Positions 1-41,421 are shown, counted from the first letter of the stretch. The stretch: 41,421 bases of DNA from Coriobacteriales bacterium (GCA_031279835.1 JAITHV010000028.1:1-41421); one strand, 5' to 3'. Numbers and translations: made by a program. Notes: generated by a model not told the origin, from the sequence alone.

Positions 1-1216
1 AGCGATGATGTCGGTTCATGCCGCGCTTGCGCTCGCGGCGGTCCATCGAGCCTGCCAGCACCTTGCCGAAACGCTTGCCCTTGGTGAGCACCCAGTAGTG
101 GAAGAAGCGAGAGATACCGTAACCTCGCATGATCTTCTTTCCGCGCTTGCGCTCGTTTCGCGGTGCCAGGACGTTGGTGTTGAAGCCGTTCGCCTCACCC
201 GACTCCCCACGCGTCGGCTCATAGAGATAAAACCCGCCTGGTTGCGCGTACTGTATCTCTTGTGCCCAAAGACGCCAGTCGGATTGCAAGGTCTCAGCCT
301 GATCGAGAAGCGACTCGACCATCGCGGCTGTGAGGCCGAAGCCCCCTATGTGAATGCCAGCATATCCCATGCCGCGCGCAATGGCAATCATCTTGGCGGC
401 GCGCAGCAGGCGGGCAGACTTTCCCTTGTCCTCGCTTTTGCCCTCTTGCTCGAGTGTGCGCAGGAGCTCGTCGCTGATATGGCAGCCTGCGATGGCGCCT
501 TTGCGCATGAGCTTTGCGGCACCAGCGTTGAGTAAGAAGATGTTGGCGATCACCGGCACGTCGTAGTGACGCTCCTTGAGGTAGACGAGCAGCTCGTCCA
601 TCTTGCGCGCGTCGTAGCCTAGCTGGATAATGATAAAGCGCGCGCCTGCCGCGATCTTCTTCTCAAGCTTGAAGTACTGGGTGACGACCTCAGCCTCGGT
701 GTACTTGAACGGGTTGACCACCGCGCCCGGAAAAAAGCTCGCCGGCTGCTCGGCGACCTCGCCGCGCGGGGTCTTTTGTACGAGTCCCTGGTTCATGTTG
801 TTGGCCAGCTGCAACAGCTGCACGGGGTCTAGGTCGAACACGGGCCGTGAGCGCCCCCTCCAGCCCGAGACCACATAGTCGCCCGACATGCACAGCAGGT
901 TCTCGACGCCTTGGCGCTGCAGCGCGTACATCTGCGCCTGGATCTGGTTGCGGTTTCGGTCCTTGCAGGTCGTGTGGACGAGCGGCGTTATGCCAGAGTC
1001 GAAGAACTCGTGGGCAAGCGCGTCTGCTAGCAAAGCAGGGTTGCCGCCTGGGTTGTCGGTGATCGAGATGGCGTGCACGCGCCCGGTGGCATAAATTTGC
1101 GCCATCTCTTCAAACTCCTTGACCTGGGCAGGCTCAGCAGCGCCCCTGCCCGGTATGAGCTCGACGGTAACAGCAAACTCGCCCTTCTCAACAGCCTCAC
1201 GCAATCGGTTGGTCAT
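1..1216 (-). CDS. metF: Methylenetetrahydrofolate reductase (MetF-like) with C-terminal extension, 3' end outside window
   Basis: Minus-strand frame open from ATG at 1216 to the window edge: MTNRLREAVEKGEFAVTVELIPGRG...HAISITDNPGGNPALLADALAHEF...; MetF-type N-terminus and a basic extension at the open end. Confidence 0.85.
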   Translation of the reverse strand, partial: MTNRLREAVEKGEFAVTVELIPGRGAAEPAQVKEFEEMAQIYATGRVHAISITDNPGGNPALLADALAHEFFDSGITPLVHTTCKDRNRNQIQAQMYALQRQGVENLLCMSGDYVVSGWRGRSRPVFDLDPVQLLQLANNMNQGLVQKTPRGEVAEQPASFFPGAVVNPFKYTEAEVVTQYFKLEKKIAAGARFIIIQLGYDARKMDELLVYLKERHYDVPVIANIFLLNAGAAKLMRKGAIAGCHISDELLRTLEQEGKSEDKGKSARLLRAAKMIAIARGMGYAGIHIGGFGLTAAMVESLLDQAETLQSDWRLWAQEIQYAQPGGFYLYEPTRGESGEANGFNTNVLAPRNERKRGKKIMRGYGISRFFHYWVLTKGKRFGKVLAGSMDRRERKRGMNRHHR

Positions 1217-1507
1217 CGTGTGCTCCCTTCTCGACAGGCAGACGCAGTCTTTGTCATTCTAGGGGATGCGGTGTCTCAATGAATGCAATACATTGTTTTT
1301 ATCAGACGCACATGAGTGCGACAACCTGTCGTGGCCGAAAAGATGCATCTCGTTGCATGCCAAAACTGATTCGTGTGCATGTTGCACCGATCCCCTGAAT
1401 GGCTGCTCGTCAGGGGGGAACGGCGAAGCAGCGCGTAAGATAGCGGGTCAAACCCGTATTTTTACAACTGTCACCCTACAAGTGATGCACTAAAGGAGAA
1501 GGATGGC

Positions 1508-3031
1508 TCAGGCGTCCATCATGTGAAGCGCCACCAGCGCCTGGAGGCGCACATGCGGGTCTTCCTCAAAATCCATTCGTGAGATAAATTTTATCTGTGC
1601 TATCTTATGTGCTAATGTGTTGCGATGCAAGAACAGCTCGCGCGAGGCTGGCGCAGCCCGCATGTCGTGCTTGAGATAGACGTCGAGAACGCGCAGGTAG
1701 TCGGTGCCGTACTCGTCATCGTAGCGCTTGAGCTGCATGAGCCCACGCGGGATGATCGCCTCAAGCGGCGTCGTCTGTCGCGTGGCAGAGACGAGGTAGT
1801 CCATAAAATAGTCCTCGAAGCGATGAAACGGCCTGCAGGGGTCTTTGGCCACGCCAATCTCCTGCGCCGACACCGCGAGCCGGTATGCAAAGGCCAGCAT
1901 CCAAAAATGGTTGAACACATTGCTCACGCCCAGATGGATCTGGTATTTGGAAAGGTCCGACACCAGCAGGTCGACCGTCTCGTCTTGAGGTATCACCGAA
2001 TGGTCGGCGTTTACGATGAAGACCATGCGGTGCTCGAATATCACGTACACCATGTGGCTGGCACGCGCACAGGCATGCTTGGCAGCCGCAGCAAGCAGGC
2101 CGCTCGGGAACAGCGGGTTGACCGGCGTGGCAACCACGCAAAAATAGGCCTCGCCGATACGCCAGGCCATCGTCTTGAGCGCCGACTCGAGGTCTTCGGG
2201 GGCATACTGCCTGCCTTCGAGCAGGGCGCGGACCTGCTCGTCGAGCTGTCGGGGCGCCGAGGTGTTCCAGTCGTCGTGATACGTGAGGCCCTGCGTGAGA
2301 AAACTGGCACAAATGACGATAAGCGCGTAGTCGCGCTTGGTAAACGGCGCACCCACCTCGTCAAACGACAACGTGGCAACAAGGCAGTTGCCGAGGAATA
2401 TGTTCTGTGCGAGCGTGCCGTAGCTCTTGTCGCTTGACAGCATAAAGGGCAGGTGCGGCTCCAGGGCGTCAGCACAGTAACGCTCAAGCGTGACAGTGTT
2501 GAGCGCGGCGCCGCTGCCGTCGGCATGAGGCGAGCTGTAATCTTCCGGAAGCCGATAGTGCTCCTCGTCCACCACGGAGAACACGAGCTGGAGGTGCGAG
2601 TCTACCAGGTAGAGAGGCCTACGCACTATAGGGCTAGCTAGTTCGCCAAGTCGCTTAAGGTGCGCTTTGGAGATAAGCACGTCTTGCATGTGGTTCGCCC
2701 AGATCTCGTAGGAGGAGAACAGCTCGACCACCTCGAAGAAAAGCCGCTCAAGCGAGACGGAGCTGTTGACCCAGGCGAGGTTGCAGTCTTTGTCCATGAG
2801 TGCCTTGGGGGGGCGTCCGATGACGAGGAGGCTCGAGAGCTCGGTTACCTTCTCCACGGCCTCCGGCGTAAGCTCCGAGGCCTTGACGACGTAGAGCAGG
2901 CTGCGCTTGGTGCAGCTGCCGTCGAACAGAGCCGGCAGGCGCAGACGCAAAACGTCGTAGTCTTCGCAGAGCCTGCATTGAGGCTTGAAGACTGACAAGT
3001 CCTCAGCGATGATATGCAGGTTCAGCTCCAA
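1508..3031 (-). CDS. PucR/CdaR-type helix-turn-helix transcriptional regulator
   Basis: C-terminal RELFLHRNTLAHKIAQIKFISRMDFEEDPHVRLQALVALHMM is a PucR-type HTH. TTG start at 3031 preferred because GGGAGG lies just upstream; the longer ORF to 3187 would overlap the next gene. Confidence 0.75.
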   Translation of the reverse strand: MELNLHIIAEDLSVFKPQCRLCEDYDVLRLRLPALFDGSCTKRSLLYVVKASELTPEAVEKVTELSSLLVIGRPPKALMDKDCNLAWVNSSVSLERLFFEVVELFSSYEIWANHMQDVLISKAHLKRLGELASPIVRRPLYLVDSHLQLVFSVVDEEHYRLPEDYSSPHADGSGAALNTVTLERYCADALEPHLPFMLSSDKSYGTLAQNIFLGNCLVATLSFDEVGAPFTKRDYALIVICASFLTQGLTYHDDWNTSAPRQLDEQVRALLEGRQYAPEDLESALKTMAWRIGEAYFCVVATPVNPLFPSGLLAAAAKHACARASHMVYVIFEHRMVFIVNADHSVIPQDETVDLLVSDLSKYQIHLGVSNVFNHFWMLAFAYRLAVSAQEIGVAKDPCRPFHRFEDYFMDYLVSATRQTTPLEAIIPRGLMQLKRYDDEYGTDYLRVLDVYLKHDMRAAPASRELFLHRNTLAHKIAQIKFISRMDFEEDPHVRLQALVALHMMDA

Positions 3032-3152
3032 GAAAACCTCCCAGTCAGACAACCTGTCTGTTGTGGTGCCATGATAACGCACCTTGTTGCATAAACAGGC
3101 GACCTGTCTGGCGAAGGGGGCCATACAGCGTGTGAGCGTGCCGGGCGTCTTT

Positions 3153-3866
3153 CTAGAGGCCAAGCGCCTTCTTGAGAGCTGGGACACGGCGGCGTGAGAC
3201 CGGGACCTTCTCCTCCTCGCCCGCCAGCGCCAAGAGCACGGTGCCGCCGTTGACCGGGATGACCTCTTCCACGGCGTTGAGGTTCACGAGGTAGCGCCGG
3301 TGCGCTCGAAAAAAGCCCTGGTTTTCGAGTTTCGCCTCCAGGCGGGCCAGCGAGACAGTCGAGAGGTAGCGGTCCTGTTCGGTGTAGAGGTAGGAGTAGT
3401 CGTCTTTGGCGACGATGAAGTGTATCTTCTCGATGGCGACGAGCAGCTTCTTGCCGTTTTTGTCAACCGGAATGCGGTCGGCCGAAGTGGCCTTCGCCAT
3501 GGCCGAGGCATACGTGCTGACCTTGTGGAGGGCTTTGAGCAGCCGGTCGGTCTCGACCGGCTTGACGAGGTAGTCCACGGCATCGACGTCGAAGGCCTTC
3601 ATGGCGTGCTCGCTGTAGGCGGTCACAAACACGATGGCAGGCGGGACTTTGAGGCGGCCAAGGGCCTCGGCCAGCTGCAGGCCGTTGGCTCCCGGCATCT
3701 GAATGTCAAGGAACATGACGTCGGCGCCTTTGTCTTTAAGGCATTCCAGCGCCTCGCGCACGTTGCCCGCCTCAGCGACAACCTCTACCTGGCCGGTCTC
3801 GTCCAGCAGGAACCGCAGCTCTGAGCGCGCTGGCGCCTCGTCGTCAACGATTATCGCTTTTAGCAT
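3153..3866 (-). CDS. LytTR-family response regulator
   Basis: Receiver domain (IIVDDEAPARSELRFLL, MFLDIQMPGANGLQLAEAL) plus C-terminal LytTR domain (FFRAHRRYLVNLNAVEEVIPVNGGTVLLAL). Confidence 0.92.
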   Translation of the reverse strand: MLKAIIVDDEAPARSELRFLLDETGQVEVVAEAGNVREALECLKDKGADVMFLDIQMPGANGLQLAEALGRLKVPPAIVFVTAYSEHAMKAFDVDAVDYLVKPVETDRLLKALHKVSTYASAMAKATSADRIPVDKNGKKLLVAIEKIHFIVAKDDYSYLYTEQDRYLSTVSLARLEAKLENQGFFRAHRRYLVNLNAVEEVIPVNGGTVLLALAGEEEKVPVSRRRVPALKKALGL

Positions 3867-5148
3867 CCTCCACCACCTTCAATTGGTCGAATTCTCCAAA
3901 TGTCAACACCACAGTAGTGCCGACGCCCAGCTCAGATTGTACCGCAAGCCCGGCCGATGCTCCAAAAAAACCCCGTAGCCGCTCATCAACGTTTCTGAGC
4001 GCAACACTAGCATGTTCGCGCTTTGGGTCAAGCATCCTCTTGAGCTCCTCGCTGCTCATCCCCATCCCGTCGTCCGAGACCGCGACGCAGACGACGCCGT
4101 CTTTGATAAAGCCGCGCACCTCGATGCGTAGCGGCCGGTCGTCACGCATGCCATGAGCGACCGCGTTCTCGACCAGCGGCTGCAGAACGAACGAGGGGAC
4201 CAGCAGCTCGGCCAGCCCCGGCTCGAAGCTGCCGTCCATCGAGAGGCGCTCTTCGCCAAAACGGGCGACCTCGAACCCAAAGTAGCGCAGGGTCTGCAAA
4301 TGCTCCTGCTCTAAAGTGATGCGGTCAAGCGACCCTTCGAGTGTCTGGCGATAAAACACCGCGAACTCGCGCAACAGTATGCGCGCCTGAGCAGGGTTGG
4401 TGCGGATAAGGGATGCAATGGTGTTTATCGTGTTGAAGAGGAAGTGGGGGTTTATCTGCGCCTGGAGCGCCTTGAGCCGCATTTGGGTAGCGAGCTCGCG
4501 CTGATGCTCGAGGTCTGCGAGCTGAAGTTGCATCTCGAGGAGGGCGGCAAGGCCTTGTGCCATCGCCCGCTGCGTCTCGTCGATCTTCTTGGGCGAGCGG
4601 TAGTAGAACTTGAGAACGCCGACGGGCTCCTCGTGCAGTATGAGCGGAACAATGATGGCCGCCTGGAGGCTCGAGTCGCTGCGCGGGAACCCGATGTCTT
4701 CTTGGGAGGTGATGACGCGCACCTGACCGTCGGCAAGCACCGACATAGTGGCCTTGGTCTTAATGGGAGACCCGAGCGGGTAGTACTCGCGCTCGATGCC
4801 GGCAAAGCCCATGATATGAGTGCGGTCGGTGATCGCCACGGCGTTGGCCATCGTCGCGGGAAGCAGCAGCTTGCAGACCTCCTCGGCCGACTCGAGGGTC
4901 AGGCCTTGGCGCATGAAGGGCAGCGTCTTTGCGGCAAGCCGCAGCGTGCGCTCGCTTTGTCGCGCCCGCAGGCGGTCGGGGCTGTTGGAGTAGCGCAGCA
5001 TGAACAGGACCACAGCGGCGGCGGCAACCGCGCACAAGACGGCGAGGTGGGGCTGGCCGTCGGTCAAGACCAGCGAGGCCGCCACAAACAAGAGCAGGAC
5101 GACAATGCCGATAAGCAGGACTTCAATGAGTGAGAGGTTTCGTCTCAT
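3844..5148 (-). CDS. LytS-type sensor histidine kinase
   Basis: LKALQAQINPHFLFNTINTIASLIRTNP is the His_kinase signature; overlaps the LytTR regulator start by 23 bp. Confidence 0.92.
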   Translation of the reverse strand: MRRNLSLIEVLLIGIVVLLLFVAASLVLTDGQPHLAVLCAVAAAAVVLFMLRYSNSPDRLRARQSERTLRLAAKTLPFMRQGLTLESAEEVCKLLLPATMANAVAITDRTHIMGFAGIEREYYPLGSPIKTKATMSVLADGQVRVITSQEDIGFPRSDSSLQAAIIVPLILHEEPVGVLKFYYRSPKKIDETQRAMAQGLAALLEMQLQLADLEHQRELATQMRLKALQAQINPHFLFNTINTIASLIRTNPAQARILLREFAVFYRQTLEGSLDRITLEQEHLQTLRYFGFEVARFGEERLSMDGSFEPGLAELLVPSFVLQPLVENAVAHGMRDDRPLRIEVRGFIKDGVVCVAVSDDGMGMSSEELKRMLDPKREHASVALRNVDERLRGFFGASAGLAVQSELGVGTTVVLTFGEFDQLKVVEDAKSDNR

Positions 5149-5197
5149 AATCGGTAGGCCTCACACGACACAGACGGCGGACACTTGCCCTGGCAGC

Positions 5198-6043
5198 TCA
5201 CAGCCCGCTGTTCTTGAGCAACAGCAGCCCGCCAGACACCAGCAACAGCATACCAAACACAAGGCGCAGCGCACGATCAGGGATCTTTATGACAAGCCAG
5301 GCGCCAAGCTGCGCTCCAGGCACGGTTCCCGCGGCCAAGCTCAGCCCATAGAGCCATTCGACTTGGCCGAGCAGCAGGTGCGCCACGATGCCGGGGACCG
5401 CGATGATGCCGACGGCCACGAGCGACGTTCCGGCAGCCTGACTCATGCTGAGCTTGAGGTAAGAGACAAGGAACGGCACGATGATAAACCCGCCGCCTAC
5501 GCCGATGATTCCGGCGATGAGCCCGCCCACGGCGCCGATGGCGGCAGCGCCTGCCAGCTGTCGACCAGTCAAGGCGGGCGTGGCCGAGGGCGCGGGCGGC
5601 GCCGAGGGCGCGGGCGGCGCCGAGGGCGGGGGCGCGGCCAAGGGCGCGGGCTGGGTCACGGCGTTGTTCCTTTTGACAAGTGCCGCTCGGAGCATTTGCG
5701 CCGAGCTAAAAAGAATGACTCCCGCAGTGAGCACTGCAACTGCCATCTCGGGCACAAGCCCGCTGATCATGGCGCCGAGGGCAGAGGTCACTGCCCCCAC
5801 GGCCCCGATGCAAACGCCGACCTTGAGGACTGCGGTGCGTTGGCGGGCATGCCTCAGCGCACCCGAGAGCGCAGTGGGCGCAATGCTGAACAGCGAGGTC
5901 GCAGCGGCATGGACGATGGAGAGCCCGAACACAAGGTTGAACAGCGGCACTATCATGGTGCCGCCGCCGATGCCCAGCATGCCCGCAAGCACGCCGACTC
6001 CGACGCCGCACAGCGCCACGACTATCAGGATCTCAGGCTGCAT
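5198..6043 (-). CDS. TSUP-family transporter (TauE/SafE) with Pro/Ala-rich central linker
   Basis: Two halves with GMLGIGGGTMIVPLFNLVFGLS and GIIGVGGGFIIVPFLVSYLKLSMSQAAGTSL motifs; linker SAPPAPSAPPAPSATPA. Confidence 0.92.
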   Translation of the reverse strand: MQPEILIVVALCGVGVGVLAGMLGIGGGTMIVPLFNLVFGLSIVHAAATSLFSIAPTALSGALRHARQRTAVLKVGVCIGAVGAVTSALGAMISGLVPEMAVAVLTAGVILFSSAQMLRAALVKRNNAVTQPAPLAAPPPSAPPAPSAPPAPSATPALTGRQLAGAAAIGAVGGLIAGIIGVGGGFIIVPFLVSYLKLSMSQAAGTSLVAVGIIAVPGIVAHLLLGQVEWLYGLSLAAGTVPGAQLGAWLVIKIPDRALRLVFGMLLLVSGGLLLLKNSGL

Positions 6044-6058
6044 GGCTCCTGCGGCGCC

Positions 6059-7942
6059 CTACTCCTCTTCGTTGTTCCAGAGGTGTGCCGAGACGCGCTC
6101 ATAGGTGGGGGGCGCCGATACTGCCCAGGGCTTTTGGTCGTCGGTGCGCGGGGGGTCCTTGCGCCAAGGCAACGGCTTGTCGTCGATGCTAGAGAACTCA
6201 TCTTGCGCATACCGAAACGACAACGTGTCGGGCCTTTCGTCGGGCTCAGTGGCCGCCGCGCGCTCATCGGGCACGCCAGCGCCGGGCATGCCCAGGGTGT
6301 CAGCGAGACACTCGGCAAAGACATCGGCCGGTGTCGAAACGCCAGCATCTTCAGTCGTCACAGGGGCGGATGAGAAGGCAGTCTCGAGAGGGCCCGGAGC
6401 CTCTGGAGCAAAGCCAGAGGTGTCGTCGGCGAAGCTGGTGTCGTAGATGGCCACGGGGTCAAAGGAGCCTTTATCGCCCGTGGCTGAAGCCAAGGGCGTT
6501 GACCCCGGCGTCGTTCTCGGCGTAGCAGGCGTCGTTGCTGCCGACGCTACGGACGTCGTTGCTGGCGTCGTCGGAGGCGTCTCTATGCCCATGGCGCCAA
6601 GGTCGAGCTCGAACTCGAGCAGCTCTTCCTTTGCAGGTGACTCGTGTTGCGCGTCGAACAGCCCACCCGTAGTGCTGCCGACAAAACCGCCCATCGGGCC
6701 GCTCATCGCCCGTGCTGACGCGGCGGCATAGTATGAGTCCTTGTCACTAGTTGGCTCATATGCTAATATGTTGCGGATTATCCCGTCATTCTCCAATGTT
6801 GCCACCACTTGCGGCCAGCCGATCTGAAACTCGTAGTACTTCGAGCAGAACACCTCGGCATACGACTTTGCCTCGCGCTGCGCCGCCATCGCGGCCTTGA
6901 AGTAGCCTTTGCGGTCTCGAGGACGCCCCAACACGCGCAACAAGGCCGTCAAAAAGACGCGGCGCGTGACCGAGTGCTCAAGGAACGGCCCGGGGTACGG
7001 GTCGAGCGAGTGGGGCTGGATGGGCAGCAAGTCGATTTGCGACTTCGCGTACTCTAGCTTGCGGTGCTCGTAGATCCAGCGGTAGATGTCTTGGCGAAAG
7101 CGCTGCGACTCGTTGCGGTTCGCGGGCGGCAAGTGGCTTATCGACCACTGGTTGTCGAACCACACGTCGCCTCCGTACATGCGCACGTTGAGCAAGTAGT
7201 CGAGGTCTTCTCCCCGGGGAATCCAAGGGTCAAACGAGATGCGGCGGTACGCCTCGCGGTGTATGGCGCACAGCCCGCCATAAAACCCGTTGGAGCGCGA
7301 GAGGCGCGTGCTGCCCATCGCCTTGGTAATCCATGCGTTAAACATGTCGCCCTGATGCCAATAGCGGTCGTACCAGTGGTTCTTCTGTGTCGACTTCCAG
7401 TTGCCCTTGCGGTCGGTGAAGTAGCCTGACTTTACCAGGACCGGCACGCCCTTTTGTGTGAGCTTGCCAAGGCCGTAGACCGCCTTCTCCAAAAAGGCGG
7501 GGTCTTCGACCACCTCGTCGTCGTCGATGAAGATGCACTCAGTAAAGCCGCCGGCCGCAGCAACAATCAGGCCAAGATTGCGGATGGCGCTGTATCCCGT
7601 GAGCGAAACGCCCTCCTTGATCGCGCCGAAGCCGAGGATGTCTGCCCGGGTGTAGAACTGTGCGAGCACGTCGTCGTCGATGACGGTGATCATCAGGTCT
7701 TGCGCGAACGAGGCCGCTGTCTCGTGGATCTTGTCTGCGGCATCGTGCTCAATGCCCGGCTCGGCCGCCACCAGCACGAAGATCGGTATGTCTATACGCG
7801 CCGTGCGCAGCGAGGCAAGGCAACGGAGCAGCTCTCCCTGGTGATTGAGCGGTGTTACGTGATCGTAGGTCGCCACAACGTTATAGCTCGGCCGCTTCCG
7901 GCTGCTCCCTACATAGGTGGGTATGATGATGACTGGGTTCAA
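6059..7942 (-). CDS. Glycosyltransferase family 2-like protein with long low-complexity C-terminal tail
   Basis: MNPVIIIPTYVGSSRKRPSYNVVATYDHVTPLN...; acidic FIDDDEVVEDPAFLEKA; GEDLDYLLNVRMYGGDVWFDNQ; Thr/Ala/Pro-rich tail. Confidence 0.7.
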   Translation of the reverse strand: MNPVIIIPTYVGSSRKRPSYNVVATYDHVTPLNHQGELLRCLASLRTARIDIPIFVLVAAEPGIEHDAADKIHETAASFAQDLMITVIDDDVLAQFYTRADILGFGAIKEGVSLTGYSAIRNLGLIVAAAGGFTECIFIDDDEVVEDPAFLEKAVYGLGKLTQKGVPVLVKSGYFTDRKGNWKSTQKNHWYDRYWHQGDMFNAWITKAMGSTRLSRSNGFYGGLCAIHREAYRRISFDPWIPRGEDLDYLLNVRMYGGDVWFDNQWSISHLPPANRNESQRFRQDIYRWIYEHRKLEYAKSQIDLLPIQPHSLDPYPGPFLEHSVTRRVFLTALLRVLGRPRDRKGYFKAAMAAQREAKSYAEVFCSKYYEFQIGWPQVVATLENDGIIRNILAYEPTSDKDSYYAAASARAMSGPMGGFVGSTTGGLFDAQHESPAKEELLEFELDLGAMGIETPPTTPATTSVASAATTPATPRTTPGSTPLASATGDKGSFDPVAIYDTSFADDTSGFAPEAPGPLETAFSSAPVTTEDAGVSTPADVFAECLADTLGMPGAGVPDERAAATEPDERPDTLSFRYAQDEFSSIDDKPLPWRKDPPRTDDQKPWAVSAPPTYERVSAHLWNNEEE

Positions 7943-8105
7943 ACGAACTCCTCAATGGGCACAGGCAGGCTCATTTTGCTTCAACGCCCGTGCTAGGTGC
8001 CCTTTGCTTATGGTACGCAGACGCACAGTATACCACTCTGGGCCAATATGGAGAAGCACGCTTGGTTGTTGCTGTATATTGCTTTGTTCGTTTAGTAGTT
8101 TTGTA

Positions 8106-9461
8106 TCAAAACTCCAGCGTGCCCAGGCGCTCGAAGAGCACGTCGCGGCGCGCAAGAAAGCTCCAGGGGTCAAACAACGCGCCGAGACTGGCTGCGTCAA
8201 GCGTGACGCGCTCGTCTGCCTCTAGGCGCTCTAGAAGTCCTGGCCCCGGCTGCGCGCGCTGGATGTCGTCCCAGACCGCCATCGCGTTCTCTTGCACGAC
8301 GTCATAGGCGGCCTCACGGGAGAAGCCTGCGTCAACGAGAGCAAGCAAGACCTTGCTTGAGTAGATAAGCCCGCGCGTGCGCTCGAGGTTGGCACGGCAG
8401 TTCTCGGGATACACGACCAGGCCGTCGAGCACCCAGGTCATTTTGGCGAGCATGTAGTCAAGCGCCGTGAAGCTGTCGGACAAGACGATGCGCTCGGCAC
8501 CGCTGTGCGAGATGTCGCGCTCATGCCACAGCGCCACGTCGTCAAAGCCGACTTGCGCGTTCGCCTTGACCACGCGGGCAAGCCCGCAAACGCGCTCGCA
8601 GGTGATGGGGTTGCGCTTGTGCGGCATCGCCGACGAGCCCTTCTGGCCTTTTGCAAAGGGCTCTTCGGCTTCAAGCGTGTCGCTTTTTTGCAGCGCGCGG
8701 ATTTCTGTTGCAATATGCTCAAGCGTGGCGGCAGTGCAGGCAAGCACCGCGAGCACATGGGCGTGGTTGTCGCGTGCGATGACCTGGGTAGACAACGGGT
8801 CAGCGCTCAGTCCTAGCCGCTCGCAGACGTAGCGCTCAACAAAGGGGTCGATGCTCGAGTAGCTTCCGACCGCGCCGCTGATGGCGCCGCGGGCAGCGCT
8901 GAGTGCTCGCGCCTGATCCAAGCGCTCGTCAGCGCGCTTGAGCGCCCACGCCCAGGCGCCGAACTTCATTCCCAGGGTCATCGGCTCAGCATGAATCCCG
9001 TGCGTGCGCCCCACACAAAGCGCGTCCTTAAGCTCGAAGGCGCGCCGCAGCGCCACGGCGGCGAGAGAGCGCACGCCCGCGCGGACCAAGTCGATCGCTT
9101 GCGTGACCTGGCAGCAAAGTGCAGTGTCGCCCAGGTCGCTCGATGTCATGCCATAATGCACCCAGCGCGACGGGCGCAGCGCGCCGTCGGGCAGCCCTGC
9201 GTCAACGTGTTCGGCCACATTGGTGAGAAAGGCGATGACGTCATGATTGAGCGTCGCCTCGAGCTCGTCTATACGCCCTGCGTCAAAGTCGGCATGCTCG
9301 CGGATCCAGCGCGCCTCCTCAACAGATATGCCGCTGCCGCGCTGTGGGCCAAGCTGCGCCTGTGCCTCGCATGCGAGGACTTCGATCTCGAGCCAGATCC
9401 GGTATTTGTTCTCAAGGCTGAATATGCTTCCCATCTGCGGGCGCGTGTAGCGGTCGATCAT
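8106..9461 (-). CDS. purB: Adenylosuccinate lyase
   Basis: MIDRYTRPQMGSIFSLENKYRIWLEIE start and fumarase/ASL signature KGSSAMPHKRNPITCERVCGLARVV. Confidence 0.97.
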   Translation of the reverse strand: MIDRYTRPQMGSIFSLENKYRIWLEIEVLACEAQAQLGPQRGSGISVEEARWIREHADFDAGRIDELEATLNHDVIAFLTNVAEHVDAGLPDGALRPSRWVHYGMTSSDLGDTALCCQVTQAIDLVRAGVRSLAAVALRRAFELKDALCVGRTHGIHAEPMTLGMKFGAWAWALKRADERLDQARALSAARGAISGAVGSYSSIDPFVERYVCERLGLSADPLSTQVIARDNHAHVLAVLACTAATLEHIATEIRALQKSDTLEAEEPFAKGQKGSSAMPHKRNPITCERVCGLARVVKANAQVGFDDVALWHERDISHSGAERIVLSDSFTALDYMLAKMTWVLDGLVVYPENCRANLERTRGLIYSSKVLLALVDAGFSREAAYDVVQENAMAVWDDIQRAQPGPGLLERLEADERVTLDAASLGALFDPWSFLARRDVLFERLGTLEF

Positions 9462-9466
9462 ATGAC

Positions 9467-10138
9467 TCAGGCTCCTGTCGGGTTTTGGCGACGTATGATG
9501 TCGCGGCTCGGTATGATGACGGCGCTCAGCGGGCAGTCGTGTGCCTCGTTGGGCACCCCCTCAACCCACTGCTCGTCAAAGGCCACGCCTATGGTCGGCG
9601 TGCCGGGGGCAAGGCGAGGGAGGTAGCGATCGTAGTAGCCGCCGCCCATGCCAAGCCGGTAACAGCGCAAGTCAAAGCCCAGCAATGGAACGACCAAGGC
9701 GTCCAGGTCGGTCGGCTCAACGAAGTCAAGCCCGGCCAAGACTTCTGCGTCCGCCGTGGTGTCAAAGACGTGGGAAGGCTTCTTCTGGATAAGCCCCCTG
9801 ACGGCGCCGTCCGCCTCAAGGGCGTACTCCATTCTGCCGTCCGCAAAGCAGACCGGGTACGACACGCGGAAACCCTGGCTGAGCACGCCGGCCTCAAGTG
9901 TCAGTGTGGAGAGCTCTGTGCCGCAGTCCACATAGAGGCCGACGAGCAGCGTGCTGCCTCCTTGACGCTTGGCGTCGAGCATCGCTAGCTCCTTGAGCAA
10001 TTTTTGCATGACCATGACGGGGGCTGCAGCGCGCGCCTCCGGCTTTACCCGAGCGCGCTTGGCTGTTGCCAGCGTGCGTAACTCGTGTTTGTCCATCTTG
10101 CTTACGTCCTTTTCTTGTAGCTGCTTGTGAGCGGGCAT
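9467..10138 (-). CDS. 5-formyltetrahydrofolate cyclo-ligase (start may be 10096)
   Basis: LVVPLLGFDLRCYRLGMGGGYYDRYLPRL signature; adjacent to purB. Confidence 0.9.
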   Translation of the reverse strand: MPAHKQLQEKDVSKMDKHELRTLATAKRARVKPEARAAAPVMVMQKLLKELAMLDAKRQGGSTLLVGLYVDCGTELSTLTLEAGVLSQGFRVSYPVCFADGRMEYALEADGAVRGLIQKKPSHVFDTTADAEVLAGLDFVEPTDLDALVVPLLGFDLRCYRLGMGGGYYDRYLPRLAPGTPTIGVAFDEQWVEGVPNEAHDCPLSAVIIPSRDIIRRQNPTGA

Positions 10139-10202
10139 CCAAACCGCACGGAGATCAATTGCAGACGCCGACTCTCGATCTAGTTTCTCTCACGACTTCA
10201 CC

Positions 10203-11588
10203 TTACAACGGCTCGTCCATCGCGGGCAAGTCGCTGAGCAAATCGAGTCTATCGTACAGCCAGTCGAGGAACTGCTTGCCTTCGTCAGCCGAGTCGTACC
10301 AAAAAGTGTCCCGATAATACGCGCACTCGTCTCCGTCGTCGATATAAAAGCACCCAATGCTCAAGTTACGGGTCATCTCATGGCAGTCTACGCGAGTCGC
10401 AAGCGAAGCGGCAGGGTTTTGCTTCTCCGACAAGCGCATCACCATCTTGACAGTCTTTGAATGGGGGCACACGCTGATGTCGATGGGGCATCTTGAGTCG
10501 ATGTCACAATAGACCCTGAGCGTCTCGTCGCCCTCGCGCACATGCCGCACCTCATCCTCCACACATTCAAGACAAATGGCGTCAACAAGACGCTTGGCCT
10601 CATCACGCTCGTCGTCTGAGAGTTCTCTGGTGTCCAAGCGACCATCGAGTGCGTCTGAAGTGAGATTGAACCAGACAAGCCCAAAGACCCCCGCGCCCCA
10701 AACGCCGACTGACCGAAGAAAATCGTCAAGCAGGCGTGCCAGCAGGTCTATGCTCGGCTGGTCTTGCGTGAACTCATAGTTCATAACGTACGAGATGCCT
10801 GTGTTTTCATGGTGATACATATAGCCATTTATAATCTTACTATTACAAATATTTATTGCTGATATAATTTTGTCTTTTTCTACATCACTGGTGTCAAGGG
10901 GAAGCTGAGCAGACTGCCTGATCATCTGTTTTTCGTAATCAACATGAATATTGAGAAGCACGACAAAACTGCTCGTGCCTGTCCACAACTTGATGGCCGT
11001 ACCAGACTCATTCGAGAGAAATTCCAGCTGGTTTCCGGCAAGCAAGGCACAAAGAGAATGATAAATGCCTGATGCTGTATAAAGTATATCTAATATATCT
11101 TCAAGATAGTATTCCAAGGCAGCAGCAGGGTCCTCTGCGAGGAAATCGCACACCTCGTCGATCACTGCTTTTATATGTTCCCGGTAGTCAGGGCAGTTTT
11201 TCTCAATCCAGACATGTGCGCCAAAATCAGGAAGGAAGTCGTCTAGGAACTGTTCAAGTGAAAGGCCGGGGGCGTCTTGGGAGGCCTTGCGATACTCTTC
11301 GCGCACGACCTCCAGGTTTTTTGGGTCATCCAACGAAAAATACTGGTCGAGCAGTGCTTGCACTTTGTCAATGTCTTTTTCGGCAAACGCACCGAACTCA
11401 TCTACTTTGTCCGCGTCCATGCTTTCGGTTAGGCGAACACCAACACGCATCGAAATATCGTCGTAAACCTGCGTTATGAGGCAGCGCTTGACGAGAGTGG
11501 GCGTCTCCTCGAACCCCAGGCCGTCAAGAAGCTCGTCATCAATAACGAAGGGCGACTTGCCCAAATCCTGATCGCCTATGCTAGTCAT
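10203..11588 (-). CDS. Hypothetical protein with two YbjN-like segments
   Basis: Two candidate YbjN-like stretches: ISAINICNSKIINGYMYHHENTGISYVMNYEF and CHEMTRNLSIGCFYIDDGDECAYYRDTFWYDSADEGKQFLDWLYDRLDLL. ATG overlaps the upstream stop (ATGACTAG). Confidence 0.6.
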   Translation of the reverse strand: MTSIGDQDLGKSPFVIDDELLDGLGFEETPTLVKRCLITQVYDDISMRVGVRLTESMDADKVDEFGAFAEKDIDKVQALLDQYFSLDDPKNLEVVREEYRKASQDAPGLSLEQFLDDFLPDFGAHVWIEKNCPDYREHIKAVIDEVCDFLAEDPAAALEYYLEDILDILYTASGIYHSLCALLAGNQLEFLSNESGTAIKLWTGTSSFVVLLNIHVDYEKQMIRQSAQLPLDTSDVEKDKIISAINICNSKIINGYMYHHENTGISYVMNYEFTQDQPSIDLLARLLDDFLRSVGVWGAGVFGLVWFNLTSDALDGRLDTRELSDDERDEAKRLVDAICLECVEDEVRHVREGDETLRVYCDIDSRCPIDISVCPHSKTVKMVMRLSEKQNPAASLATRVDCHEMTRNLSIGCFYIDDGDECAYYRDTFWYDSADEGKQFLDWLYDRLDLLSDLPAMDEPL

Positions 11589-13311
11589 GGCCAGGTCCTT
11601 TCTTCAGCAGGCTCACATGGGGAGAAGCCTGGGCGAACCTTCTTGTCTTGCCATCCTCGTAAAACATGATGGTCATGGTCTTTTCGGTCTGCTCGACTAC
11701 AATGCCGTCTCCGAATTTTTTATGGCAAACCTCGTCGCCCGCCTCCAAGCGCGGCGCGTCTTCTTGGTTGTGCTTCTCATGGCAGATCCTAGTGAGCATA
11801 TTGAGAAGCTTGAGGCGCTCGTCGCGCAGCACGGGTTGCTCATCGTTGCTGAACAGGATTTTCATGAGTGCTGTTTTCGCGTGCGTCGCATTCGCGCTCG
11901 CCGTGTTCGCGCTCGCCGTCTTCGCGCTCGCCGTGTCACTGCCTGCCTTTTTCTGACGAAAGTCAGTTGTCTTTAGCGACCCGTCCACCGGAATGCAGAT
12001 GCCATCGTCAAGCATTCTCTGCTTTACTCTCTCGGCAACAGCGCTCTCGCCCGTTGTCTCCATGAGCGGCACCGAGACAAGAGCAGGCTTCATCTCATTG
12101 TTGTTGAGCAGCAGGCGCACGAGCGCCTGGTATCTTGGAATGCTGTTGACCTTGCTAATGTCGATGTCGAACTGCTCGGCTACGATCCGTGCGTCGTTTG
12201 CCCCCATGCTAAAGCAGGCCATAGTGCCGACATTGCCTAAAACCGCCTGCAGGAGGCTGCTGTCGTTGTATCCCGTGGCAAAGTTGAACGTCGTCAATTG
12301 ATGGGCACACTGGTTTGCAAGCGTGAAAGACGCGCGGTATTTGCGTGACTCGGCGAGCATGACCGCAAAATCTGGCGAGGCAAAGCTCTGAAACTCGTCA
12401 ATGAAGAAGTACCAGTTGCCCTGCGACTCCATGTCGCCTAAGCTACGCTGGAGCACGGCTCGCTTTATGGCTTGCATGCAGTCTGTGCCAATAAGACGCG
12501 TGTCGTCGCGCCCAAGTCTTGCCTGCGACATTCCCACAATGATTATTCTGCCTTTGTTGAGCTCCTCGGCATAGTCCAGGGTGGCATGCTGCATTGAAAA
12601 CACGTGCTTCATGCTTTGACTGTTGCTCAGTGGGCTGTACTTGGCAACTATCCAATTGACCAGGCTCATGCCTTCGCGCTCATGGGTCTGCATTTCGTAG
12701 CGATTGAGCTCTTGCGCCAGGTTATCGCCCACGTAACTTGCCGCTCGCGCCCTGAAATCCTTGTTAACAGCTAGCTCGTAAATGCTTAGAGGACTTCTCA
12801 CAAAAGGATACTTAGGATGAAACACAACATCGAGAAACACACTGTTCCAATGCTTCCAGACTGGACCTGTGAACTCATGATAGACCTCGTACGTGCACAG
12901 GGCAGTGAAGCTCTGTTTGGCAAGCGCGACAGCATTCGGGTCGCTCACGTCAACGTCGAGTGGGTTCCTGGTCGGAAGGTGCGATATGTCTGAGTAGTCT
13001 ACATAAGTTACTCGGTCTTGATACGCTTCGGGCACACAGTTAAGCGCGAACTTGGCCACGTCTCCGTGCGGGTCGATGACAAACACCGTGCACCCCTGCT
13101 CGATCTTCTGCTTGACAAGAAACTTGAGCAAGTTGCTCTTCCCTTTGCCGGTCTTGCCCCATATGAGTGCGTGCTGGCACTGGTCGTCAGGGGACTGCCA
13201 AACAGGCTCGACGTCCCTGTTTAGCCGGTAGCCCCATGTGACTCCTGAGTCAAAGAGGCAGTCAAGCTCTATGTTAGGCTCACTGAACTGCGAGTCGCTG
13301 ATCCACTCCAT
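11581..13311 (-). CDS. HerA/VirD4-like (DUF87/TraG-type) ATPase with C-terminal UvrD/PcrA-type Tudor-like domain
   Basis: Walker A LIWGKTGKGKSNLLKFLV; FVIDPHGDVAK; Walker B NWYFFIDEFQSFASPDF; ESRKYRASFTLANQ; C-terminal LEAGDEVCHKKFGDGIVVEQTEKTMTIMFYEDGKTRRFA. Start at 13311 chosen for upstream AGGTGG. Confidence 0.82.
   Translation of the reverse strand: MEWISDSQFSEPNIELDCLFDSGVTWGYRLNRDVEPVWQSPDDQCQHALIWGKTGKGKSNLLKFLVKQKIEQGCTVFVIDPHGDVAKFALNCVPEAYQDRVTYVDYSDISHLPTRNPLDVDVSDPNAVALAKQSFTALCTYEVYHEFTGPVWKHWNSVFLDVVFHPKYPFVRSPLSIYELAVNKDFRARAASYVGDNLAQELNRYEMQTHEREGMSLVNWIVAKYSPLSNSQSMKHVFSMQHATLDYAEELNKGRIIIVGMSQARLGRDDTRLIGTDCMQAIKRAVLQRSLGDMESQGNWYFFIDEFQSFASPDFAVMLAESRKYRASFTLANQCAHQLTTFNFATGYNDSSLLQAVLGNVGTMACFSMGANDARIVAEQFDIDISKVNSIPRYQALVRLLLNNNEMKPALVSVPLMETTGESAVAERVKQRMLDDGICIPVDGSLKTTDFRQKKAGSDTASAKTASANTASANATHAKTALMKILFSNDEQPVLRDERLKLLNMLTRICHEKHNQEDAPRLEAGDEVCHKKFGDGIVVEQTEKTMTIMFYEDGKTRRFAQASPHVSLLKKGPGHD
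11891..11935. repeat. 3 x 15-bp in-frame tandem repeat inside the ATPase gene
   Basis: ttcgcgctcgccgtg / ttcgcgctcgccgtc / ttcgcgctcgccgtg; encodes the TASAK/N repeat between ATPase and Tudor-like domain. Confidence 0.9.
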
Positions 13312-13455
13312 TTGCCCACCTTTCATAGCCTCTAGCACCGAATGGCTTTGTTAGGCTTCTGCTTATTGCAATTATACCTTGGCTTTCGCGCCTGTTCGAC
13401 GGACTGCTGGGTGTTCCGGACCAACTCGAAGCGGTCTAGCGCAGGCGTGCCTCCC

Positions 13456-13494
13456 CGCGCGCTGCGTGGCCACCCAGTGGCCACGCAGCGCGCG
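13456..13494. repeat. 18-bp perfect stem, 3-nt loop hairpin
   Basis: CGCGCGCTGCGTGGCCAC-CCA-GTGGCCACGCAGCGCGCG. Confidence 0.9.
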
Positions 13495-13525
13495 TCTAGA
13501 TTCCGGATCAAGTCTGGAATCTAGA
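13495..13525. repeat. Second inverted repeat directly adjoining the first
   Basis: TCTAGATTCC...GGAATCTAGA, 10-bp perfect arms. Confidence 0.85.
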
Positions 13526-13556
13526 TTGTCACCATATGCGGCTCGCGGGGGGGGCT

Positions 13557-14603
13557 TTAGTCGATAAGGGCAGGAAGTGCGGGGATCGCAACTATGAAGC
13601 AGGCACCTCCGTCAGGGAGGTTGAGCGCCTCGACCGTTCCATCGTGAGCGGCAACGATTGCCTTGACTATGGTCAGCCCCAGCCCCGTGCCGCCTGTCGT
13701 GCGCGCGCGCGAGGAATCCCCGCGATAGAATCGGTCGAACAACCGTGCCGGGTCGATGTCGCCAAAGCCCGGCCCGTCGTCAGACACCGTGATGACGCTA
13801 TAGCCTTTGATGCCGCTCAGGTTGACGCCGATGTGCCCACCTTCGGCGACCATGCGGTTGGCGTTGTCTACGAGGTTCAGCACTACCTGCTGGAGGCGGT
13901 CGGGGTCGCCGAGCACGTCGGGGGCCTCTCCCGTGACCGTCAGCTCCACCTCGCGGGCCTCGAGCAAAGGCCTGAGCATGTCAGCTGCATTCTCAACAAT
14001 AGTATGCAAGTTGACGCGCTTGAGGACTGTCTCGCCGTCTCCTTCGATGCGCTGCAAGGTGAGAAGGTCGTTGGCCAGTCGCGTGAGTCGCTCGCTCTCG
14101 CGGATGATGGTCTCGCAAAAGCGCTGGCGGTCGTCATAGGCGATGTCCTCGTCGAGCATGGTCTCGGCGGCGCCATGTATGGCGGTAAGCGGCGTGCGCA
14201 GCTCGTGCGACACGTCGCTGATGAACTGGCCTTGGCGCTTGCCTTCGGCAGCCACCTCGGCCATTGAGGCGCGCACCCGCGAGCTCACGGTGTCAAGCGT
14301 CTCTGCGAACTCCTGTATGCCGAGCGATGAGTTCGCGATGCGCTCGTCCATGAACCGGACCGAGAGGTTGCCCTCGGCAAGCTGTTTGACCTTGAGCACG
14401 ATGCGTGCGAGCGGCCCCAGGTATATGCCGGTCGCCGCATACGAGCACACATAGGCAAGCAGGCCCATGGGCAAGGCGAGGGCCAACAGCCAATAGAGCG
14501 GGTCGGAGCCGATGAGGACGATGACCACGAACCCCAACGCGATGCTCACCGCAAAAGCTGCGCTAATCAGAGAGAGAAGTATGCGTATTGTTCTGTATTG
14601 CAT
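13557..14603 (-). CDS. PhoR/SenX3-like sensor histidine kinase
   Basis: HAMP-like segment, FISDVSHELRTPLTAIHGAAETML H-box, DDGPGFGDIDPARLFDRFYRGDSSRARTTGGTGLGLTIVKAIV. Confidence 0.93.
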   Translation of the reverse strand: MQYRTIRILLSLISAAFAVSIALGFVVIVLIGSDPLYWLLALALPMGLLAYVCSYAATGIYLGPLARIVLKVKQLAEGNLSVRFMDERIANSSLGIQEFAETLDTVSSRVRASMAEVAAEGKRQGQFISDVSHELRTPLTAIHGAAETMLDEDIAYDDRQRFCETIIRESERLTRLANDLLTLQRIEGDGETVLKRVNLHTIVENAADMLRPLLEAREVELTVTGEAPDVLGDPDRLQQVVLNLVDNANRMVAEGGHIGVNLSGIKGYSVITVSDDGPGFGDIDPARLFDRFYRGDSSRARTTGGTGLGLTIVKAIVAAHDGTVEALNLPDGGACFIVAIPALPALID

Positions 14604-14692
14604 ATATAGCTTTCTAGCGAAACATCGGTTAGTTTACAAGAAGGGCGCTCGGCCCCTGCCCCTTGCTGGTGGTCGTTTGAGATACTTGGCCC

Positions 14693-15439
14693 CTATACTA
14701 CCTTGAAACGATAGCCGTATCCGCGCACCGTCTCGATAAGTCCCGCGTCCACCTTGGCCGCCTCGAGCTTGTCGCGCAGGCGCTTCACATGGGTATCGAC
14801 CGTTTTTGTCTCTACTAGATACTCCCAGCCCCAGGCGTCGCGCAGCAACTGGTCGCGCGAGAGCACCTTGCCGGCATGCCGCATGAGTGCGGCCAGCAAC
14901 TCGAACTCGCGGGGCGTGAGGTCGATGGCGCCCTCGCCGTTAGAGGCCACGTGGGTTCCCTCGTCGATCTTGATTCCGCTCACCTCGATAACCTCGTCAA
15001 AATCGGACGACTGGGAGTTTTCTTGCTGCGTCGCACGCCTGAGCAGTGCTTTTGCCCGCGCTAAAAGCTCGCGCACGCCAAAAGGCTTGGCAAGGTAGTC
15101 GTCGCCGCCAATCTCTAGGCCGACCACTTTGTCGAGCTCCGTGTCACGCGCCGAGAGGAACAGGACGGGCACGTTGGTGTTGGCGCGGATGCGGCGCACC
15201 ACCTCGTAACCGTCCATGTGTGGCAGCATGACGTCAAGAATCACCAGGTCATAGGGGTTGTTGTTTATAAGTTCTACGGCAGTGGCGCCGTCTTCGGCAA
15301 TTTGAATCTCATATCCTTCTTTTCGGAGGTTGTAGCTGACAAATTCTGTGATCGACGGCTCATCGTCAACAACGAGAATACGTGCGGGTGCGCCATTCAT
15401 AGCACCGCTCCCTTCAGTAATACCCGGTTTTTTGTCCAT
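14693..15439 (-). CDS. OmpR/PhoB-family response regulator
   Basis: ILVVDDEPSITEFVSYNLRKEGYEI, DLVILDVMLPHMDGYEV, winged helix LTPREFELLAALMRHAGKVLSRDQLL...VDTHVKRLRDKLE. Confidence 0.95.
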   Translation of the reverse strand: MDKKPGITEGSGAMNGAPARILVVDDEPSITEFVSYNLRKEGYEIQIAEDGATAVELINNNPYDLVILDVMLPHMDGYEVVRRIRANTNVPVLFLSARDTELDKVVGLEIGGDDYLAKPFGVRELLARAKALLRRATQQENSQSSDFDEVIEVSGIKIDEGTHVASNGEGAIDLTPREFELLAALMRHAGKVLSRDQLLRDAWGWEYLVETKTVDTHVKRLRDKLEAAKVDAGLIETVRGYGYRFKVV

Positions 15440-15546
15440 ACTACCATTGCGGTACAGTACAATGTGTTGTCAAGTATAGCAGGTAACGATCTTGTCATGC
15501 TCATGCCTCTCATCAGAAACGAAACAAAGAACGAAGGGATACGGCA

Positions 15547-16338
15547 GTGCTTCTAGCGGTTGACATCGGTAACACCCAGACTGTTTTTGGGCTATACGAC
15601 GACGAGCGCCTCGTGATGCACAGCCGTATTGCGACCACGGCCAGCGACACCTCTGACGAGCTGCTCATCAAGTTGCGGGGGCTGTTTGAGCTGCATGGCG
15701 TCGCGCCTGATGCCGCTGACGACGTGGCCATCGCCTCGGTGGTGCCGCCGCTGACCGAGCAGTGGCGCAACGCCGGCAAGAGGCTTTGTGGCTCCAATCC
15801 CCTTTTTGGCACAGGGCCCCTCGTGCTCAACCACACGGTCGAGACAGGCCTCGTAATCCCGCCCCATCTCTCGCGCGAGCTTGGCGCCGACCGTATCGCT
15901 GACGCTGTTGCCGCTATTCACCTCTACGGCGCGCCGGTCGTGGTAGTTGACTTCGGGACGGCCACCAACATTGAGGTTGTTGACAAAAACGGCGCATTCG
16001 TAGGCGGCATCATCGCGCCAGGGCTCATGACCTCAGCGGAGGCGCTCTTCTCTGCTGCCGCCCGGCTTTCAAAAATCGACATCGAGATTCCCGAGAAGGT
16101 GATCGGGACCTCGACTGCCGGGGCCGTCCAGTCGGGGCTGACCTATGGCGAGATCGACCGCACTGACGGCCTGATCACGCGCGTCTTTGCCGAGCTGGGC
16201 TACTCGGCGCCCGTTGTTGCCACGGGCGGCCTCTCGCGCCACATCGTCTCGCTCTCGCGGACTGTGACGCACCGCAACGACGACCTGACCTTGGAAGGCC
16301 TGCGGCTTATCCATGCGCGACAGCGGTGTCGGACTTGA
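15547..16338 (+). CDS. coaX: Type III pantothenate kinase
   Basis: MLLAVDIGNTQTVFGLYDDERLVMHSRIAT, GADRIADAVAA, VVVDFGTATNIEVVDKNGAFVGGIIAPG. Confidence 0.96.
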   Translation: MLLAVDIGNTQTVFGLYDDERLVMHSRIATTASDTSDELLIKLRGLFELHGVAPDAADDVAIASVVPPLTEQWRNAGKRLCGSNPLFGTGPLVLNHTVETGLVIPPHLSRELGADRIADAVAAIHLYGAPVVVVDFGTATNIEVVDKNGAFVGGIIAPGLMTSAEALFSAAARLSKIDIEIPEKVIGTSTAGAVQSGLTYGEIDRTDGLITRVFAELGYSAPVVATGGLSRHIVSLSRTVTHRNDDLTLEGLRLIHARQRCRT

Positions 16339-16388
16339 CAGCGGGGGTCTTGCCCTGACCAATCCTTTCACACTGAATGAGCAACTAG

Positions 16389-16448
16389 TTTTACTATTTC
16401 AGCAGTTTTCAGCAGGTTTTCTGCAAAATACTTTCTGAAATAGTAAAA
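16389..16448. repeat. 14-bp perfect inverted repeat between coaX and the rloB-like gene
   Basis: TTTTACTATTTCAG (16389-16402) and CTGAAATAGTAAAA (16435-16448). Confidence 0.9.
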
Positions 16449-16463
16449 TAGCTTCCTGAAACA

Positions 16464-17051
16464 ATGAAAGAAGGGGAGCAGGTCCTTGCTGTGACAGATG
16501 GCAAGGTTACCGAAAGGGGCTGCCTGGAGTCTTTGCGAACATCGCTTCATCTCTCACCGGATACTGTCAAAGTCTGTTGAGCAGGTCAGTCTGGTGCCGA
16601 TGCAGTCATCAGGGAAGCTCGTATGCTGGTCACAGAAAGGAAGGCGGCGAGGCAGCTACCATATGATGCGGCCTGGCTCGTGTTCGACTCGGTGGGTCCT
16701 CTAGTAAATGGTTTTGCTGCAATTACAGTAGCAATACTTCATAAGTATCGCCTTGCCATCAGTGCGCCGTGCATTGAATATTGGATTCTCCTGCATTTCC
16801 AATACACCGATGCATATTTGTGCGATTATAGAGCAGTAGAAAGATCCCTCAAGGATTACTGCGAATATGACAAAAAGAGCTTTGACCCTAAGATCATTCT
16901 CGACAAGACAGGCACTGCAGTCAACAATACTCGCATGGCAAGAAACAGTCAGGCAAGAGTTCCGAAGGAGCTGCCCGCAACAGACATGGATCTCCTTGTC
17001 GCCCAAATGAACGCAATGGCTCATCCGGACTACCGGTTGTTCGAGGCATAG
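16464..17051 (+). pseudogene. RloB/AbiLii-like protein interrupted by one in-frame TGA (16578-16580)
   Basis: In one frame: MKEGEQVLAVTDGKVTERGCLESLRTSLHLSPDTVKVC*AGQSGADAVIREARMLVTERKAARQLPYDAAWLVFDSV...YRLAISAPCIEYWILLHFQYTD...RLFEA; RloB-like TE motif, FD motif and SxPCxExWxLLHF motif. Confidence 0.7.
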
Positions 17052-17058
17052 GCACGCA

Positions 17059-17994
17059 ATGCGCAAACTGACCCCACGATCTGTCAAGCACACACGTCGC
17101 CCGCTGGCAGCAGCGCTGCTCGGCCTGGCGACGCTCTTGTCGGCATGGGCGCTTGCGACCTTTCTGCCGACCGCCCCCGCACCGCCCGGCGTGCCCGACA
17201 CGCCGCTGCTCACGGTAGTGTTCCTTGACGTCGGACAAGCCGACGCGGCGCTGGTCTCGTGTGAGGGGCACTACATGCTCATTGACGGCGGCAATGCGGC
17301 AGACTCCTCACTGCTTTACAGCGCCTTGCAGCGGCGCGGCATCGGCCACCTGGACGCCATAGTGTTCAGCCACTCCGACGAGGACCATATAGGCGGGCTT
17401 GCCGGGGCCCTTGAGTTTGCGAGTTTAGGCACGTGCTATGGTCCAACAAAGTCACGCGGCACCAAGGCCTTCGCGAGCTTCACTGAGCGTCTTGAGCGGC
17501 GTGGCGTGGCGATTACCGTCCCCACCGCCACAGCGACGTTCATGCTTGGCAGCGCCACGGTCCGCCTCTGGCACCTCGACAGCGGCACCGGCGACCCCAA
17601 CGACAACGAGCTAGTGGCCCAGGTCACCTATGGCGAGGACTCGTTCTTGTTCACGGGCGACATCGGCTTTGAGCTTGAGCGCATGCTGGTAGACGGGCCA
17701 GGCGGCGGCCCCGACGGCGGCGGCATCGCCTCGACCGTCATGAAGGTCCCCCACCACGGCTCGGCCAACTCGTCGAGCTACCTGCTGCTCAGGGAAGCAA
17801 ACCCGCGTTACGCCGTGATCTCGGTGGGCGCCCGCAACAGCTACGGGCACCCGACCGACGAGGCCCTCTCCAGGTACCGCGACCTCGGCTGCGAGCTATA
17901 CCGGACCGACCTGCACGGCGACATCACTGTCACGAGCACTGGCAGCGGCGTGTCCGTCGCGACGCAAAAGACGACAGGAATGCCAGCATACTAG
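17059..17994 (+). CDS. ComEC/Rec2-like MBL-fold hydrolase, single domain with N-terminal TM/signal
   Basis: VVFLDVGQADAALVSCEGHYMLIDGG, HSDEDHIGGLAGAL, SFLFTGDIGFELE, MKVPHHGSANSSS. Confidence 0.9.
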   Translation: MRKLTPRSVKHTRRPLAAALLGLATLLSAWALATFLPTAPAPPGVPDTPLLTVVFLDVGQADAALVSCEGHYMLIDGGNAADSSLLYSALQRRGIGHLDAIVFSHSDEDHIGGLAGALEFASLGTCYGPTKSRGTKAFASFTERLERRGVAITVPTATATFMLGSATVRLWHLDSGTGDPNDNELVAQVTYGEDSFLFTGDIGFELERMLVDGPGGGPDGGGIASTVMKVPHHGSANSSSYLLLREANPRYAVISVGARNSYGHPTDEALSRYRDLGCELYRTDLHGDITVTSTGSGVSVATQKTTGMPAY

Positions 17995-18866
17995 CGGTTA
18001 TTCTCCGAACGCACATATAAAAAGGTGCCAAGCACCAGGCAGACCGCCGTCAGTCCGACAATGGCCAGCAGGCTGACCGCTGGGTCGAAGAGCACGACCG
18101 CGTCATACTCAGGGCTGCCCGCGTAAACGACCGCGCGGCCCAGGTCAACACAATAGGTCATGGGCAAGGCACGGCTCAAGACCAACAAGACGCCGCTTGA
18201 GTTGGCGATGGGGATAATAACGCCCGAAAGGAACATTTGTGGCATGGTGACAAGCATCACGGCGATGTTGGCCATCCTGTTGTTCTTGATAGCACCCATG
18301 ACGATCATCGCCAGAGCGCCGCCCGACAGGCACATGAGCGGGGCGAGGGCCAAAAGGGCCAGAAGCTGCCCGGCTGACAGTGCGATACCCATTACGAGGC
18401 CAACCAGGAGCACGCCGAGGCATGAGACGATCGCGGCAAATGAGGAGCCGACTATCTTGCCGAGCACAATAGCATAGCGCGAGACCGGCGACACCAGCAG
18501 CTCGGCAGAGTAGTTGTCGTCGCTGTCGTCCACCAGGGTGGTCAAGCCTGTCGTCGTCATCATGAAGAGCATGTTCACGAGCATCCCGACGAGCATGAAC
18601 TGCCCGAAGTCAAACCCGAGGCCGCCCGCCATGTTCTCCATGAGGTTTCCGCCGATGAGCCCCATCATGACGAGGGGCATCACAAGGCTCATTACCAGCG
18701 TGCCGGGGCTTTTGAGGGTGATGGTGATGTCGCGGGCGGCGACTGCTACCACCGCGTTGAGCTCGCGAAGCGGCAGCGAAAGACGGGCGGGCAAAGCGGC
18801 GCGGCGCGCCTGCTCGCCAGAGGCTTTAGGCTGTGCGCTTTTACTAGCGGCGCCAAACGTGCTCAT
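17991..18866 (-). CDS. ABC-2 type transporter permease (DrrB-like)
   Basis: Polytopic protein beginning with soluble helix, ITLKSPGTLVMSLVMPLVMMGLIGGN; next to ABC ATPase. Confidence 0.85.
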   Translation of the reverse strand: MSTFGAASKSAQPKASGEQARRAALPARLSLPLRELNAVVAVAARDITITLKSPGTLVMSLVMPLVMMGLIGGNLMENMAGGLGFDFGQFMLVGMLVNMLFMMTTTGLTTLVDDSDDNYSAELLVSPVSRYAIVLGKIVGSSFAAIVSCLGVLLVGLVMGIALSAGQLLALLALAPLMCLSGGALAMIVMGAIKNNRMANIAVMLVTMPQMFLSGVIIPIANSSGVLLVLSRALPMTYCVDLGRAVVYAGSPEYDAVVLFDPAVSLLAIVGLTAVCLVLGTFLYVRSENNR

Positions 18867-19669
18867 GCCGCCCTCCCCTTCTCTCCAACGCCTGCGTCGT
18901 CAGGCATGACTCCGCCCTGCCGCAGGAACCCCACATAGGCGTCTTCCAAAGTGTTTGCCCCAAGTCGGTGCTTCATTTGCGCAGGCGGGCAGCACAGCGC
19001 AATCGTGCCGCCGTGAATCAGGCAGACGGTGTCGGCGCCCTCCGCCTCGTCGATGTAGTGCGTGGTCAAGAAGACCGTCGTGTCCCACTCACTGCGGACC
19101 GCGTTGAGGTACTCCCAGAGGTCGCGGCGAGCCATGGCGTCGAGGCCCTGTGTGGGCTCGTCAAGGAAGAGCACCTGCGGAGTATGCATGAGCGAGCGGA
19201 CGATCTCGAACTTTCGGGCCATGCCGCCCGAAAGCCTCCCGGCTTTCTTGAACAGCTCGCCTCCGACGCCCACCACTTCGGCCAGCTGCCGCACGCGATC
19301 GCGGTACTCAGCAGGCATCAGCCGAAACGCCGGCCGATAGCCGTACATGCCGTAGAGGCAGGCATGGAGGCGGATGTTCTCCTCGGCAGTGAGCGACTTG
19401 TCGAGGCTCGGCCGCTGCGAGATGATGCCGATGCGCTCGCGCACCTCGCGGTCGTTCTTCTCGATGTCAAAGCCATCGATGAGCACCGTGCCGGAAGTCT
19501 TTGACAGCGTGGTGGTCAGTATGGAGATGGTGGTGGTCTTGCCAGCCCCGTTTGGCCCGAGGAAGGCAAAAAGCTCGCCTTTCTCCACAGTGAAACTCAC
19601 TCCTTTGACCGCGGGCTCCTTTGCATGGTGATAACGCTTTACCAGGTTGTCTACTTCGATAATCGGCAT
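18863..19669 (-). CDS. ABC transporter ATP-binding protein (DrrA-like)
   Basis: Walker A FLGPNGAGKTTTISIL, signature LSGGMARKFEIVRSL, Walker B VLFLDEPTQGLD. Confidence 0.95.
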   Translation of the reverse strand: MPIIEVDNLVKRYHHAKEPAVKGVSFTVEKGELFAFLGPNGAGKTTTISILTTTLSKTSGTVLIDGFDIEKNDREVRERIGIISQRPSLDKSLTAEENIRLHACLYGMYGYRPAFRLMPAEYRDRVRQLAEVVGVGGELFKKAGRLSGGMARKFEIVRSLMHTPQVLFLDEPTQGLDAMARRDLWEYLNAVRSEWDTTVFLTTHYIDEAEGADTVCLIHGGTIALCCPPAQMKHRLGANTLEDAYVGFLRQGGVMPDDAGVGEKGRAA

Positions 19670-19776
19670 CGTGCGCTCCTGTCTGCTCGTTGGCCAATGC
19701 GGGCATGTGCCAGCACCCCCTTAGTTTGGGCAGCAGGTTTAAACCCAATGTGGCGCCTGAGTAAACAGACCGTAAA

Positions 19777-20904
19777 TCAGCGAGCGGCGCCGCTGGCTGC
19801 GATCGGCAGACATACGGAGACTGACGTGCCCACGCCGGGCTCGCTCATGGCGGCAACCCTCCCGCCATGCAGCTCGACGATGCGCTTGACCAGCGCAAGC
19901 CCAAGCCCGTTGCCGCCGAGTGAGCGGTCGCGCGACTTGTCCGCCTTGAAGAAACGCTCAAAGACATGCGGCAAGTCCTTGGCGTCGATGCCGATCCCGC
20001 AGTCAGAGACCTCGACTACTGCCTCGCCTGCGACCGTGCGCGCGCTCACGGTGACCGTGCCGCCCTCGTGGCTGTACTTGACGGCGTTGTGCAGAAGGTT
20101 TATCCACACCTGCTGCAACAGGTCTGCGTCTCCGAAGCAGGACGTGTCGTCGAGCACGAGGTCGAGCACGAGCCCCTTGCCCGCCCACTGTGGTTCCAGC
20201 ATGAGCGCTGCGCTGCGGATTTGCTCGGACACGTCCACCACGCCTCGCTCACGCAGCCCCTCTTGCTCGAGCGCGGTGAGCTTGAGAAGGTTGTCGCTGA
20301 GCTTTGAGAGGCGCTTGCTCTCGGTCTCGATGATCCCCAGGTAGTGGTGGCGCTCCTCGGTCGAAAGCCCTTCGTCACGCAGGAGCACTGCAAAGCCGCT
20401 CAGCGAGGTGAGGGGCGACTGGATCTCATGTGAGACGTTGGAGATAAAGTCTTGGCGCTGGCCTTCGAGCGTTCCGAGGTCCTCTGCCATCTTGTTGACG
20501 CTGAGTATGACCTCGTGGAGGGGGTTGCCTTCGCGAAGGCTGATGCGAACCGAGAAGTCCCCGGTGGCGATGCGTGCCAGCGCGTCGAGGATCTCCTGGG
20601 CCATGTGGCCGATGCTCCTGCCCTTGGCATGCGCGATTCGCGAGGCGATGCCGAAGGCGACAGAGATGAGCACCAGGCCAAGGATCGCGCTCGCCACATG
20701 CGATGCGAGGTCGGGGAGCTGGCCGACGGCACGCTCGGTCAGCCACAGCAGGCCGTAGCCGGCGGCGAAGGCGCCGCTGAGGACTACAAGGGCAGACAGC
20801 CCCATGGCCATGCGCTTCCAAAGCGGTGGGAGAAGCTGCGGCCGCCCGCGCAAGGTGAGATATGCGGGGGCATGGCGGGAGCGGCGTCCTTCTCGCCGTA
20901 TCAT
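19777..20904 (-). CDS. HAMP-domain sensor histidine kinase
   Basis: FISNVSHEIQSPLTSLSGFAVLL, NLLHNAVKYSHEGG, VFERFFKADKSRDRSLGGNGLGLALVKRIVELHGG. Confidence 0.94.
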   Translation of the reverse strand: MIRREGRRSRHAPAYLTLRGRPQLLPPLWKRMAMGLSALVVLSGAFAAGYGLLWLTERAVGQLPDLASHVASAILGLVLISVAFGIASRIAHAKGRSIGHMAQEILDALARIATGDFSVRISLREGNPLHEVILSVNKMAEDLGTLEGQRQDFISNVSHEIQSPLTSLSGFAVLLRDEGLSTEERHHYLGIIETESKRLSKLSDNLLKLTALEQEGLRERGVVDVSEQIRSAALMLEPQWAGKGLVLDLVLDDTSCFGDADLLQQVWINLLHNAVKYSHEGGTVTVSARTVAGEAVVEVSDCGIGIDAKDLPHVFERFFKADKSRDRSLGGNGLGLALVKRIVELHGGRVAAMSEPGVGTSVSVCLPIAASGAAR

Positions 20905-21578
20905 TGTGCAGCCTCGAGCCGGTACCCCAGCCCGCGCACGGTGACGATCCGAAAACCGTCATGCTCTTCGGAGAAGCGCTCGCGCAGGCGGTTGATATGC
21001 ACGTCGAGCGTGCGCTCGTTGCCTTCAAAGTCGTATCCCCAGATGTCGTCAATGAGCTGTCGGCGGCCAAGCGTTCGCCCTTGGGCGCTTGCCAAGGCAA
21101 AGAGCAGCTCGTACTCCTTCATCGGCAGTCCTAAGTCGACGCCGCCGGCTTGGCACGTGTGGGTGAGCGCGTCCATCTGCACTGCGCCAAACGACACCTG
21201 CTGGGAGCAGTTCTTCTTGTAGCGTTTGAGGAGCGCGCGAAGTCGCGCAGCCAGCTCCTCGGCCTCGAAGGGCTTGACCAGGTAGTCGTCCGCCCCCAAG
21301 TCGAGGCCTCTGACCTTTTGCGCGGTCTCGCCCAAGGCCGTGAGCATCAGGATAGGCAGGTCCTCATAGTAGCGCCTGGCCGTGGCGCAGAACTCAAAGC
21401 CGTCCATGTTGGGCATCATGACGTCGAGCACCACAATGTCCACACGGTCAGCGCCCAGTTTGTTGAAGGCGTCTCTGCCGTCGCCGGCCTCGACGACCTC
21501 GTAGCCTTCTCGCATCAGTATGGTTCTCACCAGCTCGCGGATGTAGGGATCGTCGTCAACGACCAAGGCTCGGTTCAT
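20901..21578 (-). CDS. OmpR-family response regulator
   Basis: ALVVDDDPYIRELVRTILMREGYEV, VDIVVLDVMMPNMDGFEF, C-terminal winged helix. Confidence 0.95.
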   Translation of the reverse strand: MNRALVVDDDPYIRELVRTILMREGYEVVEAGDGRDAFNKLGADRVDIVVLDVMMPNMDGFEFCATARRYYEDLPILMLTALGETAQKVRGLDLGADDYLVKPFEAEELAARLRALLKRYKKNCSQQVSFGAVQMDALTHTCQAGGVDLGLPMKEYELLFALASAQGRTLGRRQLIDDIWGYDFEGNERTLDVHINRLRERFSEEHDGFRIVTVRGLGYRLEAAQ

Positions 21579-21661
21579 GACCTCACTCCTTTGATTGTTC
21601 GAGCAGTATACGGCGTTGAGATAAACGCAGTATAAACGCTTTGCCCGGCACGGCCACGCAG

Positions 21662-21709
21662 GCTAGCGCTCCCGTGCCGCTAGCGCTCCCGTGCCGCTAG
21701 CGCTCCTGC
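21662..21709. repeat. 17-bp tandem repeat (two full plus one partial copy) over the P1B ATPase stop codon
   Basis: gctagcgctcccgtgcc at 21662-21678 and 21679-21695, then gctagcgctcctgc. Confidence 0.85.
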
Positions 21710-23568
21710 TTGTTTCTCCACTTGAGCAGCAGAGACGAGTTGATAATGACGGCGACCGAGCCAACGTTGTGCACCAGGGCGCCGAGGACGGGACTCAAGA
21801 TGCCGGCCATTGCCAAGAGTATCGCCACAAAGTTCAGGAAAAGCGAGGCTATGATGTTGACGTTGATGGTCTGCATGACTTTTTTAGCGAGCTGGAAGAG
21901 TGCGGGGATCTCGTGGATGTTGTCGTGCACGAGCGCGATGTCTGCCGACTCGATCGCGATGTCGCTGCCGATGCCGCCCATGGCGACGCCGACGTCGGCC
22001 GCCTTGAGTGCAGGCGCGTCATTGATGCCGTCGCCAACCATGCAGACAGGCTCGCCTTGCGCCTGATAACGCCTGATCTGTGCAAGCTTGTGCTCAGGCA
22101 GACAGGCGGCGTGCACATCGGCGATCCCTGCGACCTGGGCGACGCGTTGAGCGGCAGCCTCGGCGTCGCCTGTGAGCAAGGCTGTCTTCACGCCGCTATT
22201 GTGGATGCGCCCAACCACGTCTGCGGCGTCTGGCCGCATGGCGTCAGACACGGCGATAAGCCCGAGCGCCCGTTTGTAGCTTGCCACATAGACGACCGTG
22301 CAGCTCCTGCCTTCCGCAGCCTTGGCACGCTCTACGAGAGCGGGCGGCAGCAACACGCCGCTTGCCTCAAGCCACTCTCTGTTGCCCGCAAGAACGTGCC
22401 TGCCTTCCACCGTTGCCGCTACGCCCCTGCCTGGCTGGAGCATGAAGGACTTTGGCTCGTGCAGGACGAACGGGGCTAGCGCCTGTTGTCGGGCGTGATC
22501 GACGATCGCCTTGCCGAGCGGGTGCTCGGAGCGCAGCTCGGCGCTTGCGGCTGTGAGAAGCATCTCCTTCTCGCCCACCTCTGGGTCGCAGCTGCACACT
22601 TCTGACACTAAGGGCTTTCCGTAGGTCAAGGTGCCGGTCTTGTCAAAGGCGATGCGCCTGACCTTGGCCATGCGCTCCAGCGCGTCTCCTTGGCTGACCA
22701 GCACGCCGCGCCGCGTTGCGTTGCCGATGCCGGCCATAATGGCCGTGGGAGTGGCAAGCACCAGGGCGCACGGGCAAAACACGACAAGGATGGTCACCGA
22801 GCGGGTTGCCTCTTGGGTCACGAGCCAGGTGCCGAGCGCGGCTGCCAGGGCGATGACGACGATCCACGTCGCCCAGCGGTCTGCCAGGCCGACGATCTTG
22901 GCCTTGCCCGCGTCGGCCGACTCGACCAGCCGGACCATCCGCTGCAAGGAGCTCTCTTCGCCGACCTTCTCTGCGCGCATGTCGAAGGTCCCAAACTGGT
23001 TCACCGTCCCGCTCAGCACCTTGTCGCCCGGGGCCTTGTCTACCGGCAGAGGCTCGCCGGTCATCACTGATTGGTCGATGGACGTATGGCCGCTGACGAT
23101 CACCCCGTCAACCGGGACGGCCTCGCCGGCCAGAACGCGCAGCAGGTCGTTCACCGCGACCTCGCTTGCGGGAACGACCTCCTCGATCGTGCCGCGCACC
23201 ACGCGGGCGGTCACTGGCGCCAGGCGCACCAGTCGCTCGATGCCATGGCGCGCTTTGGCGACGGTGCGCTCCTCCAGGTACGAGCCGATGGTCATGATGA
23301 ACGCGATTTCTCCGGCCGCGAAGGTCTCGCCGATGATGACCGACGCTATGAGCGCGAGCGAGACCAGCACGTCAGCCTTGATGTCGAACTTGGTCACCAG
23401 CCCTACGACTGCGCCCTTGAAGATCGGCAAGCCGCACAAGACGATGGCGACCCAGGCGGCGTCAATCGGCAGGTTGCCGATGTTGAAGAAGCTGACGACG
23501 AGCGCGACGGCAGAGAGCGCGAGGATCAGGAGGGTGCGCTTCTCGTCGTCACGGAAGAAAGTGATCAT
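21697..23568 (-). CDS. Heavy-metal translocating P1B-type ATPase lacking an N-terminal metal-binding domain
   Basis: VFCPCALVLATPTAI (CPC), FDKTGTLTYGKP, SEHPLGKAIV, MVGDGINDAPALKAADVGVAMG, TM8 HNVGSVAVIINSSLLL; RBS AAGGAG before the ATG. Confidence 0.94.
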   Translation of the reverse strand: MITFFRDDEKRTLLILALSAVALVVSFFNIGNLPIDAAWVAIVLCGLPIFKGAVVGLVTKFDIKADVLVSLALIASVIIGETFAAGEIAFIMTIGSYLEERTVAKARHGIERLVRLAPVTARVVRGTIEEVVPASEVAVNDLLRVLAGEAVPVDGVIVSGHTSIDQSVMTGEPLPVDKAPGDKVLSGTVNQFGTFDMRAEKVGEESSLQRMVRLVESADAGKAKIVGLADRWATWIVVIALAAALGTWLVTQEATRSVTILVVFCPCALVLATPTAIMAGIGNATRRGVLVSQGDALERMAKVRRIAFDKTGTLTYGKPLVSEVCSCDPEVGEKEMLLTAASAELRSEHPLGKAIVDHARQQALAPFVLHEPKSFMLQPGRGVAATVEGRHVLAGNREWLEASGVLLPPALVERAKAAEGRSCTVVYVASYKRALGLIAVSDAMRPDAADVVGRIHNSGVKTALLTGDAEAAAQRVAQVAGIADVHAACLPEHKLAQIRRYQAQGEPVCMVGDGINDAPALKAADVGVAMGGIGSDIAIESADIALVHDNIHEIPALFQLAKKVMQTINVNIIASLFLNFVAILLAMAGILSPVLGALVHNVGSVAVIINSSLLLKWRNKQER

Positions 23569-23582
23569 GGGGCTCCTTATAT

Positions 23583-23614
23583 GACTTGACGACTTGATGA
23601 CTTGATGACTTGAT
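23583..23614. repeat. 4 x 8-bp tandem repeat in the leader of the P1B ATPase gene
   Basis: gacttgac gacttgat gacttgat gacttgat. Confidence 0.9.
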
Positions 23615-23634
23615 ACCCATAGGGGTATGGGTAT
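23613..23634 (-). promoter_or_regulatory. Candidate CsoR-type operator of the P1B ATPase gene
   Basis: Perfect inverted repeat ATACCCATA-GGGG-TATGGGTAT upstream of the ATPase start; resembles CsoR-type G/C-tract operators. Confidence 0.6.
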
Positions 23635-23699
23635 TTTAGCACAGCGAGGAGGTGTGGAGAAGACCGCCTGACGATTGAGGCGCTTTAGGGCTCTTGAGC

Positions 23700-23728
23700 G
23701 TGCGAGGCCGTGCGAGGCCGTGCGAGGC
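23700..23728. repeat. 10-bp tandem repeat, three copies
   Basis: gtgcgaggcc gtgcgaggcc gtgcgaggc. Confidence 0.8.
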
Positions 23729-23794
23729 GCTTTCAGATCAAGATTTTGTTACTGTGGTAAAAATACTAACCAACGGCGAACGAAGGGAGGGGTC

Positions 23795-24445
23795 ATGACC
23801 GACACTCGCTACACAACCCCACTTTATACGATACGCTCAGCTGCGACTCATGTTGGGATGACCTCAAGCACGCTCGGGCGCTGGGCGCACAAAGAACACC
23901 TTCTGACAGTTTTGCCTGCAGAAACCCGCCATGGCGCGCGCCTCCCTTTTAGTGCGCTCGTAGAGGCACAACTCTTTTGGGCGTTTCGTCAGGGAGGGCT
24001 ATCGATGAAAGCCGTAGAGTCTGGCATGAAGAGTGTCAGAGAAGAACTGGGCAGCAATATGCTCAAAGAAGGCATGCTCGCCCATGATGGCAGCGACATT
24101 TTGATGAATCTCGCCAAGAACAGTCGTGCTGAAGAATGGGTAAGGGCACGAGACCTACAGACGACCATCCCCAAGATTGTGGAAGAGGGCTTGCGGTTGA
24201 TTACTTGGGACGAGCACCATAATCCGCAGTAGATCAGGCTAACCGTTTATGGCAACGCAGATGTCGTGGCAGACCATCGGTTTGCTTTTGGGCAGCCAGT
24301 GCTACAAGGCACGTGAACACGGGTAGACGACGTCATTCAATTATTCAAGGCAGCTGAACCTATTCATACCATCTGCGACGAGTACTGCGTTGATACCAGT
24401 GCGGTCGAATCCATCATCCGTGCCCATGTTGCCCTCGCAGCCTGA
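23795..24445 (+). pseudogene. DUF433-type (VapB45-like) antitoxin with two in-frame stops
   Basis: MTDTRYTTPLYTIRSAATHVGMTSSTLGRWAHK...HNPQ*IRLTVYGNADVVADHRFAFGQPVLQGT*TRVDDVIQLFKAAEPIHTICDEYCVDTSAVESIIRAHVALAA*: one frame, TAG at 24230-24232, TGA at 24314-24316; RBS gggagggg. Confidence 0.8.
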
Positions 24446-24620
24446 GTTCTTTGTAGACCATTGTATGGGAACACAATCGTTTCCGGATTACCTACGCAAA
24501 AAGGGGTACCGCGCACATACGGTACTGGAGCACTTCGGACGTCCGGACGCTTCAGATAGCGAGTGGATTGAAGTGGCCGTGAACAACAATTGGATCGCCA
24601 TTACAAAGGATGCTGCAATA
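24442..24620 (+). pseudogene. Truncated VapC45-like (PIN-like) toxin
   Basis: FFVDHCMGTQSFPDYLRKKGYRAHTVLEHFGRPDASDSEWIEVAVNNNWIAITKDAAI, then lost at a 21-bp hairpin. Confidence 0.7.
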
Positions 24621-24659
24621 GTCATGACCCCCGGCATAGCCGGGGGTCATGACTATTGC
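24615..24659. repeat. 21-bp perfect stem, 3-nt loop hairpin at toxin/IS junction
   Basis: GCAATAGTCATGACCCCCGGC-ATA-GCCGGGGGTCATGACTATTGC. Confidence 0.95.
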
Positions 24660-24750
24660 CCTATAAGGGCCAGACTACCTGCTTGCGGCTAAAGCCGCGA
24701 TGGCTCGGCGCATCATGTTACTTCCTGCCCCCTGAAGGGGGCGAAGCGGC

Positions 24751-25184
24751 TCAGCCGACCTGGCTGCCCTCTTCCTAGTTCTGTATGTACTTCTTTATCG
24801 TGCCTCGTTTAATCCGACAGTGCTTACGTAGTAACCTCTCGCCCAAAACGTCCGGTCCTTGCCAACCCGGCTGCGCCTCTCCGGGTGGCGGTCGCGCAAG
24901 ATCAGCGCGGTCTTACCCTTCACGTGTCCCATCACATCTGACACTGCGTACTTTGGCGGTATCCTCACACACAAGTGTATGTGGTCGACGCAGCACTTGC
25001 CCCCGATAATTTCTATGCCGGGCTTTTTCGCCAGCAGCTCCCGGATCAACCGCCCGACCTCTTGCCTGCACTCCCCATAAAGCATCTTGCGCCTGTACTT
25101 CGGTATCCAGACGATGTGGTACACGCAGTCCCACTTCGTGTGTGCTAGACTTGATTCTTCCATGATTCTCCTATTCTGTTGCAA
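24751..25184 (-). pseudogene. IS200/IS605-family TnpA (Y1 HUH transposase), frameshifted and nonsense-mutated at the C-terminus
   Basis: KWDCVYHIVWIPKYRRKMLYG, CCVDHIHLCVRIPPKYAVSDVMGHVKGKTAL, FWARGYYVSTVGLNEA, then +1 frame TIKKYIQN*EEGSQVG*. Confidence 0.9.
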
Positions 25185-25308
25185 GCGATCCGAACCATCG
25201 CGCAGCCTATCAGGATAGGAGATTCATCGTTTTCAAGGTACTGGTGAAACCAGTTGCTGCACCACAAGCAGAGCCTGTGGGTTTCTCGCGATACTAAAGC
25301 CCTCGGCT

Positions 25309-25548
25309 GTCGAGCATCGCCATGGATGGACTGATTATGCTGAAGTCAGATGGACAGGTGATTCTATTCCATCAAAGAACCGCTACGTTGGGGAAGTCAG
25401 GATAGAGTTCCTTGATGGCTCTATTTACGAGGGCGGATACAGCAACGGGCATTTCTACGGCCATGGGCGTTACTTCTCATCGGCAGGCTGGAGCATAGTC
25501 GGTGAGTTTGTTGACGGCAGGCTTATTGAGACAAACGGCGAGGGATAG
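25309..25548 (+). pseudogene. MORN-repeat protein fragment (no credible start)
   Basis: VEHRHGWTDYAEVRWTGDSIPSKNRYVGEVRIEFLDGSIYEGGYSNGHFYGHGRYFSSAGWSIVGEFVDGRLIETNGEG*. Confidence 0.55.
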
Positions 25549-25772
25549 CTGCCGTTGTGCTGCGCAGTGCTGCCCCGGAGAAGATAGAGGACGAGTTCGG
25601 CCTGGCTAAGTTACGGGCTGTAATAGCGAACCCAAATGCCGGGCTTATTCCGCTCGAGGAAGTCGACGCGATGTTTGCCGAGAAGTTGGATGACATCTAT
25701 TTCGCCATGAAAAACGACCGGGTAACGAGCATGAGCTGATTGAATCCTGAGTGAAGGCTTTACCAATAAGCC

Positions 25773-26474
25773 TCACTTTAATCGACCAGCGTCGCCCAAG
25801 GCCGCACTGCCCTTAACGGCAGGCGGAAACCTCTCCAAGGCTTCAGGGGCAGAAAGATCCTTGTGCAAAATCCTGTCTGTATGGTCGCGGCCGCAATCGC
25901 TGCTCCAACCTGGCTTGTCATCATGAGCAGCACGCGGTATGTCTATATGGTGAGCCCTCTCGATCCTCGTCCAGAACCGGCGAATGATATCTGGGTGACG
26001 AGCAGCTATGAGCAGCAGCAACTCCGGTTTGTAGCTAGAATAGTTGCCTAAGGCGACTCCGGGCCGTATGTCCATGATTTCGACTATCTGTTGGCAGAGT
26101 GCCTTATCGTCTGCCAACTGGCTAAAAGCCTTCTCAAATGCAGCGACGCGCACGATAGGTCTTGATGCGCCGCGCGCCAGCTTCTCCAGCAGAATCGGGT
26201 CGTTGACTTTCGCGGTCACCGTGTCGTGCAGCAAGAGATGATCGGAGGTCATGGCCAGTTTGGTTATCTTCTTCTCGCCTGTTATCTTGTCCAGCGCCTC
26301 GTAGCGCTGGCGGTCTGTGAGTTTATTGTTTTGCACTTTAGCCACATTGGTAAAGCGGCGTATGAACAAAAAGATCAGCAGCCCGATCATGGCCGTTTGA
26401 ACAATGGAACAGATAAGAGCAGGTATGACAGCGATGATGACATTGGCGATGTTCTCATTTTCTAATGTTTGCAT
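25773..26474 (-). CDS. TM-anchored HEAT-like protein with Cys/His/Asp-rich tail (paralog B)
   Basis: MQTLENENIANVIIAVIPALICSIVQTAMIGLLIFLFIRRF...PIVRVAAFEKAFSQLADD...IIRRFWTRIERAHHIDIPRAAHDDKPGWSSDCGRDHTDR...LERFPP; RBS AAGGAG before ATG 26474. Confidence 0.65.
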   Translation of the reverse strand: MQTLENENIANVIIAVIPALICSIVQTAMIGLLIFLFIRRFTNVAKVQNNKLTDRQRYEALDKITGEKKITKLAMTSDHLLLHDTVTAKVNDPILLEKLARGASRPIVRVAAFEKAFSQLADDKALCQQIVEIMDIRPGVALGNYSSYKPELLLLIAARHPDIIRRFWTRIERAHHIDIPRAAHDDKPGWSSDCGRDHTDRILHKDLSAPEALERFPPAVKGSAALGDAGRLK

Positions 26475-26475
26475 A

Positions 26476-27132
26476 TTAGCTCCTTGCGGTGGGTGGGAAG
26501 CGTTCGAAAAGATGGGAGTTTGAATGATCACGATGGTAGGGATCTGCCCCTTGATTATCGGTATGGGTGCAATCGCTGCCACTCCTGTGTTTGTCCGTAT
26601 GACGACAGCTAGGGTTGTCCTCATGGCAAACAGACTTTATCTGTGGCCAGAACTGACGAATGAGGCCGGGTTCATGAGCAGATAAACACACCAGTTCATC
26701 CAGCACATCGTGACTAGTAAGGGAGCCTCGCTTCATTTGTGCAAGGCAATCGTATACAACCTTGCGGCGAACCTCATGGTCATCGACCAGTTGACTGGAA
26801 GCTCTATAAAAGGCCGCAAGGCGCACCTTGGAATCGGGGGCGTCCCGGGCCAACTGTGCCAGTGGCCCCCGATCATTGAGCCGCCTACAGGCGTTACGGC
26901 GCACATACGCACTTACAGCGTCCCGGGCCAACTGTGCCAGCAGCTTTTGGTCGCTAATCATCTGGCATGTCCAAATGCGCACACTGAAATCCTCGACTAT
27001 GGTCAGCCGCTTCAGCAGCCGCTGGTCTTTGATCTTGCCCAGGGCCTCTTTGCGCTTCTGCCAATCAAGCTTCCGGTTGAATGTGTTTTTCATATAATAT
27101 AATTCTAATATTATCATATCAAATGCCTTCAA
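26476..27132 (-). CDS. HEAT-like repeat protein with Cys/His/Asp-rich tail (paralog A; start may be internal)
   Basis: LLAQLARDAVSAYVRRNACRRLNDRGPLAQLARDAPDSKVRLAAFYRASSQLVDD...LIRQFWPQIKSVCHEDNPSCRHTDKHRSGSDCTHTDN...LFERFPP; DNA-level direct repeat gcgtcccgggccaactgtgccag. Confidence 0.65.
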   Translation of the reverse strand: MKAFDMIILELYYMKNTFNRKLDWQKRKEALGKIKDQRLLKRLTIVEDFSVRIWTCQMISDQKLLAQLARDAVSAYVRRNACRRLNDRGPLAQLARDAPDSKVRLAAFYRASSQLVDDHEVRRKVVYDCLAQMKRGSLTSHDVLDELVCLSAHEPGLIRQFWPQIKSVCHEDNPSCRHTDKHRSGSDCTHTDNQGADPYHRDHSNSHLFERFPPTARS

Positions 27133-27235
27133 ACTCTGTTTTACATTTAATCATTGTATACCTCTATACCTAAAGCCGTCAAGACAGCACATCCAAACCC
27201 GTCGACCTTTCTCACGCCCGCCTTCCGGCACCCCC

Positions 27236-29734
27236 TCACGCGCTGCGCAGGAAGTCCTGAGCGGCTTGCACCAACCTTTGCGCCCGCTGTTTAAGATGCG
27301 CGCAGCTGGGCGGGGCGGCGTTCAAGTCCAGGCTGTCCTGATTGCCCCAGGCCCGACAGGCACCGCCGCAGAGGTAGCGGTACTCGCAGTCGCGGCATTG
27401 TGCGATGGTGTCTACCGAACAGTCCCTCAGCTGCTGGAAGCGCGCCGAGCCGAGCAGTGACTCCAGCCCGTCAGCGAAGACATTGCCCAGGTAGGTGTGC
27501 ACGCCGCACCAGGCATAGCAGGGGTGGGCGGCACCGTCGGGCTTGATGAAGACGTTCTGGCCGATGCCGCAGCTGGTCAGAGGGCGAAACTCGGCCTTGA
27601 GCTGCTCCTCCGGGGCGACATGCTGCATCAGCCCCTCGCAGATCACCGGCTCGTCGAGTTGCGCTGCCCTGCCAATCGGCAGCAGCGGCCTAAAGCGCAG
27701 GCGCTTGACGCCCAGGTCTCTGCCAAGCCGACGGACGCTCTGCCCTGGCTCGCCGGCGATGTCTTGGACGCTGAGTATTGCAGCCAGCGACAGCTCGGCG
27801 GCCTGGGGGATGTCGGCAGCGATGCGGACGTACTGCTCGAGGTTAGCTAGCATGTTCTGATAGTTGCCAACGCCGCGGCGGGCGTCGTGGGACTGCGGGG
27901 TGCCGTCCACGCTGACCACCACCTGGTCGAATGACTGCGCCAGTGCGACCAGTAGCTCCTGGCCGAGGTCGCCGGTCAGGTTGGTGCGCAGCACCAGGTT
28001 TGACCGACCCCTGCCGCTGTCAGCGCTGCCTTTTAGCTCTGCACAGGCCGAGAGCAGCTGTTGGCGCTGCGTGTGCACGAGCGGCTCGCCGCCCGTGACG
28101 ACTATCTGCCTGAAGCCGCTGACCTTGGCTTGGCCTATCAGCTGGCTGAAGCGTTCGGCAGGCATCTCGCCCCGTTCTTCTCCCGGCCTGCTGCCACTGC
28201 CGCTCACCTCGCCGTCACCACCAACCGCGCCCCCGCCGCCGTTGGCGTAACAGTGGCTGCAGCGCAGGTTGCAGTCAAAAGTGACGTGGACGTAGCAGTT
28301 GTTGAGGCTCACGTGCTGCCGTTCCATGCCCTGCTGCATCTGCTCCAGCAGGCCTTGGGTCTGTCTGACGTCCCCGCAGATGCGCTGCTCGAACAGGCTT
28401 CGAGCAGCAGCAGCGGGATCGTTGGTGCGCCCCAACTGGTGGATGGCGCAGACGCGCCGAGCGTTGGCGGCGATCTGGCTGGGGTGCGGCTTGGCCGAAA
28501 GCGAGATATACGCCCCCTTGCGCAGCAGCGGGTGCCCATCGTCGTCGGGCTGGCGGGCGGCCACCGCCGCGATGTTCTCGCCACTGCCCATCTCGGCTAT
28601 CACCTTGTCCTGCACAAAGCCATATATCTGCTTATACGCGTCGCACCAAGGATCTATCTGGCCGTCTTCTGTGGTGAGGGCGTTATAGTAGCAACCGCCC
28701 TTGCAGATGCTGTAGAACCCGCATCCGGCACAGCGCCTGGCCACCTCCTGCTGGCGCTGCATAAGGCGCTGGGCTGCGGGGCTAGCGGCCAGCTCCTCCA
28801 GCGTGGTCGAGTCGAAGACGTTGCCCAGGCAGAACTGCTCCTTGCCGGCCAGGCGCTGGCAGGAGCTGATGTCGCCGTTGGGCGCGATAGCCAAAAACAT
28901 GCCCCAGCAGTCGCACAGGGTGCAGACGCCAGGGTTGCCGTAGACGATGCCGCGCAGATAGTGGTCAAGTGTTTCTATTTGGATAAGCTTGCGGTTCTCC
29001 AGATACCAAGGGTAGAGGCCGATGACCAACTGGGCGTACTCGTCGGCGCTCAAGGCGAAGTCCGAGTTGCTCTTGTCCAGCGCTGCGAGCGCCCCGTGCA
29101 GCACCATCGGCGTCCCCTGGTCGCAGAAGTAGTCGGCCACGGTCGTGGCCTGGAGCAGGGTCTGTCTGGTCATCGTGGCAATGGCGCTGACCGCAAAGCC
29201 GGCGTCCCTGGCCCGCTGCATGGCCGCAGTGGTGCGGGCGAAGTAGCCCTGGCCGCGGTTCAGGTCGCAAAGCTGCTCGGGACCGTCCAGGCTGGTGCCA
29301 ATGGACAGCTGGTGCTTGGCGAACAGCTCGATAAAGCAGTCGTCCAGTTGCCAGAGGTTGGACTGCAGCCCCAGTTGCAGTTGGTAGCCTCTCAGCCTCT
29401 CCTCGATGCTGCCCAGCAGCACCTCCCAGACAGCAAGCGGCGCCAGCAGCGGCTCGCCGCCGTGAAAGGTGATCGTGATCTTCTTGGCTTCGGTCTGCTG
29501 GGCAATGTTGTGGATAAACGCCGCCGCCTGCTTTGCGGTGCGCTCGTCCATCACCGCGCCCTCGTGTGGCCCGAAACAGTATTTGCAGCTGGCCTGGCAG
29601 GCCAGCGAGGGGATGACCATGAAGTGGGGGGCAGGGGTTTCCGGGGCGGGGGCTTTATAGGCGGCAACAGCCTGGGTTGCTGGCCCCTGTGCTGCTCTTC
29701 GAACTGACTTGGTCATCTGCATCCCCTGTCCCAT
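27236..29734 (-). CDS. Twin radical SAM-SPASM fusion, predicted peptide/protein-modifying maturase
   Basis: rSAM 1 CQASCKYCFGPHEG with SPASM CAGCGFYSICKGGCYYN; rSAM 2 CNLRCSHCYANGGGG with SPASM CRDCEYRYLCGGACRAWG. ATG 29734 with RBS AGGGAGAG; the longer ORF to 29821 is less likely. Confidence 0.88.
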   Translation of the reverse strand: MGQGMQMTKSVRRAAQGPATQAVAAYKAPAPETPAPHFMVIPSLACQASCKYCFGPHEGAVMDERTAKQAAAFIHNIAQQTEAKKITITFHGGEPLLAPLAVWEVLLGSIEERLRGYQLQLGLQSNLWQLDDCFIELFAKHQLSIGTSLDGPEQLCDLNRGQGYFARTTAAMQRARDAGFAVSAIATMTRQTLLQATTVADYFCDQGTPMVLHGALAALDKSNSDFALSADEYAQLVIGLYPWYLENRKLIQIETLDHYLRGIVYGNPGVCTLCDCWGMFLAIAPNGDISSCQRLAGKEQFCLGNVFDSTTLEELAASPAAQRLMQRQQEVARRCAGCGFYSICKGGCYYNALTTEDGQIDPWCDAYKQIYGFVQDKVIAEMGSGENIAAVAARQPDDDGHPLLRKGAYISLSAKPHPSQIAANARRVCAIHQLGRTNDPAAAARSLFEQRICGDVRQTQGLLEQMQQGMERQHVSLNNCYVHVTFDCNLRCSHCYANGGGGAVGGDGEVSGSGSRPGEERGEMPAERFSQLIGQAKVSGFRQIVVTGGEPLVHTQRQQLLSACAELKGSADSGRGRSNLVLRTNLTGDLGQELLVALAQSFDQVVVSVDGTPQSHDARRGVGNYQNMLANLEQYVRIAADIPQAAELSLAAILSVQDIAGEPGQSVRRLGRDLGVKRLRFRPLLPIGRAAQLDEPVICEGLMQHVAPEEQLKAEFRPLTSCGIGQNVFIKPDGAAHPCYAWCGVHTYLGNVFADGLESLLGSARFQQLRDCSVDTIAQCRDCEYRYLCGGACRAWGNQDSLDLNAAPPSCAHLKQRAQRLVQAAQDFLRSA

Positions 29735-29885
29735 GACACTCTCCCTTGTATAGTTATGGCTGACTGTCCTGTTGCACAAACAATATAACAGCGACGGTCT
29801 GTTTTGGTATGCTTCATGCATACACTGCCTAACGCAGTTTCTACTTCATGTATGGTTCATTTTTGACGCGTTGAAAGGCGGTGCG

Positions 29886-31028
29886 TTGTTGGCGCAATTG
29901 ATAACCGCAGACACGTTCAGAGGTTGCCTGGTTGGTGGGGCCGTCGGTGACGCACTCGGGTATGCTGTCGAGTTTTTATCTCTTGATCAGATTAGAGCTA
30001 AGTATGGCTATGGCGGTATCACCGAGTACGAGCTACGAGACGGACTCGCACGCATCTCTGACGACACGCAAATGACCTTGTTTACCGTGAGCGGACTGCT
30101 GGCTTGGGCGACTCATCAAGCTGTCGAAGGCGTTGCTGGCACCGTCGAGCACTACGTTTCGGACTGCTACAAGGACTGGCTGAGAACCCAGGATGCGCCA
30201 TGCTGCAGTCAGGGCGGTCATGACAGCTCGTGGTTGATGCGCGTTCCCGAGCTGTGCCAGCGGCGTGCGCCCGGCACGACCTGCACCAAGTCCTTGCGCG
30301 AGGGCATGCCCGTAATGAGCAGCAAGGGCTGCGGCGGAGTCATGAGGGTGGCGCCCGTGGGGCTGTTTTTTGACGGCTCCCCCACAAGAGGCAACAGCGA
30401 AGTGGAGCCGCGGGTCTTTGCCGCCATACAGGCTGCGTCCATTGTGCAGATCACGCATGGCCATGAGCTTGGGTTTATCCCTGCTGCAGCATTTGCCTAT
30501 ATTATCAGTTCTATAACATATTATACATATACTCAAACAAATTGGCTCGAAGCGATCATTGCGGACTGCATTGTGACGATGGACGCCCTCTATTCTGGTT
30601 ATCGGCACATCTCTGACTTTTGCCGCATTATGACTCGTGCGGTCGAGCTTGCGCAGGGCACGGCGCCAGACACGGGCTGCATACAGGAGCTGGGGCAAGG
30701 ATGGGTGGGCGAAGAGGCGCTGGCCATCGCTGTGTTTTGTGCACTGCGCCACCAGGACAGTTTTGAGGACGCAATTGTCGCGGCGGTCAACCATAGTGGC
30801 GACAGCGACTCTACCGGCTCAATTGCCGGGAGCATTCTTGGGGCTCGCTGCGGTTACGACGCTTTGCCAGCACGGCTCACTAAGCGCCTGGAGCTGCGCC
30901 ATGTCATACTTGAGATCGCAGAGGACCTTTGGCAGGACTGCCGCGTCAAGAGCCAACTAGGCAGCCTCACGCCCGATGAGACGATTTGGCTGAGCAAGTA
31001 CTATCGGCCAAGCCATGCCGACAGGTGA
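29886..31028 (+). CDS. ADP-ribosylglycohydrolase family protein (DraG/ARH), probable TTG start
   Basis: ADTFRGCLVGGAVGDALGYAVEFL, ISDDTQMTLFT, KGCGGVMRVAPVGL, NHSGDSDSTGSIAGSILGA. Confidence 0.92.
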   Translation: MLAQLITADTFRGCLVGGAVGDALGYAVEFLSLDQIRAKYGYGGITEYELRDGLARISDDTQMTLFTVSGLLAWATHQAVEGVAGTVEHYVSDCYKDWLRTQDAPCCSQGGHDSSWLMRVPELCQRRAPGTTCTKSLREGMPVMSSKGCGGVMRVAPVGLFFDGSPTRGNSEVEPRVFAAIQAASIVQITHGHELGFIPAAAFAYIISSITYYTYTQTNWLEAIIADCIVTMDALYSGYRHISDFCRIMTRAVELAQGTAPDTGCIQELGQGWVGEEALAIAVFCALRHQDSFEDAIVAAVNHSGDSDSTGSIAGSILGARCGYDALPARLTKRLELRHVILEIAEDLWQDCRVKSQLGSLTPDETIWLSKYYRPSHADR

Positions 31029-31060
31029 CAGCATCGTCTCAGGTGATGTGCCACGCGCGA

Positions 31061-31336
31061 TCAAGACATACGCGAGAAGTGCTCTACCGCCTTGGCAAAG
31101 TCGGCTATGGTCTTGTCCGCGTCGCCATGCTCGATGCCCTCGCGCACGCAGTGGTTCAAATGGCCTTCCAGCACCACTTGCCCCACCTTATGCAGGGCAC
31201 CCTTGACGGCGTTTATCTGGATCAACACATCCTCACACGGAACGTCCTCGTCGATCATCTTGTCGATCGCCTTGAGCTGCCCCATGATTTTGTTCATCCG
31301 CCGGTGCAGGTTGTCGGCGTCCATACATTGCCGCAT
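31061..31336 (-). CDS. CsoR/FrmR-family metal-sensitive repressor
   Basis: LHRRMNKIMGQLKAIDKMIDEDVPCEDVLIQINAVKGALHKVGQVVLEGHLNHCVREG with C...HxxxC pattern. Confidence 0.93.
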   Translation of the reverse strand: MRQCMDADNLHRRMNKIMGQLKAIDKMIDEDVPCEDVLIQINAVKGALHKVGQVVLEGHLNHCVREGIEHGDADKTIADFAKAVEHFSRMS

Positions 31337-31448
31337 TTGGACTCTCCTTCTTAACTGAGTATTCGCATCAACAACAGCATACCGAAGATATGCTGCGGAG
31401 AATATCGCGGTTGCGGTGTCAGCCTCTTGACGACGAGAGTCAATTATG

Positions 31449-31462
31449 AGAACATTTGTTCG
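31449..31462 (+). promoter_or_regulatory. Candidate LexA (SOS) box upstream of the SRAP gene
   Basis: aGAACATTTGTTCg matches GAAC-N4-GTTC; 54 bp upstream of ATG 31517. Confidence 0.7.
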
Positions 31463-31516
31463 TATTGCAGAGGATGTGCGGTCACGAGGCTGCCCACTGA
31501 GAAGAGACGAGTGATG

Positions 31517-32134
31517 ATGTGCGGCCGCTATCAGATAGAGCTACCTGCCGATGTTCTCCGGGAGGTCTGCGAGAGCATTGAGCGCAACAAGCGCTTGCAG
31601 CCCGAAAGTTATGAGCAGCTTGAGATCAAGTTTGACGGCGAAGTGTTTCCGACCGACGTGGTGCCCGTGCTCACCGAGGCGCATGGCTACGTGCCCATGA
31701 AGTGGGGGTTTTGTGCCCCCAGCCGCCGACCGGTGATAAACGCCCGGATCGAGACGGCACACGAAAAGCCGCTGTTTCGCTCGGCAATGCTCAACCGGCG
31801 CTGCCTTGTGCCTGCCAGCGCGTTTTACGAGTGGCAACAGCTTGGCGCTGCAAAGGCCAAGTGCCGCGTCTACCAGCCAGACCAGGAGCTTATCTTCTTT
31901 GCAGGGTGCTACCGCGAAGAGAATGACGGCCTTCCGGGGCATTTTGTCATTCTGACGCAAGCGGCTGCTCCTGAGCTTGTTGCCCTGCACGATCGGATGC
32001 CGGTGATCGCGAGACCTTGGCAGCACGGCCATGACCCTGGCAGTGACTATGATACTTGCACGTCTTTGACCTGGTCATATGTTGAGCCAGGGCAGCAATT
32101 GTCGTTGGGCGAAAGCAGCCTATGGATGCATTGA
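31517..32134 (+). CDS. SOS response-associated peptidase (SRAP/YedK/HMCES family)
   Basis: MCGRYQIELP catalytic Cys2; PVINARIET; VPASAFYEWQ; LHDRMPVI; divergent C-terminus. Confidence 0.92.
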   Translation: MCGRYQIELPADVLREVCESIERNKRLQPESYEQLEIKFDGEVFPTDVVPVLTEAHGYVPMKWGFCAPSRRPVINARIETAHEKPLFRSAMLNRRCLVPASAFYEWQQLGAAKAKCRVYQPDQELIFFAGCYREENDGLPGHFVILTQAAAPELVALHDRMPVIARPWQHGHDPGSDYDTCTSLTWSYVEPGQQLSLGESSLWMH

Positions 32135-32665
32135 GCCCATGTGCAGTGAGCTCATGACAAAGTTGTTGACGTAAAACTGATACGCAAACCACACCGCGGC
32201 AAAGACCGTGAACGCCAGAGCGACTGCGTTTACAACCAGTGCTGTCTTTTCTCTATAGAGGCTGCTTGCCAGCTTGTAGACGGCAACACCTGCCAGTGCT
32301 CCAATGGTGTTGCTGACCACGTCAGTGATGTCGCTGCGACCCAGGGCAAAGGCACACTGGAGCAACTCAAAGACGGTCGAGAGACAAAGCGCGGGCAGCG
32401 CTCGTTGCACAATGTTACCGGTATTTATTAACATGCTGCTGTAGATACCTAGTGGCACAAAGACTAGGGCATTCAGGATAATCTCGCGCCAGTCCAGCAT
32501 GCCGGTGTCGTCAAACGAGCCGAGCAAGGGTATCAGGTTGATCGTGCGCACCGAGTCTGAGAAGTCGAAGCGCCAAGGAAGCTTGAAAAGCACGACAGCT
32601 GTCAGCAACACAAGGTACACCGAGAACAAGGCTATGGTCAACTTTCGCTGGCTGCCGCCTCTCAT
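32120..32665 (-). CDS. VanZ-family protein
   Basis: INLIPLLGSF...LNALVFVPLGIYSSML...ELLQCAFALGRSDITDVVSNTIGALAGVAVYKL. Confidence 0.88.
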   Translation of the reverse strand: MRGGSQRKLTIALFSVYLVLLTAVVLFKLPWRFDFSDSVRTINLIPLLGSFDDTGMLDWREIILNALVFVPLGIYSSMLINTGNIVQRALPALCLSTVFELLQCAFALGRSDITDVVSNTIGALAGVAVYKLASSLYREKTALVVNAVALAFTVFAAVWFAYQFYVNNFVMSSLHMGSMHP

Positions 32666-33438
32666 CGCATGTGCCCCTGCAGCCCGCCGGGAGCAACTTG
32701 CGCGCGCGCATCATTCACGCCGCTCGTATCCATACCCAAGTATTCTTCGAGGCATATATCCTGTTCGTAGCATTGGGCAGCTGCCTCGACGCCAACATAT
32801 CGGAAGTGCCACTGCTCAAAGGAGATTCCTGTAATATGCTCCTTGCCCGCAGGGTAGCGGACGATAAACCCATAGCGCCAGGAATTCTCAACAAGCCATT
32901 CCTGCGCGAAGAAGTCGGTCACGCCAAGGTCGAGCGCCAGCCCTGTCTCGTGCTCACTGGCACCAGGCGGCTGCACATAGGACTTGTCTTCTGCGCTTTC
33001 ATAGAGGCGTGCTTGCTCTTCATGCGTGCGATAGCCGCTGCTCACGAAGATCGTACCGACCCCTGCTGCCCGAGAGTCTGACAGCATGTTCTCCAGTGGC
33101 TCTTGGACTGTGGCGGCTATCCTAATGCCCGTTGAGCCGTCGGTGCTTCCTGCGCCCAGTGTGACGAGCTCAGGCACTTGGTAGTCATCCGGCAACGGGT
33201 AGGCGGCGCTCACCAGCAGTAGTGCAGGTGGCGCGTCATTATCCTGAGGTAAAGAATGTGCGAGCTCAAAGGTCGCATCGGTAGCAGCTACCCTCAACTG
33301 AGGCACGCAGAGCACCGTGAATGCCAGAACCAGGACAAGAACAATGCATATGCCACCGACAACAAGGCGAGGCGAAATGCCAGAACGCGCAGGAGCATGC
33401 CTCACGCGCGCCCCCGTTCGTGCTGCTACTCTGTTCAA
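32662..33438 (-). CDS. D-alanyl-D-alanine carboxypeptidase, VanY family (TTG start)
   Basis: FVSSGYRTHEEQARLYES, PGASEHETGLALDLG, WLVENSWRYGFIVRYP, EQWHFRYVG. Confidence 0.92.
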   Translation of the reverse strand: MNRVAARTGARVRHAPARSGISPRLVVGGICIVLVLVLAFTVLCVPQLRVAATDATFELAHSLPQDNDAPPALLLVSAAYPLPDDYQVPELVTLGAGSTDGSTGIRIAATVQEPLENMLSDSRAAGVGTIFVSSGYRTHEEQARLYESAEDKSYVQPPGASEHETGLALDLGVTDFFAQEWLVENSWRYGFIVRYPAGKEHITGISFEQWHFRYVGVEAAAQCYEQDICLEEYLGMDTSGVNDARAQVAPGGLQGHMR

Positions 33439-33547
33439 ATCAAACCTCCTCAGTCATACGGCCTCGCTGCGCAGCGAGGGGTTAATGGGTTGTAACTAGA
33501 TTAGAGGGGCCTGAGGCGAAGTGTTTTCAGTTGAGGTTATGGTTTGC

Positions 33548-34726
33548 TTAAGAAGTCCTTAAGACGACCGGCTCGTCCGTCGTGCCCAGCCGACAAGCCT
33601 GCTGGTGCTCGCGCGGCAGCTCAACGACAAAGGTTGTTTTTCCCTCGTCGCTTCGTGCGCTAATGGCGCCGCCATGGAGGCTGACGATCTCGGCTGCAAT
33701 TGCCAGCCCGAGGCCTGAGCCTCCCTTGTCGCTTGATCGCGACCTGTCCAATCGGTAGAACTTCTCGAATACCTGCTGCAGCTTGTCCTCGGCGATGGTT
33801 CCAGGATTGGTGATGGTGACTTTCGCCGTTTTCTGCTCGTGCCACGCCGCAATCTCGATCGGGCCGTCACCGTCACTGTAAGCAAGGGCATTGCGCATCA
33901 GGTTGCCAAAAGCCCTGGCCAGCTTGTCGGCGTCGCCGCATACCAGCAGGTCGTCCTCAGTGTGCAGCACTGCCTGCCGCCCGGACTCTTGCAGTTGCGG
34001 ATAAAACTCATCCACCACTTGTGCCAGCATCAAGCTCAGCTCAAAGGCGCTTGCGCGCAATGCCATATCGGCAGAATTGAGCCGGGTTATCTCAAAAAAC
34101 TCTTCGATCAGCGACTCAAGCCTGTGTGCCTTGTCGAGGGCGACGCCCAAGTACTTTGCGCGCTGCTGAGTGTCAAGCTCAGGGTTTTCTACCAGGAGGC
34201 TTAGATATCCGATCACTGAAGTGAGCGGCGTGCGGGTGTCGTGTGCCAGATACATCACCAACTCGTCCTTGCGACGTTCGGCCTGCTGCGCGTCCTGCTT
34301 CCTTTGCGCCAGCGCCAGGCGCACGGCATTGAGCTTGTCTTCGATAGCTTCCATCTCTGGCATGAGCACGATATCATAGGCACCTTCGACGATGAGCGCG
34401 TCAATGCCGCTGTTGATGGCGTCAAAGTAGCGGGTTATGTTTCTCGAAAACACCCAGATCAACACGAAGAAGACTACGACGATGCCAACCACAAAGAAGA
34501 CGCCGGCGTTTTGTCTGAAAATCGCGTCATAATAGATCAGCGCATTGACGTGGCTCATGTCAAAGACGCGCTGGAACACCTCGACCAGTATGTCGCCCGC
34601 GTTGTCGCGCCAGACAAAGAAGTAGAGAAGCCCTATGATTGCTGCGGCGGCGTCAAGCAAGGCGGCAGACTGCAAGATGAGCTTGCGTTTGAAGCGGGTG
34701 TAGTCCGCTGGCTTTCCGGGCAGCAT
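33548..34726 (-). CDS. VanS-like sensor histidine kinase
   Basis: MYLAHDTRTPLTSVIGYLSLLVENPELD H-box typical of VanS; FYRLDRSRSSDKGGSGLGLAIAAEIVSLHGG. Start at 34726 overlaps the vanR stop. Confidence 0.88.
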   Translation of the reverse strand: MLPGKPADYTRFKRKLILQSAALLDAAAAIIGLLYFFVWRDNAGDILVEVFQRVFDMSHVNALIYYDAIFRQNAGVFFVVGIVVVFFVLIWVFSRNITRYFDAINSGIDALIVEGAYDIVLMPEMEAIEDKLNAVRLALAQRKQDAQQAERRKDELVMYLAHDTRTPLTSVIGYLSLLVENPELDTQQRAKYLGVALDKAHRLESLIEEFFEITRLNSADMALRASAFELSLMLAQVVDEFYPQLQESGRQAVLHTEDDLLVCGDADKLARAFGNLMRNALAYSDGDGPIEIAAWHEQKTAKVTITNPGTIAEDKLQQVFEKFYRLDRSRSSDKGGSGLGLAIAAEIVSLHGGAISARSDEGKTTFVVELPREHQQACRLGTTDEPVVLRTS

Positions 34727-34727
34727 C

Positions 34728-35432
34728 CTAATGGTCAAGTTTGTATCCAACTCCCCAAACGGTTTTGATGTAGGCAGGCTTCTCGGCACTATCGTGCAGC
34801 TTCTCGCGCAGGTGACGGATATGCACGGTAATGCTGTTCGTGGCCTTGTTGTAGTACTCATCGCCCCAAAGCTCGCTATAGAGCTGTTCAGAGCTGACCA
34901 CCTTGCCCCGGTTTTGGCAGAGCACGGTGAGAATGGTGAATTCTGTGGGAGTCAGGGCGAGCGCCTCACCGTCCAAACTGCATTCGTGGCGTGCGACATC
35001 GAGCATCAGGCCCTTGTAGACAAAGACACCCTCTGCCTCCTCGTTGGGCTTTGCGGCATCGTTATAGCGCTTGTATCGGCGCAGGTGTGCCTTTACGCGC
35101 GCCACCAACTCAAGCGGCTTGAATGGCTTGGTTATATAGTCGTCCGCGCCTAGGGTCAAGCCGGTGATTTTGTCGAGGTCTGCGTCTTTGGCAGTGATCA
35201 TGATGATGGGAAAACTATGCTGCTCGCGAATCCTCTGGCACAGCGCAAAGCCGTCCATGTCGGGCAGCATGATGTCCAAGAGTGCGATGTCTGGCTGGTC
35301 GCTGGCAATGCTTGCGAGGGCTTCGTTTGCCGTGTGCGCCACACTCACAACAGCGCCCTCGTTTTGCAGGTAGAGGGCAACCAGGCTGGCAATCTCTGGC
35401 TCGTCGTCCACAACCAAGACCATATCGTTCAT
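34728..35432 (-). CDS. VanR-like response regulator
   Basis: VLVVDDEPEIASLVALYLQNEG, LLDIMLPDMDGFALCQRI, LTPTEFTILTVLCQNRGKVVSSEQLYSELWGDEYYN. Confidence 0.88.
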   Translation of the reverse strand: MNDMVLVVDDEPEIASLVALYLQNEGAVVSVAHTANEALASIASDQPDIALLDIMLPDMDGFALCQRIREQHSFPIIMITAKDADLDKITGLTLGADDYITKPFKPLELVARVKAHLRRYKRYNDAAKPNEEAEGVFVYKGLMLDVARHECSLDGEALALTPTEFTILTVLCQNRGKVVSSEQLYSELWGDEYYNKATNSITVHIRHLREKLHDSAEKPAYIKTVWGVGYKLDH

Positions 35433-35489
35433 TCTGGCTTCTCCTTTCGCGTGATTATGTTATCAGCTACTCGGCGCTCAACGCGTGAG

Positions 35490-35518
35490 CGAAACCTTAA
35501 GAATCGATTAAGGTTTCG
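35490..35518. promoter_or_regulatory. Inverted repeat / candidate VanR-type box upstream of vanR
   Basis: CGAAACCTTAA-GAATCGA-TTAAGGTTTCG; contains two TTAAG cores about 10 bp apart. Confidence 0.45.
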
Positions 35519-35620
35519 GGTGTCTTATCGGACCCTTTGATGACTCGGGCGCCTCTGCTATATTGGAGAATCTTGACAGGAGAGTCTGCCGTATGGTCAT
35601 TTCCTGCTCGTCTTACTGCA

Positions 35621-36067
35621 TCAGGTGACCTCGGGCATCTCTCTGCACAGGAACATAGTGTCCAGGGCCTCTTCGTAGGTATTGCCCACGAGTGCGAGAA
35701 AATTGTCGTACGCACCATACATTTTTCCTGTGTCGGACACCATCAGCACATAATACTCGTTGTATGCCATGCCGACGACGACAAGCGACTCGCCTGTCCT
35801 GCCTTCGTATGTTTCTACTTTTTCTCTGTAGATTTCATCACAGGCTCGCAGTGGGTCAAAGTATAGCTTCTCAAATTTATTCTCCCGGTTATACAAGGGT
35901 TGCAGCAACTCAAGCCCCCCGAACCGTGAAAGGAACTCCTCGGCAAACGGGTTGACGGCATAGCCCTCCTCTTCCAGCCTGTCTACGTACGCCGCGATGT
36001 CTACCCGTCGGCTCTCGTCCCATCCTGCATCGGTCAAGAACTTTTGCGTCACATTGGATAGGTGCAT
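35621..36067 (-). CDS. SUKH-3-like immunity protein
   Basis: MHLSNVTQKFLTDAGWDESRRVDIAAYVDRLEEEGYAVNPFAEEFLSRFGGLELLQP...; RBS AGGAGG before ATG 36067; 14 bp gap from the toxin. Confidence 0.75.
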   Translation of the reverse strand: MHLSNVTQKFLTDAGWDESRRVDIAAYVDRLEEEGYAVNPFAEEFLSRFGGLELLQPLYNRENKFEKLYFDPLRACDEIYREKVETYEGRTGESLVVVGMAYNEYYVLMVSDTGKMYGAYDNFLALVGNTYEEALDTMFLCREMPEVT

Positions 36068-36081
36068 GCTGCGCCTCCTGT

Positions 36082-37338
36082 CTATCCCGATACAACAGTA
36101 ATACCGTCGAAGATCTCCCGGCAGTAGGTGCACATAGGGAAAGCATCCCCAGATCTGACCTTTACCGTACTAATCACCAAATCCTGAATGCGGGCACCCG
36201 AGTTAAGCGCGGTGTTGGCAGCGTTGAACTCCGCGCAGTTACCCACAGGCCAGGGATGGGTGCCGCCTTCTGGCATGCGCGCCTGCAACGCCCGGTTGAT
36301 GTTTCCCGGGACGCTCCCGCTGTCTCCGTAATACACCCTCCCCGTCCTCGCATCGACCGCAGCAGACGTAGCGCGAGGCTGTTGGCTCCTTGGTAGTGCA
36401 CGTAACTCATCTGCACGCGAAGCCACGGCGTCTCGCGACGTGGTGGCAGCTGGACCAAGCTTGTACGAAAGACCGCCCAAGCCGCCGCCCAAGACTCCGC
36501 CCGCAATAGCACCAGAAAACCCGCTCGAAAAGATAATGCCGAGTGAGCCGTCAAGGGTGCCGTTGTCAATAAAGAAGCTGACGGCGGTCACGGCCATGTT
36601 GCTGAGACTGCCTGATATGGCGCCTATGCCTGCTCCCTGCGCAATGCTTCCCAGCAGCGTTGTCGCGGGCCCGACCAGCGCAGTCAAACCGCTGGTTATC
36701 CCTCCGCCAAGCGCGCCCCCGATCGCTCCGGTGAATGCCCCGTTCACAAAGCCTTCAAAGAACGACCCACCGTTTATGGCGCTTAATATCCCGCCACTCA
36801 GCCCGCCTATCCCTGCGCCGAGCAGCGCGCCCCAGGCCATAGCGGCAAAAATTCCGCCGACACCTGTGCAGATAAGGACAACCGACACTGCCACGAGCAC
36901 CACCACGGCGAAAATCTTCAGCGCTGTCTTCCAGTTTTTCGCGCACCAGTCGCCCACCGAGGCGACACCGTCGCAGAACTTCTCCCAGTTGCCCTTCTCG
37001 CACTCAGGCTTGAGGTGGCTGTGCTCCTTGTAGAACTCGTCCTTGCGCTTGTTTATGAGGTCTGCGACGGCGTTGTCTATGCGGGCGGCGTTTTCCGCGA
37101 ACTGCTCGATGCGCCGGCCGAGCGCGTCGAGCGAGGCGATTTTTCGCTCCTGTATCTGGGTGGACGCCCGTATAGTGTCGATTATCTCGTCTAAGTCGCA
37201 GACGCTCTTGTTTATCGAGAGCGCCTTTCGCGCCATGGAGTCCTGCTCGGGCGTGTACGCGGCGACGGACGGGTTCACGCTCGCTCTGAGGCCGGGCATC
37301 TGGTTGATCTGGCTCGCGTACAGGCTGATAGTCGCCAT
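36082..37338 (-). CDS. Polymorphic toxin: helical N-terminus, Gly-rich hydrophobic middle, YwqJ-like deaminase C-terminus
   Basis: N-terminus with RRIEQFAENAARIDNAVADLINKRKDEFYKEHSHLKPE; C-terminus ATSAAVDARTGRVYYGDSG...VGNCAEFNAANTAL...DAFPMCTYCREIFDG (CAE and CxxC deaminase motifs). Confidence 0.8.
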   Translation of the reverse strand: MATISLYASQINQMPGLRASVNPSVAAYTPEQDSMARKALSINKSVCDLDEIIDTIRASTQIQERKIASLDALGRRIEQFAENAARIDNAVADLINKRKDEFYKEHSHLKPECEKGNWEKFCDGVASVGDWCAKNWKTALKIFAVVVLVAVSVVLICTGVGGIFAAMAWGALLGAGIGGLSGGILSAINGGSFFEGFVNGAFTGAIGGALGGGITSGLTALVGPATTLLGSIAQGAGIGAISGSLSNMAVTAVSFFIDNGTLDGSLGIIFSSGFSGAIAGGVLGGGLGGLSYKLGPAATTSRDAVASRADELRALPRSQQPRATSAAVDARTGRVYYGDSGSVPGNINRALQARMPEGGTHPWPVGNCAEFNAANTALNSGARIQDLVISTVKVRSGDAFPMCTYCREIFDGITVVSG

Positions 37339-37580
37339 GCCGCTGCTCCCTTGTCGTCGCCTTCTTCTCCGCCCGGCTTGACGGAGGCCCCTTGAGACTC
37401 TCTATACTCAAGGGGGCATTATTGTCCCATGCACCTGCTGCCCCTAAGCGGGCTGCAGATCGCACCAGCTTACCGCACTTCTCGCACTCGCACAAGGTGC
37501 CGCACTACTTGCCTGCTCTGTGGGAATAGGTGCAAGCCGGTAAAATAGCAGCGCACACATTCTGCAGTCAAAGAGAGCGC

Positions 37581-37727
37581 ATGGCAGACATAAAGAGGCT
37601 CGAAAAGGAACTCCGGGAGGCAGCGGACAACCTGCGCGCCAACGCAAAACTCACCAGCCAGCAGTACTGCATTCCAGTGCTGGGGCTGATATTTCTGCGC
37701 TTTGCCTGGGGGCGTTACACTCGAGTG
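37581..37727 (+). pseudogene. 5' fragment of a type I restriction-modification HsdM gene
   Basis: MADIKRLEKELREAADNLRANAKLTSQQYCIPVLGLIFLRFAWGRYTRV, then the frame runs into a palindromic repeat. Confidence 0.8.
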
Positions 37728-37729
37728 AA

Positions 37730-37774
37730 TGGATCCTGCGACTTCGGCGCATCGCGCCTCCGCGCAGGATGACG
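37730..37774. repeat. REP-like palindromic repeat, copy 1
   Basis: tggatcctgcg-acttcggcgcatcgcgcct-ccgcgcaggatgacg; shares flanks with copy 2. Confidence 0.75.
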
Positions 37775-38062
37775 GCGATGCCGAGGTGTTGGGGTTTATG
37801 AGTTGGAAATCATCATTGCTTGGCGAAGGAATCTACTTTTTTTCAAACATCCTACTAAGCGCAAGAGGCCCGGCAGCTCTATGCAGCAGCAGTGGACATC
37901 AGTCCTTTTTGTAGTATCTTATGGATTCAAAGCATACTGTCCCTTGTGCCTTTAATGATAAGGAAACAGTTTTTGTAGCCATCAACAAAGGTGAGCTCAA
38001 CGAGCTAGAAGTCTTAATTATTCAAGCTTCTTACAGGCAGCAGAGAGTCTCTCTGCCATCTG

Positions 38063-39418
38063 TCAGGCTCTATATCGCTCCAGCACCGGCTTGCTTTTGG
38101 CTACCGTCTCTTTCTCGTCAATGGTGCAGAGACAACCCTGCTCAACCGCCATGCGCCCATTGACAAAAACATAATCAGCAGGAGCTTTCAGACCCACTGT
38201 GCCCGGCAAAGCTGCAATATCATCACAGGCGCCTATGCAGGCAAAGCGCTCAAGGTCAACAAGAAAAAAATCAGCTGCCTTGCCTGCCTCAAGACTACCA
38301 AGGTCTGTACGCCCCAGCAGTTGGGCGCTGCCGCGTGTTGCCACCTTGAGCATATCGTAGGCACTGGGAGCCTTTGAGCTGGAGCTGAGCCTGTGCAACA
38401 GAAACCCCACGCGCAACTCCTCAAGCAGGTTGTCACTGCCGCAGGTAGAGCTGTCTGCCGCAAGGCCAACCGTTACCCCCTGCGCAAGCATTTCTGGCAG
38501 GCAGGCAACACCGCTTGCAAGCTTCATGTTGGAAGTAGGACAATGCGCTACTCCGGTTCCTGTTTGTGCAAGCAGCGTCAGTTCCTGGTCATTAAAGTGA
38601 ATGCCATGCGCATACCAGACATCGGAGCCCAGCCAGCCCACATTCTCCATATAGGCAAGTGGGCGCATTCCAAACCGCTCTAGCGTATATGCTTCCTCAT
38701 CTCGCGTTTCTGCAAGATGGGTATGCAGACGCACGCCCAGCTCACGAGCCTGCAGCGCAGTCGCACGCAGCAACTCTGCAGACACGCTGAAGGGTGAGCA
38801 GGGTGCTAAAAAAACCTGTTTCATAGAAAAGCGGCTGCTATCATGAAAACGGTGTACCGCGTCTTCTCCAGCTTTAAGAATCTGGTCAATGGTCTCAACA
38901 ACAGAATCAGGTGGTAGTCCGCCATCTTTTTTGCTCACATCCATACTGCCACGCGCTGCGTGCAGACGCATTCCTAATAGCTCAGACGCCGCAAACTGCG
39001 CTGCGGTTATGTCGCCTGCGCCATGCGGAAACACATAGTGGTGATCTGCGCTGGTTGTGCAGCCGTTTTTAAGCAGCTCGCCCAGACCAGCAAGCGAACT
39101 GTAATATGCAACGTCTTCGTTAAGATTCTGCCAGATCAGGTACGAGGCCTTGAGCCAGTCAAAGAGCTCCATATTTTGAAGTGCAGGCATATTACGGCTG
39201 AAGGTTTGATAGAGGTGATGATGGGTGTTTATCAATCCAGGAAACACTGCCATACCCTGGGCGTTAAAGGTTTCAATGTGGGCGTCGGCTGCCCAGGCAG
39301 CAGTTGCATTGCCAATGGCAACAATCTCTCTTCCGTTTATCAACATGCTGGCATTGTGGTATACGGTATCTGTGTTGTCGCACGTTACTATGGCAGCAGC
39401 ATTCTGTATAAGCAACAT
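38063..39418 (-). CDS. Amidohydrolase, 8-oxoguanine deaminase/AtzB-like
   Basis: FPGLINTHHHLYQTFSRNMPALQN, RLHTHLAETRDEE, AHGIHFNDQEL, GVAHCPTSNMKLASG, GLAADSSTCGSDN; RBS GGAGG before ATG 39418. Confidence 0.85.
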   Translation of the reverse strand: MLLIQNAAAIVTCDNTDTVYHNASMLINGREIVAIGNATAAWAADAHIETFNAQGMAVFPGLINTHHHLYQTFSRNMPALQNMELFDWLKASYLIWQNLNEDVAYYSSLAGLGELLKNGCTTSADHHYVFPHGAGDITAAQFAASELLGMRLHAARGSMDVSKKDGGLPPDSVVETIDQILKAGEDAVHRFHDSSRFSMKQVFLAPCSPFSVSAELLRATALQARELGVRLHTHLAETRDEEAYTLERFGMRPLAYMENVGWLGSDVWYAHGIHFNDQELTLLAQTGTGVAHCPTSNMKLASGVACLPEMLAQGVTVGLAADSSTCGSDNLLEELRVGFLLHRLSSSSKAPSAYDMLKVATRGSAQLLGRTDLGSLEAGKAADFFLVDLERFACIGACDDIAALPGTVGLKAPADYVFVNGRMAVEQGCLCTIDEKETVAKSKPVLERYRA

Positions 39419-39489
39419 GGTCAAACCTCCAAATGTCTGTGTGTGGGCCTGTATGAAGTTTAATACAGAATATGCGCGTTTAATTGGGA

Positions 39490-39526
39490 GTGTGTCAGAC
39501 GCATGGAATGCGCATTCGTGACACAC
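39490..39526. promoter_or_regulatory. Nested inverted repeat upstream of the amidohydrolase
   Basis: GTGTGTCA...TGACACAC outer arms with inner perfect palindrome GAATGCGCATTC, 72 bp upstream of ATG. Confidence 0.5.
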
Positions 39527-39721
39527 GGTATGTCGGCTATAGCAAACTCAGACCAAGGGGTAACCTGTTCTGCCCATGAACAGAGTACGCAACTGGTCAG
39601 CCAGGGCGTAGCTCAAAGCGTGGACAACCAAGAACGCTGGGTCGACAACGCCGACGGTGAGAGGGCGTTTCGTCCCACTAAACAAGAATGCATATACATA
39701 ATTCTTGACACCGCTCCCCCC

Positions 39722-39826
39722 TCGCGGGTTCAAGTCCCGTACATCCTGCCCGTATCACAAAAAACCCACCTGACGGTGGGCATGGTTTTGTGATTATGGC
39801 GGGATGTACGGGACTTGAACCCGCGA
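39722..39826. repeat. Inverted partial duplication of the tRNA-Asp 3' end and its downstream flank
   Basis: 39722-39762 tcgcgggttcaagtcccgtacatcctgcccgtatcacaaaa is nearly reverse-complementary (about 37/41) to 39786-39826. Confidence 0.9.
39759..39780 (-). terminator. Rho-independent terminator of tRNA-Asp
   Basis: Minus strand reads CCCACC-GTCA-GGTGGG followed by TTTTTT. Confidence 0.85.
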
Positions 39827-39873
39827 CCTCTGGCTTGACAGGCCAGCGCTCTAACCAACTGAGCTAACACCCC
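39797..39873 (-). tRNA. tRNA-Asp (anticodon GTC), CCA encoded
   Basis: GGGGTGTTAGCTCAGTTGGTTAGAGCGCTGGCCTGTCAAGCCAGAGGTCGCGGGTTCAAGTCCCGTACATCCCGCCA folds as a cloverleaf. Confidence 0.96.
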
Positions 39874-39981
39874 GTGCTGAATAATAATCAGAGGACGTAA
39901 TGATACTGGTTAATCCTCTGGGTGTCTATGGCATTTTTGGCTTTTTCTGAGTATTTGCCACTGGCTGCCTACGGTTCAAGA

Positions 39982-40106
39982 CCCCACTCGTCATCCTGCG
40001 CGAAGCGTAGCGTAAATGCAGGACCCAGTAGTAGAGTCGCGACTTCGCCTCTGGATCCTGCGTCTACGGGCGCTGAAGCGCCCTTCGCGCAGGATGACGA
40101 GTGGGG
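39982..40106. repeat. About 125-bp palindromic REP/MITE-like element, copy 2
   Basis: 24-bp perfect terminal inverted repeats CCCCACTCGTCATCCTGCGCGAAG / CTTCGCGCAGGATGACGAGTGGGG; inner half resembles copy 1. Confidence 0.9.
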
Positions 40107-40361
40107 GTGTACCGTAACTTTGGCTTCCGTAATGTTAGTTGCCTCTAGCAGTCCTAGCTAAAACCACGCACTACCTTCAACACGGTCAAAAATGCCAGCT
40201 TTATGACGTTTTTGTCCCATTGCGCCATAGGTTTGCCTGACCGCTATAATGGTCGAATAGTTCATGCGCATGGCGAGCCGCCGTACACGCAGTGCCACAG
40301 GGGATCCAAGACACGGCAACACGACGCCGCTTTGCGCACCCGTCAGAATGGGGGATCAGCC

Positions 40362-41069
40362 ATGTTACGAAGCATCGACAGCTCCACACTAGGACGCGGA
40401 GTGCACGGATGGCTCGACAGCCACTTTCACTTCTCGTTCGCAGAGTACTACAATCCCGAGAACATCAACTTCGGCGCGCTTCGCGTGCTCAACGACGACA
40501 TCGTGCTGCCCGGCACCGGCTTTGACACGCATCCGCATCAGAACATGGAAATCGTCAGCTACGTTGTGGCCGGAGAGCTGACTCACGGCGACAGCATGGG
40601 CAACGAGCAAACCATCACCCGTGGGCAAGCACAGTACATGAGCGCTGGCACCGGCGTCCTGCACAGCGAGTACAACCACGGCACCGTGCCCCTGCGCTTC
40701 CTGCAGATCTGGATACTGCCTGACCAAGACGGGTACAGGCCAAATTACGGCGATCACCGCTTCGTTTGGGAGGAGCGCATCAACACCTGGCTGCCGCTCG
40801 CCGCCAGCACCGACAACTCCGCATCATCCGCGCCCATCAAGATCCATCAGGATGTGAATCTTTTTGTGAGCTATCTTACGACCAGCACTATCCTGCCCCT
40901 TGCGGTCGCTCCCGGCAGGCAGGCCTACCTCATGCTTGCCGAAGGGAAGGCGCGGGTCAACGGAATCGGACTTGTCGAGCGCGACGCCATGGAAATCATT
41001 GAAGAGGACATCGAGGTGCAGGCACTCGAAGACGCGCACGTCATCGTCATCGAGTTGGCTAAGGGATAA
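40362..41069 (+). CDS. Pirin family protein
   Basis: VLPGTGFDTHPHQNMEIVSYVVAGELTHGDSMGNEQTITRGQAQYMSAGTGVLHSEYNHG; ATG after ggggga. Confidence 0.94.
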   Translation: MLRSIDSSTLGRGVHGWLDSHFHFSFAEYYNPENINFGALRVLNDDIVLPGTGFDTHPHQNMEIVSYVVAGELTHGDSMGNEQTITRGQAQYMSAGTGVLHSEYNHGTVPLRFLQIWILPDQDGYRPNYGDHRFVWEERINTWLPLAASTDNSASSAPIKIHQDVNLFVSYLTTSTILPLAVAPGRQAYLMLAEGKARVNGIGLVERDAMEIIEEDIEVQALEDAHVIVIELAKG

Positions 41070-41117
41070 ACCCGAAACATTGCCCGAGCCGGCAGCAACG
41101 CCGACTCGGGCACCAGG

Positions 41118-41421
41118 TTAGGTGCCGAGCACGAGCGAGATGAGCTCTTGTCTCCCTGAGACACCGAGCTTCTGGTAAATCCGCGAGATGTGGGTCTTGA
41201 CCGTTCCGTCTGCCAAAACGAGTTCCTGCTGAATAAACGAGCGGCTGCGCCCCCGTGCAAGCAGCATGAACACCTCGGTCTCGCGCGGAGAAAGGCCGTT
41301 CTCCTGCGCTAAGGCAATGAGGTGATCGCTGGTCGGCGTCGCATGCCCCGCTGCAGGAGTCGCTGCAGGAGTCGCCGTCGCCTCAGCAGCAGAAGTTTTC
41401 TCCTTGTTGGTTAACTTGAAT
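41118..41421 (-). CDS. LuxR-family transcriptional regulator, C-terminal HTH (5' end outside window)
   Basis: LIALAQENGLSPRETEVFMLLARGRSRSFIQQELVLADGTVKTHISRIYQKLGVSGRQELISLVLGT*. Confidence 0.93.
   Translation of the reverse strand, partial: FKLTNKEKTSAAEATATPAATPAAGHATPTSDHLIALAQENGLSPRETEVFMLLARGRSRSFIQQELVLADGTVKTHISRIYQKLGVSGRQELISLVLGT

Follow-up and report, generated by a model that had tools for sequence, protein, structure and literature searches.

Several described systems resemble the gene pair reported here. SIR2-HerA (Nezha) and DUF4297-HerA (PDB 8sub, 8j4u; PMC11291478) also consist of two genes, with a HerA-type ATPase of similar motor fold. The coupling proteins TrwB and DotL have the same motor fold, and additionally offer the idea of a chaperone-like adaptor: IcmSW binds the C-terminus of DotL (PMC3441705), and CagZ is the adaptor on Cagbeta. 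YbjN proteins, also known as the TY-chaperone superfamily, include AmyR and DR1245 (PMC5398634, PMC3575483, PMC9503650). Of these, DR1245 binds the SSB-like protein DdrB (PMC3575483). The helicase PcrA of B. subtilis has a Tudor domain that binds RNA polymerase and UvrB (PMC8318588).

The pair is found on the minus strand of a 41,421-nucleotide stretch of DNA from a Coriobacteriales bacterium, here called the window. It is made up of an ATPase gene (11581..13311; 576 amino acids from the ATG, where a GTG start at 13338 would give 585) and a partner gene (10203..11588, minus strand; 461 amino acids). By ORF reading, the ATPase stop and the partner start overlap by 8 bp (11581..11588, minus strand, ATGACTAG), exactly as an initial annotation of this DNA had it. 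Unlike SIR2-HerA and DUF4297-HerA, the partner has no nuclease or sirtuin, and instead consists of a DUF5663 domain and two YbjN-like domains. The ATPase also has no match to the HAS barrel found at the N-terminus of HerA. Compared to the YbjN superfamily, what sets the window apart is a tandem pair of such domains fused to DUF5663 and coupled to a probable DNA motor. The initial annotation had called this the strongest intact candidate for an undescribed system. No entry in the profile libraries names the pair, and no named system in them matches both genes. In the 5.39 million open-access papers searched, the word DUF5663 is absent, and no paper joins YbjN and HerA in this sense.

The larger protein had been read as a HerA/VirD4-like ATPase with Walker A and B motifs, which is confirmed by Pfam matches to DUF87/HerA (1.2e-10) and TrwB_AAD_bind (2.3e-7). 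Walker A (GKTGKGKS, residues 52-59, 13135..13158, minus strand) and Walker B (YFFIDEF, residues 301-307, 12391..12411, minus strand) were located by sequence and by alignment of homologues, and both are intact. D305, E306 and the glycine and lysine of the P-loop are invariant across 32 homologues, as are several further ATPase motifs. An AlphaFold2 model built on 32 sequences has a mean pLDDT of 77.8. When this model is searched with Foldseek, the best hit is HerA (4d2i, E 2.3e-13), followed by HerA-NurA, DotL, TrwB, DndH, VirB4 and SIR2-HerA. The ATPase domain begins near residue 24, after a disordered stretch. Further on, a 15-bp tandem repeat (11891..11936, minus strand; period 15, 3.1 copies, 93% matches) codes for an alanine/serine/threonine-rich linker, also noted initially.

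There is no transmembrane segment in the window ATPase. Its highest 19-residue hydropathy is 1.29, versus 2.1-3.1 in three Patescibacteria relatives. The protein is a soluble HerA/coupling-protein-type motor whose catalytic residues are intact. Within the FtsK-HerA/coupling-protein superfamily, it would be a DNA translocase powered by ATP, probably working as a hexamer, and its substrate would then be DNA. It is ruled out as a working conjugation coupling protein, because it lacks a membrane anchor and VirB4 is missing from the genome. This agrees with the earlier remark that conjugation genes are missing. The genome is about 91% complete, and contains no VirB4 over cut-off; the best match is the P-loop of the ATPase itself. 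A phage gene origin was also rejected. There is no close phage relative, and the best phage match, to Bacillus phage G, has 22% identity. Scans of viral contigs turned up one distant ATPase and no partner.

The partner starts with a helical DUF5663 domain (PF18908, residues 21-100, 11289..11528, minus strand) that the initial annotation did not mention. The Pfam E-value is 5.1e-8, at 33.8 bits versus a gathering score of 23.7. Past this domain, the remaining two thirds of the protein have no direct Pfam match, and YbjN (PF10722) is not matched directly either. The initial annotation did propose two YbjN-like segments, and these are supported by a homologue in a genome from a different genus of the same family (G017). 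A first, T3SS-chaperone-like segment (residues 166-294, 10707..11093, minus strand) and a second one (residues 326-454, 10227..10613, minus strand) can both be aligned to the one YbjN domain that the G017 partner has, with hhalign E-values of 4e-4 and 4e-6. Smith-Waterman scores against that domain are 69 and 85, where shuffled sequences have means of 28 and 30, and not one of 500 shuffles reaches either score. The two halves have no direct similarity to each other, and are linked through G017 alone. Since each segment aligns to the G017 domain, the best reading of the C-terminal part, going by sequence, is that of two diverged YbjN-like domains. A single-sequence structure model of the partner has a pLDDT of 36.

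The partner is also strongly acidic, with 92 D+E versus 41 K+R (net -51). This, together with the T3SS-chaperone-like domains and the structural match of the ATPase to DotL, fits a protein-translocation motor. The YbjN domains would then be genuine secretion chaperones, delivering proteins to a coupling-protein-like ATPase in the manner of IcmSW and DotL. Such a motor is however hardly probable at all, given the missing membrane anchor and VirB4, and no cargo gene is recognised near the pair.

The two genes are inherited as a pair in G017, as would be expected from the two-component unit that had been proposed. The G017 partner is 35% identical over residues 15-162, and has a DUF5663 domain (3e-10) followed by one YbjN domain (Pfam 9e-4, below cut-off). 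The next gene is a separate YbjN protein that does exceed the Pfam cut-off (1.8e-5). The ATPase, partner and YbjN genes overlap head to tail in G017, and form an operon. Further away, plasmid pYYL1.1 of Rhodococcus ruber carries DUF5663 in the gene after a related ATPase. The Moranbacteria ATPase, which is membrane-anchored, has its DUF5663 gene one gene upstream. On another Patescibacteria contig, DUF5663 precedes, by one gene, a frame that resembles the start of the ATPase and is cut off by the contig end.

DUF5663 is rare. Among 400 genomes of the class it was found in three, and in two of these the ATPase sits beside it; a sample of the phylum had it in one of 397 genomes. This makes chance adjacency improbable. 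Because the association is also present on the Rhodococcus plasmid and in Moranbacteria, it is older than the window locus, and the core pair is the ATPase plus DUF5663. The association is not obligatory, as the nearest other ATPases (G270, and L028 from Eggerthellaceae) have no DUF5663 next door. For several DUF5663 genes of Patescibacteria, what follows is a giant protein, and the vicinity contains no ATPase. In L118, L119 and L121-L123, the DUF5663 gene is directly upstream of a very large protein, of at least 1160 to 1829 amino acids. This is apparently a conserved unit. The one giant protein that was scanned, in L123, has no Pfam match.

A tree of 110 ATPase cores was made using a quick method. 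The window ATPase, on a long branch (1.7), groups with G017, G270 and L028 (SH-aLRT 96), and this group joins proteins from Streptomyces and Micromonospora (SH-aLRT 100). ATPases from actinobacterial elements, whose neighbour is a Replic_Relax-like gene, form a separate clade. Membrane helices are absent from the window, G017, G270, Streptomyces and Rhodococcus ATPases, and present at the N-terminus of the three Patescibacteria proteins that were checked (Moranbacteria, L034, L059). By profile and by tree, the window ATPase belongs to the same family as phrog_5156 and the TraG-DUF87 ATPases of Patescibacteria and actinobacterial elements. As at the window, DUF5663 is found nearby in Moranbacteria and Rhodococcus. 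The window differs from the Patescibacteria members checked, which have the membrane helix, and from the actinobacterial elements, which have the Replic_Relax-like neighbour instead of DUF5663.

This wider family suggests another origin for the pair. It could be a DNA-handling module left over or orphaned from an integrated element, with the ATPase as a stray relative of coupling proteins that packages or transfers element DNA. The family is indeed present on plasmids, its Actinobacteria members are linked to the recurrent Replic_Relax-like gene, and the match to phrog_5156 is 5e-21. The window clade is however apart from the Replic_Relax-linked one, the ATPase has no anchor, the genome has no VirB4, and no relaxase or integrase is recognised beside the pair. 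A relic of this kind is unlikely, but not far-fetched.

Some relatives differ from the rest. L170 and L028, which are the closest ATPases without a partner, carry IAAHEED in place of the IDPHG(D) seen in nearly all others, and have kept Walker A. This possibly means a changed activity. Perhaps by chance, an ADP-ribosylglycohydrolase gene is next to or near both (L170 418-1260; L028 4887-5768), and the window has one too, 16 kb off (29772-31028, plus strand). In Micromonospora qiuiae (L029 1281-6248), a 1655-residue relative combines an N-terminal segment with a nitrilase-like reading, the ATPase core and a C-terminal DUF3710 (5e-28).

In the window, the pair is flanked by fthC/purB on one side and by a two-component kinase gene on the other, names that were read from the sequences. 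The neighbours are housekeeping genes, and there is no defence island around this copy. The two genes have a GC content of 50% and 54%, versus about 58-66% for most neighbours. The adjacency of purB and fthC is kept in seven relatives, while the G017 pair is on a different contig. The upstream side in these relatives has no synteny, so the exact insertion edges can't be drawn. Because of the lower GC, the housekeeping setting and the absence of the pair from most relatives, it looks like a horizontally acquired cassette.

The gap that separates the pair from the kinase gene upstream holds two adjacent inverted repeats (13456..13525, strand unassigned), one with perfect 18-nt arms and one with 13-nt arms at 92%. 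These are possibly a terminator or a cassette edge. Fragments of the second repeat are present at five further sites in the genome, at 84-89% over 27-39 bases. Rfam finds no RNA family in 9400-14000, and promoter and terminator scans found nothing above chance level.

The ATPase ends in a PcrA/UvrD-type Tudor-like domain (residues 525-562, 11626..11739, minus strand), which in PcrA and UvrD sits on an SF1 helicase and not on a HerA-type motor. On this tail, both Pfam matches are below cut-off: PcrA_UvrD_tudor (PF21196) at E 0.012 and RapA Tudor at E 0.009. The reading is held to be right because of three other results. A genome search with the whole ATPase, blind to the Tudor idea, returned at E 5e-4 to 1e-3 three proteins of UvrD/PcrA type from other genomes, which align solely to ATPase residues 520-574. 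The 61-residue tail on its own matches the extreme C-termini of the same helicases, at E 2e-5 to 2e-4. Finally, the AlphaFold2 model of the ATPase has four strands at 529-562, with a pLDDT of about 70-76. The tail also has the signature GDxVxHKxFGxGIV plus a basic TRR/TKK stretch, common to PcrA/UvrD Tudor domains.

The homology claimed initially thus stands. As a feature of the system as a whole it does not, since the tail is missing from the G017, Streptomyces, Rhodococcus and Eggerthellaceae ATPases. With these homologues lacking it, the tail is, judging by sequence comparison, an addition in the window lineage and private to the window copy. It may recruit the motor to a host partner. The Streptomyces and Rhodococcus ATPases have a conserved tail of their own, LDDWLARR, which is absent from the window ATPase and is possibly an adaptor-binding peptide.

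The Tudor homology could be taken further, by reading the pair as a DNA repair or transcription-conflict factor. The tail would bring the motor to stalled RNA polymerase or to repair complexes, and the YbjN adaptor would take care of an SSB-like client. Both the binding of RNA polymerase and UvrB by the PcrA Tudor (PMC8318588) and the DR1245-DdrB precedent (PMC3575483) argue for this. Against it, the gene is accessory, and the homologous ATPases have no Tudor. Also, by alignment, the position of PcrA K727 is an arginine in the window tail, and a search of one RpoB from this genome for the exact published PcrA interaction motif found none, although RNA polymerase could still be bound. On balance, we deem a repair or transcription-conflict role improbable.

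The reading we prefer has a chaperone-type adaptor controlling a soluble DNA motor, both encoded by a horizontally acquired two-gene cassette. We would put its chances near the middle of the scale. The ATPase and partner would form a complex, in which the DUF5663 domain of the adaptor docks onto the motor. The two YbjN (TY-chaperone) domains would bind a client peptide, and gate or load the motor; this is by analogy with DR1245 on DdrB and IcmSW on DotL. In the window copy, the Tudor tail would bring the motor to a host DNA-processing partner, comparable to the PcrA tail with RNA polymerase and UvrB. The motor would then pump DNA.

What such a motor would be used for is a separate question. 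The initial annotation proposed DNA processing or defence. In the defence version, the pair is a two-gene anti-phage or anti-plasmid system, where the adaptor senses an invader protein and frees the HerA-type motor. This then strips invader DNA or feeds it to host nucleases, like SIR2-HerA or DUF4297-HerA. Two-gene defence systems based on HerA are known (PMC11291478), conflict systems with TY-chaperones and with HerA ATPases have each been described (PMC9503650), and the pair has an accessory distribution. In addition, the G017 copy sits in a conflict-type island, surrounded by an SNF2 helicase, a MoxR-type AAA ATPase, a metallopeptidase-vWA protein, a STAND NTPase and two kinases that match PD-T4-6 and MkoA. 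The Streptomyces relative is likewise near a MoxR-type AAA gene and a vWA gene.

The ATPase also weakly matches mad8, a gene of the MADS system (PADLOC), at 8e-12 for the window, covering profile positions 26-255 of 314, and at 1.2e-14 for G017. The PADLOC scan at the window covered the two genes of the pair, and the partner has no match. The flanking genes read as housekeeping from their sequences, and no other MADS genes were seen. Membership of MADS is not claimed on a partial mad8 match alone.

The defence reading is weakened by the profile-library scans, which found no effector domain (nuclease, sirtuin or other) in either protein. A system on the lines of SIR2-HerA or DUF4297-HerA (PMC11291478) is less likely for that reason. 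The conflict-type island is seen in G017 alone, the window neighbours are housekeeping genes, and DUF5663 in Moranbacteria is in operons without a sign of defence. The two-gene defence system is therefore a tentative reading, somewhat doubtful but to be taken seriously. An anti-invader role would still be the likeliest single biological use, mainly from the G017 neighbourhood, if short of an even chance. Because the core pair is also found in Moranbacteria with membrane-anchored ATPases, a general role in DNA transport or DNA processing is as well founded as one in defence. A more specific anti-invader machine can also be imagined. Here a membrane-free DNA pump would be parked on RNA polymerase by the PcrA-type Tudor tail. 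The DUF5663/double-YbjN chaperone would hold it inactive and let it go once an invader peptide is sensed, and the machine itself would include no effector enzyme. This is a long shot.

These results bear on more than this locus. DUF5663 now has a link to a single family of DNA-motor ATPases, found in Actinobacteria and Patescibacteria, so that its role can be tested. YbjN chaperone-like domains are placed in a dedicated operon with a probable DNA motor, and a helicase docking tail appears to have been transplanted onto a motor of HerA type. Should the pair turn out to be defensive, it would represent a HerA-type system that lacks an effector enzyme. If it is not, it provides a lead to the working of the related ATPases in uncultured Patescibacteria.

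The window contains some further genes of note. At 16623-17051 (plus strand) there is a 142-residue RloB-like protein, which covers family positions 59-194 of 195. Its start is truncated or displaced, and no RloA is recognised beside it. A small PIN_10-like protein (24390-24692, plus strand) is close to an IS200-like transposase (24795-25184, minus strand). Finally, a SUKH-3 immunity protein (35621-36133, minus strand; 1.1e-23) overlaps the end of a gene for a 418-residue protein without a Pfam match (36082-37338, minus strand), and together these look like a polymorphic-toxin/immunity pair.
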